This document shows positions 1 to 63,514 of a stretch of DNA of 63,514 nt, in pieces. The DNA is from a virus, in IMG/VR virus record IMGVR_UViG_3300025086_000018, positions 1-63,514 of that record. One strand, written 5' to 3'. The notes below the pieces were generated by a model, which made no database searches, was not told the DNA's origin, and worked only from the letters and a program-made list of their open reading frames with translations. The position numbers and the translations under genes are program-made. How positions within the stretch are numbered: position 1 is the stretch's first letter; every line of letters starts with the position of its first letter.

Positions 1-115
1 TGGGACTTAATGAAGTTCAAAGACTTTGAAGATTCAGAAGCCACAATTGTTGGCTATGAACTAGGTAAAGGTAAGAGGCAAGGCACGCTTGGTAAGTTCA
101 TCATGCAAGATGACG
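1..115. repeat. Left copy of imperfect terminal direct repeat
   Basis: These bases match 63400-63514 with five substitutions, at window positions 51, 61, 62, 89 and 108. The repeat lies inside the DNA ligase gene and keeps its frame, so it shows that the two ends join. Two of the codon changes are synonymous (Val, Gln) and two are not (Leu/Thr, Leu/Ile). I read it as overlap of a circular or circularly permuted genome, with the differences being strain variation at the contig ends. Confidence 0.85.
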
Positions 116-291
116 AAGGTGTACAGTTCGGCTGCCCACCGGGCAAAGGTTATACCTACAAGGATCTAGCCGCTATGATCGATAACATTAGTGACTTTAT
201 AGGTCAGCGTGCTACCTTTACTTATTTTCAACGAACACAGGCAGGTTCTTACAGACACCCGCTATACAAATGTATTAGAAACTATGAATGA
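1..291 (+). CDS. ATP-dependent DNA ligase, C-terminal part (continues from right end)
   Basis: This is the C-terminal third of the phage DNA ligase, which seals nicks during replication and recombination. Position 1 is already in frame. The segment begins with the motif V region (WDLMKFKDFE), whose two lysines belong to the nucleotidyltransferase core, and goes on into an OB-fold-like tail ending CIRNYE. Joined to 62836-63399 it gives a 284-residue enzyme, which is the size of small phage ligases. The first in-frame ATG here (position 10) is not the real start. It overlaps the next small gene by a few bases. Confidence 0.85.
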   Translation, partial: WDLMKFKDFEDSEATIVGYELGKGKRQGTLGKFIMQDDEGVQFGCPPGKGYTYKDLAAMIDNISDFIGQRATFTYFQRTQAGSYRHPLYKCIRNYE

Positions 292-355
292 AAAAGATGA
301 ATTAGCAGAAAGATATTTTGTTATAATAGAAGAAATGGTAAAAGATAAATCATGA
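284..355 (+). CDS. Tiny acidic protein, 23 aa
   Basis: A 23-codon frame (MNEKDELAERYFVIIEEMVK...) starts inside the end of the ligase gene (ATGAATG) and ends in an ATGA-type overlap with the next small frame. The tight coupling on both sides is the main reason to call it. It looks like one amphipathic helix. No function is recognised. Confidence 0.45.
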   Translation: MNEKDELAERYFVIIEEMVKDKS

Positions 356-438
356 GAAAATTAATATGGAAATTATATAATGACAACATGATCAGCGAAG
401 AAGTTGCTCATTTGTTATTAGACAAATACTACGAATAA
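352..438 (+). CDS. Small hypothetical protein, 28 aa
   Basis: The start overlaps the stop of the preceding frame (ATGA). The product MRKLIWKLYNDNMISEEVAH... is short, mixed-charge and probably helical. It resembles in size and spacing the translationally coupled mini-genes that fill the early arm. No family is recognised. Confidence 0.45.
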   Translation: MRKLIWKLYNDNMISEEVAHLLLDKYYE

Positions 439-455
439 CCTCAATAAAGAGCCAA

Positions 456-692
456 TTGGATGAGAGGGAGCTCATACTGGAAACGGTATGGGCTTTCGTA
501 GGTATGAGAAACTACAAACACGAACTAATAAAGTATTTAAGATATAGAAACCATGTTTACTATGTCGAAGCGCGTGTAGTTGAATTAAGAAACACGATAT
601 GTAAACAAGCGTGTAAATACGGTAATGTAGATAATATTACTAGAGAGTTATATTTAAAATATAACAGATATTTATTATTATTAAATCCTTAA
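456..692 (+). CDS. Hypothetical protein, 78 aa
   Basis: The frame opens with a TTG codon at 456 (MDERELILETVWAF...). The first ATG is 17 codons later, at about 507, so the start is uncertain. The product is rich in Tyr, Arg and Leu, with no membrane segment or motif that I recognise. It sits in the same co-directional string as the ligase and the downstream HTH and sigma genes and is followed by a 43-aa frame one base later. Confidence 0.5.
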   Translation: MDERELILETVWAFVGMRNYKHELIKYLRYRNHVYYVEARVVELRNTICKQACKYGNVDNITRELYLKYNRYLLLLNP

Positions 693-693
693 T

Positions 694-825
694 ATGAATA
701 AAAATGAAGACTTTGTATTATATTATAGCCAAATGTGGTTAGATGAAGTTATAGCTAGTAATGGTTATAAAAATGAACATGAATTATATTATCACACATT
801 GTGTGACAACAGCCCTAAAGATTAA
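694..825 (+). CDS. Hypothetical protein, 43 aa
   Basis: The frame starts one base after the previous stop. The product (MNKNEDFVLYYSQMWLDEVI...) is acidic and has no recognised domain. Its 3' end (TGTGACA...AGCC) forms the left arm of the inverted-repeat element at 802-848, so the last codons carry a second, non-coding signal. Confidence 0.5.
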   Translation: MNKNEDFVLYYSQMWLDEVIASNGYKNEHELYYHTLCDNSPKD

Positions 826-848
826 ATAGTAATAGGCTAGTGTCACAT
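802..848. repeat. Split inverted-repeat element, copy 1
   Basis: TGTGACA (802-808), two bases and AGCC (811-814) are mirrored by GGCT (835-838), two bases and TGTCACA (841-847), enclosing a 20-base AT-rich loop. The same layout, with the same arm sequences, occurs at 56527-56573. Two copies with matching arms but unrelated loops suggest a conserved RNA hairpin with a 2x2 internal loop, or a protein-binding site. It spans the end of one gene and the start region of the HTH gene. Confidence 0.5.
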
Positions 849-854
849 AGAAAT

Positions 855-1454
855 ATGAAATATCTTAATGACAACCGCATCGTATATCGAAGGTATTCAC
901 CAGATAAACCAACAAAAGAGTATAGTTGGGGATGGTATTATATCGAAGGTACTTATGGGTACTACAGTCTATTTAATACTACAGCTAAAATAACAACTAT
1001 AAGATCTTTAAAATGGCATTTATTAACTATATGGTATTTAAACCCATCAATGGATAAGACTAAGTTTGATAAAACAGCAGAGATCATCTCTAACAAAGAC
1101 AATGGTTTTACAACGTTTAATATATCAAACCTTGTATTAAATAGTCTTATAAATGATATATACAAACAAGATCTTGAACAACCACCAAAAAATAAACTAC
1201 GTAAAATAGTTTTTAAAGATGGTACTGGTTTATCTATATCAGAAAAATTAAGTATTGTAGGTAAACTAATAGGTAGAAAAAATATGATTGATGAAGAGTC
1301 AATATATCAATGCATGATAGACTTAAACCATAATGGTAAAAAAATAACTATAGGCCTCATAGCAGGTCTATTAAACTGTTCAAGTAGAACAATACATAGA
1401 AATATGAGTCAACAACTAAAAGATGAGAAAGACTTATTGAATGAAAAAGTATAA
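855..1454 (+). CDS. Helix-turn-helix protein, probable regulator
   Basis: The protein has about 199 residues. A helix-turn-helix is visible near the C-terminus (ITIGLIAGLLNCSSRTIHRNM), and an aromatic N-terminus (YSWGWYYIEGTYGYY) precedes it. I chose the ATG at 855. A GTG at 840 in the same frame would add five residues but lies inside the inverted repeat. The gene overlaps the start of the sigma-factor gene by 14 bases, which suggests the two are translated together and act in phage transcription control. The exact role is inferred from context only. Confidence 0.6.
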   Translation: MKYLNDNRIVYRRYSPDKPTKEYSWGWYYIEGTYGYYSLFNTTAKITTIRSLKWHLLTIWYLNPSMDKTKFDKTAEIISNKDNGFTTFNISNLVLNSLINDIYKQDLEQPPKNKLRKIVFKDGTGLSISEKLSIVGKLIGRKNMIDEESIYQCMIDLNHNGKKITIGLIAGLLNCSSRTIHRNMSQQLKDEKDLLNEKV

Positions 1455-2190
1455 TATAAAAAACTATGTAAGGTATAAAGAGGATGTTAAGCTTTCTATA
1501 CAGGGTGTAAAACAAAAAAGATTTGTAGATTATACTCCAGAAGAACTTAAAATAATATTTTTACCATTAGTAGAAAACATAGGTAGAAAATTTGCTACTA
1601 GTCAAGAAGCCTCAGGTGTTATGTCTATAATGGATATAATACAAGAAGGTAGTGTACAATTGTGTAGAGCTGTAGATAAAATAGACAGAAATAAATTATT
1701 TGAATCTGAAGACGTAGAAAAAACTTTAAAATCTTTTCTAGCTAAAAGAATACGTGGTGGAATACGTAGGGAAATAGATAGAAACAGAGGTACAATGCGT
1801 ATACCTGAGCATAAATTAAATGAAATGCGAAAAGGTAAAGATGAAAAAATGGTTAGAATGTTTTTTAATTCTATATTCTTATCAATAGATGCTAAGCAAG
1901 ACGATGAAGATATGGTATATCAAATACCTGATAAGTCAGACCCATACAATGAAACTTTACTAAATGCTTATATAATGAGCTTACTAGTTAAACATCTTGA
2001 ATGGAACGAACTATTTGTTCTTGAAAAAAGCTATGGTTTAACAGGTCCAAAATGGTCTGCTAATGAAATAGCAACAGGATTAAACATAAAAGGTGTGTCA
2101 GCTTATGTAAGAGTTTCAGAGCTAAAAAAGCAGGCTGTAGAAAAATTAATAGAAAACGTGGATCACTCGCAAGTGCTTGATTACCTGTAA
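1441..2190 (+). CDS. Sigma-70-family RNA polymerase sigma factor
   Basis: This 249-residue protein should direct host RNA polymerase to phage promoters. A region-2-like segment (LAKRIRGGIRREIDRNRG followed by MRIPEH) lies around residues 98-122. A region-4-like helix-turn-helix (WSANEIATGLNIKGVSAYVRV, with basic SELKKQAVEKL after it) lies near the C-terminus. Its length and lack of region 1 fit small alternative sigma factors. It overlaps the HTH gene upstream. The seven-copy promoter-like element on the plus strand is a natural candidate target, but that link is inference. Confidence 0.75.
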   Translation: MKKYNIKNYVRYKEDVKLSIQGVKQKRFVDYTPEELKIIFLPLVENIGRKFATSQEASGVMSIMDIIQEGSVQLCRAVDKIDRNKLFESEDVEKTLKSFLAKRIRGGIRREIDRNRGTMRIPEHKLNEMRKGKDEKMVRMFFNSIFLSIDAKQDDEDMVYQIPDKSDPYNETLLNAYIMSLLVKHLEWNELFVLEKSYGLTGPKWSANEIATGLNIKGVSAYVRVSELKKQAVEKLIENVDHSQVLDYL

Positions 2191-2207
2191 GTTACCATTG
2201 TAAATTA

Positions 2208-2233
2208 ACAAATAAATACGTGATTATAATAGT
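2208..2233 (+). promoter_or_regulatory. Promoter-like element before the ERF gene (compressed variant)
   Basis: ACAAATAAATACG (2208-2220) is followed after one base by GATTATAATAGT, and the ERF gene's ATG lies exactly 12 bases after the G of GATTAT. The GATTAT box matches the other plus-strand elements, but the upstream block is about nine bases closer than in the seven regular copies. It is the only sizeable gap in the plus arm between the sigma gene and the replication genes. Confidence 0.5.
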
Positions 2234-2761
2234 ATGACAATTAACGAAAAATTATCAAAAATCCAAGTTGAGTTTAAATCAAAAAAATCAAGATTTAACT
2301 CATTCGGCAAGTACAACTTCCGTTCTGCCGAAGACATTCTCGAAGCAACAAAACCCTTTTTAAAGGAGCTAAAAGTTACAGTTACTGTAGACGAAGAGTT
2401 AGTATCATTTGACCCACCAGTTATGCAGGTTACTGCAACAGTTTCTGATGGTAAAGATGAGATAAGCTCTCAAGCTGTAGTAGGTGTAGACTTAGATCAA
2501 AAGGGTATGCAAATGCCACAGAGATATGGTGCTGCAAGTTCATATGGTAAAAAGTATGCACTTGGTAATCTGTTCTTGATTGATGACACTCAAGATTCAG
2601 ATGCAACTAATACACACGGCAAAGCAACTGCCGCTAAACAAACAATGACAAACGAATCACTAGCTAAAGCTAAAGAGTATATCGCAAAAGGCGGTAGCTT
2701 ATCCGCAATTAAAGCTAAATACGTAGTCTCAAAAAAGCATGAAGAAATGCTAACACTATGA
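2234..2761 (+). CDS. erf: ERF-family single-strand annealing recombinase
   Basis: This 175-residue protein matches the ERF family of phage single-strand annealing proteins, which pair complementary ssDNA during recombination and end repair. Hallmarks are the N-terminal FGKYNFRSAEDILEATKPFL segment and the central GAASSYGKKYALGNLFLIDDTQDSDA segment. A flexible Ala/Lys tail follows. It overlaps the exonuclease gene by four bases (ATGA), the usual exonuclease plus annealing-protein pairing, and an SSB-like gene follows. Confidence 0.85.
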   Translation: MTINEKLSKIQVEFKSKKSRFNSFGKYNFRSAEDILEATKPFLKELKVTVTVDEELVSFDPPVMQVTATVSDGKDEISSQAVVGVDLDQKGMQMPQRYGAASSYGKKYALGNLFLIDDTQDSDATNTHGKATAAKQTMTNESLAKAKEYIAKGGSLSAIKAKYVVSKKHEEMLTL

Positions 2762-3489
2762 AAAAACAAGAGATAATAGATAAACTTAGGATCGATGAGC
2801 ATTATTATGGTGACTTTGGTAAACAGTATTTAAGTAATTCAGATATATCTACACTACTTAAAAACCCATTATCTTTAAAAGAACCAAGTAAGACAAATGC
2901 CCACTTCTTAGTAGGAGGCTATTTTCACACTGCTATACTAGAACCTGACAAGATTAAAAACTTTAAAATTGTTGATTCAAGTAGCAGAAACACTAAGGTA
3001 TATAAAGAAATGTCTGGTGGTGAAATGTGCTTGTTACAACACGAGGTTGACAAAGTTGAAGCTCTAGTATCTACACTTATGAATAACAAGGTTTGCAGAG
3101 ACCTCATCGCAGAAGAAAAAGGCGAATATGAAGTACCTGCTATTACCGAACTCTACGGTCAAATGTGGAAAGGTAAAGCCGATATAGTTAATCATAATGA
3201 AAAATTAATAATAGATCTTAAAACCACTTCTGATCTTGACGGCTTTAAATGGAATGCTAAAAAGTATAATTACGATTCACAAGCATACATTTATAGTAAA
3301 CTGTTTGGATATGAGTTTATATTTATAGCCATTGATAAAAACAGTGGTCAAATAGGCTTATTCGACTGCTCTTCTAACTTTTACAAGTCAGGTGAAGAAA
3401 AAGTTGAAAAAGCTTCAGAAGTATATGATCTATTTTATAACACAGAAGAGTTTGACTCTTCACAATATTTTATAAACAAAACCCTATAA
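2758..3489 (+). CDS. PD-(D/E)XK exonuclease (RecE/YqaJ-like)
   Basis: This 243-residue nuclease probably resects dsDNA ends to load the neighbouring annealing protein. The core reads GKADIVNHNEKLIIDLKTTSD (about residues 139-159), giving the acidic residue and D-x-K of the PD-(D/E)XK fold. YDSQAYIYSKLFG, the Q-x3-Y motif typical of RecB/RecE-type exonucleases, follows. It is coupled to erf by a four-base overlap and followed two bases later by the SSB-like gene. Confidence 0.8.
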   Translation: MKKQEIIDKLRIDEHYYGDFGKQYLSNSDISTLLKNPLSLKEPSKTNAHFLVGGYFHTAILEPDKIKNFKIVDSSSRNTKVYKEMSGGEMCLLQHEVDKVEALVSTLMNNKVCRDLIAEEKGEYEVPAITELYGQMWKGKADIVNHNEKLIIDLKTTSDLDGFKWNAKKYNYDSQAYIYSKLFGYEFIFIAIDKNSGQIGLFDCSSNFYKSGEEKVEKASEVYDLFYNTEEFDSSQYFINKTL

Positions 3490-3490
3490 T

Positions 3491-3805
3491 ATGGCAGGAA
3501 TAATTAAAGCAAGCATTAACTTAAATGCAATAGACAAATCAAAAATAATAGAAGGTAAGAAAGGAAAGTATTTGCCCATTACAATTACGGTAAATGATGA
3601 ACCTGACCAGTTTGGTAACCAAGGACCAGTAACAATGGATCAAACCAAAGAGGAAAGAGAAGCTAAAACACCAAAGCAATACTTAGGTAATGTTAAGGTT
3701 GTTTGGACTAATGGAACTTTTCCTGATAAAATACCTTATGAAGCTAACGGTCAAGCACCACAGCCACAAAAACAAACACAAGCTGAACCAGATCTACCAT
3801 TTTAA
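3491..3805 (+). CDS. Single-stranded-DNA-binding-like protein
   Basis: A 104-residue protein with a beta-rich N-terminal half and a Pro/Gln-rich linker ends in the acidic tip EPDLPF. That tail is like the DDDIPF tip that SSB proteins use to recruit partners. Its position between the recombination pair and the primase-helicase supports an ssDNA-binding role. The OB-fold is not obvious from sequence alone, so the assignment rests on tail and context. Confidence 0.6.
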   Translation: MAGIIKASINLNAIDKSKIIEGKKGKYLPITITVNDEPDQFGNQGPVTMDQTKEEREAKTPKQYLGNVKVVWTNGTFPDKIPYEANGQAPQPQKQTQAEPDLPF

Positions 3806-3814
3806 TTAAATTAA

Positions 3815-5527
3815 ATGCAAGTCGAAGAAATAGAGATCAATGGTTTTCAAATTGAAAACTTTAATCAGCACGGCTTAGACGTAGGAAAATCTCAGGGGAC
3901 TTGTCCCCTGTGTTCCTCTTCTAGGAAACCTGAGAATAGAAAAGCAAAATGTGCTAGCTATGATTGGGAGCGTGGTCTCGGTACTTGCCACAACTGTGAT
4001 AGCACTTTTCAATTACACACATACAAACGTAAAGGCAAAGCTGAACGTGAATATGTTATGCCTGAAATTAAAAAGGTTGATCTTGTAGTTGATAAAACGC
4101 TAGAGTGGTTTAAGACTAGAGGAATATCTAAAGATACACTAGATGAATTAAAAGTTAGTGTTGGTAAAGAATATATGCCTCAAACCGGCAAAGCCGAGAA
4201 TACTATTCAGTTTAATTATTATGTAGGTGGACAACTTACTAATGTTAAATACAGAGATGGTAGAAAAAACTTTAAGCTTTATAAAGGAGCTGAAAAAGTA
4301 TTTTATAATATAGATAATATTGTAGGTTATGATTATTGTGTTATTGTTGAAGGTGAGATGGACGTCTTAGCTTTACATGAAGCAGGAATTACAAATGCAA
4401 TATCAGTTCCAAATGGAGCTACGTTAAACTCAAACAATTTAGACTATCTAGATAATTGTATTGATTATTTTGAGGATAAGTCTAAGATCATTATTGCAGT
4501 TGATTCAGACGCACCGGGACAAGCCCTACAGACTGAATTAATACGTAGACTTGGAGCTGAGACTTGTTATCTAGTTACATTTGACGATTGCAAAGATGCT
4601 AATGAATATTTATTAAAGTACTCAGCTAAAGAGCTATTGTCACGTATAACAAATGCAAAACCTGTACCGTTAGAAAACGTTACAACATTTAGAGATATAG
4701 AAGATGAAATTACGGACTTTGTTAGAAACGGTTTTAAACGTGGGCATACTATTGGCCTTGATAATTTTGATTCAATTTTTAGTACATATACTAAGCAGTT
4801 TATTACTGTAACTGGTATACCTAGTTCAGGTAAGTCAGATTTTGTAGATCAAATGGTTGTAGGTTATAATAAAGAATATGAATGGAAAACAGCTTTTGCA
4901 TCTCCTGAGAACGCACCAACATATTTACATGCACATAAGTTAATGCGTAAAGTATGGGGTGATATGCCTGATAAAGGCGATATTGGCGGAGACAAATGGA
5001 ATCAAGTAGCTGAACACGTTAATGATAACTTTTTCTTTATTGATATGGAACGTTACACTCTTGAGTCTGTATTACGTAAAGGAGCTGAGCTTGTAAAACG
5101 TAAAGGTATTAAATGTTTAGTTATCGATCCATTTAACAAAGTTAGAGATGTTGACTGTAAAACAGAAGACGTTAATAGGTACACAATGGAGTATCTAACT
5201 AAGATTGAAACCTTTGCTAAGAAATACGATGTGCTAGTATTTATAGTAGCCCATCCCACTAAAATGTATAAAACGCAAGATGGTAAAATTGAAGAACCAA
5301 CAATGTACAACATTAAAGGTGGTGGTGAATGGTACGACGCGTCATATCATGGTTTGCTTGTACACAGAGACTATGAAGCTAAAACAACTAAAGTCAAGAT
5401 ACTTAAATGTAAGTTTCAAAACCTCGGGGAAAACGGAGCAGAAGCATTCTTTACGTGGGAACCAAGGTCAGGATGTTTTGTACCTCACGTACAACCTGAA
5501 TTAGAAGAAAAAATGCCATGGGAATAG
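3815..5527 (+). CDS. Primase-helicase (Twinkle / T7 gp4-like)
   Basis: This 570-residue replicative protein should unwind the fork and may make primers. A zinc-binding N-terminus has C30, C33, C58 and C61. The TOPRIM motif VIVEGEMDVLALHEAG starts near residue 177, and AVDSDAPGQAL supplies the second acidic motif. The DnaB-like helicase core has the Walker A GIPSSGKSD near residue 334, Walker B CLVIDPFN and a sensor-like IVAHPTKM. Domain order and length fit mitochondrial Twinkle and T7 gp4. No DNA polymerase accompanies it in this genome. Confidence 0.9.
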   Translation: MQVEEIEINGFQIENFNQHGLDVGKSQGTCPLCSSSRKPENRKAKCASYDWERGLGTCHNCDSTFQLHTYKRKGKAEREYVMPEIKKVDLVVDKTLEWFKTRGISKDTLDELKVSVGKEYMPQTGKAENTIQFNYYVGGQLTNVKYRDGRKNFKLYKGAEKVFYNIDNIVGYDYCVIVEGEMDVLALHEAGITNAISVPNGATLNSNNLDYLDNCIDYFEDKSKIIIAVDSDAPGQALQTELIRRLGAETCYLVTFDDCKDANEYLLKYSAKELLSRITNAKPVPLENVTTFRDIEDEITDFVRNGFKRGHTIGLDNFDSIFSTYTKQFITVTGIPSSGKSDFVDQMVVGYNKEYEWKTAFASPENAPTYLHAHKLMRKVWGDMPDKGDIGGDKWNQVAEHVNDNFFFIDMERYTLESVLRKGAELVKRKGIKCLVIDPFNKVRDVDCKTEDVNRYTMEYLTKIETFAKKYDVLVFIVAHPTKMYKTQDGKIEEPTMYNIKGGGEWYDASYHGLLVHRDYEAKTTKVKILKCKFQNLGENGAEAFFTWEPRSGCFVPHVQPELEEKMPWE

Positions 5528-5778
5528 GCAAAAAGATAGACTGGAAACCTCCACTATGGGATAAAGCAAACACTAAAGCATACCAATGGTGTATAAAACA
5601 TGGTATTAAAATATACTCCGTACCTTGCGGTAAAGGTTTTGTAAACAAGACCTGTTGGATAGAGGTAAATGTAAACGGAAGAAAACAATTAAGTCCAAAT
5701 ACTTATGGTCCAACAGAATTATGGCCTAAAGTTATGGAACTATATAAATTTTATTATGATAAAAACGTTCGCAAATAA
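5518..5778 (+). CDS. Hypothetical protein, 86 aa
   Basis: The start overlaps the helicase stop by ten bases and the end overlaps the thymidylate-synthase-like gene by 23. The product (MGIGKKIDWKPPLWDKANTK...) is rich in Lys, Trp and Tyr, with no membrane segment or metal site. Its place between two core replication genes suggests a small accessory factor, but no family is recognised. Confidence 0.65.
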   Translation: MGIGKKIDWKPPLWDKANTKAYQWCIKHGIKIYSVPCGKGFVNKTCWIEVNVNGRKQLSPNTYGPTELWPKVMELYKFYYDKNVRK

Positions 5779-6472
5779 ATTTAGAAATGCTAATGAAGCT
5801 TTCCAGTATTGGTATCAATGCGTAGAGCACTATGGTCAAGACTTTGCTGGGACAAAAGCTTTGTTTAATATAGGATTTGAAATGGAGAACCCAGATCAAA
5901 TGACTATAAATGAATCATGGCGTAACTGGAAAGAAGATTATGCAGAAGCTGAATGGAGATGGTATCTATCAGGTGATAGAAACATAGAGACATTAGGAGA
6001 GATATACGGTAAAGTACCTGCTATATGGAAACGTATGGCAGACGATCATGGTGATGTTAACTCTAATTATGGTTGGCAGTGGGAAAGAGGTTACCAGTTA
6101 GATAAAGTTATAGAAATGCTAAGACGTGATCCTAACACTAGACAAGCTACAATATCAATTTACGATGGTAAAGAAAGAGGCAGATATAAGTATGATACTC
6201 CATGCACGTACGCAATACAATTCACAGTTGTTAATAATCATCTGAATATGTGTGTTACGATGCGATCTAATGATCTCTGGTACGGTTTCTGTAATGATCA
6301 ATATTGTTTTGCACAATTACAATTATTAGTTGCAGAGGAGACAGATTATGAATTAGGATCTTATTTTCATTTTGCACATAATTTACATTTATATAATAAA
6401 GATCTGGGTAAGTTCTTGAGTTCTAAAGAGAAAGGCCCAGCACAATCAAGAGCTGATGAATATGGATGGTAA
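5756..6472 (+). CDS. Thymidylate synthase-fold enzyme, probable dCMP hydroxymethylase type
   Basis: The protein has 238 residues of the ThyA superfamily. The catalytic Cys is C150 (DTPCTYAIQF), with the phosphate-binding R170-S171 next (MRSNDLWYGF) and the FHFAHNLHLY segment near the C-terminus. Where thymidylate synthases carry Asn (E. coli N177, in GLPFN), this protein has Asp181 (GFCND). That is the substitution known to favour dCMP over dUMP in T4 dCMP hydroxymethylase. It may thus make 5-hydroxymethyl-dCMP. I chose the ATG at 5756; an earlier ATG at 5705 lies deep in the upstream gene. Confidence 0.75.
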   Translation: MIKTFANKFRNANEAFQYWYQCVEHYGQDFAGTKALFNIGFEMENPDQMTINESWRNWKEDYAEAEWRWYLSGDRNIETLGEIYGKVPAIWKRMADDHGDVNSNYGWQWERGYQLDKVIEMLRRDPNTRQATISIYDGKERGRYKYDTPCTYAIQFTVVNNHLNMCVTMRSNDLWYGFCNDQYCFAQLQLLVAEETDYELGSYFHFAHNLHLYNKDLGKFLSSKEKGPAQSRADEYGW

Positions 6473-7307
6473 TATAACATACTTTTTATACCACATACCG
6501 GGTAAAAAGATAGGTGTAACACGTGATCTTAATAAAAGAGTTACACAACAACAGGGGTATACCCTAGACGAATACGAAGTTCTAGATCAAAGCAATGACA
6601 TCGATTATATATCGAGCCGCGAGTTAGAACTTCAAAAGTCTTACGGCTATAAAGTCGACCTTAAACCTTATAAACAATTATTTAAAATGAAAGTAAACGC
6701 AACCGAACAAACCTCAACATTTCCTGTACCTTTAAACAAACTAAAAGGTAGATTGATGGACTCAATAGGATTAACATGGGAAACAATCCATGGTAAATTT
6801 GAAGTAACTAAAGAAACAATAGACTGGATAATGCAAAATGCATCAACATCCATGTTTAATAAGAAAAGATCTTATATATACAATAAAGCTTTCTACGAAG
6901 CATTCTTAAATGAAGCTAAAAATGAAGCTCAATTGTTTTATGATCAATTAAAAGATAGACCAGCTAAACAAAACGGTCATGCATGGGTCGATGATGATAG
7001 GTTTCAAAAAATTAGAGACTGGGCAGGTTCAAGAGGTTTATACACTAAAGGTGATACTAAAACTCAGTTCTGCAAACTAATGGAAGAAGCTGGTGAGCTT
7101 GGTAGAGCAGTGTTAAAAGATGATAAAGATGAATTTGTAGATGCTATAGGTGATATGGTTGTTGTCTTAACTAACATGGCTCATTTAGGCGGAGTAACTA
7201 TAGAACATTGTATTGATTCAGCATATGATGTTATAAAAAAACGCACCGGTAAAATGGTTAACGGAACATTTGTAAAAGATGACAACACTAGGAATAATAA
7301 TAGCTAA
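6456..7307 (+). CDS. Fusion of GIY-YIG-like domain and MazG-type NTP pyrophosphohydrolase
   Basis: This 283-residue protein has two recognisable ends. Residues about 6-60 (ITYFLYHIPGKKIGVTRDLNKRV) look like a GIY-YIG nuclease core: Y/Y pair, IGVT, then Arg. Residues about 195-275 carry MazG signatures: MEEAGELGRAV near residue 209, then DEFVDAIGDMVVVL supplying further metal-binding acids. MazG enzymes hydrolyse NTPs or dNTPs to NMP and pyrophosphate. The gene overlaps the ThyA-like gene by 17 bases, consistent with nucleotide-pool work. Whether the first domain is active is unclear. A second ATG at 6462 is also possible. Confidence 0.75.
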   Translation: MNMDGNITYFLYHIPGKKIGVTRDLNKRVTQQQGYTLDEYEVLDQSNDIDYISSRELELQKSYGYKVDLKPYKQLFKMKVNATEQTSTFPVPLNKLKGRLMDSIGLTWETIHGKFEVTKETIDWIMQNASTSMFNKKRSYIYNKAFYEAFLNEAKNEAQLFYDQLKDRPAKQNGHAWVDDDRFQKIRDWAGSRGLYTKGDTKTQFCKLMEEAGELGRAVLKDDKDEFVDAIGDMVVVLTNMAHLGGVTIEHCIDSAYDVIKKRTGKMVNGTFVKDDNTRNNNS

Positions 7308-7365
7308 TTTAGCTGCAACATTAATATTAATAATACTATATTACTATGGTAAAGAAAGAGATTAA
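7279..7365 (+). CDS. Single-pass membrane peptide, 28 aa
   Basis: MTTLGIIIANLAATLILIIL... is one hydrophobic helix with a charged YGKERD tail. It overlaps the end of the MazG fusion by 29 bases and the next gene's start by 20, filling what would otherwise be a gap. It is similar in kind to the membrane peptides of the early region. No function is known. Confidence 0.45.
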   Translation: MTTLGIIIANLAATLILIILYYYGKERD

Positions 7366-7633
7366 ATTTAGAGACCCTGTTGTTGAAACAGTTGTAGATA
7401 AGTTCGTAAGCAGATCAGATGTAGGTTTCAGCAAGTACGGTCAAACACTTGACAAAGAACGTAGAACAGGCGTAAAAGATCTAGCAGGATATCTTAATGA
7501 TATACAAGAGGAATTAATGGATGCTATATTATATATACAAGCAGCTAGAGATGAACTAGCTGAAGCTAAAGACAAAGTCTACGGCGAGAGTATTAACGGT
7601 CTACCATATTATGTCTCGGATATTGCGTCGTAA
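7346..7633 (+). CDS. All-alpha NTP pyrophosphatase-like protein
   Basis: This 95-residue protein resembles small phage members of the MazG/dUTPase all-alpha superfamily. It has VGFSKYGQTLD near residue 27, then DLAGYLNDIQEELMDAILYIQAARDE, where the paired acids (EE..D) would bind Mg2+. It may cleave a nucleotide related to the hydroxymethylase pathway next door, for example dCTP or dUTP, but specificity cannot be read. It overlaps the endonuclease gene by 23 bases. Confidence 0.65.
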   Translation: MVKKEIKFRDPVVETVVDKFVSRSDVGFSKYGQTLDKERRTGVKDLAGYLNDIQEELMDAILYIQAARDELAEAKDKVYGESINGLPYYVSDIAS

Positions 7634-8063
7634 AAAGCGTGGTCCTGTTAGAGCCAAGAAAAAAATTGTAGATGGTATAGAGTTTAAGTCAGGATTAGAG
7701 GCTTACATGTATACGGCTTTAAAAGATGCTGATATACAAGCAGAATATGAGGGGACAACATTTGAATTAGTCCCCTCATTTGTCTCGCCTAATAAAAGCT
7801 ATGAGCGAACAGGAAACGGAAAAGGAGAATTTAAAGATAGGGGTAATAAAAAAATTCTTAATCTTAAATACACACCTGATTTCATTGGTAATAACTTTGT
7901 CATTGAATGTAAGGGTAGAGCCAATGAATCTTTTCCTCTTAGGTGGAAGCTGTTTAAAAAATACATGGCGAAAAATTATCCTACTACAACATTGTATAAA
8001 CCACAAAATCAAAAAGAATGCGACGAAACCGTGAGCTTAATTCTTGGGAAAAGAAAGATCTAG
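7611..8063 (+). CDS. T7-type endonuclease I (Holliday junction resolvase)
   Basis: The protein has 150 residues with the endonuclease I catalytic layout: E30 (KSGLEAYMY), D90 (YTPDF), and E99/K101 (VIECKG), matching T7 gp3 E20, D55, E65 and K67. A basic N-terminus (RRKKRGPVRAKKK) fits DNA contact. It resolves branched DNA before packaging and can break down host DNA. The insertion between E30 and D90 is longer than in T7. It overlaps both neighbours, so the block is translationally coupled. Confidence 0.85.
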   Translation: MSRILRRKKRGPVRAKKKIVDGIEFKSGLEAYMYTALKDADIQAEYEGTTFELVPSFVSPNKSYERTGNGKGEFKDRGNKKILNLKYTPDFIGNNFVIECKGRANESFPLRWKLFKKYMAKNYPTTTLYKPQNQKECDETVSLILGKRKI

Positions 8064-8185
8064 CTAGACGTAAATACTCTGAAAGACAATTACAAAAGTT
8101 TATTGAATGGAGTATAACAAGCAGAGGTTATTTAAAATATAAAGACTTAATAGAGTTTAGTAAAAAATATGATATACATAATTGA
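8018..8185 (+). CDS. Small basic protein, 55 aa
   Basis: The frame starts inside the endonuclease gene and ends 17 bases into the 2OG-oxygenase gene. The product (MRRNRELNSWEKKDLARRKY...) is Arg/Lys rich and predicted helical, and could bind nucleic acid. It fills the 105-base space between the two flanking genes. No family is recognised. Confidence 0.55.
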   Translation: MRRNRELNSWEKKDLARRKYSERQLQKFIEWSITSRGYLKYKDLIEFSKKYDIHN

Positions 8186-8732
8186 TAACTTCTTACGAAA
8201 TAATATTTTAAAAGCACTAAATAAATACTTAGTTAATTTTAAAGAAGTAGATACGGGCGATAAGAAATTTTGGATAATGAATCCACCAGAAGATTTTACT
8301 GCTTGGATGTGTGATAAAATATCTGTAATAGAAAATAAAAGAATAGAAAATATATTATCTTTCTTTAGAATAGCTACTGATGAATTAGATACAGACTGGA
8401 GAATACATTGTGACTCTATAATAAATGGACAACTACCTTCAAGAGCTATAGTTCTATACATGTCTGAACCTGGTTTAGATGAGTTAAATGGTACTGCTTT
8501 GTGGGAACATAAAGAATTAGGTTGTAGTCTACCAGTTGATCAGTTGACTTCAAAAAAATATGATGACTTAATTTTAAATGAGTCTAATAAATTAGACAAC
8601 TGGAAACTTAATACTGTAATTGGTTATAAAAAAAATAGACTAGTGTCTTATCCATCTAATTATTTTCACAGTAAATATCCTAATAAAAGTTGGGAAAAAG
8701 GAAGAAAAGTATTTGTAATGTTTTATAAATGA
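8169..8732 (+). CDS. 2-oxoglutarate/Fe(II)-dependent oxygenase-like protein
   Basis: The protein has 187 residues with the facial triad of the 2OG-Fe(II) superfamily: H80-x-D82 (WRIHCDS), the distal H167 (NYFHSKYP) and the 2OG-binding R179 (EKGRKVFVMFY). It probably hydroxylates a protein or nucleotide target. Such genes are common in marine phages with no settled role. It lies between endonuclease I and ribonucleotide reductase. A link with modified cytosine from the hydroxymethylase is only a hypothesis. Confidence 0.7.
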   Translation: MIYIIDNFLRNNILKALNKYLVNFKEVDTGDKKFWIMNPPEDFTAWMCDKISVIENKRIENILSFFRIATDELDTDWRIHCDSIINGQLPSRAIVLYMSEPGLDELNGTALWEHKELGCSLPVDQLTSKKYDDLILNESNKLDNWKLNTVIGYKKNRLVSYPSNYFHSKYPNKSWEKGRKVFVMFYK

Positions 8733-8947
8733 AAGAACAAAGTTTAATTGAAATGAAAAATAAAATCCAGTCCTTGACTAATGTTATGGAACACATGATA
8801 CAAGAGCTAGATTATTTAAGAACCGTATCTTTTGGTACGTTAGAAACGATAAAGCAAATGTCAGAATATGATAATGCTTTAGGTAAAGTAAAAGAAAAAG
8901 TTAAAGAAGATAAAGAACATGGAGCTATCGAATCAGATACTAAGTGA
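8729..8947 (+). CDS. Coiled-coil hypothetical protein, 72 aa
   Basis: Coupled by ATGA to the oxygenase stop, this protein (MKEQSLIEMKNKIQSLTNVM...) has heptad-like spacing of Leu, Ile and Met and a very Lys/Glu-rich second half. It reads like a short coiled coil. It overlaps the reductase start by 29 bases. No family is recognised. Confidence 0.6.
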   Translation: MKEQSLIEMKNKIQSLTNVMEHMIQELDYLRTVSFGTLETIKQMSEYDNALGKVKEKVKEDKEHGAIESDTK

Positions 8948-10781
8948 TATTACCGTTTACATGAAGTACGCTAAGTACTTACCAAAATTAAACCGAAGAG
9001 AAACATGGCATGAACTTGTTACTAGAAATAAAGACATGCATATTAAAAAGTATCCTGATTTAAAAGACCAGATCGAAGAAACATATAAATTAGTTTATGA
9101 AAAGAAAGTTTTACCTTCTATGCGATCGCTACAATTTGGTGGTAAACCTATTGAGATTAGTCCTAATAGGGTATATAATTGCGCATATCTACCTATCGAT
9201 AGTGTTGATTCGTTTAATGAGATAATGTTTTTATTATTAGGTGGTACTGGTGTAGGTTACTCAGTACAGAAACATCACGTTGACAAACTACCTATGATTA
9301 GTAAACCTTATGAAAAAAGAACTAGAAGATTTTTAATAGGTGACTCAATTGAAGGTTGGGCTGATGCTATTAAAGTATTAATGAAATCATATCTTGGTGA
9401 CAAAAGAAGTTCACGTATAGAGTTTGACTACTCTGATATACGCCCTAAGGGTGCAATGTTAGTAACGTCTGGTGGTAAAGCACCTGGACCTCAACCACTG
9501 AAAGAATGTATAGTAAAAATAACAGGAGTCTTAGATTCAAAGGAGGAAACAGATACGCTCTCCACTATAGAAACACACGATATAGTTTGCCATATTGCAG
9601 ACGCTGTCTTAGCTGGTGGGATTCGTCGAGCAGCTCTTATAAGCTTGTTCTCAGCGGACGACGACGAGATGATCTCAGCGAAGTCTGGAAATTGGTGGGA
9701 AACAAACCCACAAAGAGGTAGAGCTAATAACTCTGCTGTACTTATGAGACATAAAATAACTAAAGAGTTTTTTATGGATCTGTGGAAACGTGTAGAACTA
9801 TCAGGAGCAGGTGAACCTGGAATATATTTTAACAACGACAAAGACTGGGGTACAAACCCTTGTTGTGAAATAGCTTTACGACCATATCAGTTTTGTAACC
9901 TATGTGAAGTAAATGCTAGTGATATTGAATCACAAGATGAGTTAAACAACAGAGTGAAAGCAGCTGCGTTTATAGGAACGTTACAAGCTGGATATACGGA
10001 CTTTCACTACTTAAGAGACGTATGGAAAGAAACAACAGAAAAAGAAGCATTAATAGGAGTGTCGATGACGGGTATAGGATCTGGCAGGGTGTTAGGATAC
10101 GACATGCAGAAAGCCGCTCAATTAGTAAAACGAGAAAACGCAAGAGTCGCCAAAGCGATTGGGATTAATAATGCTGCAAGATGCACAACCGTGAAGCCTG
10201 CAGGGACAACATCTCTGGCGCTAGGAACCTCATCTGGTATTCACGCATGGCACAATGATTATTATCTGCGTAGGATCAGGGTTGGTAAAAACGAAAGTAT
10301 ATACAAATACTTAGTTGAGAACCATCCATTATTGGTTGAAGATGAGTTTTTCAGACCTCATGACACAGCTGTAATTAGTATACCACAGAAAGCTCCGGCT
10401 GGATCTATACTTAGAACTGAATCACCTTTTCAATTACTTGAACGTATAAAGAAGGTTGCTACAGAGTGGGTTGCACCTGGTCATAGAAAAGGATCTAACA
10501 CTCACAATGTTTCTGCTACGGTCAGTTTAAAAGCTGAAGAGTGGGAAGACGCAGGTGAATGGATGTGGGATAACAGAAAACACTATAATGGTTTATCTGT
10601 ATTACCATTTGATGGTGGAACATATACTCAAGCCCCTTTCGAGGACATTGATGAAGGAACCTACATAAATAGGTTACAACATTTAAAAGATATAAATTTA
10701 GAACATGTTATCGAAACTGAAGACAACACTGATCTTAGTGGTGAGCTTGCTTGCGCTGGTGGTGCTTGTGAAATTACTTAA
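8919..10781 (+). CDS. nrdJ: Class II (B12-dependent) ribonucleoside-triphosphate reductase
   Basis: This 620-residue enzyme reduces ribonucleotides to deoxyribonucleotides for phage DNA. Signatures are LPSMRSLQFGGKP and LLLGGTGVGYSVQ in the N-terminal third, NPCCEIALRP near residue 312, NLCEVN just after, and VKPAGTTSLALGTSSGIH near residue 425. The C-terminal tail ends C612-AGGA-C617, the redox pair that shuttles electrons from a thioredoxin-like donor. No NrdB-type partner is present, as expected for a single-subunit cobalamin enzyme of the Lactobacillus type (which has about 740 residues). A CxxC micropeptide frame and a terminator follow. Confidence 0.9.
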   Translation: MELSNQILSDITVYMKYAKYLPKLNRRETWHELVTRNKDMHIKKYPDLKDQIEETYKLVYEKKVLPSMRSLQFGGKPIEISPNRVYNCAYLPIDSVDSFNEIMFLLLGGTGVGYSVQKHHVDKLPMISKPYEKRTRRFLIGDSIEGWADAIKVLMKSYLGDKRSSRIEFDYSDIRPKGAMLVTSGGKAPGPQPLKECIVKITGVLDSKEETDTLSTIETHDIVCHIADAVLAGGIRRAALISLFSADDDEMISAKSGNWWETNPQRGRANNSAVLMRHKITKEFFMDLWKRVELSGAGEPGIYFNNDKDWGTNPCCEIALRPYQFCNLCEVNASDIESQDELNNRVKAAAFIGTLQAGYTDFHYLRDVWKETTEKEALIGVSMTGIGSGRVLGYDMQKAAQLVKRENARVAKAIGINNAARCTTVKPAGTTSLALGTSSGIHAWHNDYYLRRIRVGKNESIYKYLVENHPLLVEDEFFRPHDTAVISIPQKAPAGSILRTESPFQLLERIKKVATEWVAPGHRKGSNTHNVSATVSLKAEEWEDAGEWMWDNRKHYNGLSVLPFDGGTYTQAPFEDIDEGTYINRLQHLKDINLEHVIETEDNTDLSGELACAGGACEIT

Positions 10782-10798
10782 TTTTTAAAACAAATATT

Positions 10799-10837
10799 AT
10801 GTGTCCATATTGTAATGGCTACTGTGGTAGCTGCTAA
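10799..10837 (+). CDS. Cysteine-rich 12-residue peptide (CPYC and CGSC)
   Basis: The 13-codon frame encodes MCPYCNGYCGSC. It starts 17 bases after the reductase stop and ends just before the terminator hairpin. CPYC is the classic glutaredoxin/NrdH active site, and a second CxxC ends the peptide. Being next to a reductase that needs a dithiol donor makes a redox or metal-binding role attractive. It is too short to be a folded redoxin, and expression is unproven. Confidence 0.4.
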   Translation: MCPYCNGYCGSC

Positions 10838-10840
10838 ATA

Positions 10841-10870
10841 AAAAAGGGAGGTCTTGCGGCCTCCCTTTTT
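10841..10870. terminator. Bidirectional Rho-independent terminator between converging arms
   Basis: GGGAGGTC (846-853) pairs with GGCCTCCC (858-865) around a TTGC loop, with five As before and five Ts after. It can stop both the rightward reductase transcript and the leftward late transcript, which ends just after the 2,988-residue gene at 10914. Confidence 0.9.
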
Positions 10871-10913
10871 GGTTACAGGAACTTTGGGTATGGTGCCCAG
10901 TTTGTTTGTTCCT

Positions 10914-13900
10914 TTATCTTTTTCTTACTGTAACTTTTCTTTTCTTTCTATTCCCAGACTTTTGCCTTGCGGTAAGTTTGGGTTTTTTCTTTTTAGTAGT
11001 TTTAGTAGACGAGGTTTTTTCTTCTAACGACCAACTAGGCCAACCTAATAACATTGCTACTGATTGCCACCACTCTGTTTCTTCGTTCATAGCAGAGTTT
11101 ATATTATCAAACTTTTGAAGTACTCTATCTAAAGGTAAATTAGTAGTAGCTGATATAACTTTAGCTGCAGCATCATAAGCAGGGTTATCTAAACTAAACC
11201 CTTTATCAAACATTTCTTGTCTACGTTTCTTACTATCAAACAGCCACAACGCTTGTCTCATACGAGATATCTTAGAACTTATTGGTGGAGAAAACTGTAG
11301 TAACTTCCAAACAGAATCTACATACTCAGGCCTTGATCTACCTGATCTTTCATATATATCGTATATAAAATTCTTAATAACAGATACTGCTGTTCCTCCC
11401 ATACCTAGTCCACGTAAAGTAGAATCTAACATACCATTAGCTGTTTTTAAATACTTCTTATTCTTTTCTTCTTCATCATCTCCATCACCAAATCCTAGAG
11501 CAAATACAGCTTGTTGTAAAGCATTGAATATAATATTTTGAATTACACCGTAGTATATTATTTTACTTATATTAGTTTTTCTATCACCTCTGCCATTGAC
11601 TAAATCTTGAAAAGCTCTTTTCTGTATACGAGCATACTGCATAGGTGTATTAGCAAACATAAGTATTAAACGACCAGCGTCACTAGCTTGTTGTTGAGAT
11701 ATTTTATCAGGTCTACTAGACTGCTGGTTTTCCTCAGCAATCTCTCTGAATTCCTGCATAGCCTGCGCTTCAGCATCTTTGAGCTTCATTCCATCTTCGA
11801 CTAAACTATTTATTCTATTTCTATAAAACGTAGCACCACCCGAAGCTATAGCAAAACTATCTGCATATTGAGTAGGTAAATAACCTTTTTGTAATATGTA
11901 ATTTAAAACTGCTTTAGCTTTATTCTGTGACGTTTTAGCAGCATCAGCTATTTCACTTTCAGATATATTAATTCTTAAACCATTACGTCTATCCATTAAG
12001 AAGTCTGAGTTCATTAGCTTTTTGAAATCACTCCAGTACTGAGGTTGATTAGCAAAAGCTTTACCTGCTTGTATAGGATTATTAAAACTCCAGTTCATAA
12101 AGTTTATACTAGATATAGTTTGAAGCACAGCTGATCTCATGTTAAAGAACATTATAGCTCCATTACTAGCATTGATGTAATCGAGTATTTTATTACTTAA
12201 CCTATTACCACTAGACAATCTGTTCTTACCAGACTTCATTCTACTTAAAACATTTTCTAATGCTTCTCTATACTTAGCTCCATATATAGCTTCTAGCTTA
12301 TTTAAATTATCTTGATTATATATTTGATCAACATTATTCTGCCATTGCTCTAAGAACTTATCTCTTTTAGTTGTATTAAGTAGATCTAGTAAATCTGTAG
12401 TTATAGTACCTACTAACCAGCTTTGCCCTGGCTTACCATATCCATCACCTTTTGTTATAGTTAATATTTGATCTGCAAAAACTTTTAATTGAGGATCATT
12501 TTCTACTATATCAGATAATTCTTTTGAATCTGTATCAGATAGTCCAGGTACTTTTTGTCCTGTCTTATTCCATAAGTAAACTCTAACTGCTTGTTCATTA
12601 GTAAAACCAGAGTCTGTCTTTTTTCTTAAATTAGCAGGTACATTTAATTTTTTCTTTAAAGCATTAAAGTCTTTCATTAAATTTAACCTAGCAGTAGAAA
12701 AATTATCCATCGCTCTAGCATATGGATCTAATACATGTTGCTTGTACCAAGCCATCTGTGCATCACCTAAAGCTCCTTTAGCTAAGGTCTTATATATTAA
12801 TCCTTGAAAATCTTCAGCTGAATAAGGTATCCAGAATTTACCTTTACCTTTGTTAGCGCCTCTTACTTGAGCTTTAGCTTTAGAATATTTCTTTTGTTTA
12901 CCTATACCTGTAGTGTTTTCTAACAGCTTATTAAAATCACTATTTAAGTTCTTTGATTCTAACACGTGTGCTTGCTGTACTTTAGACTTAACATCTATGA
13001 CATCAAGAGCATCTTGAACTGCTTTAACATTTTGATAAGCATCATCTGCAAAGTAGAAATCATTAAACCCTTCAGCTGCTTTATCTATTATCCAATTAGC
13101 TTTTGCTTCACCTGATGAATTACCTAATCCTACTATGTTTTCTTTTTTAAATTCTAAACCTTCTGATTTTAAAAATTCATATATAGCTTCTTGAGCTTGC
13201 GGTGATCTAGCTGTAAGAACATATAAGTCTTCATTACCTCTAGAGTTTTTAATAGTTTCAGCTACTTTAAACAATGGTCCACGTTTACCTTCTTTTACTA
13301 TATCAAAGTCAGAAAAATCCATTACAGCTCCTTCTTGAACTAGTCTAGCTCCGTCACTAGCAAATTGTTCTGCTGTTAATTCTCCTTGAGATCCATCTTT
13401 TTTAGTGTAAAATACTTTACTATTTGTTTGAGCAAGTGTATCATCAAAATCAAATACTCTTATTTTCTTATTAGTTTTCTTAGTCTTTCTAGCGTTTGCT
13501 AAAGCTTCATCTATAGTCTTTGCTTTGCTTAGTATATCTTCAGGACTCATGTTGTCATCAACATTAAGAACTTTAGATTCATTAAGCATTGAAACGTTTT
13601 CATTAGCAGACTTTTGTATGTCACTAGCTAGTGGTAAGAAAGCGTCTAACTCTGCCTTAGCATCTTCTATTGACTTACCATTTTCAACTTCAGCAACTAA
13701 ATTGTTTTGGAAAGCAACTACAGCTGTATTGTTTTTAAGTCTACCAGGCACAGGTAATCCATAATCTTCCATCATAGATTTACCACTAATTAGATTTGTT
13801 ATAGTATTACCGTTAATACCAGCTTTAGATAATCTTATTATTGGATCATTAAATATACTATAACCAGTAGGTATAGTAGCATCTAACTTAGCCATATCTA

Positions 13901-16900
13901 ATAATTCATCTGAAGCTTTTGATAGCTGAGTCTGTGAATAGTTTTTTCTAATAAAAGGAAATATTTCGTCTACATTTTTATTAACTATAGCTCCTATAAG
14001 CGTAGCACCTATTACAGATGCTGGTGGATTATGTTCTTCTCTATATTTCTCTCCTGTTCTTTGTTTCTTAGACTTACCATACTCCATGACATCAGAAACA
14101 TTATCAAACCTAGCAGCAATTTTTATTAGTCCAGCAGTTGCTTGATATCCTTGAGCAATAAGCAAAGCTGCTAGAGCTGGATTCATTCCCTCTTTCACAG
14201 CGTTACCTAATTGTTTAGAAACATCTTCAAGAATATCCATGTTCATATCACTTTGTGGTTTATTCTTGTTAAACTCTTTTCGAGTAATCTTTCCTTTGAC
14301 CCTTATTCTTTTTGGTTTTTGTTTGTCGTCTCTTGCCTCTGCAGCTTTTAGCGCTGCTATATACGCAGGATCAGTAACACCATAATATAATCTACCTCTT
14401 TGTGCAACTAAATTAGTTAACGGTAAACCTTCCTTATCAACCGGTGGCGAAAAAGTTTTATTACCATTTTTATCTATACCTTTTTCTACACCTTTAGCAA
14501 ACTTCCCATTAGTTAACTTATACCAAACATCTCCTTTAACTGCTTTAATATTATTATCTGCAAGATACATATCTAGCATAGGTACCTTACCAACTCTCAT
14601 TCTAATAGCACCAGATGAAGCTGGCATAGCTGCTTTAAATACATTAGAACTTAAACCATATTTTACTATAGCTTCTAGTATTGCTATTTGTTTACCTATT
14701 CTATTCTCATCATTAACAGTTATCTTAGGTAATCCTAGTATCTTAGCAACATCATTAATAGATCTAGCATTAGAAAGTTTATCATATAATTTTCTTTGCT
14801 CTGGTGTTACTTTATTTAAAGACTCAGAGAACATTACTTGAGCTTTACCTTCAGCCAAAGCTTGTGGTATATCTCTACCTCGTTTTTCTAATTCAGCTCT
14901 TACTTCTTGATTAGAAAGCATACGCTCTGTTTGAGCTACTAAAGCTTTTATTCTAGCACTAGTATTTCTATCACTTATATTAGGTGTACCAGCTGGAGTA
15001 ATACCAAATATTTCTTTAAACTGAGATTGAGTTATGTCATTACGTTTTTCTTGAACAGCAAGTCCAGCTTTACTACCTGTAACGGACATTGCTACTCTTT
15101 TCGTTTTCTTATATAACTTATCTAATAAAACCTTTTGAACACCAGTTGAAGTACCACTACGGGTTGCACCCTCAGGCATCATCGTCATTAAAGCTTCTAC
15201 ATTTTTGTTGATAAAGTTTTGAGCATTAGCTACATCTCCTTTAGTTAAGTTACCTGTTTTAGGTTTTATACCAAACAACTCTTGAACTTTATCAATAGCT
15301 ATATTTTTTAAGGTTTTAAAATCTAAATCTGCTATAGGTAAATTATCTATTTCACTTTTAATTTCTTGTACAGCTTGATCTAATGTTTCTTTTTGATCCT
15401 CATTAGTAACTAACCTGTTTGCCAATTTAATTCCTCTTTGAGATTGATCTATTTTTTTGTTATCTTCTTTAACTATATCAGCGGTTTCTTCTGCGGCTAT
15501 ATCTTTAGCTTCTGTTATATCATCTGTAAACTCTTGGTCAAATGTATCTGTAGCTAACTTATTAGCCCTTAAATTTAGTCTATTACTTAAGAATTTATCT
15601 AAGTCTTGTTTGCTAGGATCAAACTCTTGTTGAATTAACGTACTAGCCATAGTAGTTAAATCATTTTTAAAGTCATCTCTTGTAACACCTTTTCTTAAAT
15701 CTTCTGGTACTTTGTCATATAATCTTCTAGTTGTAGACTCTATCATACCTCCTATGTCTTGACCAAACTTTGATCTAGTAATATCAGTAACAAAATTACC
15801 GTCTTTATCTTTAGCTAGATTCTCGTTTAAAAATCTTGTTCTACCAGATGGTTTAGACATGTCAAAGTCTTTAGACATTTCAGCTAAGCTAGAAGATTCT
15901 TTTACTTCTTCTTTCTTTTCGTCGTCATCTATTCTAGCTATGTCATATTTCTTAGCAGACTTTTGAAAACTATTTAAATAACCAAATACATCTTTACCCG
16001 TCTGCATTGGAAACAACCAAGCTTGATTAGATGGGTTAAATTTATTAACTAAGGTAGATAAAGTATTTTTAATACCATACATATTGTTTAAGCCAGAAGC
16101 TGTTAATACTCCTATGTTTACAAAATCCCCATATAAATTAAGTAATTCTTCAACATTAACTCCTTTATCTGTAGTGTATAATTCTTTTCTAGCATTAAAG
16201 TTATCGTACTGTTCTTGAGTTATTTTGTTTAACGCTAATTTTTCTTTCATTAAACCATCAAGCTCTGTTATAGCTGTATTAGCTTGTCCAACTACAACGT
16301 TATCTTTAACAATACCAGCTTTTCTATTTTGAATATGTAACAACTCATGCATTGGTGCTACTGCAGCTATCTCAGATTCAGTTATTAAATCTGTGTTAGC
16401 CATACCTCGTTTTATGTTTTCTTGAAATATAAATATATCGTTACCAATATTAGCCGCATTAGAACCCTTATCATAAGCAGCTACAACCGCTTTTGCATCA
16501 GCATCACTTAACCCTTTTCTTTTTAAACTTTCTATATCGGGTTTGTTTTCTCCTTCATATTTAGTAAAGCCACCATCATTCATAGCTTGATTCATTTCTA
16601 CAACATCAGTGTAAAAATCATTTAACCCCATATTATGTTCTAGTTGTGCTGGATCGGAATTGTCTTTAGCAGCTTCTTGTCTGTTTCTAGCTTCTCTTGA
16701 AAGTAAATCATTACGTCTAGCATCTACTTTTTTATACTCAGCAACTAACTTGTCTCTATTTTTTTTAGTTGCCTTAGATATACCTTGAGCAGCATTAGAT
16801 CTTATATCTTTTAATAGCTTTCTTTTTTTAGCATTAAGATTAAATAAAGATTTAACCTCAGTGTCGCTCATTCTAGCCAGCTTCTGAGTCTTCATAACGT

Positions 16901-19880
16901 CCTGCATAGACTCAGCTCTTATAATTGCTCTTTGTCTAGCAACTAATTTCTTTCTTTCTTTTACTGTTATAGGATTTCCTGTGTCGTTTAATTTTTTTCT
17001 AATATTAAATAACTCATTTCTTCTTTGTAATGTTTTAGTTCTATCTTTAACAGTTTGAACTTCATCTCTTATTATATTATAAGCATTACCACCCATACCT
17101 GGTCCTTGTATAGCTAAAGATGTAAAAGCAGTATTAACTATAAAGTCTTTATTAATACCATCTAATAAGCTTTTATCTTCACCTAGCATTACGATATCGG
17201 AAGCGTTGTTGATTAATTCAACTCCCATTTCTTCACCAATTTCTTTAGATAAGTTTAACCCAGTGTTTAAACCAGAGTACATCATCTTTTTAAAAGTGCT
17301 AGATCCAGTAACAGGTGCTATTCTTGTAAATTTATTTACGTAACTTAAAGATCCTAGTTTTTCCATGTACATGTCAGACAAACCAGCAATCATAGAAGAA
17401 GTTGTTCTTTGCCACTGAGGTATACTTACTTGTCTATTTATTTCACTGATCTGACCAGCTATCATGTCTTTCTCAAATGGTGACTTAGCATTTTCTAACG
17501 CGGTATTTAAATCAGCAATCCTCTGTTCACTGTTTAAACTTGCAATTTCTAAATCTGCCATCTTACTACCGTATCCTTGCATAAAGAATAAACCTTGAGA
17601 ATATTTGCTAGCTTGTAAACTTGCTCTCATAGCAGCTGTTCTGTAAGCTATTGTACCTCTTGCGGCTCCAGTAGATAAACCACCCATTCCACCCATGGGT
17701 AAAGTCATTAATGTAGTTAATATAGATGGTGAATTATTAGCAAACATTTGACCCATGTAGGTATCCATGTTGGTCCAACTAGAGTCGTCAAATCTTATAT
17801 TTTGTATATAGTCTTCATTTAAAGAATCATTAAGTTCTTTATTGTAGTTAGTAGCTAAACCTTTTAACTTACCTGCTTCTTCATACATTAACTCTATCTC
17901 TTCGTCAGATGCATCTGTAAACTTATCGGTCATGTAGGTAAGAGCATTACCTACACCTGCTGCAGCACTACCAATCATTTCTGCACCAGAACCTAAAAAC
18001 CCTTTTTCCAACTGTAAGCCCATCCTCTGTAGGTTACTATAGTTTTTCAAAGCACCTCTAACAGCTAAGTCAACGTCTCCAAAACTAGCGGCTTTATCCA
18101 TTAGCTCTGTGTTTCTATTTTTTAATATGCTGTAAGTATTTATTAATTCTTCTTCTCTTTGCTGTAGTCCAGCTTCTTTCATTCCGACTTGAGCATCTTT
18201 TATACTCTGTACTGCGTTATTATATTCTGCTATAACAGAAGGTGGTGAATCAGCATTAATTCCTTCGTCTTCTAATCTCTGTATAATAACACTAGCCGCG
18301 TTAGCTTGTTCAACAAAAGGTTTCATATCCGTTTCTAAAGAACTTACATCAGCTTCGTAATTATTAAAGTCTTCATTGATTTGCTCATTAGCAAAGATAA
18401 TTTTTTCTTCTGCCTTAATTCTTAAGTCATCTAATTCTTTTTGTGATAAAGAAGATCCTTCACTAAATTGTCCTTCTTCAAAAGCACCATCTTGACCAAT
18501 CCCGCCCTGTTCTGTCGAACCATATACTTTTGATTGAGAGTAAATACCTGCTGGTACGTACATAGATCCAAAAGCTGTATTTACCTTAACTAAATCTCCT
18601 CTTTTGCCATCGTCATTGTAAGCTCTTACGTTGTCTGCATGTCTATCATGTTCTGTTTTATGATCTTGTCTAGCTTTAGCTAATTCATCAACACCAACAT
18701 AATCTTCTAACATAAACTCAGATGTTCTTCTTCTTTGCTGTGGAGTGTACTCATTGTTTACATAGAACATTTCTTGAGCACCAGCTTTAGCTTCTCTAAT
18801 AGCATTTTTAACTACGTTTTCTCCTACATAATTTTTAGTCCACTCAAAGTCATAATCTTCTCCTTCTGAATTATGGTATTGTTTCCAATTATTATAAAGA
18901 TCTTTATCGTTATTAAAAAACTCTTTCATATACAACTTCGCTTGAGCATCGTCATAAAATTTACCATCTGGTTCTATAGTCTCTATTAACTCATCCTCGT
19001 CAAGAGTACTAAACCAAACGTCGTCTTCAGCATCTCTATTACTACTGTCTATTCTAGTACTAATGTTTTCATATATAGTTCTACCTAGCTGCTTCTTAGT
19101 TCTATCTTCATTTTCATCTATAGTCGCTAAATCCTTACTTAATACCTTTGCGCTAGTGTACTCGTTTCTATACTCTTTTTTTGCTTCTAAGCTAGACAAT
19201 TTTCTAGCTCTAGCTTGCTCTTCTGCCTCTAACTTCTTTATATTTTCTTTACGTTCTTTAGCTTCTTTATCTAATTTAGCTTGTAATTCTGGATCTGATA
19301 CTACTACTTCTTCTTTAACCTCTTCAACTGGTGTGTTGTCTATAATCTTAGCTTTACCTCTCCATCTTTTAACGTACTCGTCTACATCGCCGTGCATTTT
19401 AAAAACGTCAGTGTAAGAATATGACTTTACAGACCCATCAGGTTGTTCTATTTCTACACGTTTATATTTAGTGTTACGACCACCATATGTTTCATTTTCA
19501 AACTTTTCTGCTTCTAATTCTTTAGCTTTAGATTTTTTACTTTCTTCATATGCTGTATCTGCTTCTTTAGCTAACTTTAACTTTTCAGCTCGTTCATTAG
19601 CAGCAGCAACTAACTTATCCTCATACAAAGTGTTTTGTAAATTATTTATGTCTGACTCTACTAGTTCTTCTGCAGTAGGTTCTGCTACCTCTTCAGTTAC
19701 TTCTGTAGTCTCTTCTCCGCCTTCAGGTTGAGCTACACCAGCTTGATTGTCAGGTTGTGCTTCATCTCCTGCGATTTCGAAACCTTCTGGTAACCAGTCT
19801 GGACTATTAGATTCTTGAGATTTTTTTCCTTCGTCAACAATTTCAAATCCTTCAGGTAACCAATCATGTTCATTTCCCAT
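10914..19880 (-). CDS. Giant polyvalent virion protein (2,988 aa) with zinc-peptidase and HAD motifs
   Basis: This is the last gene of the late arm and by far the largest. The N-terminus carries two copies of DWLPEGFEI (residues 6-14 and 28-36), then a long charged, coiled-coil-rich stretch. A zinc-peptidase motif HELLH lies at 1178-1182. An HAD-phosphatase-like domain starts at FDFDDTLA (D2144, D2146, T2148), with YVLTARS and YFADDAYQN further on. The C-terminal 400 residues contain hydrophobic segments and a very basic end (KTTKKKKPK...RKKRKVTVRKR). By size, order and multi-enzyme content it resembles phage 'polyvalent' proteins packaged and injected with DNA. The exact role is inferred. 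Confidence 0.75.
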   Translation of the reverse strand: MGNEHDWLPEGFEIVDEGKKSQESNSPDWLPEGFEIAGDEAQPDNQAGVAQPEGGEETTEVTEEVAEPTAEELVESDINNLQNTLYEDKLVAAANERAEKLKLAKEADTAYEESKKSKAKELEAEKFENETYGGRNTKYKRVEIEQPDGSVKSYSYTDVFKMHGDVDEYVKRWRGKAKIIDNTPVEEVKEEVVVSDPELQAKLDKEAKERKENIKKLEAEEQARARKLSSLEAKKEYRNEYTSAKVLSKDLATIDENEDRTKKQLGRTIYENISTRIDSSNRDAEDDVWFSTLDEDELIETIEPDGKFYDDAQAKLYMKEFFNNDKDLYNNWKQYHNSEGEDYDFEWTKNYVGENVVKNAIREAKAGAQEMFYVNNEYTPQQRRRTSEFMLEDYVGVDELAKARQDHKTEHDRHADNVRAYNDDGKRGDLVKVNTAFGSMYVPAGIYSQSKVYGSTEQGGIGQDGAFEEGQFSEGSSLSQKELDDLRIKAEEKIIFANEQINEDFNNYEADVSSLETDMKPFVEQANAASVIIQRLEDEGINADSPPSVIAEYNNAVQSIKDAQVGMKEAGLQQREEELINTYSILKNRNTELMDKAASFGDVDLAVRGALKNYSNLQRMGLQLEKGFLGSGAEMIGSAAAGVGNALTYMTDKFTDASDEEIELMYEEAGKLKGLATNYNKELNDSLNEDYIQNIRFDDSSWTNMDTYMGQMFANNSPSILTTLMTLPMGGMGGLSTGAARGTIAYRTAAMRASLQASKYSQGLFFMQGYGSKMADLEIASLNSEQRIADLNTALENAKSPFEKDMIAGQISEINRQVSIPQWQRTTSSMIAGLSDMYMEKLGSLSYVNKFTRIAPVTGSSTFKKMMYSGLNTGLNLSKEIGEEMGVELINNASDIVMLGEDKSLLDGINKDFIVNTAFTSLAIQGPGMGGNAYNIIRDEVQTVKDRTKTLQRRNELFNIRKKLNDTGNPITVKERKKLVARQRAIIRAESMQDVMKTQKLARMSDTEVKSLFNLNAKKRKLLKDIRSNAAQGISKATKKNRDKLVAEYKKVDARRNDLLSREARNRQEAAKDNSDPAQLEHNMGLNDFYTDVVEMNQAMNDGGFTKYEGENKPDIESLKRKGLSDADAKAVVAAYDKGSNAANIGNDIFIFQENIKRGMANTDLITESEIAAVAPMHELLHIQNRKAGIVKDNVVVGQANTAITELDGLMKEKLALNKITQEQYDNFNARKELYTTDKGVNVEELLNLYGDFVNIGVLTASGLNNMYGIKNTLSTLVNKFNPSNQAWLFPMQTGKDVFGYLNSFQKSAKKYDIARIDDDEKKEEVKESSSLAEMSKDFDMSKPSGRTRFLNENLAKDKDGNFVTDITRSKFGQDIGGMIESTTRRLYDKVPEDLRKGVTRDDFKNDLTTMASTLIQQEFDPSKQDLDKFLSNRLNLRANKLATDTFDQEFTDDITEAKDIAAEETADIVKEDNKKIDQSQRGIKLANRLVTNEDQKETLDQAVQEIKSEIDNLPIADLDFKTLKNIAIDKVQELFGIKPKTGNLTKGDVANAQNFINKNVEALMTMMPEGATRSGTSTGVQKVLLDKLYKKTKRVAMSVTGSKAGLAVQEKRNDITQSQFKEIFGITPAGTPNISDRNTSARIKALVAQTERMLSNQEVRAELEKRGRDIPQALAEGKAQVMFSESLNKVTPEQRKLYDKLSNARSINDVAKILGLPKITVNDENRIGKQIAILEAIVKYGLSSNVFKAAMPASSGAIRMRVGKVPMLDMYLADNNIKAVKGDVWYKLTNGKFAKGVEKGIDKNGNKTFSPPVDKEGLPLTNLVAQRGRLYYGVTDPAYIAALKAAEARDDKQKPKRIRVKGKITRKEFNKNKPQSDMNMDILEDVSKQLGNAVKEGMNPALAALLIAQGYQATAGLIKIAARFDNVSDVMEYGKSKKQRTGEKYREEHNPPASVIGATLIGAIVNKNVDEIFPFIRKNYSQTQLSKASDELLDMAKLDATIPTGYSIFNDPIIRLSKAGINGNTITNLISGKSMMEDYGLPVPGRLKNNTAVVAFQNNLVAEVENGKSIEDAKAELDAFLPLASDIQKSANENVSMLNESKVLNVDDNMSPEDILSKAKTIDEALANARKTKKTNKKIRVFDFDDTLAQTNSKVFYTKKDGSQGELTAEQFASDGARLVQEGAVMDFSDFDIVKEGKRGPLFKVAETIKNSRGNEDLYVLTARSPQAQEAIYEFLKSEGLEFKKENIVGLGNSSGEAKANWIIDKAAEGFNDFYFADDAYQNVKAVQDALDVIDVKSKVQQAHVLESKNLNSDFNKLLENTTGIGKQKKYSKAKAQVRGANKGKGKFWIPYSAEDFQGLIYKTLAKGALGDAQMAWYKQHVLDPYARAMDNFSTARLNLMKDFNALKKKLNVPANLRKKTDSGFTNEQAVRVYLWNKTGQKVPGLSDTDSKELSDIVENDPQLKVFADQILTITKGDGYGKPGQSWLVGTITTDLLDLLNTTKRDKFLEQWQNNVDQIYNQDNLNKLEAIYGAKYREALENVLSRMKSGKNRLSSGNRLSNKILDYINASNGAIMFFNMRSAVLQTISSINFMNWSFNNPIQAGKAFANQPQYWSDFKKLMNSDFLMDRRNGLRINISESEIADAAKTSQNKAKAVLNYILQKGYLPTQYADSFAIASGGATFYRNRINSLVEDGMKLKDAEAQAMQEFREIAEENQQSSRPDKISQQQASDAGRLILMFANTPMQYARIQKRAFQDLVNGRGDRKTNISKIIYYGVIQNIIFNALQQAVFALGFGDGDDEEEKNKKYLKTANGMLDSTLRGLGMGGTAVSVIKNFIYDIYERSGRSRPEYVDSVWKLLQFSPPISSKISRMRQALWLFDSKKRRQEMFDKGFSLDNPAYDAAAKVISATTNLPLDRVLQKFDNINSAMNEETEWWQSVAMLLGWPSWSLEEKTSSTKTTKKKKPKLTARQKSGNRKKRKVTVRKR

Positions 19881-19890
19881 AAATACTTAT

Positions 19891-21576
19891 TTAAGTTTTT
19901 GTTATAGTATAACCATTACTCAATGTGATTTTATCACCTGGTTTAGCGGCAGCTATTTTCTTTTTGTCTTCATCGGTTGGTACAAACTTAGGTTGGTTAT
20001 TTTTAAAGTGATCAATAGTTTCTTGATTCTTAAATATTTGACCAAGATACATTGTGTTTAAATTATCATGACCTTCGTTTCCTGTGAAATAATCTATAGA
20101 AAAACCACGACTATTACCAGTACCATAAACCATTCCAACTTCACCAGGTCTTTGTGGATCTACATCAACCATCTCTCCATCTGCATTTTCTTCTTTACCA
20201 GCACCAACCCAATAATCTTGAGCTCCATGGCCTTTAGTATAAGGCGCGTTGTTTAATGTTTCAACAATTTGTTCAGCTGTAGGTTCACCGTTTTGATACA
20301 ATGTAGTTATTGTTTTCATACCCTCATCATATTTAGATTGACCTTGAACTATTTCATTTTTAATAGTAGCTGAATAAGGAAGACCTTTTTCTTCTTTTAC
20401 ATCTGGCTTTTCTGGCTTAGGTGCATTTTCAATACTAAAGTAATTACCTTTAATGCTATTTAAACCTGGAGTATTTTTATTTAAAGTATCATTAGCTATC
20501 CATTTTTTTGCAGCATCTTCTTGAGCAGCAGCCATAGCTTCATTTTTAGGATCATCTGGTTCACCTACCTGTTCACCCCATCTGCTATTAACAAAATCAT
20601 TTAAAGTAACTCCAGCGTCTCTCATAGCTTGACCACTATCACTGTTATAGTATTCTGTTAAAGAATAACCATCTTCTCCATCATCTGGTATCACATCTTG
20701 GAAATAACTAGTCATTACATCTGAATTACTAATTATACTATCCATACCTGGGCTTTCTAGTAAAGTATTCATAGCTAACTCAGGATCTGTTATTTCTCTA
20801 GTTTTATATATCTTACCGTCTTTTGTTTCTGAAGTTGTTTTAATATATGTTTCATCTACTATATCATCAACATTTAAAGCTTTATTAAATAACTGTTGTT
20901 CCATAGCTGATATATCTTGAACCTTACTATATAGTCCATCACCAGTAGCGGCCTTAGCCATTAACTCAGAACCATTTAACATTGCACCTTTCTTAGTAAC
21001 GTTACCATCTTCATCTACAGTATCTGGTGTATAGTAATATATAACACCACCTCTTTCTACTACTTGTACGTTACCACCTTCCATCATGGTGTTTAATACT
21101 TGTTGACTTTCTTGAGAACTAACAGAACTTATAGAACCAGGCGCACCTGTTTGAATTTTAGAATCATCTCTATAATTAGACACTTGACCAGCTAGATAAG
21201 CTGCTTGATTTTTAAATTGTTTAGATAAACCTTCTATTCTAGTCAATGCTAAATTACCTTCACGTCTACTTATGCTACCATTTTGCATAGCATTTTTTAT
21301 TTGAAAGTATTCATCTACTTTATCGTTCCAAAAACCTACAATATTTTCATCAAGTTGAGCATCACCAGTACTACCAAAAGTATTAGCTTTTTCATTCATA
21401 GCCATCTCTTCGTCATCTCTTTTTTCTTGAAGAGCTGCTTGTTCTTTTTTCTGACGTATAGTATTCTCCGATATTGTATTAGCAGTTTTTGCTGCTGAGT
21501 TTGTAATTTCTTTTGCGCCCTTTATGAATGCATCAAAACTTTTATCTATAATTCTTTGTGGTTTAGCGTAACTCAT
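19891..21576 (-). CDS. Candidate internal virion / ejection protein, 561 aa
   Basis: A hydrophilic protein with an alpha-helical, charged N-terminal 60 residues (IRQKKEQAALQEKRDDEEMA) and many Asp/Asn/Gly turns later. It lies between the Ala-rich candidate ejection protein and the giant protein, matching the block of internal virion proteins at the end of podovirus late operons. No catalytic motif was seen. Function is assigned by position only. Confidence 0.6.
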   Translation of the reverse strand: MSYAKPQRIIDKSFDAFIKGAKEITNSAAKTANTISENTIRQKKEQAALQEKRDDEEMAMNEKANTFGSTGDAQLDENIVGFWNDKVDEYFQIKNAMQNGSISRREGNLALTRIEGLSKQFKNQAAYLAGQVSNYRDDSKIQTGAPGSISSVSSQESQQVLNTMMEGGNVQVVERGGVIYYYTPDTVDEDGNVTKKGAMLNGSELMAKAATGDGLYSKVQDISAMEQQLFNKALNVDDIVDETYIKTTSETKDGKIYKTREITDPELAMNTLLESPGMDSIISNSDVMTSYFQDVIPDDGEDGYSLTEYYNSDSGQAMRDAGVTLNDFVNSRWGEQVGEPDDPKNEAMAAAQEDAAKKWIANDTLNKNTPGLNSIKGNYFSIENAPKPEKPDVKEEKGLPYSATIKNEIVQGQSKYDEGMKTITTLYQNGEPTAEQIVETLNNAPYTKGHGAQDYWVGAGKEENADGEMVDVDPQRPGEVGMVYGTGNSRGFSIDYFTGNEGHDNLNTMYLGQIFKNQETIDHFKNNQPKFVPTDEDKKKIAAAKPGDKITLSNGYTITKT

Positions 21577-21593
21577 TATTTAATAATTTAAAA

Positions 21594-22310
21594 TTAAGGT
21601 GGTGTTGTTCCTGTTGATGATTTTCCTGTACCAAAACCTCCAGCTATTATACCAGCTCCATTTGCTATTGAGGTTCCAATACCCATTATCGCCGCATTTC
21701 TAGCAGCGTCAGCATCTGCAGCATTTTGTCTAGCATTATCAATTAAACCAGCAGTACGATCTAGTTTTTTCTCATGCCATTGTATAGCATCTCTCTGTTC
21801 CATTTCATCACCTTTAGCTCTCATCATATCTATTTTCTGAGCTCCTTCAGCTTTAAGTTTATCTACGTTAGCTTGACCTTCAGCAGCCATTTTTTTGTTT
21901 TGAGTTTCTTGAGCATTGATAGTAGATGCAATACCTCTTTTACTTTTTAAAGCCATTTGAGCTAAAGCAGTAGCACCAGCAGCACCCATGCCTTGTTCTT
22001 GCATCATGTCTAAGCTATTGGCTAAAGCTATGTCAGCTTCTTCAGCTTGTATCTTAGCAGCTTCGGTAGATACAGTTAAATTAGCATATGGATTATTTAA
22101 GTTTTCAAATTGATTTTGTAAATTTTCATATGGATTTTTAAATGCAGGTCTACTAGCCTCCATTGCTTCTAACTGTTGTTGCAGTTGATCAGCTTGTGAT
22201 GTTGCGGCGTCTCTAGCATTTTTAGCTTTGCTAGCTCCTATAGCACTAGTGGTTGCTCCTGCCGCTGCTGCAATACCACCTGCTATTAATACTCCTGTTG
22301 CTACTCCCAT
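21594..22310 (-). CDS. Candidate internal core / DNA-ejection protein, 238 aa
   Basis: The N-terminus has a Gly/Ala-rich hydrophobic segment (GVLIAGGIAAAAGATTSAIG) and the C-terminus another (GIGTSIANGAGIIAGGFG), separated by long Ala/Gln/Lys helices. The segment NPYANLTVSTEAA and the GAAGATALAQMALKSK repeat-like helix are of a type I associate with marine podovirus virion proteins. The layout recalls T7 gp14, which inserts into the membrane during DNA entry. Role inferred. Confidence 0.65.
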   Translation of the reverse strand: MGVATGVLIAGGIAAAAGATTSAIGASKAKNARDAATSQADQLQQQLEAMEASRPAFKNPYENLQNQFENLNNPYANLTVSTEAAKIQAEEADIALANSLDMMQEQGMGAAGATALAQMALKSKRGIASTINAQETQNKKMAAEGQANVDKLKAEGAQKIDMMRAKGDEMEQRDAIQWHEKKLDRTAGLIDNARQNAADADAARNAAIMGIGTSIANGAGIIAGGFGTGKSSTGTTPP

Positions 22311-22315
22311 ATTCT

Positions 22316-22717
22316 TTATTTTAAAATTTTTGTTATTTCGTAGGATGGTGTATCATCTACATGATAACCTAGTTCTTTGTGTTTATCTATTAATGCTTTT
22401 GTTCTACCTATACTAAATATATATTTATATCCCCAGTCTTTTATAATTTTCTCAACAGTCTTTATCAAGCATGTTATAGCTAAGTCTCTGTCATTTTCTT
22501 TATATTCTGGATTAGATATTATCCATTCAAGCAAAACTGCCTTAGAGTTAGTTATATAAACAAACCCTGCAACTATCATTACATTATCTTTATAAACAAC
22601 AAACCCACCAGTTCCATTGTCTGGTAAAAAGTCTTTTTCGATAGGTGGCCATTTCCATGCTCTCCACCAATCAGCTAGAATCTCATAATCAGATTCTGTT
22701 AATTTTCTTATATTCAT
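22316..22717 (-). CDS. GNAT-like acetyltransferase, 133 aa
   Basis: The protein matches the GNAT fold in outline: N-terminal MNIRKLTESDYEIL, a central beta pair (GFVVYKDNVMIVAGFVYI) and WIISNPEYKENDRDLAITCL, where acetyl-CoA-binding GNATs have strand 4 and helix 3. A C-terminal IDKHKELGYHVD typical of the family follows. The usual Q/RxxGxG/A loop is not clear, so activity may be altered. Similar proteins occur in phage structural operons; the target is unknown. Confidence 0.6.
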   Translation of the reverse strand: MNIRKLTESDYEILADWWRAWKWPPIEKDFLPDNGTGGFVVYKDNVMIVAGFVYITNSKAVLLEWIISNPEYKENDRDLAITCLIKTVEKIIKDWGYKYIFSIGRTKALIDKHKELGYHVDDTPSYEITKILK

Positions 22718-22723
22718 ATTTAA

Positions 22724-24601
22724 TTACATTGAAGACACATTGTACCTTAACCCAACGGTGTATAGTTCTTTAAAACCACCTGGATCTGTACTAGTATCTG
22801 TACTCATTTTTACTTCTGAGAAGAAACCTTTTATACCACTCATTTGATCACCAAATTGTATTTCACCTGGCATAGCGTTACTATTATTAACTAGATTAGC
22901 AACGTATCTATTTTCTTTTCTATCAAACCCAGCGTGCAATAAAGGCGGATTTAAAGGGCTAGCTGTTGCTCCTGTATTACCAGCACCATCATATTGTCCC
23001 TCATAATAACTTCTTATTAAGTTAGTAGTATCATAGTATAGTTTCCAAGTTCCTAATGGTACTCCACCAGACCATTCTTTATCAAAGCCGGTTTCGTCAG
23101 ATGATATAGCAACTACTTTCCAACCACTATTTCCTTCATAATCTATTGTTAAAAAGTTTTTCTGGACAGAAGGGTTTGGATTTGCTATGAAAGTAACAGT
23201 AGATGGATTATCAACCGAGTAGAAATTACCTCTATTAACGTTGTTAGAGTACTGTATCCATAAACCAGAATATCCTAAGTTGCCAGCATTTGGCAATGCA
23301 AAACTTTTATTGTAAGTAGTATATACTTTACCTTTTAAACTACCTAATTGTTCAAACCTGTATGTATAAAAGCTAGTCCAACCTTTAGTTAACTCATCAA
23401 AACCTAAAGTATAAAATGTATCATCTTCTTGATCTTTACTTTTATTATTATACTGTAAAGATAAAACATATTGTTTGTTGTATATATCCCATCCACCTTT
23501 TATATAGCTTCTACTATAATAAATAACCTTTAACTCTCCTGATGGGTATGTTCCACTAGCTAAAGATACAGTTCTATCTAATTGTATTTGTACAGGATAA
23601 CCTGTAACAGGTACTGCTGGATTTAAGTCTATTTCAGTTATATAACCTAAACCAATACCAGTACCATCTTCAATAACATAACCACCTAATGCTAACTCAC
23701 CTAGTAATTGTGGTGTTGAATTTTCAACACAGAAGAAACTTTCGCCTTGTACTATTTTAGCTTTTTCAAAACTAAGTTTAAACTCATTTACTATATTGTC
23801 TTCAAGTGTTTCTAAATTATCTCTAAACCAATCACGCATACCGTATTCTGATATTTCAGTAATACCATCATGTGACAATCTTAATATAGCGCTTCTATTT
23901 CTATCAGCAAAATATTTTCTAAAACCATATATAGAAAAGCTTTCTGGATTTCTACTAATACCATATTCACCTGCGTAAGGAACTATTTGACCTATAACAG
24001 CATTTTGAGTAGTAACGGTACCACCACCTTCAGCAGAGTATATAGCGTCTTTATCTATCAAAGCTCTATTACATTTATTTTCCTGGAGTACTAATAAGTT
24101 GTTTTCTTCAGCATATAATTTTTGTATACTACCGTTGTCTGGATTTGCTGATTTAGTTATTTGATCACCAATAGGAAACTCATTAGTTCTATTAACACCT
24201 GTTCTAGAATTAAAAACACCAGAATATATTAATGCAGCAAACCTGTCTTGTTGAACCGGTTCTTCTCTATCCAAAAAAGCTCTAGCGCCATAATCCATAG
24301 GTGTATTATTAAAACCACCTTTAATGTACATGTCTTCTAAATAAAAGTTTTCTATAGTAACAGATCTATTATCAGGTATTGTCGTGTCAGCACCTGGATA
24401 CTCTGTAGTTATATTAAAAGTTTGTGGAGAAGCGTATACATTACTCAATGGAAAAACACCACGTCTAGGTGACGTACCACTTCCACCAGGAATTACTGGC
24501 TTTGTTGCTAAGTCTTCTGTATTATTTTTAGCTGTCTCTGGTGTAAGTACTCTCTTTAACCACAAGGAGTTATAATATTCTACTTCTATAATTGCTGCCA
24601 T
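22724..24601 (-). CDS. Tail/appendage structural protein, 625 aa
   Basis: A beta-rich, Asn/Gly/Tyr-rich protein without enzymatic motifs, directly downstream of the stabilization protein in the late operon. Its composition and place suggest a tail hub or receptor-contacting component. The candidate promoter-like GATACT box ends only a few bases before its ATG. Confidence 0.6.
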   Translation of the reverse strand: MAAIIEVEYYNSLWLKRVLTPETAKNNTEDLATKPVIPGGSGTSPRRGVFPLSNVYASPQTFNITTEYPGADTTIPDNRSVTIENFYLEDMYIKGGFNNTPMDYGARAFLDREEPVQQDRFAALIYSGVFNSRTGVNRTNEFPIGDQITKSANPDNGSIQKLYAEENNLLVLQENKCNRALIDKDAIYSAEGGGTVTTQNAVIGQIVPYAGEYGISRNPESFSIYGFRKYFADRNRSAILRLSHDGITEISEYGMRDWFRDNLETLEDNIVNEFKLSFEKAKIVQGESFFCVENSTPQLLGELALGGYVIEDGTGIGLGYITEIDLNPAVPVTGYPVQIQLDRTVSLASGTYPSGELKVIYYSRSYIKGGWDIYNKQYVLSLQYNNKSKDQEDDTFYTLGFDELTKGWTSFYTYRFEQLGSLKGKVYTTYNKSFALPNAGNLGYSGLWIQYSNNVNRGNFYSVDNPSTVTFIANPNPSVQKNFLTIDYEGNSGWKVVAISSDETGFDKEWSGGVPLGTWKLYYDTTNLIRSYYEGQYDGAGNTGATASPLNPPLLHAGFDRKENRYVANLVNNSNAMPGEIQFGDQMSGIKGFFSEVKMSTDTSTDPGGFKELYTVGLRYNVSSM

Positions 24602-24630
24602 AATATAGTATCACTTATTTATTTTAAAAA

Positions 24631-27600
24631 TTAAGATATAATGGTTAAATTTATTTCACTAATAGTGGTTTTTAAACCTGAACCATTCATATCTGTAACG
24701 CATATTCTTAAAGGTAATGGGTTAACACTTAATGGCTCACCACCAGCGTCTTTAACATCATCTATTTGTAGTATCTTACCGTTGAGTTGAGGTGGGAAAT
24801 TTGGATTACTATAATTAGCAATCTCTAAACCTTGATGTTTTGAAAAGAAATCATAATAAGTTCCAGCACTAGGATCTCTAACTTCAATAGTCCAATTTAA
24901 TTCTTCAAAAGCTTGAGGAGTATTAGCATTATTGCTTCCGTTATTAGCGCCTAAAGTTCCACATATAGTATTATTTGACCAAGAACCAGCAGTTGGAACT
25001 GCACCTTCTCTAGTTTCGTTTATACCACTGTTGTTTATTACAGAAATATTTGGATTATTAGGTTCACCATAATTACTATTTGGAGCTTGATTTCTCAATG
25101 TGAATGATAAAGGAAATTCATAAGTGTTTTCTAAAGGATTACTTATAGAACATTCAAATACAAAATTAAGAAAATTGTTTACTAAAGTTTGTGAATAGAA
25201 TAAGTTTCCTCTAGGATCTAAACTAATACCAAATTGACTAGCGCTTAATGAAGCATCTACTTTTGTATTAGCAACACCAGCTTGAGTATATAAAGTTATA
25301 GGAGTATTACTACCATCAGTTGGATAAGACACTGTTCCATCTTGGTTTGTTATATTTTTTAAAACACAATTACTAAAACTAGCAGGTGGTATTATTCCAG
25401 CTGAATTATTTCTAACTGTAAATACTAATAACCTTAGACTAGATATAGAACCTGTTATATTTAAACTTTCATTCCAAGGAGAAGATCCTGTACTTAAATC
25501 AAACACTACGTCATCAGCACCTAGTATAGCTTCGTTAAGATCTTCTATTAAACCTGTAGTTCCAGTTTCCCAAAATATCTCTAGTGCAGATTTAGTTGGG
25601 TTGGTTTCATAAGCTGAAAAAACTAAAGGTTCAACGCTGTCTGGTAAAGCAGTCTCTGCATCTCTACCTAACTTAAATACATTTTCAATGTTAGCTGATG
25701 GTGGATCAGACTGTGCTTCATATAAACCAGCTGTAGTAGCATCTGTATTTAAAGCAAAGAAGTTTCCAACAGCTCTTACTTTCATATCTCTTCTACCTGG
25801 AAATATAGGAATATTTTGATTTGCAGATGTATAGTACAAACCTGTAGGCGTATAGCCTTCTTGTATGGCTACCCTAGGATACAAAGTTGTATCACTAGGA
25901 GAATATTGTTGTTGAACAGGCGTTGTTTCTAGTAATCCAGGTGGAACTTTATTAGCGTTATCAGTTAATAAAGTAGTAACATTTATCATGTTTTTACTAG
26001 ACTTTGTAAAAAATTCTGTGTTTGGGGTAGCAGCAAAAGAAGTAGAAGGTGAGTATGTAAAATTATCATTATTTAAAATATTAGTAATAGTATACTCAGT
26101 TCCTGAAATAGTAAAATTCATACCTTCTAATAACAAGAATGTTTTAGGTTCTGCTGCTGGATTTACTGCCGTATTGTTAACAACACCAACGCCACTAACT
26201 CCAGTTACATCTAATTTAAAAGGTTTTATTATAGGAGCTCCATTTAATATACTAGGAAGATAAACATTGTAATATTCTTGTTCAGTTTGTTTTACTACAA
26301 CTTTATAAGAATAAAAACCTAATTTATTTCTTTCTAATATAGTAACCGTATCAGTAGCAGCTGGCTGTACAAAACTATAAGAAGCGTTATTTGCTACCCA
26401 TAATATATTATTAGTTAAATCTATAGCTCCTATTTCAAATTCATATCTCGTCCCTGATAAAGTGTAAGAAACGTAATTGCCAACAGAAGCTAAACTTATA
26501 TCACCTATAGCAGGGTTGAATCTTAAAGAGTTTAAATTGTTTATATTAATTCCTCCTGAGCTAGCAAATTCTAATGCTGTTTTTACATTACTATATAAAC
26601 CAGGATAACCATCATTACTAGTTATAACGTTAGGTATAGTATTTGCAAAAAGAATTTTAAGAGAATCACCAGGCCAATCAACAATACCTGCTCTAGGATT
26701 CTGTGAAGCGGGAACAGAAGCTGTTGAAGTTAATTTTTCTGTTACACTATCGAAGTAAGGTGTATATACTGTAGATCCACCAAAAACTATAGGATTGTTA
26801 GCAAATGGTCCTGTTTTTTCCTCATAACTTCTATCTCTGACTGATGATAAAATAACATCTGAAGACCTACCGTATTTATCTTGTAACACAATACCAACTT
26901 GATATGTTCTATTTTGTTTTAAAGTATGATTAGGATAAGCTATGTCACTAGCATTGTATTGTTTAAACGCAGGTGTAAACTTAGCACTAACTCCAACTAG
27001 GTAATCTAACGTTAGTGGAGAAGTATGCGCATCTATAAAATTTCCATATATTATTCTATTACCTGCAGAAGCCTGTGTAGCTGCTCTAATAGGAACTTTA
27101 TCATAAACTCTACTTATAACACTGTCAGGTAGAACTTTTATAGGTCTTCTACTTTGGTACTTGTAAGAAATAAATTTTGTAGTTACTGAATTATAATCTT
27201 GAATATCTAATGTTTCTACAACTTTTAATGCTAGCGCTGTAGACTCTTTATATACTATATCTATCTCACTAACTTTAAGTTTATTTCCTAATTCATTAGC
27301 GGGGCATGGTAGTGGTATATCTAAAGCGACTTCAGTTATTTCATTAGTCAAAAACTCTACTATAGTATTTTCTCCTGCTTGCTGTTCTTGACTTAAGAAA
27401 TCATTTAAACTAGCTTTCTGTTTATTAGCACCAATAGTCTTTTGAAAATATCCACCTTGCTTTGGTATAAATACATTTTGAGTAAAAGGAGATAATAAAG
27501 AATATTCATTATTGTCGAATTTAAACCTATAAGAAAACCTTACAAACTTATCATCTAAAAAAGCCGGATCACCAGGAAAATCTTGTTTAAAAAATTTATT

Positions 27601-29130
27601 TGGCAATTTAAAAGATATCTGATCACCAGTAGCTATTCCATATTCTGCATTTAACCCAGCAAAAGTAGCGTCAAAAGCTCCATCTCTAAGACTAGTATAT
27701 CTACTAGTTGCTATGTTTAAAACACCAGGACCTCCACTAATTCCAGGTGCTGCAAGAATTAAAGCTGCAACAACATAATCTGTATCTGGTATTTTAGGAT
27801 GTGTCATCCTTACGTAAGCATCTTGAGGATTTACTGGTGATGATGCTGTGTTTGTTGGGAAAGCATTTACAGTTCTAAATGGTGTAAAAGTACCAATTGC
27901 AGTACTTGCCGGAGGTTGATTCCAAGCAGACCAATAAGCAGGTGCACCAGTATTATCATTGTTAGGTTTACTTCTAGTTCCAAAATAAAATAAACTTGGT
28001 ATCAAGCTAGAGCATGTAGCTGAGGAATCAACAAACTGTGTTGCTGGACCAAGTTGGTTTGTCACCGTTAGTTTAAATTGGTCATAATCGTCCCAAGCTC
28101 TACTAATATCTTTAGCGTTTTGAGAGAATAAAACAATTTTAAACTTATAAGTGCTTAAAACTGGATCAGCTTCATCCCATGCTGGGAACTTAGTATTATT
28201 TAAAGCTCTATCTATAAATAATAAGTATTTTCTATTAGAGTTACCAGGTGTATTATCAGCGCTATCAAAAGGAGCTGGTAAAAAACCCGCATCTAAAGCT
28301 AGTCCAGCGTTAGTTGGGTTATAACCATCTTGTTGAAAAAAAGCTACTTTAAATTCAAACCTATCTCCATTACTATCTTCTACATATCCTTTACTGCCTA
28401 TGTTGTCTATAAACTCATCTATAACGTCTTGGCTAGGATTATCTTCTAATATAAAATAATCGTACCAAGCGTCATAACCAGAAGCGCCTAAAGGTGATAC
28501 TCTTTTATCTAAGTCTTGCTTAACATAAACGCAATTAGTTAATGTGTACTCCCTCTTTATCTTTATAGGATTATAAGGATAATACTTAGCTACAGATATA
28601 TCTTCTTCTTTTATGTAGTAGTTTACACTTGATCGAGCTTTAGTAACATTTATTTGTCGTGGTTGATTTCTATTATCAGTCCAAAACAAAAGATCCTCTA
28701 TTAAATCTACATGATTAATAGGACTATTTTCCGAGAAGTTTAAAAAGGAACCAGTAACTAAGACTTGTGAGTTACCTGTTTTTGTATTTGTTTCCACTAT
28801 AGAACAGTATGCTAAAGGACCTGCAGGATTGTCTAGTTTAGTAGCAGAATTATCTTTGTAATTAGTTACAAAAGTATATATATAATCTTGATCTTCATTT
28901 ATGTACCAACCTATTATAAAAAATCTAGTATCTATAGTAGCACCAGGATATTGTAGGGCACTAATGAACTCATTTCCTAGTATGTTTTCTAACGCACCAA
29001 CATCAGCTCCTTCAGATCTTGAAACAGCTACGTTAACAGCGTCTCTATACTCGCGTGGAGACACAAGTCTAGAGTCCAGATCCTTTTGCATTTTAGAATC
29101 TGTAAAAGAGTGTTTATAGGTTTGTTGCAT
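24631..29130 (-). CDS. Tail stabilization protein, 1,499 aa
   Basis: The N-terminus (HSFTDSKMQKDLDSRLVSPR, then EYRDAVNVAVSRSEGADVGALEN) is the highly recognisable opening of the large 'stabilization protein' found in crAss-like and related marine podoviruses. The rest is beta-rich with many Asn/Thr/Pro segments. It probably forms part of the tail barrel below the connector. It is coupled to the neighbouring gene by a four-base gap. The family name is from memory of such proteins; the structural role is inferred. Confidence 0.75.
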   Translation of the reverse strand: MQQTYKHSFTDSKMQKDLDSRLVSPREYRDAVNVAVSRSEGADVGALENILGNEFISALQYPGATIDTRFFIIGWYINEDQDYIYTFVTNYKDNSATKLDNPAGPLAYCSIVETNTKTGNSQVLVTGSFLNFSENSPINHVDLIEDLLFWTDNRNQPRQINVTKARSSVNYYIKEEDISVAKYYPYNPIKIKREYTLTNCVYVKQDLDKRVSPLGASGYDAWYDYFILEDNPSQDVIDEFIDNIGSKGYVEDSNGDRFEFKVAFFQQDGYNPTNAGLALDAGFLPAPFDSADNTPGNSNRKYLLFIDRALNNTKFPAWDEADPVLSTYKFKIVLFSQNAKDISRAWDDYDQFKLTVTNQLGPATQFVDSSATCSSLIPSLFYFGTRSKPNNDNTGAPAYWSAWNQPPASTAIGTFTPFRTVNAFPTNTASSPVNPQDAYVRMTHPKIPDTDYVVAALILAAPGISGGPGVLNIATSRYTSLRDGAFDATFAGLNAEYGIATGDQISFKLPNKFFKQDFPGDPAFLDDKFVRFSYRFKFDNNEYSLLSPFTQNVFIPKQGGYFQKTIGANKQKASLNDFLSQEQQAGENTIVEFLTNEITEVALDIPLPCPANELGNKLKVSEIDIVYKESTALALKVVETLDIQDYNSVTTKFISYKYQSRRPIKVLPDSVISRVYDKVPIRAATQASAGNRIIYGNFIDAHTSPLTLDYLVGVSAKFTPAFKQYNASDIAYPNHTLKQNRTYQVGIVLQDKYGRSSDVILSSVRDRSYEEKTGPFANNPIVFGGSTVYTPYFDSVTEKLTSTASVPASQNPRAGIVDWPGDSLKILFANTIPNVITSNDGYPGLYSNVKTALEFASSGGININNLNSLRFNPAIGDISLASVGNYVSYTLSGTRYEFEIGAIDLTNNILWVANNASYSFVQPAATDTVTILERNKLGFYSYKVVVKQTEQEYYNVYLPSILNGAPIIKPFKLDVTGVSGVGVVNNTAVNPAAEPKTFLLLEGMNFTISGTEYTITNILNNDNFTYSPSTSFAATPNTEFFTKSSKNMINVTTLLTDNANKVPPGLLETTPVQQQYSPSDTTLYPRVAIQEGYTPTGLYYTSANQNIPIFPGRRDMKVRAVGNFFALNTDATTAGLYEAQSDPPSANIENVFKLGRDAETALPDSVEPLVFSAYETNPTKSALEIFWETGTTGLIEDLNEAILGADDVVFDLSTGSSPWNESLNITGSISSLRLLVFTVRNNSAGIIPPASFSNCVLKNITNQDGTVSYPTDGSNTPITLYTQAGVANTKVDASLSASQFGISLDPRGNLFYSQTLVNNFLNFVFECSISNPLENTYEFPLSFTLRNQAPNSNYGEPNNPNISVINNSGINETREGAVPTAGSWSNNTICGTLGANNGSNNANTPQAFEELNWTIEVRDPSAGTYYDFFSKHQGLEIANYSNPNFPPQLNGKILQIDDVKDAGGEPLSVNPLPLRICVTDMNGSGLKTTISEINLTIIS

Positions 29131-29134
29131 TTAA

Positions 29135-30340
29135 TTAATGTTTAATCCACTTAGACTGATTTCTAAAAGTCTGTGTTAATGTTTCTAAATTAAAATCTTG
29201 TAATCTTATTTTAGCATTTCTAGTTTTAGCGTATTTTTCTCTCTTGTATAGCTGTATCATGTTTGGATCAGAAAATCTTCTAACAGATAGAATATTATAC
29301 ATTATAGAAGCGTACATAGCATCTTCAACTACTTTAGGTATTCTAGTGTCATCATCATATGCTAAACCATCAGAAACATATTCTAATACAATACACCTGT
29401 TAGCTAAACTACTGCTAAACGAAAACCTACCAGTTCTTTCATTTAAACTGTACCAACCATTTTCTTGTGAAGTACTTGGATTTAAACCATATCTTTGGCC
29501 ATATGCTTGTTTCCACCAAACGTAGTCAAATACACCTGTAGCATTGTAAGCATCATAGTCTCCTGTTATTTCATTAGAAGTAGCTTTTTTCCACCTTTGC
29601 TCTATTAACGATTGATCTGCATCTATGTTATTAGCAAAAGAGTCTTGTGTAGGTATACCTTTATTATCTTGTATTGGTAAATCATATGGGTTGCCACTCA
29701 ATCCATTTAAGGGATATATAGGGTGCATTACGCCTGAGCTGTCAGCCCACGACAACGCCACTTGATTCACGAAATCTTGAGGTATAGGAACAGAAAGGTT
29801 AGGTGGTATAGTTAATTCTTGAGACTTTATTACTTTTAAAACGTCGTAACTTAATTCTTGTAAAACTCTTTTAGCATGAAATATAACGTCATTACGTTTT
29901 ACTCTTTGTAGTATTTTATCTTCACCTACATAAGCAAACATAAAATTATCTATAATATCATTTAGTGGAGTCCAACTATATCCACCATAATTAGCATTAA
30001 TAGCAGCTGGCATTAGTTGACACATTACTACACCGCCTGTTATACCAGCACTAGCTGGTGGCATTTCTATAGTATTGGCAGTAGGATCTGAAACTTTAAA
30101 TTGATCTTCATTTATTTTAGTAAAAACCAATGGAGCTCCTGTTCCGTGATATATTTCAAAATTTGAAGCTGATGCTATCCTAGTCCAGTTAGACGGTGCT
30201 ACTTGTGGTTCTCCAAAAGCACTGACTAATTCAGTATTGTAATTTGAAAATGTAAATGATTTAACCCCAGCACCAGCAGAGTTATCAATGATTTTTTGAC
30301 CAGAGTAATATTGTGCGTTATCTTCTTTTATAAGTCCCAT
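29135..30340 (-). CDS. Tail-connector structural protein, 401 aa
   Basis: The protein begins with an extended region and then a helical block (IIDNFMFAYVGEDKILQRVK, RNDVIFHAKRVLQELSYDV) of the kind seen in podovirus neck or tail-tube proteins of this group. It ends with a basic helical region (YKREKYAKTRNAKIRLQDF). It is packed between a ring-protein candidate and the stabilization protein. No enzymatic motif. Confidence 0.65.
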   Translation of the reverse strand: MGLIKEDNAQYYSGQKIIDNSAGAGVKSFTFSNYNTELVSAFGEPQVAPSNWTRIASASNFEIYHGTGAPLVFTKINEDQFKVSDPTANTIEMPPASAGITGGVVMCQLMPAAINANYGGYSWTPLNDIIDNFMFAYVGEDKILQRVKRNDVIFHAKRVLQELSYDVLKVIKSQELTIPPNLSVPIPQDFVNQVALSWADSSGVMHPIYPLNGLSGNPYDLPIQDNKGIPTQDSFANNIDADQSLIEQRWKKATSNEITGDYDAYNATGVFDYVWWKQAYGQRYGLNPSTSQENGWYSLNERTGRFSFSSSLANRCIVLEYVSDGLAYDDDTRIPKVVEDAMYASIMYNILSVRRFSDPNMIQLYKREKYAKTRNAKIRLQDFNLETLTQTFRNQSKWIKH

Positions 30341-30343
30341 GTT

Positions 30344-31090
30344 TTACATTTTTTCTTTTTGATCTTGTACTGCAGCTGCTTGAGAAGCCATTTGTGTAAT
30401 TTCACTATCTCTAATAACAACACCAGCATAAGCTAATATTTTTAATATAACCTCCGTTTGGTCTACATCTGATATTTCAAAATCAACTGAAGCAACTCCA
30501 GGATCGTAAATATATGCACCAACACTATTTACAGTGTACGCCCAATTAACTACGTTAGGTACTCTTACATAAAATATATCATATCTTTGTATGGGTGCTG
30601 TAGGGCTTGTAGCTGTTTGAGGAAATACGTTTATAGTAGGTCCAGTCTGATAGTAAACAGGATAACTAGAACTTGATTGAGCTATAGTAGATCTTTGAGC
30701 TAAAGTAAATTCATGAGGGGTAACTTCTTGTAATTCCACAGGTGTTTTAGAACCATCTTTATAAGTTATAAATCCTAACCTATGTAGACTAGGTGTTAAA
30801 CCTGTTAGTACACCAGTACCTCCTACACCTATACTTAGTTGAGACGTAGTTTCAAACACGGATATTTTCTCTCTTAAAGATTTTACTCTATCAGAGTATT
30901 CACTACTATTTTCAGGTGATCTTAAAAAAACATTTAGATCTTCAAAGTAACTTTCAAAAATCTCCAGTTGAACTTGATTAGCTAAGTTGTTAAACTCGTA
31001 AGGTGTAATGTAACCTCTTTGTTCTTTGTTTAATATACTTAACACCGTTTGATACACGGTATTAACATTTATACTGTTAAATCCTGGCAT
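30344..31090 (-). CDS. Head-tail connector / ring protein candidate, 248 aa
   Basis: The first helix set (TVYQTVLSILNKEQRGYITP, YEFNNLANQVQLEIFESYFED) resembles connector proteins that bind the portal in crAss-like and marine podoviruses. A beta-rich middle follows (TYKDGSKTPVELQEVTPHEF). It is the first gene after a terminator, so it may be expressed from read-through or an element at 31130-31145. Confidence 0.6.
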   Translation of the reverse strand: MPGFNSINVNTVYQTVLSILNKEQRGYITPYEFNNLANQVQLEIFESYFEDLNVFLRSPENSSEYSDRVKSLREKISVFETTSQLSIGVGGTGVLTGLTPSLHRLGFITYKDGSKTPVELQEVTPHEFTLAQRSTIAQSSSSYPVYYQTGPTINVFPQTATSPTAPIQRYDIFYVRVPNVVNWAYTVNSVGAYIYDPGVASVDFEISDVDQTEVILKILAYAGVVIRDSEITQMASQAAAVQDQKEKM

Positions 31091-31101
31091 AGTTTTTATT
31101 T

Positions 31102-31127
31102 AAAAAAAAGGCGGCCGCATAGCCGCC
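31102..31127 (-). terminator. Rho-independent terminator (late strand)
   Basis: Read on the minus strand, GGCGGC (31127-31122) pairs with GCCGCC (31115-31110) around a 6-base loop and is followed by eight Ts. It separates the 253-residue gene from the connector gene, so downstream tail genes would be expressed less than capsid genes. Confidence 0.88.
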
Positions 31128-31144
31128 TTATTTAGTATCACTTG

Positions 31145-31906
31145 TTATTTTATTTTTTTCTCTATAGATTTATAAACCTCAAGTCCTTCATCAGTTTTAA
31201 ACCAAGCAGCTATAGCTGAATAAGCGTTTTCGTCGAAACCTACTGTTAGTAGTTTTCTACCGTTGCTAGCCCAAGAAAAAGTTCTTTGATCTTCTGCTAA
31301 CTTAATTATTCTTTGTTCAGTAGCTTTAATAGCAAAGTTTCTTAATATTAAATTATCATCTTCTGCTAAATCTAAAAATAGTTGAGGATTTCTTTTAGCG
31401 AAAACAACAACGTCTCTTCTTATTTCTTTAGAAGATAATTTAGTAACATCAGAACCTACTTCTACTCTAAGCACTGCCTCCGCTTCATCAATCTCCATTT
31501 CGTAAGCTAAGTTCATAGCTTCAATCTCTGTTTCTAAATGATCAAAGTGATCTTCAGCTTCTTCAGCTGCATCGAACTCTGAAAATATAATATCTTTATG
31601 AGGATGTACATTTAAAAACTCTTGTAGATTTCTTTTTTCTTTAGGTACTAATAAGTGGCCATTGTGAAAAACTACATGAGCTAAAGTAACTTCACCTTTT
31701 TGTTCATCTACATAAGGTGTTTGTTGATTACTTGCGTATCTTAATTCTCTTTGATAACCTAAGTTTTCATCAAAATGTAGAAGTGGATATCTACGTGAAT
31801 GTCTACTAGGTATAGTCATTGTTAATGGGTTTTTACCATTAACTAAATAATAATTTCTATCTTTATACTCCCATTTAACTGGAGCTTTTTTTTCTTTTGT
31901 TTCCAT
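31145..31906 (-). CDS. Virion-associated protein near the capsid cluster, 253 aa
   Basis: The protein opens with a basic segment and a beta-rich half (RNYYLVNGKNPLTMTIPSRH), followed by an acidic helical block (FDAAEEAEDHFDHLETEIEA) and a Lys-rich end. It is isolated by terminators on both sides, so its dose is set separately. It belongs to the head-neck region by position. I do not recognise the family. Confidence 0.6.
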   Translation of the reverse strand: METKEKKAPVKWEYKDRNYYLVNGKNPLTMTIPSRHSRRYPLLHFDENLGYQRELRYASNQQTPYVDEQKGEVTLAHVVFHNGHLLVPKEKRNLQEFLNVHPHKDIIFSEFDAAEEAEDHFDHLETEIEAMNLAYEMEIDEAEAVLRVEVGSDVTKLSSKEIRRDVVVFAKRNPQLFLDLAEDDNLILRNFAIKATEQRIIKLAEDQRTFSWASNGRKLLTVGFDENAYSAIAAWFKTDEGLEVYKSIEKKIK

Positions 31907-31922
31907 AATATATAATAAAATT

Positions 31923-31947
31923 AAAAAGTCCCCACCGAAGTGGGGAT
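31923..31947 (-). terminator. Rho-independent terminator (late strand)
   Basis: On the minus strand TCCCCAC and GTGGGGA form a 7-bp stem with a TTCG loop (a very stable tetraloop), followed by five Ts. It lies just after the 200-residue gene. Confidence 0.9.
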
Positions 31948-31958
31948 AACTTTTTGTA

Positions 31959-32561
31959 TTAGCTTAAATCAACGTCTTCTACTGTAGCTAAGTTAAAGAA
32001 CTTAACTTCAGGTTGCTCGTTTTCATTTTGTGAAGCTTCATTAATAGCCTCAGCTAGATCAGCACATAGCTGTTCTTTAGTAGATGCAGGTGCATTTGAA
32101 ACTGTAACTGTCCACTCTTTTGTATCAGTACTATCCCAAAGGTTAGTAACTAATTTACATTGAGTAGCTGAAACAGGTTCAACACACGCGATGTTATCTA
32201 CTGGTATCATTTGATAAGGGTTTGTATCACTTCCTTCAAAAGTTGCTAAATCAGCAGCGACTAAAGTTATAACAACGTCAGTCGTTCCACCGATAACACT
32301 TTGATCAAAAGTTAAAGTGTCACCAGCTTTATAACCATCACCTGCTGTAGCAACAGATGCAACAGTAACTGTATTACCAGCGATTGTTAAATCTACTACA
32401 CCTGATGTACCTAATCCATCAGTTGTAAAAGCAGTTGCAGTAGCAACTTGGTTAGTCGCGTCTGTACTGTTAGTTGTTATTGAAGTAGTTAAAGACCCCG
32501 TACCTGTTAACATTGGTCTACCTGGATTCAATGATAAAGGTATTTTTATATAATTTGCCAT
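31959..32561 (-). CDS. Capsid-associated small protein A, 200 aa
   Basis: This beta-rich, Thr/Ala/Asp-rich protein starts MANYIKIPLSLN, which mirrors MANLIRIPIKGA in the next gene upstream. The shared start suggests related proteins. With their position right after the major capsid gene and between terminators, both may be decoration or head-completion proteins. No database match could be checked. Confidence 0.6.
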   Translation of the reverse strand: MANYIKIPLSLNPGRPMLTGTGSLTTSITTNSTDATNQVATATAFTTDGLGTSGVVDLTIAGNTVTVASVATAGDGYKAGDTLTFDQSVIGGTTDVVITLVAADLATFEGSDTNPYQMIPVDNIACVEPVSATQCKLVTNLWDSTDTKEWTVTVSNAPASTKEQLCADLAEAINEASQNENEQPEVKFFNLATVEDVDLS

Positions 32562-32569
32562 AATGTTAA

Positions 32570-32950
32570 TTATTTCGGAGTACCAGCTGAGATAGAGAAG
32601 TTATCAGCTTGATAATCTTCTAAGTCAGCAGCAGCTGCAGTAGCAGCACCCTCTAGTTCAAAAATTGGATTAGACGCAGGATTCTGATTAGATTCAAGGA
32701 TTAGATCTTTGAAGTTCTCTATATCTTGCGCTGTAACGACAGCTGTTCCACCGCCATTTGCATAGTAGCTTATTGTTGTAATTATAACATTTGCACCACC
32801 TGCAGGTATTGTAGAATAAATATCTATATGTTCGTTTGAACCGCTTACCGCAGCATCATACGCACCATCAACATTTACAATACCATATCTTGGTTCATTG
32901 CTATTTCCAACAGAAGCTCCTTTAATTGGAATTCTTATTAAGTTTGCCAT
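32570..32950 (-). CDS. Capsid-associated small protein B, 126 aa
   Basis: Starts MANLIRIPIKGA, related at the N-terminus to the 200-residue neighbour. The body is beta-rich (ANVIITTISYYANGGGTAVV) and the tail is Ala/Asp-rich. It follows the capsid gene after a terminator, so expression would be lower than that of capsid. A decoration or neck role is inferred. Confidence 0.6.
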   Translation of the reverse strand: MANLIRIPIKGASVGNSNEPRYGIVNVDGAYDAAVSGSNEHIDIYSTIPAGGANVIITTISYYANGGGTAVVTAQDIENFKDLILESNQNPASNPIFELEGAATAAAADLEDYQADNFSISAGTPK

Positions 32951-32973
32951 GTTAAGTATTATTTAAGATTTAT

Positions 32974-32995
32974 AAAAGGAGGGCTTTCACCCTCC
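32974..32995 (-). terminator. Rho-independent terminator after the capsid gene
   Basis: On the minus strand GGAGGG pairs with CCCTCC around a TGAAAG loop, followed by TTTTATA. It comes directly after the major capsid stop, where strong capsid transcription would need damping. The T-run is short, so read-through is likely. Confidence 0.8.
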
Positions 32996-33002
32996 ATTAT
33001 TT

Positions 33003-34472
33003 TTATGCTCCTGTAAACAATACAAAATTGTTAGCAGCTTGAGTAACTAAACATCTTTCAGATAAGAAGTTAACTCTCATTGTATCTAAGTCAGAAGTGT
33101 AAGCACCACCAACAGATCCAGTGATCCAAGCTTTGAATCTTCTATCTTCAGTTTCAGACGCTCTATATCTTACGTGTAAGAAAGGTCTTCTGATGTTAGA
33201 TCCTAACATTTGATCGTATACTGTAGATGTTCCAGCAGGAATCATCACACCATCAATTTGCTTAGATAAACCACGAGTAGATGCATCATTCAGATATTTC
33301 CAGTCTGTTTTGTAGAAGTCATAAGAACCTCTTCTAAAACCTGTAAATCCAAAGTTTAACGCCATTTCTTTCTCGTTGTCAAATAAACCGTATGAAGCAG
33401 CAGCAGCTGAAGCAAACGATCCATTCATAGCAGCAACCATATCATCAAAATCTAAAGCAGTTTGTCTAGATAAGAAAAGCATGTTTTCTTCAATAGCACC
33501 CTGCTTATCAAGATTCTTAAGAATTTCGTCAAAATCTGCAATTGCTCCAGAACCAGGTCCAGCAGCACCAGCAAATCCAGAGAATACATTACCTCTTGAT
33601 TCGATAGCAGCAAATAAACCTTCAGTTCCTTTGATGTTTTGTGTTCCACCAGCAGGTCCAAATTGACCACCAAAAGCTGTAGCAGCATGTGACCAAAGTT
33701 CACCTTCAACCATTGCCATCTCTAAGTAATCTTCGTATCTTAGTCTAGTTTCAGACTCAGCTTTTAAATACCATAGGTATCCAGAAGTTCCGTCTTCAGT
33801 AGCAACTTCAATCCAACCAATTTGAGCAGCATCAGATCCACTTAGCTCGTAATTATCTTTAATGATAATTGGAGAGTTAGTGAAAGTAGATACAGCTGGT
33901 TCGATAGCGCCTTTCATTCCTTCACTTCCTTTTGGAAATTCAGAACCATAGACGAATAGACTACATTTTGCACCACCAGCAGTTAAAGCAGCAGGTACAG
34001 TTTCGTAACATTCAGCAACTAAACCATTAAGTGTACCACCAGTAACATTAGTTACTAAAAATTTAGCAGTACTTAAACCTGTTGCGTTATCAGAAACCAA
34101 AATTGTAGCTCCAGTTCTAACAGCTCCTTGTGTAGCTCCAGCAGGTAAAGTAATAGTAATGTCATATTGAGGTGCTCCACCACCAGCGACAGCAACAGCT
34201 ACATTGTTATAAGCAATATGTAATCTGTTTTGCTCAGACCAAACAACTTGATCAGATGTCATTGGCATTTCAGCTCCAACCATTCTCAAGAAACCAGATA
34301 AAGTTCTGTTTCCGTATCTTTCTACCTCTTGTTCGTAAAGCTCAGGTAGATATTGTTGAGCCCATTGTCCACCAGCAACGCTGTTGAAATCAATGTAATT
34401 GTCCTGTACAACAACTCTATTTTGTGCAGGAACGATTTTTGCGGGAAAACTCCCGCCTGGTACTAACGCCAT
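33003..34472 (-). CDS. Major capsid protein, 489 aa
   Basis: The gene sits in the canonical place after terminase, portal and scaffold and before a strong terminator. The protein has an extended N-arm (AGGQWAQQYLPELYEQEVER, YGNRTLSGFLR), a helical central part (RYEDYLEMAMVEGELWSHAA) and a beta-rich C-terminus, consistent with the HK97 fold seen in related podoviruses. Its more balanced codon use compared with its neighbours fits high expression. The fold call is inference from order and segment pattern. Confidence 0.8.
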   Translation of the reverse strand: MALVPGGSFPAKIVPAQNRVVVQDNYIDFNSVAGGQWAQQYLPELYEQEVERYGNRTLSGFLRMVGAEMPMTSDQVVWSEQNRLHIAYNNVAVAVAGGGAPQYDITITLPAGATQGAVRTGATILVSDNATGLSTAKFLVTNVTGGTLNGLVAECYETVPAALTAGGAKCSLFVYGSEFPKGSEGMKGAIEPAVSTFTNSPIIIKDNYELSGSDAAQIGWIEVATEDGTSGYLWYLKAESETRLRYEDYLEMAMVEGELWSHAATAFGGQFGPAGGTQNIKGTEGLFAAIESRGNVFSGFAGAAGPGSGAIADFDEILKNLDKQGAIEENMLFLSRQTALDFDDMVAAMNGSFASAAAASYGLFDNEKEMALNFGFTGFRRGSYDFYKTDWKYLNDASTRGLSKQIDGVMIPAGTSTVYDQMLGSNIRRPFLHVRYRASETEDRRFKAWITGSVGGAYTSDLDTMRVNFLSERCLVTQAANNFVLFTGA

Positions 34473-34488
34473 TTTATTTGTTTTTTAT

Positions 34489-35643
34489 TTATGTTCTTTT
34501 TTTAATTTTCAACTTAGTAGAATCTGAACCAGTGATTGCTCTAACCTTCCAGCCATTAGGTAATGATTCACCTGTATTACCGGATCTAGGTTCACTATTA
34601 ATGTTTTTAGACTTAGCAACAATATCTTTAGTAGCATCAGCTTTGCCTTGCTCATAAAAATGTTCTGCTATTCTATCTGCATTTCTAGCAGCATAAATGG
34701 CTTTATGATAACCATCGATATCATTAATTCTTCCATCTTTGTCCATGAACTTAGATATGAATTTACCGACATCAGCTTGTTTATCAACCATTTCATTAGG
34801 ATTTGAGATTTTATACCTAAACTTTTTATCTCCAACTTCAAAATTGAAACCTTCAAATTGCTCTTGAAAATAGTTATTAGTTGTTTGTAAAAATTCTTCT
34901 CTCCTAGTCTGTATGTTAGATTGCTCTTCGTTGTATCTATTGAAAAAGTCCATAGCTTTTTTCTGCTCATTAGTAACTGACGGCCTCAACTTGATTTCAT
35001 CATAATAATTACTTTTCATTTTTTCGAGAAAAGTTTTGGCTTTTGCAACTTCTTCTTTATATTTCAGCTTTTGCTTCTTTATAAATCTTTCTTCATCAAC
35101 CTCTTCATCAAATGTAAAATTATCTTCCATTACGAAACTAACTTCATCATCCGATAAGTGTGGTTTAGTTTTTTTATAATATTCTCTTACTAATAAAGTA
35201 TCATCATACTTCGTGTAGTCTTTATTTAATGTAACATAATCTTCGACAGATCCACCAGTGTCCTCCATGAACTTAACTAATTTTTCTATATTTTCTGGTA
35301 ATTGTCTTCCTAAAACCTTTTCATCTCTAATAGCATCTTTAACTTCTTGCTCTTTTTTAGCTACTTCTTTAGGTTTTTCATTTATTACTGTTACTTCCTC
35401 CTGTGCTTTGGCAGGTTCTTCTGGTTGTGTTTCAGGTTGTTTAATTTCTTCAACTTCAACTTTGGGTTGTTCTTTTGTTTCTGAAACGGGTTGTTCTTTT
35501 GACTGTTCTTGAACGGCATCTTTTTTAGGTTTTAAATCGACTTTGCTTATGTTATCTATTTTTCCTAGATTTCTAGGTTTTGGTTTGGTTCTTTTAGAAG
35601 GCATTTTAAATGAACCTTCTTCTGTTACTTTTTCTTTTGCCAT
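34489..35643 (-). CDS. Scaffold-like protein, 384 aa
   Basis: Highly charged, Lys/Glu-rich and mostly helical, with a Pro/Glu/Gln-rich N-terminal third (KEQPKVEVEEIKQPETQPEE) and a compact C-terminal helical region. It lies between portal and capsid, the standard scaffold position. The body is coiled-coil-like. No protease motif was seen. Role from position and composition. Confidence 0.7.
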   Translation of the reverse strand: MAKEKVTEEGSFKMPSKRTKPKPRNLGKIDNISKVDLKPKKDAVQEQSKEQPVSETKEQPKVEVEEIKQPETQPEEPAKAQEEVTVINEKPKEVAKKEQEVKDAIRDEKVLGRQLPENIEKLVKFMEDTGGSVEDYVTLNKDYTKYDDTLLVREYYKKTKPHLSDDEVSFVMEDNFTFDEEVDEERFIKKQKLKYKEEVAKAKTFLEKMKSNYYDEIKLRPSVTNEQKKAMDFFNRYNEEQSNIQTRREEFLQTTNNYFQEQFEGFNFEVGDKKFRYKISNPNEMVDKQADVGKFISKFMDKDGRINDIDGYHKAIYAARNADRIAEHFYEQGKADATKDIVAKSKNINSEPRSGNTGESLPNGWKVRAITGSDSTKLKIKKRT

Positions 35644-35668
35644 GATATAATATAATATAAATTAATAA

Positions 35669-38086
35669 TTAAGATTGATTCAATATACTTTGAAGCGGAT
35701 CTTCTAAATCATCTTGTACCGCTGGATTTTCAAAATCTATCGCATCACCTTGTTTTTGTTTTTGATTAGCAATTGCACTTTGTTGTGTGCCTATAATTCT
35801 TGCTCGTTTATCTTTACGTTCTTCAATATCTTTTTCTCTTTCCTGTTCTCTATTAACCTTTTGTTGCCCTAGCTGCATATTGTAGTTAAACTCTAACTCC
35901 ATTAACTGTCTTTTTATTTGTGCTTCGGCTTCCATCTTTTCTATCGCAAATTGGCTTTTTGCTTTTTCAATCTTAACCTCAGTATCTGCTATAGCTTCTC
36001 GTTTCTGTGCTTCTGCTAATGCAGCTGCTTGTTGAGATTCTGTGTTGGCTTGAGCCTGTGCTTGAATATTTGCTTGTTGAGCAGCTTGTGCCGCTTCAGC
36101 AGCTTTCTTACGTTTAAGCTTAATCATTTGATTAGCTAACTTAAGGTTATTTATCTGCCTAATATCTATCGCATCTTCAAGATTTATACTACCACTTTGT
36201 AATGCAGCTTGTATGTTTTGTTCTAGTTGTTCTTTTTCTAATTCATCAGGAACTAAACTTAAGTATAAACCATAATCATATAAATGCATGTTAACCATAT
36301 CATCTAATTGACCAACGTTCCAAGTTGATATACTATTTTTAAGAGCTTCATTAGTTAATTCAAACTCAATGCTATCGGATGTTCTATTAACTATATTCTC
36401 ACACGTTCTAACAGTAAGATATAAATAAGAATTTAATATATGCTTAGTAGCTGTGTTAGAATTAGCTGCTGCTAGCTTTTGTAAACCTACTAATGAGTCT
36501 GAGTTAGGCATACTACCATCTCTAGCTTCATTTAATCCGGTTACATCTCTAATCATTTGTAAATAGTACTGGTAAGTAGATATAAGAGATTGTACTTTTT
36601 GACCACCAGAACTAGATTGTAATTCTTGTATAGGCATTCTACCAGGATTAGGATCACCTTCTGTTGTCATTGATCTACCTAATATACTACCAGTTTGGAA
36701 ATACATATTTAAAGCTTCTTGTGGATTGTATCTAGTGCCATTACCTAGATCAACCTCTGCTAAACCGTCAACATCCATATAAACACCATCAGGTATTAAC
36801 TTAGATATTACTTGTTGTATTTTTAAATGAGTTAACTGTATCATATCAGCAAAACCCATCATTCTACTTACTAAGCTTTCTATTCTACCCATATATAATT
36901 TAGGAGCGCATATGGTATAATTCATATTAACCTTAACTAAATTAGACTTAGGCCTAGTCATATTTTTACAAAGTTCCCATTTTAAAAGTTCATCGTAACC
37001 TAAAATTTTAGCACCACTATATAGTACTTCTATAGATCTATTAACTTTATCAAAGTTGTCATTTGCTTCTGGATCAAATGTATCTGGTTTTTCTAAAGAC
37101 TTTTCTAAACCTGTTGCGGTTTTCTTTATTTTAAAAGTTTGATTACTATATGTTTTATATTCAAAATATAATACATATATAGCATTACCGTCATTACGAC
37201 CGTTCCAATTATAAAGAAAATTACTATTACCTTGATACCTTTGGATCCTCTCCATGTCAGCATCTGTTAAGTGTGGAAATTCTTTTTTTATTTCTGCTAA
37301 CGTAATATTTTTAACTTCTCCTACATACCACATGTCTTCAAAGTTAGGATCTTCTGTATAAGAATAAACCATCCTTGCTGGATCTACATAATCGACCGTA
37401 ACACCCTCTGCTCTATTCCAGTTTGTTTTAACTGCACCCATCCCTAACACAACTAAATCTTCTATTACTCTACGCTTAGTTAAATAATATTTGTTAAATT
37501 CTAAAGTATTTGTAATAGCTTCTTCACATGCTATTTCACTAGCTTGTTTATAGCTTAGTTGCATATGTAAATCTAATTCTTCTTGATTTTCAGGTAATTC
37601 TTCTGGTTGCTCAGTGTTAAATAAATCTAAACCAATATCACCTTTAAGAATATTTAAAAACTTTTGTGCTTGAATATCTCTTAAAATATCTTCTGCGTAC
37701 TTAGATCTTTGTTTTCTTGATTCTGGATCTTGAGCAAAAGCTTTAACATCATACAGCTTATCATCCATACCATTTACAACAATATCTACAAACTTAGGTA
37801 TAATTGGTACAGGTTTCCAGTCTAGATTTAAGTAAGATAAATCTCCATTTATTGCTAATTCATCTTTATACTTCTGCACAGGTTGTTCAGCTCTAGAATA
37901 AAGTCTACGCATCCTAAAGTTATTGTAATTAGTATTAAACCTGTTTTCAACTCCAGATCTAGTCCCACTAAACCAATCCCCTTCTATAGCCCATGCTACT
38001 TTTTTACCATATTCCCATGTCTCTTTGACTGCATCAGGTACTACCTGATCTGGAAATGAACTATTATTGTTTGTGTAAATCTGCAT
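35669..38086 (-). CDS. Portal protein, 805 aa
   Basis: This large protein lies directly downstream of the large terminase (three-base gap), where it would form the dodecameric DNA channel. It has a mixed alpha/beta core and a long C-terminal Gln/Ala/Glu helix (QAAQQANIQAQAQANTESQQ...) that could form a barrel. Its length is similar to portals of crAss-like and marine podoviruses. Assignment rests mainly on order and architecture. Confidence 0.8.
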   Translation of the reverse strand: MQIYTNNNSSFPDQVVPDAVKETWEYGKKVAWAIEGDWFSGTRSGVENRFNTNYNNFRMRRLYSRAEQPVQKYKDELAINGDLSYLNLDWKPVPIIPKFVDIVVNGMDDKLYDVKAFAQDPESRKQRSKYAEDILRDIQAQKFLNILKGDIGLDLFNTEQPEELPENQEELDLHMQLSYKQASEIACEEAITNTLEFNKYYLTKRRVIEDLVVLGMGAVKTNWNRAEGVTVDYVDPARMVYSYTEDPNFEDMWYVGEVKNITLAEIKKEFPHLTDADMERIQRYQGNSNFLYNWNGRNDGNAIYVLYFEYKTYSNQTFKIKKTATGLEKSLEKPDTFDPEANDNFDKVNRSIEVLYSGAKILGYDELLKWELCKNMTRPKSNLVKVNMNYTICAPKLYMGRIESLVSRMMGFADMIQLTHLKIQQVISKLIPDGVYMDVDGLAEVDLGNGTRYNPQEALNMYFQTGSILGRSMTTEGDPNPGRMPIQELQSSSGGQKVQSLISTYQYYLQMIRDVTGLNEARDGSMPNSDSLVGLQKLAAANSNTATKHILNSYLYLTVRTCENIVNRTSDSIEFELTNEALKNSISTWNVGQLDDMVNMHLYDYGLYLSLVPDELEKEQLEQNIQAALQSGSINLEDAIDIRQINNLKLANQMIKLKRKKAAEAAQAAQQANIQAQAQANTESQQAAALAEAQKREAIADTEVKIEKAKSQFAIEKMEAEAQIKRQLMELEFNYNMQLGQQKVNREQEREKDIEERKDKRARIIGTQQSAIANQKQKQGDAIDFENPAVQDDLEDPLQSILNQS

Positions 38087-38089
38087 TTA

Positions 38090-40312
38090 TTATATTATTT
38101 GTGAAATAGATCCTGTGTTATTATATTTTTTAAAAGTAAGCGACATAGGTTGTTTAGTAATTTCCATGTTTGGTCTGTATCTATTCTTATTACAAGCCAT
38201 AAGAGCTAGTCCAGAACTAATAGAAGCATCATGCTTTGTTCTATTATTTATATTGAACTTAGCCCAATCACTTAATGTTTCTTGAAAATACATGTCACCA
38301 TTTCCGTCTTCAATTCTACCTACGTAATTCTCTATGTAATGTTCTATTGCCGCAGCGTGTGCTTGTTTAATATCTTCACTAGAGTTAGGTATTCCACCTA
38401 TTTCTTTTTCAGCTACTGATAATTTATTCCACACTTTATCTGGCCTATTCATACTAAAACCTCTGTATCCTCTACGTTTAAAGTAATACAATAGTCTAGG
38501 TTTATTATTTTCTGCTAGTATAGGCATACCATAAAAATGACAAGCCATTAATACGTCTTCAAAAAATATTTCTGCCGTTTGTGGTCTTGATATGTATTCT
38601 AAAAAAAAGTGATTTGGCGGCACATCTTCCATTGAAAACTTAGTTAATCCATGTAGTGCGCCTTTAGATCCTTTACCATCAACAGTTCCTGATATATCGT
38701 AACTATCACAGCCAAACGCTCCAATATGCTCATTACCAGGGTACTTAATACCATTCTTTACTATTACACTGTTTTGTAAGTTTTTAGGTGGAACCCATGA
38801 TATTAAAAATCTACCGTCTTTATTAGGATAAAATGTAACATTAGTATCAATCATACCGTTGTTCCAGCCAAAATTTCCTCTTGTAACAGATTTTTCATTA
38901 GCCATTTCTTCATTATAATCTATCTGCTCGTATATCTTAGTTAAATTGAATAAGGTGTTTTTGTTTTCATCTCTGAAAGCGTGTTGTTCAGTTCTAGGAA
39001 ATTGTCTATAATATTCATTTAAACCATCACTATCGTTTCTTAATCCATCAACCTCGTTTTCCCAGTGCTCGATGACTCCAATATCAATTGGCGCACCATC
39101 AATTCCGAGGATTTTATTTTTTGGCGTAATGAATACAGGTGATCCAAAAGAATCCATGAATCCTTCGTAGTTCCATTCCATAGGGATGAAAAGAGAATAG
39201 AGTCCGCTACTTGTTTGTCCGTTTCTATTTCTTTTTGTAACGTCTGAATTATAATATAATTTCTTGAAGTTGTCTCCACCTTTATCTAATGCATTTGAAG
39301 TTGAGCCCATCATACATTTACCTACGATCCTACGTCCTAGTCTTAATGTAGTTTTTGTAACTCTCCAGTTGTTTAATATGTTGTCAGGTCTTTCCCATTT
39401 ACCACTTTCATCATGGGCTAATAGCTTTAACTTTTCACCATCGTAAGAGTTATCACCTGTATTTTTCCAATCTATAGTCGTGTCAAGACCTTGTAATTCT
39501 TTTAACTTAACATTGTCATCTAGTTTACGTCTAGTAAGTTTTGAAGCTGGGACTCTATATGCCAGTTCGGTCTTAGGACGATCCATACCATCCTGGATCG
39601 GTTTGAAGAAAAACGGATAGTTAACGGATATCGGGACAACTTTATCTGTGAACATTTTCTTAGCATCTGATCCAGTTTTTGAAAGGATGCCGAATCTTGC
39701 ATCACTAGATATTGTGGCTTGGTTAACGAGTTCAGCTGAGGACATAAAGGAGAAACCAGACCGTCTGTTTTTAAGGTAACACATTCCATAACATCTATCA
39801 TCTGCCTTGCATGCTTCCCAAAATATGAAGAAGAGTCTATTTGACTCTCTATAATCGGGAGCTCCGACGTCGATCTTTGACCATTGCAAATACATGTAAT
39901 GAGTACCAGTAATATAAGTGGCCACACCACCATTATAGAACCAATAACCCAGCTCTCTTCGTTTAAATTCTTCATCTATATAATCAAACCATTTTTCTTT
40001 AAAATCTGTAGGATATTCATCCCAATCAAACCTACTCTTAATTTTTGCTAATTCTTTTGGGTAGGGTTGTTTTTGCCAGAACTGTTCCTTCTTGCTTTCG
40101 CTTCGTTTAAACGGTTCACGTTCTGCTGGTAAAGCAATACGGAGGTTTTGAACTTCAATGATCTTTCCAATTTTTCCACTTCTACTTATACAAACAAAGT
40201 CGTAATCAGAGTTATAACCATACTCCCACTTATTATATCTATTATTGGTAGACATGATTTTTTTATTAACCACGTCATCAACTTCTTTCCATAGTGTTTG
40301 TTCATAACTCAT
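38090..40312 (-). CDS. terL: Terminase large subunit, 740 aa
   Basis: The DNA-packaging motor has an N-terminal ATPase and C-terminal RNase H-like nuclease. A Walker A-like loop KNRRSGFSF lies at residues 181-189, where terminases often replace GKT. A nuclease motif GCDSYDISGTVDGKGSKGA lies around residues 535-555, supplying metal-binding Asp. An extended N-terminal region of about 150 residues makes it longer than T4-like TerL, as in related marine podoviruses. It overlaps the candidate small subunit by four bases. Confidence 0.88.
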   Translation of the reverse strand: MSYEQTLWKEVDDVVNKKIMSTNNRYNKWEYGYNSDYDFVCISRSGKIGKIIEVQNLRIALPAEREPFKRSESKKEQFWQKQPYPKELAKIKSRFDWDEYPTDFKEKWFDYIDEEFKRRELGYWFYNGGVATYITGTHYMYLQWSKIDVGAPDYRESNRLFFIFWEACKADDRCYGMCYLKNRRSGFSFMSSAELVNQATISSDARFGILSKTGSDAKKMFTDKVVPISVNYPFFFKPIQDGMDRPKTELAYRVPASKLTRRKLDDNVKLKELQGLDTTIDWKNTGDNSYDGEKLKLLAHDESGKWERPDNILNNWRVTKTTLRLGRRIVGKCMMGSTSNALDKGGDNFKKLYYNSDVTKRNRNGQTSSGLYSLFIPMEWNYEGFMDSFGSPVFITPKNKILGIDGAPIDIGVIEHWENEVDGLRNDSDGLNEYYRQFPRTEQHAFRDENKNTLFNLTKIYEQIDYNEEMANEKSVTRGNFGWNNGMIDTNVTFYPNKDGRFLISWVPPKNLQNSVIVKNGIKYPGNEHIGAFGCDSYDISGTVDGKGSKGALHGLTKFSMEDVPPNHFFLEYISRPQTAEIFFEDVLMACHFYGMPILAENNKPRLLYYFKRRGYRGFSMNRPDKVWNKLSVAEKEIGGIPNSSEDIKQAHAAAIEHYIENYVGRIEDGNGDMYFQETLSDWAKFNINNRTKHDASISSGLALMACNKNRYRPNMEITKQPMSLTFKKYNNTGSISQII

Positions 40313-40584
40313 TTGCTACGCCCTTCTGCAAAACCTTTAAATACTCTTTCTTCTTTAGTATCTTTAGGTTTTTCAATTAATCTTAGTTCTTCTTCTTCTA
40401 TTCTAGTTAATATTTCAAAAGCATCAAATATAGCTAGCTTTTTAGTAGCGGCAGCATTTTTAAGTCTGTCAGCGCTTACGTCGTCGTCTGAGTCTACGAT
40501 CTTTTCTTTAGCCACCTTAATAAGTTCCTCAACCGCCTTTTGCCCAGCTTGGATTATTTTCTTCTTCGTTTCCTTTGTGTTCAT
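40309..40584 (-). CDS. Candidate small terminase subunit, 91 aa
   Basis: A small, charged helical protein (KKKIIQAGQKAVEELIKVAK...AIFDAFEILTRIEEEELRLI) placed immediately before terL with a four-base overlap. Small terminases are poorly conserved, so the call depends on this context. It overlaps the previous gene's end by 56 bases, which is unusually long for this genome. It has no clear helix-turn-helix. Confidence 0.5.
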   Translation of the reverse strand: MNTKETKKKIIQAGQKAVEELIKVAKEKIVDSDDDVSADRLKNAAATKKLAIFDAFEILTRIEEEELRLIEKPKDTKEERVFKGFAEGRSK

Positions 40585-41122
40585 GAGTTAAAGCTATATC
40601 ATTAGATTTCATACAATAAAGACGTTCATCGTCAATAATAAATTCAAATTCGGAGTTTGGTGTAAATATCACAAGTGCTCCAGGTTTCAATCCTACATCC
40701 TCTAAGGACTTATTAGAATATTTTAGTATACCAAAGTGGTGTTGCTCTCTACCTATACTTAGAAATGATTTATCTTTTATAGGTTTTACAAAGCAGTAGT
40801 TTAAATGACATTTTAAATTATACATGTATATCTGATCTAAACTACAGAAATATAAGTCTTCTTTAAAGTACGTTGAACCGTTTCGTTCTTTACCTTTTTG
40901 ATCATACCATCTTCTAAATATGTTATGATGTACATAGACTATATCACCAGTTCTTACGTCAGTATCGAAAGCAGATGGTGTAGAAACAACTACTGCTTTC
41001 TTACTAACAAATTTATGATCTTCAATATTACTATTAACAATAAGATCGTTATCACCAATTTTTCTTGTATTGTTATATCGATCATTGTAAGGTTTTATTA
41101 AAAAATTATATAAAGTTCTCAT
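40529..41122 (-). CDS. Cpn10/GroES-like double-domain protein, 197 aa
   Basis: Two similar halves resemble the GroES barrel. In the first, KAVVVSTPSAFDTDVRTGDIVYVHHN resembles the GroES roof and 'GD.V' strand, and EDLYFCSLDQIYMYN resembles the C-terminal strand. In the second, LEDVGLKPGALVIFTPNSE and FEFIIDDERLYCMKSNDIAL resemble the end of GroES (EIDGEEYLIL..DDILAV). I infer a duplicated co-chaperonin-like fold, possibly helping capsid assembly, as it lies beside the terminase. A canonical GroES is encoded separately. Confidence in the fold is moderate. Confidence 0.5.
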   Translation of the reverse strand: MRTLYNFLIKPYNDRYNNTRKIGDNDLIVNSNIEDHKFVSKKAVVVSTPSAFDTDVRTGDIVYVHHNIFRRWYDQKGKERNGSTYFKEDLYFCSLDQIYMYNLKCHLNYCFVKPIKDKSFLSIGREQHHFGILKYSNKSLEDVGLKPGALVIFTPNSEFEFIIDDERLYCMKSNDIALTHEHKGNEEENNPSWAKGG

Positions 41123-41349
41123 TCATACTTAAGATCAAATTCTACCGCTATAGCCATATTACGATTAAATTTTTTCCAAGGTAAAACTTCTTTATTTTTT
41201 TTTATATATATTAAATAATCTCCATCTCCTTGGTCACCAATTATATCGCAAATAGTATGTCCTCCATAAACTTCTTGACCAACCGAATAATGCATAGCAT
41301 CATTTTTGTAATCAGAACCTATACTTATTTTTCTTATTACATTAGACAT
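41119..41349 (-). CDS. Hypothetical protein, 76 aa
   Basis: A small beta-rich protein (MSNVIRKISIGSDYKNDAMH...) whose start and stop overlap neighbours by four to eight bases. It has a GDQGDGDYLIYIKK hairpin-like segment. No motif or membrane segment. Being coupled to the Cpn10-like gene suggests a shared role, but the function is unknown. Confidence 0.6.
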   Translation of the reverse strand: MSNVIRKISIGSDYKNDAMHYSVGQEVYGGHTICDIIGDQGDGDYLIYIKKNKEVLPWKKFNRNMAIAVEFDLKYE

Positions 41350-41587
41350 TTTGCAACTCTTCTTCTTTTATATCTTCATAACTACCATCTTCAAGATTAA
41401 TATTAACTTGTCCATATTCTTTTTCAAGATCTTGTTTGTAGTTGTTTATCTCCTCATTCAATTGAGCTAGATTATGTAATAACTGGTGTTTCTGAGATTC
41501 AAGATAACCTATTTCATTTAGTAATTGATTGGTTTTAGTAGCTTGATCTTTAATTTTACTTAATTGTTCTTCTTTAATCTTATTCAT
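41342..41587 (-). CDS. Coiled-coil protein, 81 aa
   Basis: The sequence has clear heptads (KIKEEQLSKIKDQATKTNQL, LNEIGYLESQKHQLLHNLAQ) and an acidic tail, so it should be a coiled-coil rod. Its leader contains ACAAATCAAATTAAATAAA before the ATG, nearly the same as the leader of groEL. It is preceded by an AAGTGATTATAT box 34 bases upstream. Function unknown. Confidence 0.6.
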   Translation of the reverse strand: MNKIKEEQLSKIKDQATKTNQLLNEIGYLESQKHQLLHNLAQLNEEINNYKQDLEKEYGQVNINLEDGSYEDIKEEELQNV

Positions 41588-41633
41588 TTTATTTAATTTG
41601 ATTTGTATTGTTTTTTATATAATCACTTGTTTT

Positions 41634-42233
41634 TTAGAATTTTTCTGTAGCATTAACCTTAGCTAGTATGAAGCTGCCAGTAGGATAATTAAAAGCGTTA
41701 AGTTGTATACCAAAAGCGTTAGATGTGCCAGTACTAGTTGTTAAAGTTCCTTTGCCTTCGTTTGAAGATGAAGCTGCTCCTGTAATTAAAGAACCTTGAT
41801 CATAAGTACCTGTAGCTCTCATTTCACAAACGCCTACAAATTGTACAGCTGTTAAATCTAAAGTATTTAAAGTAACATTGTATGTAAAACCTAAACAGCA
41901 ATCACCGCTAGCACTATATGAACTACCATCTCCAGCGACCATAGTGTTTTGACCTGCTTCTATTCTGTTGTCATTAATACCGGTTCTAGGTGTTACCCAA
42001 GAAAACTGGAATATAAAAGATCCAGCTGTTGATTGAGTAGTAAACATATCTCCAGATTTCATTATGCCTTTATTACCTTTTATACCATCAATCCAAGCCA
42101 TATTGTTTTCCTGTGTTCTATCAAATACAGTTTCACCAGAATTAAAAGTTGGTGAAATTGTTGAACTACTTGCAAAACTAGTAATAGTATCTCTATTTAT
42201 AGAACCGTATACGTGGAATTTTTGAAATGACAT
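41634..42233 (-). CDS. Virion appendage protein, 199 aa
   Basis: Beta-rich, Ser/Thr/Gly-rich protein (FHVYGSINRDTITSFASSST) in the row of fibre-like genes between terminase and lysis genes. It lacks enzymatic motifs and has a paired Cys near the middle (GDCCLGF). A fibre or adhesin component is likely by composition and position. Confidence 0.55.
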   Translation of the reverse strand: MSFQKFHVYGSINRDTITSFASSSTISPTFNSGETVFDRTQENNMAWIDGIKGNKGIMKSGDMFTTQSTAGSFIFQFSWVTPRTGINDNRIEAGQNTMVAGDGSSYSASGDCCLGFTYNVTLNTLDLTAVQFVGVCEMRATGTYDQGSLITGAASSSNEGKGTLTTSTGTSNAFGIQLNAFNYPTGSFILAKVNATEKF

Positions 42234-42242
42234 ATATTTATA

Positions 42243-42968
42243 TTAAGCAGATTCAGTGTGTTGTAGTTGTATTGGAATGTTTCTATCTGGTGGAGTAAGC
42301 TCTAAGTATTGCCAAGCAGGAAGCGTAGAACCTTGTAGAACTGGACCAGAGTTTCCAGTGGTTATAGAACTGCTAATGCTATCATCTAACATACCAGCTT
42401 GCTCAAAATTCGTAGATATTTTACAGAAAAAACCTTGCACAACTGTCAAAGATGTTCCAGACGAATTAGTATTAGGTGCTACAAAACCGTTCCAATTACC
42501 CATAAAAGCAATAACCATTCTTGTAGTTCCTTCAGTTGAACTATTGTTTCCTCTTATGGTAAGACCTATACCTCTATCTTGATCGTCAGTAGCATAAGCA
42601 TTTTGTATATAACCATCAAAAGTTGAAAAGTAATCGCTACTATCATCATTGCATTGCATTACATAATAGCCATTTTGCTCATCATTATTTACGCCAGATA
42701 TTTCAGGACATCTTACTCTTTGATATATATCACCGTATGAAGGTATAGGAGGACAGTGACTTAACCTTCCTCTAGTATTACTAGACGTGTCTGTCTGTAT
42801 ATATATCATTTCCACACTTTGAGAATTAGTCCAATTTGTTCCACTATATATCTCAATTAAACCCCAATCGCTATTAAATACAGTATCACCTTCGACCATG
42901 TCTACCATGTCATTAATTTCTTTTAATGTTTTAACGCCATATGTATAAGGTAAATCTTGATAACTCAT
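42243..42968 (-). CDS. Virion appendage protein, 241 aa
   Basis: The N-terminal part (YGVKTLKEINDMVDMVEGDT, VFNSDWGLIEIYSGTNWTN) is of a type common at the start of short phage fibre proteins. The rest is beta-rich and Asn/Ser-rich. It is separated by only one base from the next upstream gene. Likely fibre or fibre-associated. No enzymatic motif. Confidence 0.55.
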   Translation of the reverse strand: MSYQDLPYTYGVKTLKEINDMVDMVEGDTVFNSDWGLIEIYSGTNWTNSQSVEMIYIQTDTSSNTRGRLSHCPPIPSYGDIYQRVRCPEISGVNNDEQNGYYVMQCNDDSSDYFSTFDGYIQNAYATDDQDRGIGLTIRGNNSSTEGTTRMVIAFMGNWNGFVAPNTNSSGTSLTVVQGFFCKISTNFEQAGMLDDSISSSITTGNSGPVLQGSTLPAWQYLELTPPDRNIPIQLQHTESA

Positions 42969-42969
42969 G

Positions 42970-43677
42970 TTAGTATACTTCTGATTTGTTAAATAATAAA
43001 GCTGTGCAACCTGTCCACTGTTCTGTCAGACTTATAGGTATATCAGTATCTCTTGAAAGAATTCTTCCTACTTGACCAGCTGCATTAGCTTGAGTTATAC
43101 AAACACCTCTACTAAAAGGAACTGTTCCAACATTATCCGTATCATAAAATAATGGTTCTCCATATTCTACTGTACTTGATGTATTGTCTCTTAATGCTGG
43201 TGTTACGCCTGCGACTATTACAGAGGTATAGTTAGCAGAAAAATCTTCATCATTATAAGCAGCTGTAGTTTCTAAAACTATTCCCAATGAAGTATCATTA
43301 GAACTAGGTGAGCTTGAAACTTTCTGTATACAAGCTCTTACATTAGCTAAGCCGCTGCCTGTTCCAGCTGAGCTAGCAGATATTCTACATGGTTCGCCTG
43401 GAATAAAGTTGTGAGTTGAAACATTTAAAGCTAAAGCAATACCATCGCCAAACCAATGGTTATAACCATATATTTTATAGTTAGTTAGTAATCTATGAGC
43501 AACCATATTAACTGTACCACCACCGTCGTTGACTATAGTATAAGGCATTCTGCATATTACTGTATCTAAATCTTGTAGTATATCATCCCATGGAATTGTT
43601 GTAGCTGGACTGAATATATCGTTCCAGTCTACTAAACCGTAGGTAGTTCCTCCTTCTTGTCCAAATGTATAACCCAT
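42970..43677 (-). CDS. Virion appendage protein, 235 aa
   Basis: Beta-rich protein with Trp/Gly-rich N-terminus (GLVDWNDIFSPATTIPWDDI) and several Cys (CRMPY, CRISA, ACIQK). It is tightly packed in the fibre block. No recognised family; role from context. Confidence 0.55.
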   Translation of the reverse strand: MGYTFGQEGGTTYGLVDWNDIFSPATTIPWDDILQDLDTVICRMPYTIVNDGGGTVNMVAHRLLTNYKIYGYNHWFGDGIALALNVSTHNFIPGEPCRISASSAGTGSGLANVRACIQKVSSSPSSNDTSLGIVLETTAAYNDEDFSANYTSVIVAGVTPALRDNTSSTVEYGEPLFYDTDNVGTVPFSRGVCITQANAAGQVGRILSRDTDIPISLTEQWTGCTALLFNKSEVY

Positions 43678-43678
43678 T

Positions 43679-45241
43679 TTATTTTATAAACCAATTATTA
43701 GTAGATCCATATATGAATTCAAAATATGTATTAACTGCTGGTACTGGCAACCAGTTAGTACTTCTATCAACTTTGTCTATTAAATCACCAGCTGTAGGTG
43801 TAATAACTCTTAATTGATCAGTCTGTGCGTTTTGTGAAGAATACTTAACACCAACTAAATCTCCTACTGAAGGAGAAGAAGGTAACGTTATTACAACAAT
43901 ACCTGTAACATCGCATATAATAAAGTCACCAGCTACAGCGGTATATGAAGCAGTTTTAGTAGTTGGTGTTAAACCACCACCACCACTACCACCTGTTGAT
44001 GCTATTGTTATTTCTGAAGCACTATTTCTAGTTAACGTTATGTTAGCACCTGCTGTAAGTTGAACCGCTGAATCGTCAGTTCCACTTGTTGAATCAAGAT
44101 TAAGAGACACGTTACCACCTGGACCTAAAACTGCAGTGGCATTGAAATCATATGTATCACCAGCCGAAGGCATTGTAACAGTTTTAACATTTGCAGCTGT
44201 AACATGACCTGTGCCATTTGTTGTAACTGTGTCTATAACAGTAAAAGTACCACCACCACCTGGAGAAGCAGAACTAGTTGTATCTGTTCTTGTTGTGTTG
44301 TCATGTTTTATTTCAACCTGCTTGGCTAGTGGTGCACTAGATGTAGTGGTTATATATGTACCTCCAGCAATATCTAAAGTATCTCCATTTGCTATAGCAT
44401 TGTCAGAACCTGCGTCTGCTGCCTGTGTCCATGATGTAGATGCAGCTGCAGCTATAGCATAAGTATTAGCAGCAACATTAGTTATAGTTACATTAGCTCC
44501 TGGTGTAAGAACAGTATTACCTGCTGGTGTACCTGTTAGTGTTTGTAATTCTATTTTACATTGAGTACCAGCACCAGTACTATTGACTAATTGATAAGTG
44601 GTATTAGTATCTGTAGCATCTAAAGTTATATTATCACCACTTACACCTATAGCCATATTAGTACCTGCAACTAGTTTTATAGCACTACTTACGCCACCAC
44701 CTGCGGCAGTTAAATCTATATCAGCATCATTAGAATTCTGGCTTGTAGATAAAGTATATGAAAAATTAGTATCTGTACCTGTTAAAGCTACTTGTTGACT
44801 ACCCGCTATATATGATGCAACTACAGAACCACCACCTACTATTCTAAGACCCGTAGCATCTGTTGCTGTAAATTCCGTTGATCCAGCACCGTTTTTAATT
44901 GGCAAAGAAGTATCATTAGTATCTGTAGCATCAATCTTTAACTCTGAATCACTTTGTCTTGTTATTGTTACATTTGTTCCACCGGTAAATGTTAAAGAAC
45001 CTGAAGCACCACCATATGTATAACCAGTTGGCTGTGTAAAGTCTAAAGTAGGGTTTAATGTTGTTGCGCCTAACCCTATTGAATATGTTGGCCAATTAAG
45101 TATACCTTCAACGTCAGATACTAAAAATTGAACATTATCTGGACCTCCAGAATTATCGTAACCTACAAAGTAAGTACTTGCTCTAGCAGGAGTAAATGAA
45201 CCACCGGGTGCTGTAAATCCTGAAAACTTTATATTTGCCAT
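43679..45241 (-). CDS. Repetitive tail fibre-like protein, 520 aa
   Basis: The protein is built of repeats of the type G-x-N-[VI]-T-[IL] ... I-x-A-T-D-T-N-[DT]-T, seen at least five times, plus a Gly-rich hinge (GGSGGGGLTP) before a compact C-terminal domain ending FIYGSTNNWFIK. This is typical of trimeric beta-helical fibres with a separate tip. The repeat region may mediate length variation. Receptor binding is inferred. Confidence 0.7.
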   Translation of the reverse strand: MANIKFSGFTAPGGSFTPARASTYFVGYDNSGGPDNVQFLVSDVEGILNWPTYSIGLGATTLNPTLDFTQPTGYTYGGASGSLTFTGGTNVTITRQSDSELKIDATDTNDTSLPIKNGAGSTEFTATDATGLRIVGGGSVVASYIAGSQQVALTGTDTNFSYTLSTSQNSNDADIDLTAAGGGVSSAIKLVAGTNMAIGVSGDNITLDATDTNTTYQLVNSTGAGTQCKIELQTLTGTPAGNTVLTPGANVTITNVAANTYAIAAAASTSWTQAADAGSDNAIANGDTLDIAGGTYITTTSSAPLAKQVEIKHDNTTRTDTTSSASPGGGGTFTVIDTVTTNGTGHVTAANVKTVTMPSAGDTYDFNATAVLGPGGNVSLNLDSTSGTDDSAVQLTAGANITLTRNSASEITIASTGGSGGGGLTPTTKTASYTAVAGDFIICDVTGIVVITLPSSPSVGDLVGVKYSSQNAQTDQLRVITPTAGDLIDKVDRSTNWLPVPAVNTYFEFIYGSTNNWFIK

Positions 45242-45242
45242 A

Positions 45243-45416
45243 TTAAGGTGCTATTTCGCTTTTCATTAAATTTGTTAAACCTGTCTCTTGAGCTATAAAA
45301 GGATATAGACTATTGTTCTCAGGTATTATAAAAAATGTTTCTGGAGGTGTAACTCCTCCACCGTCTACCTGCTTCCACCAAGGTATAGCATTGACATTGC
45401 CTTGAGTGGTAGGCAT
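45243..45416 (-). CDS. Small Pro-rich protein, 57 aa
   Basis: The ATG overlaps the stop of the 189-residue gene (TAATG) and the stop precedes the fibre gene by one base. The product (MPTTQGNVNAIPWWKQVDGG...) is short, with a PWW motif. It fills the gap exactly, so it is likely real. It may be a fibre attachment or assembly factor; no family is recognised. Confidence 0.6.
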   Translation of the reverse strand: MPTTQGNVNAIPWWKQVDGGGVTPPETFFIIPENNSLYPFIAQETGLTNLMKSEIAP

Positions 45417-45985
45417 TAGTAAAGAGCTATTATTTCTAAATCACTATCACTACCAGCAGCGCTTGTCCAAGCAACAACTTTCTTAACCAATATTGGTAGA
45501 AATGTTCCAGCTTTAACACCTATAAAATTAGCTGTGTGAGCTGGTCCAGAAGTAGCATATAAATTACCAGATTCCATAACTACCGATAGTTCAGTTAAAT
45601 CTGCTGTAACATATAAACTAGCTCCTCTAACATCTGTGTCTGGTAAATTAGTCTCTGTTACAAAAGCTGAAAATCCAGTTCCAGTACCTGAAGTTGCACT
45701 TTGACTATATGATGTACCTATAGTACCACCTTTACCGTAAGGTTGAGAACCTGAAGCAGTAGAGTTAGGTACTAGCATAACACCAGTGACTACTCCTTCA
45801 ATAGCTTCTGTTACTTTTAAATCACAAGCTACAGTAGCTAGTGTAATAATATCTCCTGCATTGTGTCCTGTTCCACCTGCGTTTATTTCTACTTTACTAA
45901 CTGAGTCTAAAGCCACCGGTATAGCATCATGCCCAAATACCCTAGCTTGTGCAGCCCAATTACCTTGTACACTTGTACTTGCCAT
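45416..45985 (-). CDS. Virion appendage protein, 189 aa
   Basis: Gly/Ala/Thr/Val-rich beta protein with VSKVEINAGGTGHNAGDIIT near the N-terminus, a glycine-turn repeat common in phage decoration and fibre proteins (a similar 'GDGYKAGDTLTF' segment occurs in the 200-residue capsid-associated protein A). It follows the holin gene by five bases. Structural role inferred. Confidence 0.55.
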   Translation of the reverse strand: MASTSVQGNWAAQARVFGHDAIPVALDSVSKVEINAGGTGHNAGDIITLATVACDLKVTEAIEGVVTGVMLVPNSTASGSQPYGKGGTIGTSYSQSATSGTGTGFSAFVTETNLPDTDVRGASLYVTADLTELSVVMESGNLYATSGPAHTANFIGVKAGTFLPILVKKVVAWTSAAGSDSDLEIIALY

Positions 45986-45990
45986 CGTTT

Positions 45991-46452
45991 TTAATTTTTA
46001 ATTTTTGTTATTTTTTCAGCACCTCTAGATCCAAAGTATGCTACATATACTGTAAGTAGTAAGGCTTCTAATAATGAAACCCAACCTTCTTTTATTTCTA
46101 ATAGTATAGTTGAATCTAATACTATAAATATTGTCATAGCTAAAGTAAGAAATATAAGCGTCATAGGTCTTGTGTTCTTACTTAGCCATGAATCACTCTT
46201 CATATCACTAGCCCATCTCTCTGAGATATTATTCATCTCAGCTATGTCTTGTTCTAAAAGTTTCATAGCCATTTCCTTATCAGCGGCTTTAATACTTTTA
46301 TCATTTGTTATAAGATTTTTTACTATACCATATGCACCATTATCTGGCAATATATCTCCTACAGCATTTAAAATCTTAGGTGCTTTGTTTTTAAGAAAAG
46401 CACCTATCTTTGTATCTTTGAATTTTTTCTTATTCTTTGAGTTAGTTTTCAT
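45991..46452 (-). CDS. Holin, 3TM type, 153 aa
   Basis: A charged N-terminus and amphipathic helix (DKEMAMKLLEQDIAEMNNIS) are followed by SWLSKNTRPMTLIFLTLAMT, a hydrophobic span, then LLEALLLTVYVAYFGSRGAEK. This is the layout of the 'phage holin, 3TMs' family: soluble N-domain, RP-containing turn, two to three membrane spans and a GSRG motif. It would form the membrane lesion releasing the amidase. Its gene overlaps the candidate metallopeptidase gene by 11 bases. Confidence 0.75.
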   Translation of the reverse strand: MKTNSKNKKKFKDTKIGAFLKNKAPKILNAVGDILPDNGAYGIVKNLITNDKSIKAADKEMAMKLLEQDIAEMNNISERWASDMKSDSWLSKNTRPMTLIFLTLAMTIFIVLDSTILLEIKEGWVSLLEALLLTVYVAYFGSRGAEKITKIKN

Positions 46453-47308
46453 CTAGCGGGTTTGGATTAGTTTTAACATAGTCACTATCATCAAATTTCC
46501 ATGTATAACCACCTTTTTCATAAATAGCCATATCATCTAACTTCTTTTGTTGTTCTGGTGTTGAGATATCGTATTGCCTTTGTAATTTCCACTGAATATA
46601 GTCTTTACTATTATAACCCCATCTTTGTCTAGCATCTGTATCAGTAAAATTTCTATCTTCTGTATTCATCTTCCACAAGCCTTTCATGTTGTTAGGTGTT
46701 TTTACAATTGTCTTTTTATCTGTAGATTTCACCTTATCCCCTTCCGCTGCTATCTTTTTTTCAGCATCACTAACACCTATAATGTTTGATTCATCATCCT
46801 GTCTTGGTGAATACCACTTTTTCATAGATGGACCAAAGTCTTCACTCATATTTACCTCGTCAGAGTCAGCCCCGCTTTTAGTTCCAATCTCGTTAAAGCC
46901 TGGTGATTGATAATGTTTTGGTTTTATCTCTAAAGTATTAGGATCTTTCTTAGCTCCAGCTTCATACGCTGGTTTTTCGTATGGTAAGTTTTTGTCAGCT
47001 TCATTAAAACCTGGTGCGTTTCTATCATGAAATTTACCTTTGTATGTAACACCTGCTGGACCATAATCTAATTCAGGTTTACCATTTTTATCTTTCTTAA
47101 GCATAGACTTTAGATGTTCACCTTCATGATGTCTAGCTGTTTCTCTAGTTTCTGAATCGTGATCATTCTTATTGTATATTATACTAAAGTTTTTATTAGC
47201 TCTAGCAACAGGTTGAGGTGAGCTATCTTTCTGATTATCATACTGGAAAGCTACCTCATACTGTGGTACGTTATCTATTCTAAATGGTGCTTGTAATTTA
47301 AAACCCAT
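46442..47308 (-). CDS. Putative zinc metallopeptidase in the lysis region, 288 aa
   Basis: HEGEH at residues 61-65 (RHHEGEHLKSML) is an HExxH zinc motif, and PAYEAGAK downstream could supply the third ligand Glu. The remainder is hydrophilic, with FNEADKNLPYEKP and repeated 'PGFNE' segments (NAPGFNEAD and QSPGFNEIG). It lies between holin and other small lysis-region genes, so a wall or protein-processing role is possible. Only the motif and position support the call. Confidence 0.5.
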   Translation of the reverse strand: MGFKLQAPFRIDNVPQYEVAFQYDNQKDSSPQPVARANKNFSIIYNKNDHDSETRETARHHEGEHLKSMLKKDKNGKPELDYGPAGVTYKGKFHDRNAPGFNEADKNLPYEKPAYEAGAKKDPNTLEIKPKHYQSPGFNEIGTKSGADSDEVNMSEDFGPSMKKWYSPRQDDESNIIGVSDAEKKIAAEGDKVKSTDKKTIVKTPNNMKGLWKMNTEDRNFTDTDARQRWGYNSKDYIQWKLQRQYDISTPEQQKKLDDMAIYEKGGYTWKFDDSDYVKTNPNPLDEN

Positions 47309-47466
47309 TAGTCTGTTTTAAAAGCTAATAACATTTCTCTTAACCCCATACCAAACGCAATACCAGAATACAACGCGTGTCCTTCTAATAATAACATTGA
47401 TCCTACAATTGCACAAGCAATAGCTTTTGAAAGTGGGTGATTAATTAACATTTTCATCTTTTCCAT
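47308..47466 (-). CDS. Small membrane protein, 52 aa
   Basis: A central hydrophobic helix (AIACAIVGSMLLLEGHALYS) is flanked by Lys and Arg. I chose the ATG at 47466 because the longer frame to 47577 runs through the basic-protein gene. It abuts the metallopeptidase gene. A possible accessory holin or membrane factor. Confidence 0.6.
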   Translation of the reverse strand: MEKMKMLINHPLSKAIACAIVGSMLLLEGHALYSGIAFGMGLREMLLAFKTD

Positions 47467-47476
47467 AATAATTATT

Positions 47477-47998
47477 TTAACATTTCCATCTTTTCCTAGC
47501 AGCTTTACCTCTAGGACCTGTCCAACTTCTTGATCTAGCACAAAACGACTTTCTACGTTTAGCTGCTTTACTACCACGCTTAACTTTGCCTGTTACAGCA
47601 GTTTTAAGTTTACTGCCTGGATTATTTTTTCTATATCTTTTAACTCCTTTGCTGGTCATACCAGCTCCTTCTTTTGTAGATAAAAAGTTTCTATTTTTAC
47701 CTTTAGTAGTCTTTCTAACTTTCTTTCCTTTTTTCCTACCGAAATTTAATTTCTTCTTGCCGTAAGCTGCTGGAGCTCCACAATCTTCCCCAGTCTCTAC
47801 ATTTTTCCAGTCTTCTTTCTTAAACCAATCTCTTAATGTAGCACCAGGCTTTCTAGCGGATTTAACATTTGACTTGCTACTACGCTTTTGCTTGCCTTGA
47901 TTAGCTGCTGATTTCTTAGCATTAACTACCTTGTTCTTCTCAGCTGTACTCATGCTGGCTATTTTAGCTTTTGGTAAACAAACTTTTCTAGTAGCCAT
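47477..47998 (-). CDS. Very basic protein, 173 aa
   Basis: About one third of residues are Lys or Arg. Segments TSKGVKRYRKNNPGSKLKTA, VTGKVKRGSKAAKRRKSFCA and RKRWKC-end are characteristic of a small family of basic proteins shared by phages and algal viruses. ARKPGATLRDWFKKEDW is a second conserved patch. It could bind virion DNA. The TAATG overlap with the next upstream gene shows coupling. Confidence 0.65.
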   Translation of the reverse strand: MATRKVCLPKAKIASMSTAEKNKVVNAKKSAANQGKQKRSSKSNVKSARKPGATLRDWFKKEDWKNVETGEDCGAPAAYGKKKLNFGRKKGKKVRKTTKGKNRNFLSTKEGAGMTSKGVKRYRKNNPGSKLKTAVTGKVKRGSKAAKRRKSFCARSRSWTGPRGKAARKRWKC

Positions 47999-48138
47999 TA
48001 TTTCTTTTTATTACGACATTGAACTAATTGGCCAGAAGCGTAAGCGCTTGGCCATACTTTTACTCTTGCTTTTACTTTGTGATAGCAAGCGTCTTTTTTA
48101 CCTTTCTTCTTTTTAGCTTTACTTCTTTTTCTTGCCAT
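47998..48138 (-). CDS. Small basic protein with PSAYASG motif, 46 aa
   Basis: MARKRSKAKKKKGKKDACYH... goes on with a compact KVWPSAYASGQLVQCR segment of a kind also seen in other viral basic proteins. Two Cys flank it. Start and stop overlap neighbouring genes by one base and 20 bases. It is likely a functional partner of the 173-residue basic protein. Function unknown. Confidence 0.6.
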   Translation of the reverse strand: MARKRSKAKKKKGKKDACYHKVKARVKVWPSAYASGQLVQCRNKKK

Positions 48139-48403
48139 CTGTTAACTCTTTATCGATTTGTCTGCACCAGTCTCTAAGCTCCTTAACCTCACTTTCTAAT
48201 CTATTAATATGGTCTGTGTGCCAATCTTGTTTTAAATCATACTCTATTCTATCTATAACAGCTTCAGGTAAAGCTTTAGCATCTGATATATCATCTTGTA
48301 AGGTAAAATACATACCTACAAAAGAAGCGGTTATTACTATTATACTTACTATGGTTTTAAGATCTATCTTAAATTCCGTTCCTTCAGAGATTTTTATACT
48401 CAT
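48119..48403 (-). CDS. Membrane-anchored coiled-coil protein (spanin-like?), 94 aa
   Basis: One membrane span (IVSIIVITASFVGMYFTL) near the N-terminus is followed by a charged helical domain (HINRLESEVKELRDWCRQID) and a Lys tail. This is the topology of an inner-membrane spanin. Its place directly downstream of the amidase supports this, but no outer-membrane partner is evident. I chose the ATG at 48403 over one at 48439 to limit overlap with the amidase gene. Confidence 0.5.
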   Translation of the reverse strand: MSIKISEGTEFKIDLKTIVSIIVITASFVGMYFTLQDDISDAKALPEAVIDRIEYDLKQDWHTDHINRLESEVKELRDWCRQIDKELTDGKKKK

Positions 48404-48797
48404 TAGTTGCATCAAATGATGGGCATGCTTTGTTAGCAAAATCCCTGTGTGAATGTATTGTAGCTTCAGGATACATTGCCTTAAGTGTTCTTAGCACTGC
48501 TAGCAAACTATCTTCTTGTTCTTCTGTTCTAGTATCTTTCGGGGTCTTACCATCAACTTCAACGCCTCCGCAATAACAAATTCCGATTGAGTTTCTATTC
48601 TGACCCTTCGTGTGCGCCCCGATTTTAGCTATATCTCTACCTTTATATATATCACCATGTAGGTCAATATAGAAATGATAGCCTATGTCACTCCAACCTC
48701 TACCGTCAACGTGCCAACTTCTTATAGTATCTACAGAAATATTTTGGCCTTCTCTAGTAGCAGAGCAATGTACGATAATCTTATTTATTTGTCTCAT
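48384..48797 (-). CDS. N-acetylmuramoyl-L-alanine amidase (T7 lysozyme-like endolysin)
   Basis: This 137-residue amidase_2/PGRP-fold enzyme cuts between MurNAc and L-Ala of peptidoglycan. It has the zinc ligands H10 (IIVHCSAT), H117 (IHSHRDF) and C125 (NKACPSFD), plus Y40 and K123, equivalent to T7 lysozyme residues H17, H122, C130, Y46 and K128. GAHTKGQNRNSIGICYCGG is the family's central motif. It lacks a signal peptide, so a holin is needed. Confidence 0.92.
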   Translation of the reverse strand: MRQINKIIVHCSATREGQNISVDTIRSWHVDGRGWSDIGYHFYIDLHGDIYKGRDIAKIGAHTKGQNRNSIGICYCGGVEVDGKTPKDTRTEEQEDSLLAVLRTLKAMYPEATIHSHRDFANKACPSFDATNEYKNL

Positions 48798-49159
48798 TTT
48801 AAATCTCTTCTTTGAGATGGAAAACTTCTATTGAGCATATTCTCTCTGATTTCAGCTGCGTTCATATTTTCAGTTTCATCAAGATCAGTTGGTTTATAAT
48901 TGACACTGTTATTTTTTCTTCTTAATGCTTCTGCCGCTTCTTTTTCTTTTTGCTCTAATATATCTTTTTGCGCTGCTTTATATTTTTCGTTTTTTTCAAC
49001 AAGTTCTTTAGGAGGTTTTGGTAAATCAACCCCAGTAGATCCTTTGTTCTCTTTATCTTCGCCGCCTGGTGCTGCCATTGGTCCATGAAATTGTTTCAAT
49101 GGATTTCTAACTTTAAGCATGTTTGAGTGCATACGACTTAAATCTTTTCTTTTAGCCAT
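48794..49159 (-). CDS. Charged hypothetical protein, 121 aa
   Basis: Lys/Glu-rich, mainly helical (ELVEKNEKYKAAQKDILEQK, EKEAAEALRRKNNSVNYKPT), overlapping the amidase start by four bases. It has no membrane span. It might be a virion or lysis-regulation component. No family is recognised. Confidence 0.55.
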   Translation of the reverse strand: MAKRKDLSRMHSNMLKVRNPLKQFHGPMAAPGGEDKENKGSTGVDLPKPPKELVEKNEKYKAAQKDILEQKEKEAAEALRRKNNSVNYKPTDLDETENMNAAEIRENMLNRSFPSQRRDLK

Positions 49160-49313
49160 TATCTTTATTTTTTAACTTCCACCATCTATGAGCAGTATAC
49201 CCAATAGTTACTAAAAGTAAAGTTATTTTTAATACAGGCTCTAACCAATCAAAACTTGCGATCGTGAAAGAAGTTATATTAAAACAATATAACTTTAAAT
49301 CATCGATGCCCAT
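49152..49313 (-). CDS. Small holin-like membrane protein, 53 aa
   Basis: MGIDDLKLYCFNITSFTIAS is followed by DWLEPVLKITLLLVTIGYTA and HRWWKLKNKDNG, one membrane helix with a basic cytoplasmic tail. Such small one-span proteins beside an amidase are often holin-like in marine phages. It overlaps both neighbours (TAATG at its 5' end). The 3TM protein at 45991 is the stronger holin candidate. Confidence 0.6.
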   Translation of the reverse strand: MGIDDLKLYCFNITSFTIASFDWLEPVLKITLLLVTIGYTAHRWWKLKNKDNG

Positions 49314-49480
49314 TATTTATTTGCGTTGAGAGCTGCGTTTCCTTTATATTCTATGTTGTCAAACCTTACTGTTGACGCGATAAATGGATTTCTAGAAACC
49401 ATTGTTCTAGTTCCTAGTGGTTTACATCCACATTTTAATTTTTTACCTGCTGGTGCTTGATATTCTCCGTAACTTGGCAT
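49313..49480 (-). CDS. Small protein with CGC motif, 55 aa
   Basis: MPSYGEYQAPAGKKLKCGCK... has a Lys-Cys-Gly-Cys-Lys patch and a beta-rich remainder (NPFIASTVRFDNIEYKGNAA). It is joined by TAATG to the holin-like gene. No function is recognised. Confidence 0.55.
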   Translation of the reverse strand: MPSYGEYQAPAGKKLKCGCKPLGTRTMVSRNPFIASTVRFDNIEYKGNAALNANK

Positions 49481-49538
49481 AACTATTTGTTTAATTTGTT
49501 TAACATATTTGTATTAATATAATTACATTATTATATTA

Positions 49539-51431
49539 TTATTTACCCATTCTTGCTTTTTGTTTTGCTGTAGCTCCTGCACCTCCACCCAGTCGTTTAT
49601 AATTAGCTATTTTACCAGCAATTTTAGTAGCAGCTGTTTCTGACTTACCTTCTTTTTTTAATTTACTAACTAAACCTTTAAAACTACCTGGTTGATCGTA
49701 CTCTGCTTTCCCTCTAGTACCTTTACTTGTTTGTCTAGCAAATTTCTTACTAAGGCGTTTAGCTTTTCTAGTACCACCTAAAGCTGTTTTAGTTTTTGTT
49801 TTTCCTTTTTTATTTGTCTTAGAATATGTTACAGTATTAGGGGTTTCAGCTTTTTTTCTTTGCCCAAAATCACCTTGATTATCCATTTTAATAACCTGAT
49901 TATTTTCCATCTCTCCCTTTTTCATTTCATCTCCACCAAGCATACGTTTTTTAGTTGTTAAACTAACTGACGCTCCTCTTTTAGTAGTACCTGAGCTTTT
50001 CTTTTTATCCCACGCAGCACCATGTCTACCATACGCTGGACCATCTCCATGTTTTTCTTTATCGTATTTCATATCTCCAGCTAATTTAGATATATGCTTT
50101 TCATCAGCTGTCATATCTATATCACTTTTGTTATGTTTAGAATCATAGTCAATATCTTTCTTTAAGTATTCAATATGAGCCGCATTATCTCTTTCAGCTG
50201 CCTTGTAGTTAGATTTATTAACTCTAGTATCATTTGCATACTTACCTTTACTAACATGATAGTGACTAGCTGGAGCAGAATCTACAGCTGATTTAAAATT
50301 CGGATTATCATCTAATTTACCATCTGCTGAAGCTTTCCTTAATCCAGAATTAAATTCAGGACCGTCATACATTGGCATACCATACATTGCCATTTGACTT
50401 TGGTTAAAAGTTTGATCTAAACCACCCATTGGTTTGTTAGGTGTATTAGCTGGATTTACTTGACCCATACCATCAGCTGTTTGATCTGGCATACCAGAGC
50501 TAGCTATATTACCAAACTTGTCATTTCTTTGTTGAGTAGAAAATGCAACTTTATTATCTGGCTGTACTATATTAGGATTGTTTTCTAATACACCAGAGTT
50601 CATTGGTCGACCTTGATTATACATAGCCGGTCTAGTTTCTTCGCTATCTATGTTTGGCATATTCTTGCCTTGTTTAAATAAGTTTTTAGGTCTCATATCT
50701 TTATACATTTTTGGAGTAATTCCATATTTTTGGTTAAGCATTGATTGTTCAGTGTCAAATTCAAATTCTTCTCTTTCGTTAACGGGGCTTTCTTTAATTT
50801 TACCATCAACAATTCCAAATTTATCTTGTTGTTTTTTATCAAATTCAGCTTGCGCTCTTTTCCTATCGTTTTTAGATTTAAGATTTTTATCGATCTTTTT
50901 AATTTTTTTATCTATTTGACGATTATCTTTTTTAATTATCTTGTCGTTTGCTTTTTCATCTTTAGCATCTTGTTCAGATTGTCTAAGTCTATCTCTTTCT
51001 TTAATAGCAGCATTTAACATCTCTGTTCTTTCTTCGTCTAACCCTCTTTTTCTATCATCTCTTTTAAACTGTCTGATAGCTTTGTTAATACCTCTTTTAG
51101 TTTGTCTACCTTTTTGTCTTTCTTTTTTTAGACTATTACCTTCATTAATAAAGTCTTGAACTCTTTGAGCATTCTTAGCTTTTTCTAAAGTTTTATCATT
51201 TATTGATTTTACGTTCTCGCCTTTTTTAATTACACCTTCTTCTTTACTTCCACTCTTGTTACTTTGGTCTTCTGTAATTTGCTCACCATCTGCTTTAGAA
51301 TCTACTATATTACTTAGATCAGGCATGTTAAACTCTAATGCGTTATAGTTTTTAGTAGTTCTCTTTGGATCTCTATATCCAGAAGGTCCGTAATTTATTT
51401 TACCAGGGTTTCTGTCTTGTTTATAAGCCAT
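49539..51431 (-). CDS. Low-complexity basic virion protein candidate, about 630 aa
   Basis: The sequence is dominated by Lys, Asp, Asn, Gln and Met, with a helical charged N-terminal third (KKERQKGRQTKRGINKAIRQ) and a Lys/Gly-rich C-terminus (LGGGAGATAKQKARMGK). I chose the ATG at 51431 (MAYKQDRNPGK) over one at 51458 because it limits overlap with the upstream gene. The composition suggests a DNA-associated or disordered virion component. No family is recognised. Confidence 0.55.
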   Translation of the reverse strand: MAYKQDRNPGKINYGPSGYRDPKRTTKNYNALEFNMPDLSNIVDSKADGEQITEDQSNKSGSKEEGVIKKGENVKSINDKTLEKAKNAQRVQDFINEGNSLKKERQKGRQTKRGINKAIRQFKRDDRKRGLDEERTEMLNAAIKERDRLRQSEQDAKDEKANDKIIKKDNRQIDKKIKKIDKNLKSKNDRKRAQAEFDKKQQDKFGIVDGKIKESPVNEREEFEFDTEQSMLNQKYGITPKMYKDMRPKNLFKQGKNMPNIDSEETRPAMYNQGRPMNSGVLENNPNIVQPDNKVAFSTQQRNDKFGNIASSGMPDQTADGMGQVNPANTPNKPMGGLDQTFNQSQMAMYGMPMYDGPEFNSGLRKASADGKLDDNPNFKSAVDSAPASHYHVSKGKYANDTRVNKSNYKAAERDNAAHIEYLKKDIDYDSKHNKSDIDMTADEKHISKLAGDMKYDKEKHGDGPAYGRHGAAWDKKKSSGTTKRGASVSLTTKKRMLGGDEMKKGEMENNQVIKMDNQGDFGQRKKAETPNTVTYSKTNKKGKTKTKTALGGTRKAKRLSKKFARQTSKGTRGKAEYDQPGSFKGLVSKLKKEGKSETAATKIAGKIANYKRLGGGAGATAKQKARMGK

Positions 51432-51864
51432 TTGATCTTGTTTTATCTTTATTAACAAAGGTTACAGATCTTGAAGTAACCTTATTTATATATGTATTTT
51501 TAGAATCTATCTTCTTAGTTGGCATGTCTTCTTCACCAAGCATTATACGGTACATACGTGATATCAGTTGTTTACACTTTACGGATACTTTATATATATG
51601 ATATTTTTGAGTTGTGCGGTTTCTTTTTCTCCACACGGTAATCCACCCTTGTTTCAATAGTCTGTTCCAGCGTCTATTATCCCAACTATATGAATACGTA
51701 CCTTTTTTAAAATCATCTTTTGTAAATAGGCTTATAGCTTCTAAGTATATCAACAACTCTAAGTCTGCATCGTTTAGATCATAGCTCTTGCAAGCCCATT
51801 TACGTATTATTCTATAATGCTTAAGTAAGTTTAATTCTTTTAAATCTTTAGAGTTTAATCTCAT
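51421..51864 (-). CDS. Winged-helix-like DNA-binding protein candidate, 147 aa
   Basis: Segments LKHYRIIRKWACKSYDLNDA, DLELLIYLEAISLFTKDDFK, RWNRLLKQGWITVWRKRN and RTTQKYHIYKVSVKCKQLIS follow the helix, recognition-helix and beta-wing order of MarR-type winged helices. A late-gene regulator or DNA-binding virion protein are options. The start at 51864 overlaps the previous stop (TAATG). Fold call is by eye. Confidence 0.5.
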   Translation of the reverse strand: MRLNSKDLKELNLLKHYRIIRKWACKSYDLNDADLELLIYLEAISLFTKDDFKKGTYSYSWDNRRWNRLLKQGWITVWRKRNRTTQKYHIYKVSVKCKQLISRMYRIMLGEEDMPTKKIDSKNTYINKVTSRSVTFVNKDKTRSNGL

Positions 51865-52475
51865 TAACACTTACCTTTTCTCTTTTTTCTTTTTGTACAT
51901 CTTCCAACACCTAAGAATTTACCAACTTTAGTTTTTCCAAAGTTTTCTTTCTTCTTAGCTCTATTTGCTTTACGTATACTTTTCTTATCTCCTCTGAAGT
52001 TTTTTCTAGCAGCTTTGTTACATTGTCTTTTTGCTTTTCCTTTAAGACCTACACATTTAGCTTTCATTGCTGCTTTTTCTTCTTTAGCTGCGTTTTTAGC
52101 ATCACGCTTAGCTGCTCTTCTAGCTTTACCTCCTCTTTCAGCATCTGCTATATTAGCACCTTGACTTAAAGCTTCTCTTTCATTTTCAGCTGCTATAGCT
52201 TCTTCTTCTGCTTTCTTAGCTGCTGCTTCTTCTTCTTGCTTAGCTTTCATTTCTTCGCCTTCTTCCTTAGATCTTGCTAACCAATTTTTTCTAGAGTCGT
52301 TTCTAAATGAACTACCTACCTTAGGTGGAATGTCATCACTAGGAGATTTCATAACATCTTTTAATTTCTCCGCCATCTCGTTCTTCTTTGCTTCAAGATC
52401 GAACAAGCTGGACATTATGCCAAATCCTGCGGGTTGTTGAAATTTTACTATCTTACGACTCTTTAATAAACTCAT
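51864..52475 (-). CDS. Lys/Ala-rich protein with Cys-basic tail, 203 aa
   Basis: The middle is a long Ala/Glu/Lys helix (EEEAAAKKAEEEAIAAENER), the C-terminal half is strongly basic with four Cys (KCVGLKGKAKRQC, GRCTKRKKRKGKC). The Cys spacing could be structural or metal-binding. It overlaps groES by four bases. No family is recognised. Confidence 0.55.
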   Translation of the reverse strand: MSLLKSRKIVKFQQPAGFGIMSSLFDLEAKKNEMAEKLKDVMKSPSDDIPPKVGSSFRNDSRKNWLARSKEEGEEMKAKQEEEAAAKKAEEEAIAAENEREALSQGANIADAERGGKARRAAKRDAKNAAKEEKAAMKAKCVGLKGKAKRQCNKAARKNFRGDKKSIRKANRAKKKENFGKTKVGKFLGVGRCTKRKKRKGKC

Positions 52476-52732
52476 AATACTATAACTATATCTGTTTCTT
52501 TTATTATCTTGTAACTTTCTTTGTCTATCTCTATGTTAAAGCCAGAAGCTTTATCATAATATATCTTGTCACCTTTTTTAATTACACTAACATCCGTGCC
52601 AGGTTTTACAACCTCAGCACGTCTGTATCTTATATCTTCTCTTTGCGAATCAGCTAAAATTAAACCACCTTTTGTTTTTGTTGTAGGTTCACTGATTGGA
52701 TCTATTACTATATACTTACCTATTGCTTTCAT
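52472..52732 (-). CDS. groES: GroES-type co-chaperonin, 86 aa
   Basis: This caps the chaperonin ring. Its mobile loop is visible (EPTTKTKGGLILADSQREDI) and the ADSQRED...RRAEVVKPG part follows the GroES pattern, as do KKGDKIYYDK and SYKIIKETDIVIVL near the C-terminus. It is slightly shorter than bacterial GroES (about 97). It overlaps groEL by four bases with gene order groEL then groES, the reverse of most bacteria. Confidence 0.9.
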   Translation of the reverse strand: MKAIGKYIVIDPISEPTTKTKGGLILADSQREDIRYRRAEVVKPGTDVSVIKKGDKIYYDKASGFNIEIDKESYKIIKETDIVIVL

Positions 52733-54276
52733 GCTCTAATATTATTGATTACGCAATCGGTAGATATTATAGTTTTTGCTACTGAAGCCGCGTTTTGTAA
52801 AGCACTTTTAGTAACTAGTAAAGGATCTATAATTCCGGCTTTAACCATATCAACCGTATTTCCTGTAACCACATCTAATCCTTCACCTTCTACTTTAGAG
52901 CATTCATAATCAATTACACCTGCATTCTCAAGTATTACTTCAAAAGGTTTTTTAATAGCACAGTACAATATTTCTTCTCCAACATTTTTAGGAGTTAACT
53001 GTTGTGATGCATTTAATAATGCAATACCTCCTCCAGGTACTATACCTTCTTTTATCGCGGCTTTTGTAGCGCAAATAGCATCTTCAACTCTATCTTTCTT
53101 TTCTTTTAATTCTACTTCAGAATTAGCTCCAACTTTAACTACAGCCATTTTAGCTTTAAGCATTGCTAATCTTTTTTCATATCTAATTTTAGAGTTTGGG
53201 TTTCTAGTTTTCTTAACTTGATTTTCTAGGTTTTTAATCTTATCACTTACTACTTCGTTGTTAGATAAATCAACTTGTATTAAAGTATCTTCTTGACTAG
53301 TTATAGATTTAGAACATGTACCTAGTAGGTCAACGCTAATTATATCCATATCATCTCCAAGATCTTCATCAATTAATGTAGCTCCAGTTATATCGCAAAG
53401 ATCACTTAGTGTTTCTTTTCTATTGATACCATAAATAGGAGCATTGACAATGTTTATTTTTATATTACCTTTAACCTTGTTCATAGCTAATGCATTTCCT
53501 ACCTGTGGATCAACATCTGCTATTATTAGTAAACTCTTATTAGTTTTTATAACATACTCTAAAACACCTTGTATTTTTCTTACGTTATCTACTACTGAAT
53601 CTATTATTAATACATATGGATTATCTAATTCAGAAGTTCCTTTATCTTTATTAGTTATAAAGTGAGGACTAGTTAATGGTTGATTGTATTGTACTCCTTC
53701 TATAAGTTCTACTTCTGTTTCAGGTTTTTCATTAACCTCCATTATTACAACACCATCATTGTCTACCATTTTAAAAGCATCAGCTATTACCTTGCCAATA
53801 ACTTTATCATTGTTAGCTGATATAGTTGCTACCTGATCTATCTTCTTGCCTTTTACCTTTTTACTTTTTTTATTCAAGTAGTTTACTACATTATCCACTG
53901 CACTTGTTATACCTGACTTTATATTTCTCAAAGTATCTAGTTCACTATGTTGATTGTGTTCTTTTAATATAGCTTGTGCTAATATAGTTGCGGTGGTAGT
54001 TCCATCGCCGGCATCCTTAACTGTTCTTTGAGCAGCTTCTTTAATAAGCGTTGCTCCAATATTTTCTAATGGATCTATCAATGTAACTGAATTAGCTACT
54101 GTTACTCCATCTTTTGTTACTTGTGGTTTACCATTTTGGTCTTCAAGTATAACACATTTTCCACTGGCACCTAATGTAGAACCGACTGCATTAGTTAGTT
54201 TATCTACGCCAGCTAGTATCTGACCTTTAGCGGTTTCACCAAAGGCCAGTTGTTTTACTAACTTTACTTCTTCCAT
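52729..54276 (-). CDS. groEL: GroEL-type chaperonin, 515 aa
   Basis: A group I chaperonin, probably folding phage capsid or enzyme proteins. The ATP site has GDGTTT at residues 90-95, and VTKDGVTVANS near 53 is also typical. GIVPGGGIALLNA near 420 is another family motif. It is shorter than E. coli GroEL (548) and lacks the GGM-rich tail. The apical region is diverged, so partner choice may be specific to the phage GroES. Its leader (ACAAATCAAATTTAATTAAA) matches that of the 81-residue coiled-coil gene. Confidence 0.92.
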   Translation of the reverse strand: MEEVKLVKQLAFGETAKGQILAGVDKLTNAVGSTLGASGKCVILEDQNGKPQVTKDGVTVANSVTLIDPLENIGATLIKEAAQRTVKDAGDGTTTATILAQAILKEHNQHSELDTLRNIKSGITSAVDNVVNYLNKKSKKVKGKKIDQVATISANNDKVIGKVIADAFKMVDNDGVVIMEVNEKPETEVELIEGVQYNQPLTSPHFITNKDKGTSELDNPYVLIIDSVVDNVRKIQGVLEYVIKTNKSLLIIADVDPQVGNALAMNKVKGNIKINIVNAPIYGINRKETLSDLCDITGATLIDEDLGDDMDIISVDLLGTCSKSITSQEDTLIQVDLSNNEVVSDKIKNLENQVKKTRNPNSKIRYEKRLAMLKAKMAVVKVGANSEVELKEKKDRVEDAICATKAAIKEGIVPGGGIALLNASQQLTPKNVGEEILYCAIKKPFEVILENAGVIDYECSKVEGEGLDVVTGNTVDMVKAGIIDPLLVTKSALQNAASVAKTIISTDCVINNIRA

Positions 54277-54308
54277 TTTATTTAATTAAATTTGATTTGT
54301 GTTGAATA

Positions 54309-54602
54309 TTAATCGAAGGTTTTTATTACTTTCGGTCCTTCAAGAAACTCTAGTTTTTTAGCATAGTGTTCTATCGATGCATCTATTGCTTGTTCAGCTC
54401 CAGCTATTGTTTCTCTTCTGGTAACATCTATCCATGATTCAGGATCTTCGATGTCTTTATATTCGGTTTGTAAATATCCATTAGGTAGTTGTACTATTCT
54501 CCAGTTACTCTTCTTAGTAACATGTTTCCATAACTTAATGGTATCTTCATTTGGTTGTGGTGCACTAGTCCACGTTCCAGTGCGGGTGTATAAAAACGTC
54601 AT
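54309..54602 (-). CDS. Hypothetical protein, 97 aa
   Basis: An N-terminal beta-rich half (NWRIVQLPNGYLQTEYKD) and a C-terminal amphipathic helix (EQAIDASIEHYAKKLEFLEG) are visible. It is preceded by a promoter-like GATAGT box with CGAAC upstream. It comes directly before groEL. No family recognised. Confidence 0.6.
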   Translation of the reverse strand: MTFLYTRTGTWTSAPQPNEDTIKLWKHVTKKSNWRIVQLPNGYLQTEYKDIEDPESWIDVTRRETIAGAEQAIDASIEHYAKKLEFLEGPKVIKTFD

Positions 54603-54636
54603 TTTTTGGTTTTATGTTTAACGTTGGTTATTTATA

Positions 54637-54658
54637 CTATCACTTGATAGTTCGGTTA
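54637..54658 (-). promoter_or_regulatory. Late-strand promoter-like box before the 97-aa gene and groEL
   Basis: Read on the minus strand: CCGAAC, eight bases, GATAGTATAAAT. The spacing and GATxxT box recall the plus-strand elements. It overlaps an inverted repeat CTATCA-CT-TGATAG (54637-54650), which could be an operator. It precedes the 97-residue gene by about 35 bases. Confidence 0.4.
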
Positions 54659-54663
54659 TTTAG

Positions 54664-55635
54664 TTAAAATGTTGATGCTAGTACTCTAACCCAAGTGTTA
54701 GATGCTGTACATATGTATATGTAGTCATCGTTTCCAGCTATTATCTCTCCTCTAGTTCCAGTTGAAGTAGCAGTAGCTGGTGGAGTTATTGGTATAATAA
54801 GTTTATCGGCAACAGTAACCTGAGAACCAGCAACACCTATTGTTATGTTACCAGTAACAGCGTTAGCTGTAATTAATCCAGTTGCAGTTGGTACTCCTGA
54901 AACGTTACCTGCAAATATTTGATTAGCAGCTAAAGTCTGAGATTCTACAGTTGTCCATTCTACTTTACCACCTGACACAGCTAGCAAAGCTTGACCAGCT
55001 CCACCAGTTGATCCATTTAAATCTTTTATTGGTTGATTAAATCTAGTAGCACCATTAAATGAGAACTCATCAGTAATGGAATTTGGGAAGTAACCACTGC
55101 TACCTGAACCTCCTGTTATTCTAACTGTACCAGTTGCTGTACTACTACCTAACACTACGTTCTCTCCTGTTATTTTTGTACTAGTAGAATCTAAGTTACT
55201 CTCCAATGAGACTACATTTAATTTTCCACTTGGTGCATCTACATCAATATCAAAGTCACTTTGTAATTTAAGCTTATTAGTGGCTCCACTAGCTCTCAAT
55301 CCTAAGACTCCGGCAGAAGCTAATATGTTTAACTCACCTGTAGTTTTAGTTATAAACTGTGTACCGGCTCCAGTTAATGTAGCATTACCACCTAATGAAA
55401 AAGTTCCAGAAGCTGTTATGTTACCAGTACCATTATAGTTACCGGTTAGATTTATATCTTGTGTGGCTGTGTTTCCTTTTGTTAATACTTCTTGTAAGTC
55501 TACTTCATCATCGATGTAAGCAGCAATGGCTGAAGCAGTAACAGTCTTTGTTTGATTGTCACTGCTATCAGTCATTAAAAAAGTATCATTAGCGTCAACA
55601 CTTGCCTTTTGAGGGTAAGTATATATTATTGCCAT
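54664..55635 (-). CDS. Tail fibre-like protein, 323 aa
   Basis: The N-terminus (YTYPQKASVDANDTFLMTDS) resembles short attachment regions of phage fibres. The body is a Thr/Gly/Ala-rich beta repeat (LGGNATLTGAGTQFITKTTG), and the end (IIAGNDDYIYICTASNTWVR) is a compact tip. It resembles the 520-residue fibre-like protein in composition and tip ending. Its separation from the other fibre genes is notable. Adhesin role inferred. Confidence 0.6.
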   Translation of the reverse strand: MAIIYTYPQKASVDANDTFLMTDSSDNQTKTVTASAIAAYIDDEVDLQEVLTKGNTATQDINLTGNYNGTGNITASGTFSLGGNATLTGAGTQFITKTTGELNILASAGVLGLRASGATNKLKLQSDFDIDVDAPSGKLNVVSLESNLDSTSTKITGENVVLGSSTATGTVRITGGSGSSGYFPNSITDEFSFNGATRFNQPIKDLNGSTGGAGQALLAVSGGKVEWTTVESQTLAANQIFAGNVSGVPTATGLITANAVTGNITIGVAGSQVTVADKLIIPITPPATATSTGTRGEIIAGNDDYIYICTASNTWVRVLASTF

Positions 55636-55641
55636 TGTCTT

Positions 55642-56409
55642 TTATTTTTTCTTGCCTTTAATAAAGCTAGGCATCTTGTGCATTGATGGAGCAGCTTTAC
55701 CTCCATGTTTAGAATAAGAACTCATCTTAGGTGCATTGTAATTACCATAAGAAATCTTAGATCCTTTACCATACATACCTGGTGCAGGTGACATAGCCTT
55801 AGTTCCACCTTGATTGTTGAACTGGTCCATTGGTCCTCTGTCTGTTAATTCTCTAGACATGTGCGGTTGGCCGTAACTAGCAGTAGAAAACGCTTTTGCA
55901 GCAGCTTTCATTTTTCTTTTAGTATTGTCCTTTTTAGTTTTTGCAGCAGATCCTAGTGCTTTAGCTTTTGCTTTAGCTTTGTTTAATCCACCACCTACTT
56001 TTTTAGCAGCAGTTTTAAGAGGCTTTTTCTCTTTAACTTTCTTAGCTACCTTCTTTAAACCTTTAGCAGCACCTCTTGCAATTTCAGACTTGCCACCAGT
56101 TGCTACAGCCGCTGCAGCTCTTGCTACTTTCTTAGCTCTACCTTTTCTGATTGACTTAACATCGTTCTTTGCTTTCGAAGCATCCTTAGCAGATTTAAAA
56201 CCTTTTCTAGCATCTCTCTTTTTTGCTCTCATTTGTTTACGAGTGATCTTTCCTTCTAGCATCTCTGCCTTAGCTCGCTTCTTACCAGCTCGCTTTGCTT
56301 TTCTAGCAGCTCGCTTCTCGCCTCTAAAGGCTTTCATTTTAGCTCTGTTGCCTTTACGCTCTGCTTTCTTTGCAGACCTTTTAGCTTTGAGCTTTTTTAA
56401 TAGTCCCAT
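55642..56409 (-). CDS. Histone-like Lys/Ala-rich basic protein, 255 aa
   Basis: The N-terminal 180 residues are strongly basic Lys/Arg/Ala helices (KAKRSAKKAERKGNRAKMKA..., AAKGLKKVAKKVKEKKPLKT), like a linker-histone tail, followed by a Met/Gly/Ser-rich C-terminus (APGMYGKGSKISYGNYNAPK). It is the first gene of the late arm. It could condense phage DNA in virions or compete for host chromosome proteins; both are guesses. Confidence 0.6.
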   Translation of the reverse strand: MGLLKKLKAKRSAKKAERKGNRAKMKAFRGEKRAARKAKRAGKKRAKAEMLEGKITRKQMRAKKRDARKGFKSAKDASKAKNDVKSIRKGRAKKVARAAAAVATGGKSEIARGAAKGLKKVAKKVKEKKPLKTAAKKVGGGLNKAKAKAKALGSAAKTKKDNTKRKMKAAAKAFSTASYGQPHMSRELTDRGPMDQFNNQGGTKAMSPAPGMYGKGSKISYGNYNAPKMSSYSKHGGKAAPSMHKMPSFIKGKKK

Positions 56410-56435
56410 ATTTTCTATTTATTTGTTTAGTTATA

Positions 56436-56464
56436 ACTATATAATCCAATTTTACTTTCGTACC
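56436..56464 (-). promoter_or_regulatory. Candidate main late promoter
   Basis: On the minus strand: GGTACGAAA, nine bases, GATTATATAGT. It resembles the plus-strand elements (TACGAAC, seven bases, GATTAT) with looser spacing, and lies about 30 bases before the first late gene. The dyad ACCGC-N9-GCGGT just upstream could bind an activator or repressor. Confidence 0.45.
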
Positions 56465-56526
56465 GCTTGGGTCTCGCGGTTAATTTAGTATATTACAGGT
56501 AAAGCGAAATATTTACAAGTGCATAG

Positions 56527-56573
56527 TGTGACACAAGCCTACTACTAGGTATACCTTACAGGCTAATGTCACA
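56527..56573. repeat. Split inverted-repeat element, copy 2
   Basis: TGTGACA, two bases, AGCCT are mirrored by AGGCT, two bases, TGTCACA, around a loop that contains the perfect palindrome AGGTATACCT (56547-56556). The arms match those of the element at 802-848 while the loop does not, which suggests that the stem itself is what matters. Confidence 0.55.
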
Positions 56574-56754
56574 GTATAAATAAAATAATATTAGATACCC
56601 GGGGCTATAGCGTAGCCCACCCCAAAATTAAATTGCGTCATCAAACGAAAATGAAATATATAATTGCGGGCCCCCTTGTTTATTTACGATTTTATTATAT
56701 ATATATGATTTTTTACGATATAATATTGTGTGTTAATATTTTAATGTATACGAT

Positions 56755-56784
56755 ACAAAGTAACTACGACTTCATTATGATAAT
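56755..56784 (+). promoter_or_regulatory. Plus-strand promoter element 1
   Basis: ACAAAGTAACTACGACT is followed by exactly seven bases and GATAAT. It precedes the 31-residue membrane peptide gene by about 40 bases. It is one of seven copies with the same seven-base spacer. Confidence 0.65.
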
Positions 56785-56824
56785 ATATATGTAAATAAAT
56801 TAATAACTAAATAAAATAAATAAA

Positions 56825-56920
56825 ATGAAAACTTTAAATTACATCAAATCAAATTACATTACATTAATCACTCAAACAATATTAATATCTTACTTCATAA
56901 CATTATTAATAATTAAATAA
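56825..56920 (+). CDS. Membrane peptide, 31 aa
   Basis: MKTLNYIKSNYITLITQTIL... is a short positively charged start plus one hydrophobic helix. It is the first frame after early promoter 1 and ends just before promoter 2, so it is likely to be transcribed early. Function unknown. Confidence 0.5.
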   Translation: MKTLNYIKSNYITLITQTILISYFITLLIIK

Positions 56921-56921
56921 T

Positions 56922-56960
56922 ACAAAGTAAATACGAGCAATATATGATTATAATAATATA
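56922..56960 (+). promoter_or_regulatory. Plus-strand promoter element 2
   Basis: ACAAAGTAAATACGAGC, seven bases, GATTATAATAATATA. It has a 106-base distance to the next start, so a leader RNA is expected here. Confidence 0.7.
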
Positions 56961-57051
56961 ACAATTACTTAAATACATATACACATTGCACTACAACTCT
57001 TAACAAATAATAACTAATAAACTAATATACACCTTTAAAATTAAACTAATT

Positions 57052-57192
57052 ATGAAAAATTTAACTAAAAAACAAACTAAAGAAATTACTTCACTTTATG
57101 AAATGCTATCAAATGGCTGGCATTATACTAACTCGCCAAACTATCACAAGTTTATGAAAGCTCATAATGATTTACAAGATTATAAATCATAA
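57052..57192 (+). CDS. Small hypothetical protein, 46 aa
   Basis: MKNLTKKQTKEITSLYEMLS... is Lys/Asn/Tyr-rich with no motif. It is flanked by promoters 2 and 3, so it is a separate early unit. The NGWHYTNSPN patch recalls NPNSPSNWSW in the 64-residue neighbour, but similarity is too short to prove kinship. Confidence 0.5.
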   Translation: MKNLTKKQTKEITSLYEMLSNGWHYTNSPNYHKFMKAHNDLQDYKS

Positions 57193-57193
57193 T

Positions 57194-57232
57194 ACAAACT
57201 AAATACGAACTAAACAAGATTATAATAATATA
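57194..57232 (+). promoter_or_regulatory. Plus-strand promoter element 3
   Basis: ACAAACTAAATACGAAC, seven bases, GATTATAATAATATA: closest to the consensus of all copies. It begins two bases after the stop of the 46-residue gene. Confidence 0.75.
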
Positions 57233-57272
57233 AAACAAAACAAATAATATAAACTAATAAATAAATATAACT

Positions 57273-57503
57273 ATGAATAATTTAACTACAAAGAGATTTG
57301 TGATAAGAAAATCACTAATCGGCGAAAACAAAGTAATAACTTTTACTAACAAGAAAAATGTGACTTTCACTTATGATCACGACGAAGTGTACTCAACATT
57401 TCAAGAAAAATTTGAAACTATGAATTGCTTTCAACAATATGGCTCTTATACAAATTCAAATACTGTACCAAAGTTTTGCAGAAATTTAAGTGAAATATCT
57501 TAA
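57273..57503 (+). CDS. Early hypothetical protein, 76 aa
   Basis: A beta-rich small protein with FTYDHDEVYSTF at residues 30-41. The 87-residue early protein at 58377 has FTYDF...DEVYSTF, so the two may be paralogues. It is expressed from promoter 3 with a leader ending ACTAATAAATAAATATAACT, identical to that of the next gene. No known function. Confidence 0.6.
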   Translation: MNNLTTKRFVIRKSLIGENKVITFTNKKNVTFTYDHDEVYSTFQEKFETMNCFQQYGSYTNSNTVPKFCRNLSEIS

Positions 57504-57594
57504 TAAAACTAAACTCGTAGTTGATCACCATAATTTAGCGAGTATAAACAATACGAACACTTGGTGCAGCACGAACTAATAAATAAATATAACT

Positions 57595-57789
57595 ATGTAT
57601 AATCCTAACTCGCCAAGTAATTGGTCATGGTCTAAAGCATTCGCAGAAATGGAAAAGACAGTAAACAGAGCTGAACTTGAACAGCAAATAATAAACCATC
57701 TTCATGGCTACAAAGTAGAAGGTAAATTCCTTGAACTAAGTAAGTCACAACAAGATGATCACTATGAAATACTAAATCAAATACTATAA
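57595..57789 (+). CDS. Early hypothetical protein, 64 aa
   Basis: MYNPNSPSNWSWSKAFAEME... is acidic and helical, rich in Gln and Glu. The 20 bases before its ATG are identical to the leader of the 76-residue gene. In the 91-base gap before it there is a weak ACGAAC-like half element (57553-57558) but no good GATTAT box. Confidence 0.6.
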   Translation: MYNPNSPSNWSWSKAFAEMEKTVNRAELEQQIINHLHGYKVEGKFLELSKSQQDDHYEILNQIL

Positions 57790-57790
57790 A

Positions 57791-57875
57791 GTTTAACTGA
57801 TGATTCTTCAATAGATGAAAGTGTAAGTCGAACTCCACTTATTAAAGTAGTGATACGAGAGCGCAACTATTAAAC
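57791..57875 (+). ncRNA. Hammerhead-ribozyme-like arrangement (weak)
   Basis: GTTTAA (57791-57796) pairs with TTAAAC (57870-57875). Directly inside lie CTGATGA (57797-57803), a short TCT/AGA hairpin, GAAA (57817-57820) and, before the closing stem, CTA. This is the order of the conserved hammerhead core. The second stem lacks the usual G-C closing pair and the third is only three pairs, so this may be chance in an AT-rich leader. Confidence 0.2.
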
Positions 57876-57890
57876 AATAAAATAATAACT

Positions 57891-58052
57891 ATGAATGATA
57901 CTTATGAATTCGAAATATACTATGGTGAGATAGAAGAACCATTATATTTAACTAATGACAAAGAATATATATGTGAGTCAATGTATGACTTCATGCAAGA
58001 TGAACTAGGAATAATTATGAACGAAGTAATATATAAAGTAAACAAACTATGA
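57891..58052 (+). CDS. Acidic early protein, 53 aa
   Basis: MNDTYEFEIYYGEIEEPLYL... is acidic with Tyr/Met-rich helices and no motif. It overlaps the following membrane-peptide gene by four bases (ATGA). Its size, charge and place are typical of early phage proteins that bind host factors, but no target can be inferred. Confidence 0.55.
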   Translation: MNDTYEFEIYYGEIEEPLYLTNDKEYICESMYDFMQDELGIIMNEVIYKVNKL

Positions 58053-58141
58053 TCTTTTTAGCAGCACCAATTGCTTTCGCAGCAATAGTAACAATAACAA
58101 TATTAGTAACATCAATTAAAGAAATATTTGACAATGATTAA
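58049..58141 (+). CDS. Membrane peptide, 30 aa
   Basis: MIFLAAPIAFAAIVTITILV... is one hydrophobic helix with an acidic SIKEIFDND tail. It is coupled on both sides by short overlaps, which supports translation. Function unknown. Confidence 0.5.
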   Translation: MIFLAAPIAFAAIVTITILVTSIKEIFDND

Positions 58142-58361
58142 AGTAATAATAACAGTACTACAACTACTACAACCATATGAATTACCTGAACAAGCTTATT
58201 GGAATGAAGCAATAGATAACGTTCAAGATCAAATGACTTGGATAAAAGAAGACATAAGTAATGGTAGAATAACAGAAGAAGAAGCTCAATATTACTTAGA
58301 CAACTTAGATAGAACTGAAGATTTACTTATTCATTTATACAATGTTAATACGAACAAGTAA
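58134..58361 (+). CDS. Early acidic helical protein, 75 aa
   Basis: I start at the ATG at 58134, which overlaps the membrane peptide by eight bases; a TTG six bases earlier is less likely. The protein has a hydrophobic N-terminus (MIKVIITVLQLLQPYELPEQ) and acidic helices (EDISNGRITEEEAQYYLDNL). It could be a secreted or membrane-anchored factor. No family recognised. Confidence 0.55.
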   Translation: MIKVIITVLQLLQPYELPEQAYWNEAIDNVQDQMTWIKEDISNGRITEEEAQYYLDNLDRTEDLLIHLYNVNTNK

Positions 58362-58374
58362 AGATTATAATAAC
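58339..58374 (+). promoter_or_regulatory. Plus-strand promoter element 4
   Basis: ACAATGTTAATACGAAC, seven bases, GATTATAATAAC, with the ATG of the next gene 14 bases after the G of GATTAT. The upstream block overlaps the end of the preceding coding region. Confidence 0.65.
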
Positions 58375-58376
58375 AA

Positions 58377-58640
58377 ATGATAAATACAAAATACATATCA
58401 ACTAAATATCTCGACGCCATCATTCTCGATGACGACTATATCAAGTTAGTGATCAACCGAGTACAAAAATCTCCGTACGGTTATACTAAACGAGATCTAT
58501 TATCATCACCATTCGGTGTAAAAACAAAAGCATTCACTTACGACTTTGTAAGTAATAAGGTAGACGAGGTGTATTCTACCTTTCCAAACGACGAAATACA
58601 CGAATTAATAACCAAAGTAAAACAATATAAAAATGGTTAA
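58377..58640 (+). CDS. Early hypothetical protein, 87 aa
   Basis: Contains FTYDFVSNKVDEVYSTFPND near the C-terminus, resembling FTYDHDEVYSTFQE of the 76-residue protein. Otherwise basic and beta-rich. It starts right after promoter 4. Function unknown. Confidence 0.6.
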   Translation: MINTKYISTKYLDAIILDDDYIKLVINRVQKSPYGYTKRDLLSSPFGVKTKAFTYDFVSNKVDEVYSTFPNDEIHELITKVKQYKNG

Positions 58641-58785
58641 ACAAGCAATAATTAAGTTTTGTTACAAAGCTGTAGAAGATAAAATGCTAAAGATATATGC
58701 TTACTGCATGACTACAATCTTCTTATCAATCTGGATACCTGCAATGGTACTCGTAATCAAAGAAATAATACAAACATTCTTTTAA
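58633..58785 (+). CDS. Small membrane protein, 50 aa
   Basis: A basic N-terminal half (MVKQAIIKFCYKAVEDKMLK) is followed by a membrane span (TTIFLSIWIPAMVLVI) and a short tail. It overlaps the previous gene by eight bases. Function unknown. Confidence 0.55.
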   Translation: MVKQAIIKFCYKAVEDKMLKIYAYCMTTIFLSIWIPAMVLVIKEIIQTFF

Positions 58786-58788
58786 GCT

Positions 58789-58938
58789 ATGAATAAATTA
58801 ACAAAACAACTAGAAAACCTGTATTCTTGGACACAATTCTATCAGCAAACTGGTGATAAAGTACAAATAAGAAAGTGTCAAACTGAAATCGCTCAGTTGA
58901 AAAAAGCGTTTAATGACTTAAAAACTAAGAAAAAGTGA
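58789..58938 (+). CDS. Small helical protein, 49 aa
   Basis: MNKLTKQLENLYSWTQFYQQ... has Gln/Lys-rich helices with a basic end (LKKAFNDLKTKKK). It overlaps the next gene's GTG start by four bases. No motif recognised. Confidence 0.55.
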   Translation: MNKLTKQLENLYSWTQFYQQTGDKVQIRKCQTEIAQLKKAFNDLKTKKK

Positions 58939-59225
58939 ATAGTACTAATGCAATAGAAAAAGCACTAAAAGAAAGAGTAAGTGCAGAGTGCAGAGAAATA
59001 GTTGACGACTTTATATCTGACTTAGAAAAACTATCAAAGAAATATGGTGGAGCTAGTAGCTTTTATGACTTCAAGAAAGATAACAGCAAAGATGCTAGAG
59101 AATTTATGGTAACAGGAACTCATGGAGTGACAGAAGTGCTACATAGAATGTTATTAGATAACCATGGATCTGCTATGTTGAAGTATAAATCAAAAGAATT
59201 ACTAAATAAACTAGAATTAATATGA
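58935..59225 (+). CDS. Early hypothetical protein, 96 aa
   Basis: I use the GTG at 58935, which overlaps the previous stop; the first internal ATG (59106) would remove more than half the protein. Charged and helical with a Gly/Ser turn (KKYGGASSFYDFKKDNSKDA). Function unknown. Confidence 0.55.
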   Translation: MNSTNAIEKALKERVSAECREIVDDFISDLEKLSKKYGGASSFYDFKKDNSKDAREFMVTGTHGVTEVLHRMLLDNHGSAMLKYKSKELLNKLELI

Positions 59226-59335
59226 GTTGCCCATGGCAAGTAGCTTACCAACTACATAAAGATAGGTACACTAAAGACGAAATAGATGACATGCTATTAT
59301 GTGAAATTAACGAACTAATATACGATTATGAGTAA
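59222..59335 (+). CDS. Small acidic protein, 37 aa
   Basis: MSCPWQVAYQLHKDRYTKDE... has CPW at the start and an acidic helical end. It overlaps both neighbours by four and eight bases. Function unknown. Confidence 0.5.
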   Translation: MSCPWQVAYQLHKDRYTKDEIDDMLLCEINELIYDYE

Positions 59336-59528
59336 AAGCAAACAAATACATTGGAATGCCGACACTATCGATCACTTCATATTCATAAGTAATTATGCTG
59401 ATGTTGATCAAGTGTTAACACAAGTGACAGCTTTTGTTGAAGCTGATTGCGAGCTGCAAGGCGATGATACTGAGAACGACTTAGTAGAAGACTTAATGAA
59501 TAAAATATACGAAAGAAGATATGAGTAA
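59328..59528 (+). CDS. Acidic early protein, 66 aa
   Basis: MSKSKQIHWNADTIDHFIFI... followed by a very acidic C-terminal part (DCELQGDDTENDLVEDLMNK). Coupled at both ends. Function unknown. Confidence 0.55.
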   Translation: MSKSKQIHWNADTIDHFIFISNYADVDQVLTQVTAFVEADCELQGDDTENDLVEDLMNKIYERRYE

Positions 59529-59685
59529 ATATGTAAGCAGAACAATGCAAGAAATACATGACCTCTTTCACCACAACTTTGGCGGTGATGTAGAAGAGAT
59601 AACATGGTACTTAGAAGAACTAATACCTAAATTACAAGACGAATTAGATTATTACCAAACTTTTAATGGTGAAGAAAATGACTGA
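59521..59685 (+). CDS. Early hypothetical protein, 54 aa
   Basis: MSKYVSRTMQEIHDLFHHNF... is helical and acidic, with EITWYLEELIPKLQDELDYY. It overlaps the previous gene by eight bases and the next by eight (ATGACTGA). Function unknown. Confidence 0.55.
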   Translation: MSKYVSRTMQEIHDLFHHNFGGDVEEITWYLEELIPKLQDELDYYQTFNGEEND

Positions 59686-59851
59686 AACACAAAAAATAGA
59701 GGCGATAACAAAAGATATCTTAGCCGGATACTACGGTACTACACAGAAATGTGGTACAGAAACACAAAAGTGGCAATATGCTCACAACCAAGCAAGGAAG
59801 ATCTTTGAAGGTGAATTAATAATAGATCCACTACATACTCCTGTAATATGA
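59678..59851 (+). CDS. Early hypothetical protein, 57 aa
   Basis: I chose the ATG at 59678 because it sits over the previous stop; an ATG at 59666 would add four residues. MTETQKIEAITKDILAGYYG... is a mixed-charge helical protein with WQYAHNQARKIFEGEL. Function unknown. Confidence 0.55.
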   Translation: MTETQKIEAITKDILAGYYGTTQKCGTETQKWQYAHNQARKIFEGELIIDPLHTPVI

Positions 59852-60009
59852 GCGATTTTAGAACAGTACAAGAATATATGCAGTTTCAAGAAGAAACAGC
59901 AATACCTAAACTAAGATGGTGGCAAGTACAAGCTTTAGAAGCGGATTGTCCTAACGATCAAGATCTAGGCGCCAAGGTAAGAGAATTAGTTAAAAAACAC
60001 GCATCATGA
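59848..60009 (+). CDS. Early hypothetical protein, 53 aa
   Basis: MSDFRTVQEYMQFQEETAIP... is helical with a Trp pair (LRWWQVQALEADCPND). Coupled to both neighbours by four-base overlaps. Function unknown. Confidence 0.55.
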   Translation: MSDFRTVQEYMQFQEETAIPKLRWWQVQALEADCPNDQDLGAKVRELVKKHAS

Positions 60010-60239
60010 AAAAACTATTAATAATATTAGCATTGACTAGTTGTTCTACACAAAAATCACTAAAAGTTGTGTTATATAAAGATGGAAATGTTAAAAAAAT
60101 AGAAAAAAACCTTGATGGTTTAGAGAGATGGCTAAAATTTGACTACGTTAATGAGCAAATCTCGCCAAGATGTTACAAGAATTATACTATGTTTATAGAA
60201 CATACTAGAGTCTTATTACAAACTAACAACGAACAGTAA
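60006..60239 (+). CDS. Small lipoprotein, 77 aa
   Basis: The N-terminus (MKKLLIILALTSC) is a signal peptide with a lipobox ending at C13, so the mature protein should be lipid-anchored, probably at the host envelope. The mature part is basic and beta-rich (KSLKVVLYKDGNVKKIEKNL). Envelope lipoproteins made by phages can block superinfection, but that is a guess here. Confidence 0.65.
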   Translation: MKKLLIILALTSCSTQKSLKVVLYKDGNVKKIEKNLDGLERWLKFDYVNEQISPRCYKNYTMFIEHTRVLLQTNNEQ

Positions 60240-60253
60240 TTGATTATAATAAT
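60218..60253 (+). promoter_or_regulatory. Plus-strand promoter element 5
   Basis: ACAAACTAACAACGAAC, seven bases, GATTATAATAAT, and then the ATG exactly 12 bases after the G of GATTAT. It overlaps the end of the lipoprotein gene. Confidence 0.7.
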
Positions 60254-60424
60254 ATGAAAACAATTAAATTTTATGCAAGCGACAGATCTAAGATAAAGAT
60301 CGGCTGGGAAACAATAACACAAAAGAAAGTAAGTCAAATAGTAAAAGGCTACACTATAGATAGCATACCAGATGAGTGTAACTCATGGTTCAACTACAAA
60401 GGTTTAACTTTTGTAATCAACTAA
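60254..60424 (+). CDS. Early hypothetical protein, 56 aa
   Basis: MKTIKFYASDRSKIKIGWET... is Lys/Ile-rich and beta-rich with two Trp. Promoter 5 puts its predicted transcript start at or next to its ATG. A structured non-coding stretch follows directly. Function unknown. Confidence 0.55.
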   Translation: MKTIKFYASDRSKIKIGWETITQKKVSQIVKGYTIDSIPDECNSWFNYKGLTFVIN

Positions 60425-60429
60425 AAACC

Positions 60430-60612
60430 ACGACTTCAACGCACCGTGTCGTAGCGGTGAAGAAGACAAACAGTGGGGTTGAGTGACGGCTCAACTTGGA
60501 CAGCGAGGTCAGGTGTATACGGATTAAATGAGGTAAATGTTCGCATAGAAAACCCATCGATGAAGTTACAGACTGTTCTAGACATGAGAGGTTCGACTCC
60601 TCTCTCTCGCTC
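60430..60612 (+). ncRNA. Structured RNA with tRNA-like 3' end
   Basis: A 189-base gap with little coding potential holds several stems. ACGAC/GTCGT (60430/60448) and CACCG/CGGTG (60442/60455) interleave as a possible pseudoknot or switch. GTTGAG/CTCAAC (60478/60490) is a clean hairpin. AGCGAGG (60502-60508) pairs with TCTCGCT (60605-60611), enclosing a T-arm-like GAGAGG-TTCGACT-CCTCTC (60586-60604). The latter part looks like the tRNA-like domain of tmRNA, but a normal anticodon arm is not seen. It could be a shortened tmRNA-like RNA or a new family. Confidence 0.4.
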
Positions 60613-60613
60613 T

Positions 60614-60829
60614 ATGAAAAACAAATGCAAATGTGGAAATGATATCCACCCAGTAAGAATTAAGTATGGTTACAACAACTGCGTAAGTTGCTCTACAATA
60701 GAAAAGTACGGTTGTGCACCAGTTATTAACCACAAAACAGGCAATAGCATAGAAATATTGTCTCGAGCAGATGCAGAGCGCATCGCCAAACTAACCCGTC
60801 GTAAAGGTTACGGCACAATGCTAAGATAA
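60614..60829 (+). CDS. Zinc-ribbon-like small protein, 71 aa
   Basis: Cys pairs C5-K-C7 and C23-V-S-C26 could hold zinc. The rest is basic, ending AERIAKLTRRKGYGTMLR. I start at the ATG at 60614 because a longer frame from 60473 would run through the structured RNA. It abuts the next gene by one base. Function unknown. Confidence 0.6.
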   Translation: MKNKCKCGNDIHPVRIKYGYNNCVSCSTIEKYGCAPVINHKTGNSIEILSRADAERIAKLTRRKGYGTMLR

Positions 60830-60830
60830 T

Positions 60831-61268
60831 ATGGCAGATTTAAATAAACTAAGACAAAATAATCCACACTGGCAACCAGAAGATGGTGACTTAGATCCAG
60901 TACAAAAAGTGTTAGCTCAACAAATAGATGAAGAGCTTAAAGAAGGTATTAAAGAAATGGTAGATAAGCATCAAGAAGATCTTGACAAAGCATCAGCTGA
61001 AGGATCCACTAAGTATTTTCCTAAAGAAGAGTGTCCACTAGATCCTATTGAAGAAGCTAAAATACTGATAGTCAACAAGATAACTAAACACTTTCAAGAT
61101 GTAATGTTTGAAATGGTTAACGAAGAAATGAGTAAATGCTATTTGTTTCAAACACAAAACTATTTCACTGAAGCAGGTTACGAGATGTTTGAAGAAGAAT
61201 GGTTTGAATTCTATCACCACAACCATGGTGACATTCTATACGAGGTAATGCAAAACATTGGAGACTAA
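60831..61268 (+). CDS. Acidic hypothetical protein, 145 aa
   Basis: A Glu/Asp-rich, mostly helical protein (EELKEGIKEMVDKHQEDLDK, then NEEMSKCYLFQTQNYFTEAG). The C-terminal EEEWFEFYHHNHGDILYEVM is aromatic. No motif recognised. It ends just before promoter 6. Confidence 0.6.
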   Translation: MADLNKLRQNNPHWQPEDGDLDPVQKVLAQQIDEELKEGIKEMVDKHQEDLDKASAEGSTKYFPKEECPLDPIEEAKILIVNKITKHFQDVMFEMVNEEMSKCYLFQTQNYFTEAGYEMFEEEWFEFYHHNHGDILYEVMQNIGD

Positions 61269-61270
61269 AT

Positions 61271-61306
61271 ACAAACTAAATACGAACACCATAAGATAAT
61301 ATAAAT
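61271..61306 (+). promoter_or_regulatory. Plus-strand promoter element 6
   Basis: ACAAACTAAATACGAAC (identical to element 3), seven bases, GATAATATAAAT, then ATG 12 bases after the G of GATAAT. Confidence 0.75.
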
Positions 61307-61540
61307 ATGAAAACATTATATGACCAACTAAAACCAGAAATTAAAGCTAAACTCGAAGAAAACTATGCCGAAGGCTATGTTACAAGCATAGAGTTTATTT
61401 TTAAACAATTAAAAACCAAAGATAGATACAGTGAACTAACCATTGATGAAGTGAAAACTTTGAATACATTTGCAAGTGCAGACTATTTTCAGTTAAATCA
61501 CATAGACTTAATGTACGGCGATCATCTATTTAATAACTAA
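61307..61540 (+). CDS. Early hypothetical protein, 77 aa
   Basis: MKTLYDQLKPEIKAKLEENY... is helical with a Phe/Tyr-rich second half (ASADYFQLNHIDLMYGDHLF). It is the first gene after promoter 6. Function unknown. Confidence 0.55.
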   Translation: MKTLYDQLKPEIKAKLEENYAEGYVTSIEFIFKQLKTKDRYSELTIDEVKTLNTFASADYFQLNHIDLMYGDHLFNN

Positions 61541-61545
61541 ACCAA

Positions 61546-61899
61546 ATGACAGAAAAACAATACGAAGAAGCATTAATTGCGCTAGGCGCAAAGAATGTAA
61601 CCACAAGTAGAAACAAAAAGAATGGAACTACAGCTTTTAAATTACCAACAGGTCAAGTAGTATCTGAACATAAAACAGGATATATTAGAAGAAATATATA
61701 CAGAGAAGATAACCCAACAGCTGGCGGATTATGTTACCAACTAAATCCTACTTATAATGTACCTTATCAGTGCATAGCACAAGATGGTAAATTACATAGA
61801 TATGAAGGTTCTAAAGCTAGAACACTTATATGGTCTAGAAAAGCAAGACTAAAGAAACTATTTTTATACACAATTAAAAAGATTAACAATGGGAGTTAG
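61546..61899 (+). CDS. Basic hypothetical protein, 117 aa
   Basis: A basic protein with beta-rich TAFKLPTGQVVSEHKTGYIR and a Lys/Arg-rich C-terminus (SRKARLKKLFLYTIKKINNG). It might bind nucleic acid. It overlaps the next gene by 11 bases. No family recognised. Confidence 0.6.
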   Translation: MTEKQYEEALIALGAKNVTTSRNKKNGTTAFKLPTGQVVSEHKTGYIRRNIYREDNPTAGGLCYQLNPTYNVPYQCIAQDGKLHRYEGSKARTLIWSRKARLKKLFLYTIKKINNGS

Positions 61900-62341
61900 G
61901 AATTACGCAAGAGAAGGACACATGCTCGAAGAAAGAATGATCGAGCTAGTTAAAAATCATTTAGAAATATCAATATCTCAAGATGTAAGTGACTTTGACA
62001 ATGTTGATTGTCATATATATAGTGAATCTACTGCAGATGGCTATGACGTTTATGTATGTACTAATGATACTAGACAACCTAGTATTTGTGAAGATGTATA
62101 CTATTATGATAATGAGTTGTCTGATGCTTTTCAAGAGCAAGTAAGATGGGGTGACAAAACATTCTACATATGTGATAGCATATACGAAGACTGTTACTTT
62201 GATGACACTTTAGTTGAGATGTTTGTAGAATACGTTGAAGATATTATAGAAAATGACGAACTAGATATTACGTTAGAAGAAATTGAATACTTAAAGAAAG
62301 AATATGAAATAGAAGAAGAAACTGAAACTACTAATAGTTAA
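61889..62341 (+). CDS. Very acidic hypothetical protein, 150 aa
   Basis: Rich in Asp, Glu and Tyr (DNELSDAFQEQVRWGDKTFY, then VEYVEDIIENDELDITLEEI), with several Cys. Such acidity suggests a DNA mimic or an inhibitor of a basic host protein, as in other phages, but this is guesswork. A strongly structured RNA lies directly after its stop. Confidence 0.6.
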   Translation: MGVRNYAREGHMLEERMIELVKNHLEISISQDVSDFDNVDCHIYSESTADGYDVYVCTNDTRQPSICEDVYYYDNELSDAFQEQVRWGDKTFYICDSIYEDCYFDDTLVEMFVEYVEDIIENDELDITLEEIEYLKKEYEIEEETETTNS

Positions 62342-62354
62342 TTAGTTTAGTTAT

Positions 62355-62513
62355 CCACGATAGCGCGTGAGATGTGTATGTAGTGAATAGGTCCGATCAG
62401 CAGACAACGAAACTACAATCTTACTCACTTGGCAAGCTCGTACTTTCCCTTTAACTCTCCTGTAGATCCTATAGGTGTTGAGAGTTATAAGTGGCGGTAC
62501 GGGCTTTTCGTGG
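62355..62513 (+). ncRNA. Novel-looking structured RNA, about 159 nt
   Basis: Five stems can be read. Outer closing stem: CCACGA (62355) / TCGTGG (62508). A long arm: GTG (62367)/CAC (62426), AGAT (62370)/ATCT (62418), TGTAGT (62379)/ACTACA (62412). A 10-bp stem: AAGCTCGTAC (62434)/GTACGGGCTT (62497) with one G-U pair. Inside it, AACTCTC (62453)/GAGAGTT (62480), capped by CTGTAG (62460)/CTATAG (62469) with a three-base loop. All are compatible and form a three-way junction. The gap has no credible coding frame. I do not recognise the family. Confidence 0.65.
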
Positions 62514-62516
62514 TAT

Positions 62517-62552
62517 ACAAACTAACTACGAATACTAATAGATAATATTAAT
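62517..62552 (+). promoter_or_regulatory. Plus-strand promoter element 7
   Basis: ACAAACTAACTACGAAT, seven bases, GATAATATTAAT, then the ATG 12 bases after the G of GATAAT. It begins four bases after the structured RNA ends, so the RNA is made from an upstream promoter. Confidence 0.75.
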
Positions 62553-62855
62553 ATGGATAAAAAACAAATGAACGAATTAGCTGATCTTATTATAAGCAAG
62601 CTAGAAGTTAAACAAACAGAGTGGGATGAAGAGTTTCACAGTTCCGTGCAAGATCTTTATGGCAAAGAATCTAGCAAAGAAGCTTTTGTTATGACTGAAG
62701 AAGAAGCTTTGATAGGTGAACTAGCAAGACTACAAACACTATGCATGATATTCGAAAATAAAGAAGAATATGAAAAAGCAGCTATAGTGTTAAGCAAATT
62801 AAATGCAATTAAAACTAAACTAAGAAAAGGAGATTATGACGGAGACGACGATTAA
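62553..62855 (+). CDS. Early acidic helical protein, 100 aa
   Basis: MDKKQMNELADLIISKLEVK..., with TEEEALIGELARLQTLCMIF and an acidic tail DYDGDDD. Mostly helical, probably coiled coil. It overlaps the ligase start by 20 bases. A replication accessory role is possible from position. No family recognised. Confidence 0.6.
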   Translation: MDKKQMNELADLIISKLEVKQTEWDEEFHSSVQDLYGKESSKEAFVMTEEEALIGELARLQTLCMIFENKEEYEKAAIVLSKLNAIKTKLRKGDYDGDDD

Positions 62856-63514
62856 ACCTATGCTAGCGCATAAATATAATCCTGACAAAGCTGATTATCC
62901 AGCATACATACAGCCAAAACTAGATGGCGTAAGATGTGTATTTACAAAAGACGGTGCATACAGCAGAACAGGTAAAGAATTTAAAAATGTAGATCACATC
63001 AAAAAAGATTTAGAAGTAGTATTCAATAGATACCCAAATCTTATACTAGATGGTGAACTATACAATCATGGATTAAAAGATGACTTTGAAAAGATCATTT
63101 CATTAGTCAGAAAAACTAAACCAACACAAGATCACAGAGACGAAGCAGCTCAACTAGTACAATACCATATATATGATGTAGCTAGTTTTCCACACGCTAC
63201 ATATAACTGGCGTATGAATTTTGTGAATACGCTAAACGACTCAGCTGTAGTTAAAACTAGTACTTGTCTATGTCTTATTAAGACTAAAGTTGTACTAGAT
63301 TATGACGAAGCAGTTAGACAACACAAAAAATACCTAAAACTAGGTTACGAAGGCAGTATATACAGATCTATTGATGGTAAATACAAAAACACTAGGTCAT
63401 GGGACTTAATGAAGTTCAAAGACTTTGAAGATTCAGAAGCCACAATTGTAGGCTATGAAACAGGTAAAGGTAAGAGGCAAGGCACGATTGGTAAGTTCAT
63501 CATGCAGGATGACG
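62836..63514 (+). CDS. ATP-dependent DNA ligase, N-terminal part (continues at base 1)
   Basis: The adenylation domain begins METT-less (MTETTIKPMLAHKYN) and has the nucleotidyltransferase motif I PKLDGVR (K is the adenylated Lys, about residue 27), motif III ILDGELYNHG, motif IV YEGSIYRS and motif V WDLMKFKDF. It runs off the window end and resumes at base 1. Joined at 63399/1 the enzyme has 284 residues, with an OB-fold-like C-terminus. It overlaps the previous gene by 20 bases. Confidence 0.9.
   Translation, partial: MTETTIKPMLAHKYNPDKADYPAYIQPKLDGVRCVFTKDGAYSRTGKEFKNVDHIKKDLEVVFNRYPNLILDGELYNHGLKDDFEKIISLVRKTKPTQDHRDEAAQLVQYHIYDVASFPHATYNWRMNFVNTLNDSAVVKTSTCLCLIKTKVVLDYDEAVRQHKKYLKLGYEGSIYRSIDGKYKNTRSWDLMKFKDFEDSEATIVGYETGKGKRQGTIGKFIMQDD
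63400..63514. repeat. Right copy of imperfect terminal direct repeat
   Basis: Matches bases 1-115 with five differences, all inside the ligase reading frame, none breaking it. See the left copy for the detail. Confidence 0.85.

Follow-up and report, generated by a model that had tools for sequence, protein, structure and literature searches.

In mitochondria, tRNAs punctuate polycistronic transcripts. The attC sites of integrons are folded intergenic sequences of variable length, with constant ends and variable tips, which lie between changing genes. Bacterial genomes also contain short palindromic intergenic units of the REP, BOX and MITE types, and those of the BOX type are modular. Short intergenic elements that form hairpins, either repetitive or double, have been described in the mitochondria of sponges and fungi (PMC2800124). 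Small structured RNAs of phages include the HDV-like theta ribozymes of gut phages (PMC10879173), as well as the manA and wcaG motifs of marine cyanophages, which are cis-regulatory, conserved single folds with a defined gene context and are represented in Rfam (PMC2864571).

Here we describe a structured RNA encoded by a viral DNA of 63,514 nt (IMG/VR record IMGVR_UViG_3300025086_000018, positions 1 to 63,514; hereafter the window), which, judging from comparison with its relatives, very probably belongs to an undescribed modular RNA family of the early regions of marine Bacteroidota-type phages. Like the mitochondrial hairpin elements, it is spread over intergenic sites, scattered, varied between close relatives and sometimes arranged in tandem; unlike them, it has a two-stem frame, an orientation locked to that of the genes, compensatory changes and a low copy number, and its cassettes, residing in dsDNA phages, are common to tRNA-like RNAs. 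With tRNA punctuation it shares the placement of structured RNAs, some of them tRNA-like, flush between stop and start codons, whereas the scaffold of the element (S1) is no tRNA and its processing is a proposal. The setting resembles that of the theta ribozymes (a small structured RNA beside phage tRNAs in Bacteroidota phages), but the RNA matches no HDV-like or other ribozyme in Rfam and its frame has no conserved catalytic core. The manA and wcaG motifs are likewise structured RNAs of marine phages found through metagenome comparison, in contrast to which this RNA is modular and gene-independent. All the features of attC sites named above are points of likeness to the phage element, whose constant stems (CCACGA/TCGTGG and GCTCGTAC/GTACGGGC) differ by reading from attC core sites and in which selection acts on the RNA strand. 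From REP, BOX and MITE units it differs in being orientation-locked, in occurring once or twice per genome and in its strand-specific pairing. Conservation as a single fold is usual for natural structured RNAs, while the fold of this phage RNA is assembled from swappable, nested parts across unrelated scaffolds, and thus offers a natural case of combinatorial RNA evolution.

Fold and setting of the window element

The original prediction had postulated a strongly folded RNA of no recognised family, with several compatible stems, in a gap without a credible gene. All of the named stems were recovered, and the MFE structure of the element includes each of them: P1 (6 bp), P2 (10 bp, including one U.G pair), a tip hairpin of 7 bp (62453-62459/62480-62486) and 6 bp (62460-62465/62469-62474), and a bulged arm (approximately 62363-62433). 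The element takes up the greater part of a 211-nt gap between ORFs (Table 1).

Table 1. Features of the window element, its surroundings and a second RNA of the same genome
Feature	Position	Strand	Evidence or remark
Whole element, scaffold S1, both slots filled	62355-62513	+	fold z -3.79; homologues
P1, 5' strand CCACGA	62355-62360	+	pairs with 62508-62513; covariation CG/UA at pair 2
Slot 1 arm, M1 shell GCGCGUGAGRYGUGU ... UCUUACUCACUUGGC	62363-62433	+	in about 20 other phage contigs, three scaffolds
Module M3 within M1, GUAG-UGAAUAGGUCCGAUCAGCAGACAACGAAA-CUAC	62380-62416	+	alone in slot 1 of L007 and L020; inside M1 of L136 and L138
P2, 5' strand AAGCUCGUAC	62434-62443	+	pairs with 62497-62506; double change at pair 6; kept U.G
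Slot 2 (P2 tip), UUUCCCUU shell with nested 7+6 bp hairpin 62453-62486	62444-62496	+	same module in slot 2 of L093; other modules in other genomes
P2, 3' strand GUACGGGCUU	62497-62506	+	near-invariant across the family
P1, 3' strand UCGUGG	62508-62513	+	conserved in the family
Upstream ORF of 150 aa, without a family; stop codon 13 nt ahead of P1	61889-62341	+	
Downstream ORF, 100 aa, no family	62553-62855	+	
ATP-dependent DNA ligase, cut by record end	62836-63513	+	phrog_114, E 2.5e-64; anchor for finding relatives
Repeat TACAAACTAACTACGAATACTAATAGATAATA preceding the following ATG; probably a promoter or leader motif of the phage	62516-62547	+	also present at 61270; numerous in relatives
Second RNA, tRNA-like 3' end (T-arm GAGAGGUUCGACUCCUCUC, AGCGAG/CUCGCU), variable insert	60427-60612	+	homologues

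So much pairing had been considered unlikely by chance, and the calculations agree: the MFE is -55.0 kcal/mol, against a mean of -39.9 (sd 4.0) for dinucleotide-shuffled controls (z -3.79; 1 of 200 shuffles equally stable), and the element ranks first by MFE among 587 windows of 159 nt sampled from the + strand of two early arms (mean -25.9, sd 7.5). It might be argued that a GC-richer patch folds well by accident, since the local GC content is higher than that of the surroundings and the complement strand also folds (z -3.5). Taking into account the z value, the first rank and the existence of homologues with compensatory changes, such an artefact has a negligible probability; it is refuted by the covariation described below.

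The three-way junction inferred previously is present in the window, but it does not represent a fixed fold, as the slots hold interchangeable nested hairpins: because slot contents vary among relatives and slot 1 can be empty, this junction is one state of a modular RNA. Nothing was found in support of a packaging RNA or a host-RNA mimic, both of which had been suggested. A peptide encoded inside the element was also considered and rejected; the short ORFs cannot be conserved, because the arms holding them are replaced in relatives.

The AT-rich repeat TACAAACTAAATACGAACACTAATAGATAATA, found at 61270-61301 and 62516-62547, precedes start codons; no occurrence is expected by chance in the window, many copies are present in the early regions of related genomes, and it is a probable phage promoter or leader signal.

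Search for relatives and known families

Using the ligase gene as an anchor, 65 related loci were collected, to which the RNA was similar (BLAST) in short islands only, i.e. the 3' end (GGTACGGGCTTTTCGTGG), parts of the arm and the beginning of P2. A scan of 2.9 million viral contigs with a 17-base pattern of the 3' end yielded 48 stretches. The curated set comprises 54 distinct copies, and relatives reside on about 40 IMG/VR contigs of uncultured phages, several of these contigs being fragments. Matches of the 17-base pattern in unrelated contigs (e.g. L068, L069, L073 and L081), as well as L121, were left out as likely chance matches; L140, obtained in the M1 search, is doubtful. In the crowded arrays L112, L004 and L010_3625, P1 was assigned by eye.

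At the gathering cut-off, the element had no match in Rfam 15 (tRNA, tmRNA, riboswitches, ribozymes, introns, 6S), and loose E-values added a chance SCARNA7 match alone (12.1 bits versus a cut-off of 65). ARAGORN recognised no tRNA or tmRNA gene in the window. Rfam scans of the relatives, at both gathering and loose thresholds, revealed two true tRNAs and nothing else. GenBank phage isolates contained no DNA relative of positions 62000-63000 of the window, of the L112 array or of two other RNA islands, nor any relative of the second RNA of the window apart from one weak 32-nt T-arm match. BLAST comparison of the modules with MT497017 and with MW202828 (the nearest record by terminase) was negative, and no description of such a modular RNA was found in the open-licence papers searched. 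RNAs of this type escape both Rfam and phage annotation.

The core pattern had no match in the genomes of 84,980 bacterial species, while a search of these with M1 matched a contig of a Sphingobacteriales MAG and, likely by chance, a sequence from Chloroflexi. The former (L154; JAAXIF010000025.1; 63,395 bases), binned in the MAG and carrying M1 in scaffold S2, is probably a phage of the same lineage and a hint at its host. The nearest relative of the large terminase of the window virus is that of a spring-water podovirus record (MW202828, 63%), followed by those of Flavobacterium and Cellulophaga phages (44% for elemo phages); these similarities point to a marine flavobacterium, or a relative of one, as the probable host.

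A constant frame of two stems

Every curated copy (n=54) consists of P1 (CCACGAA/UUCGUGG) and P2 (GCUCGUAC/GUACGGGC) with a short U-rich joint. Slot 1, located between P1 and P2, ranges from 0 to 132 nt and slot 2, at the P2 tip, from 7 to 63 nt, and reliable copies span 38 to 170 nt in total length (a longer value, for L010_3625, was set aside owing to uncertain P1 assignment). When slot 1 is empty, a simple interrupted hairpin remains (L015, L038, L080), and some relatives are reduced to a two-stem hairpin of 38-44 nt. The window element has P1, P2, the kept U.G and compensatory changes, and its slots hold modules known from elsewhere (M1, M3 and the tip module).

Pair 6 of P2 is G-C in 28 and A-U in 26 of the 54 copies, without exception, and pair 4 is U.G in all but one, which has C-G; the copies are related by descent, and counts treating them as independent are inflated. 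Pair 2 of P1 is C-G except in the CUACG/CGUAG variant, which has U-A there, and one locus (L018) carries GCUCACAC/GUGUGGGC. Among 29 distinct frames, 95.5% of cells are paired (30-48% in slid controls) and the covariation score is 0.186, versus 0.128 for shuffled alignments, none of 500 being as high. The 5' partners were not chosen by the scan, because the collection was seeded on the 3' strands. The gene-sense strand is the more stable one in 50 of 52 elements (mean z -4.6 versus -3.45; Wilcoxon p 4e-10), which agrees with the retention of a U.G pair that becomes an A.C mismatch on the opposite strand. These substitution patterns demonstrate, at the level of sequence comparison, that the constant frame (P1, P2 and the kept U.G) is selected as RNA in the gene sense. 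The compensatory changes in both stems, together with the lack of an Rfam match, support the earlier view of a structured RNA of no recognised family.

Exchangeable and nested modules

The 53 filled slots of the 54 copies fall into 24 clusters, with no sequence similarity between clusters. At site A, pairs of genomes with 85-92% identical flanks carry unrelated arms; in the 40 most similar pairs slot 1 differs in 37, some of which have the M1 shell alone in common and a different inner hairpin. Conversely, modules M1, M3, M6, M7, M15 and M18 are common to different slots or scaffolds. M6 occupies slot 1 of L013 and slot 2 of L057 and L091, and lies upstream of a tRNA-like 3' end in L056. M15 fills slot 1 of L112 and recurs in the arm of a tRNA-like RNA in L125, where its closing stem differs. 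M18 (AACCNCGGCNNAAGCAAAGGU) matches 23 stretches of viral contigs, where it occurs inside tRNA-like RNAs, inside M1 (L151, L156) or alone (L165, L169).

M7 resides in slot 1 of S1 (L010, L022), free-standing (L004, L070, L112), in tRNA-like RNAs (L124, L133) and beside true tRNAs (L039, L129). Its 16 distinct sequences show 100% pairing, with 8 of 12 pairs altered in both partners and a covariation score of 0.556 (0.303 when shuffled; 0 of 500). The loops GAGUGUG and AAAAAC never change, an invariance that is partly due to construction, because the extraction pattern fixed the loops; the stem changes are free of this effect.

Some of the contigs with the M1 shell carry it in two further scaffolds, S2 (ACGAGYGUG-[M1]-CACCUCGU) and S3 (AACGAGGUGAGGGUGGUA-[M1]-AGAACGGCAGGAUAAAGC...ACCUCGUU), both of which precede ordinary AT-rich leaders. 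M3 is inserted directly in slot 1 in L007 and L020, where its closing stem is changed yet paired, and within M1 of scaffolds S3 (L136) and S2 (L138). In the window, M3 lies within M1, which in turn lies within P1, and the RNA is therefore nested three deep. The shell and nested hairpin of slot 2 of the window were found in one other contig only. As judged from these exchanges, the junction and the P2 tip are shown to carry self-closing hairpin cassettes that are exchanged, nested and common to other scaffolds. About two dozen RNA modules are new, and some of them covary clearly and have loops that are strikingly conserved.

An internal loop, CCGCGGC/GCAAAGG, was observed in both strand orders (i.e. 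circularly permuted) in different modules, in slot 1 of L012, L017 and L093, and also in L001, L014 and L151.

Position at gene junctions

All copies are oriented in the sense of the genes around them, and no copy sits within a credible ORF. An AUG is located exactly 1 nt past P1 (CGUGG-U-AUG) in 33 of the 54 copies and within 3 nt in 41, while the window element and about ten others have no AUG directly after P1; in the window the next one (62553) is 39 nt downstream, beyond the repeat. The upstream stop codon is mostly 0 to 18 nt before P1, and at site D P1 starts within the last codons of the upstream gene.

Placement directly upstream of start codons would suit an ordinary leader regulator of the downstream gene, such as a riboswitch or attenuator. 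This explanation is very improbable, as the AUGs following P1 start at least eight unrelated gene families, different scaffolds precede one family, the sensor-like arms are not conserved, Rfam gave no match and no terminator-like site is present (a search for a GC stem followed by a T run found none, and the UUUU lies inside P1). S1 stands before the gene MSKQQQTITKQLQNLYSWT in L013, L070 and L107, whereas L016 and L173 have a tRNA-like RNA in this place, so that different scaffolds can substitute for each other at a given gene start. In L050, a true tRNA occupies the junction after ...AYYVLLD* or AYMVLLD*, which is filled by S1 in other loci.

Genomes contain one or two copies, typically one of the C-type (GUACGGGC) and one of the U-type (GUAUGGGC); in L112 three are arranged in tandem. 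At the junction following ...AYYVLLD* or AYMVLLD*, the element is present in 11 loci and missing from 19, often with a plain stop-TATG instead. Empty junctions here are of the type CTAGATTAATATG, and distant relatives also show an empty junction. With TA at the end of filled sites and TAATATG at the empty junction, the sequence is too short to judge target site duplication. Such filled and empty sites, the nesting, the tandem arrays (L004, L112) and the presence of one module at many sites are what might be expected of selfish mobile hairpins, i.e. small palindromes of no function to the phage that insert at intergenic sites and into each other's loops. We consider this improbable: the strand relative to the genes is always the same, neither insertion in both orientations nor a high copy number per genome was observed, no dedicated enzyme was seen (nor any target duplication, at sites too short to judge it), and the conserved U.G, the more stable sense strand and the perfect compensatory changes all argue against it.

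Possible mode of action

The stop/start placement points first to a role within the mRNA rather than to a free sRNA. The best explanation overall, to which we assign about an even chance, is that the element is a modular RNA co-transcribed with the early polycistronic mRNA and acting in cis as a structured junction element. Somewhat below even stands our confidence in the cis junction mechanism as such, which could operate in either of two ways. P1 might close the insert and fold it out, so that the upstream stop would adjoin the downstream AUG and allow coupled re-initiation. Alternatively, the closed element could be recognised (by P1/P2 and the U.G) and cut by an RNase, leaving the next message nearly leaderless, much as tRNAs punctuate mitochondrial transcripts. 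The arms would turn over by recombination via the conserved flanks and stems, and would be tolerated at the junction because each closes on itself. In the window, where the next AUG follows the probable promoter repeat, the element would delimit the upstream unit at its 3' end. In bacteria of this kind, translation relies little on Shine-Dalgarno pairing, and these elements open to test the question of how dense phage genomes separate co-transcribed genes in such hosts.

Several observations speak against the cis mechanism: no AUG comes directly after P1 in the window element and about ten other copies, and ordinary AT-rich leaders lie behind S2 and S3, which share M1. Moreover, if the frame alone mattered, the arms should decay, yet M7 and similar modules retain their loops and pairing exactly, a sign that the arms may have functions of their own. 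The rival that we take most seriously, because retention of exact loops across scaffolds would be needless for a mere spacer, is a trans-acting RNA, processed to a stable small RNA in which the frame protects and the swappable arms, diversified in an arms race, serve as domains that recognise host proteins or RNAs (e.g. defence sensors) or act as decoys for them. Hypervariable arms on a constant frame, modules whose loops and covarying stems are kept across scaffolds as separate functional domains would be, and the accompanying tRNA-like scaffolds speak for it. A cis role is in better accord with the position flush with stop and AUG codons and with the fact that tRNA-like RNAs stand in for the element ahead of one and the same gene; genomes carry just one or two copies, and the RNA has no known target or partner. 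We therefore regard action in trans as rather unlikely.

Besides the preferred cis reading of the element, we tentatively propose, as a possibility well short of even, that this phage lineage maintains a repertoire of folded RNA domains (M1, M3, M7, M18 and others), every one of which would combine a conserved loop of its own with a neutral closing stem. These would be swapped by recombination between scaffolds (S1, the two other stem scaffolds and tRNA-like RNAs), and the arms would function as domains for recognition or as decoys, with hosts exerting a diversifying pressure on them. If true, this would be an RNA counterpart of protein domain shuffling.

Accompanying RNAs

The second RNA of the window genome ends 2 nt before the AUG of the next gene (60614). 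It was called by neither ARAGORN nor Rfam and its MFE z value is only 0.1; homologues with different inserts are present in L001, L002, L004, L007, L014, L015 and L023. A tRNA-like family of the form GGGCGUG...GCAGGUUCGAUUCCUGC-CACGUCCAC-U-AUG, with a variable hairpin instead of the anticodon arm, was seen in L016, L032-L040, L124, L125, L130, L133 and L159-L173; in L130 the arm is nearly absent. Another conserved RNA, GACGGGAUAAAACAGAGAAAAGGAUAUAAGUCAGGG...GUCCCGUCC (L036, 2115-2210; also L033-L037 and L039), lies upstream of tRNA-like RNAs, and its outer stem covaries (GACGGGAU/GUCCCGUC versus GAUAGUAU/GUGCUAUC). In a Flavobacterium elemo phage (L117; MT497017), an isolate that would be accessible to laboratory study, an unannotated gap at 10150-10680 (- strand), surrounding an odd annotated tRNA-Ala, is possibly a relative of the tRNA-like islands.
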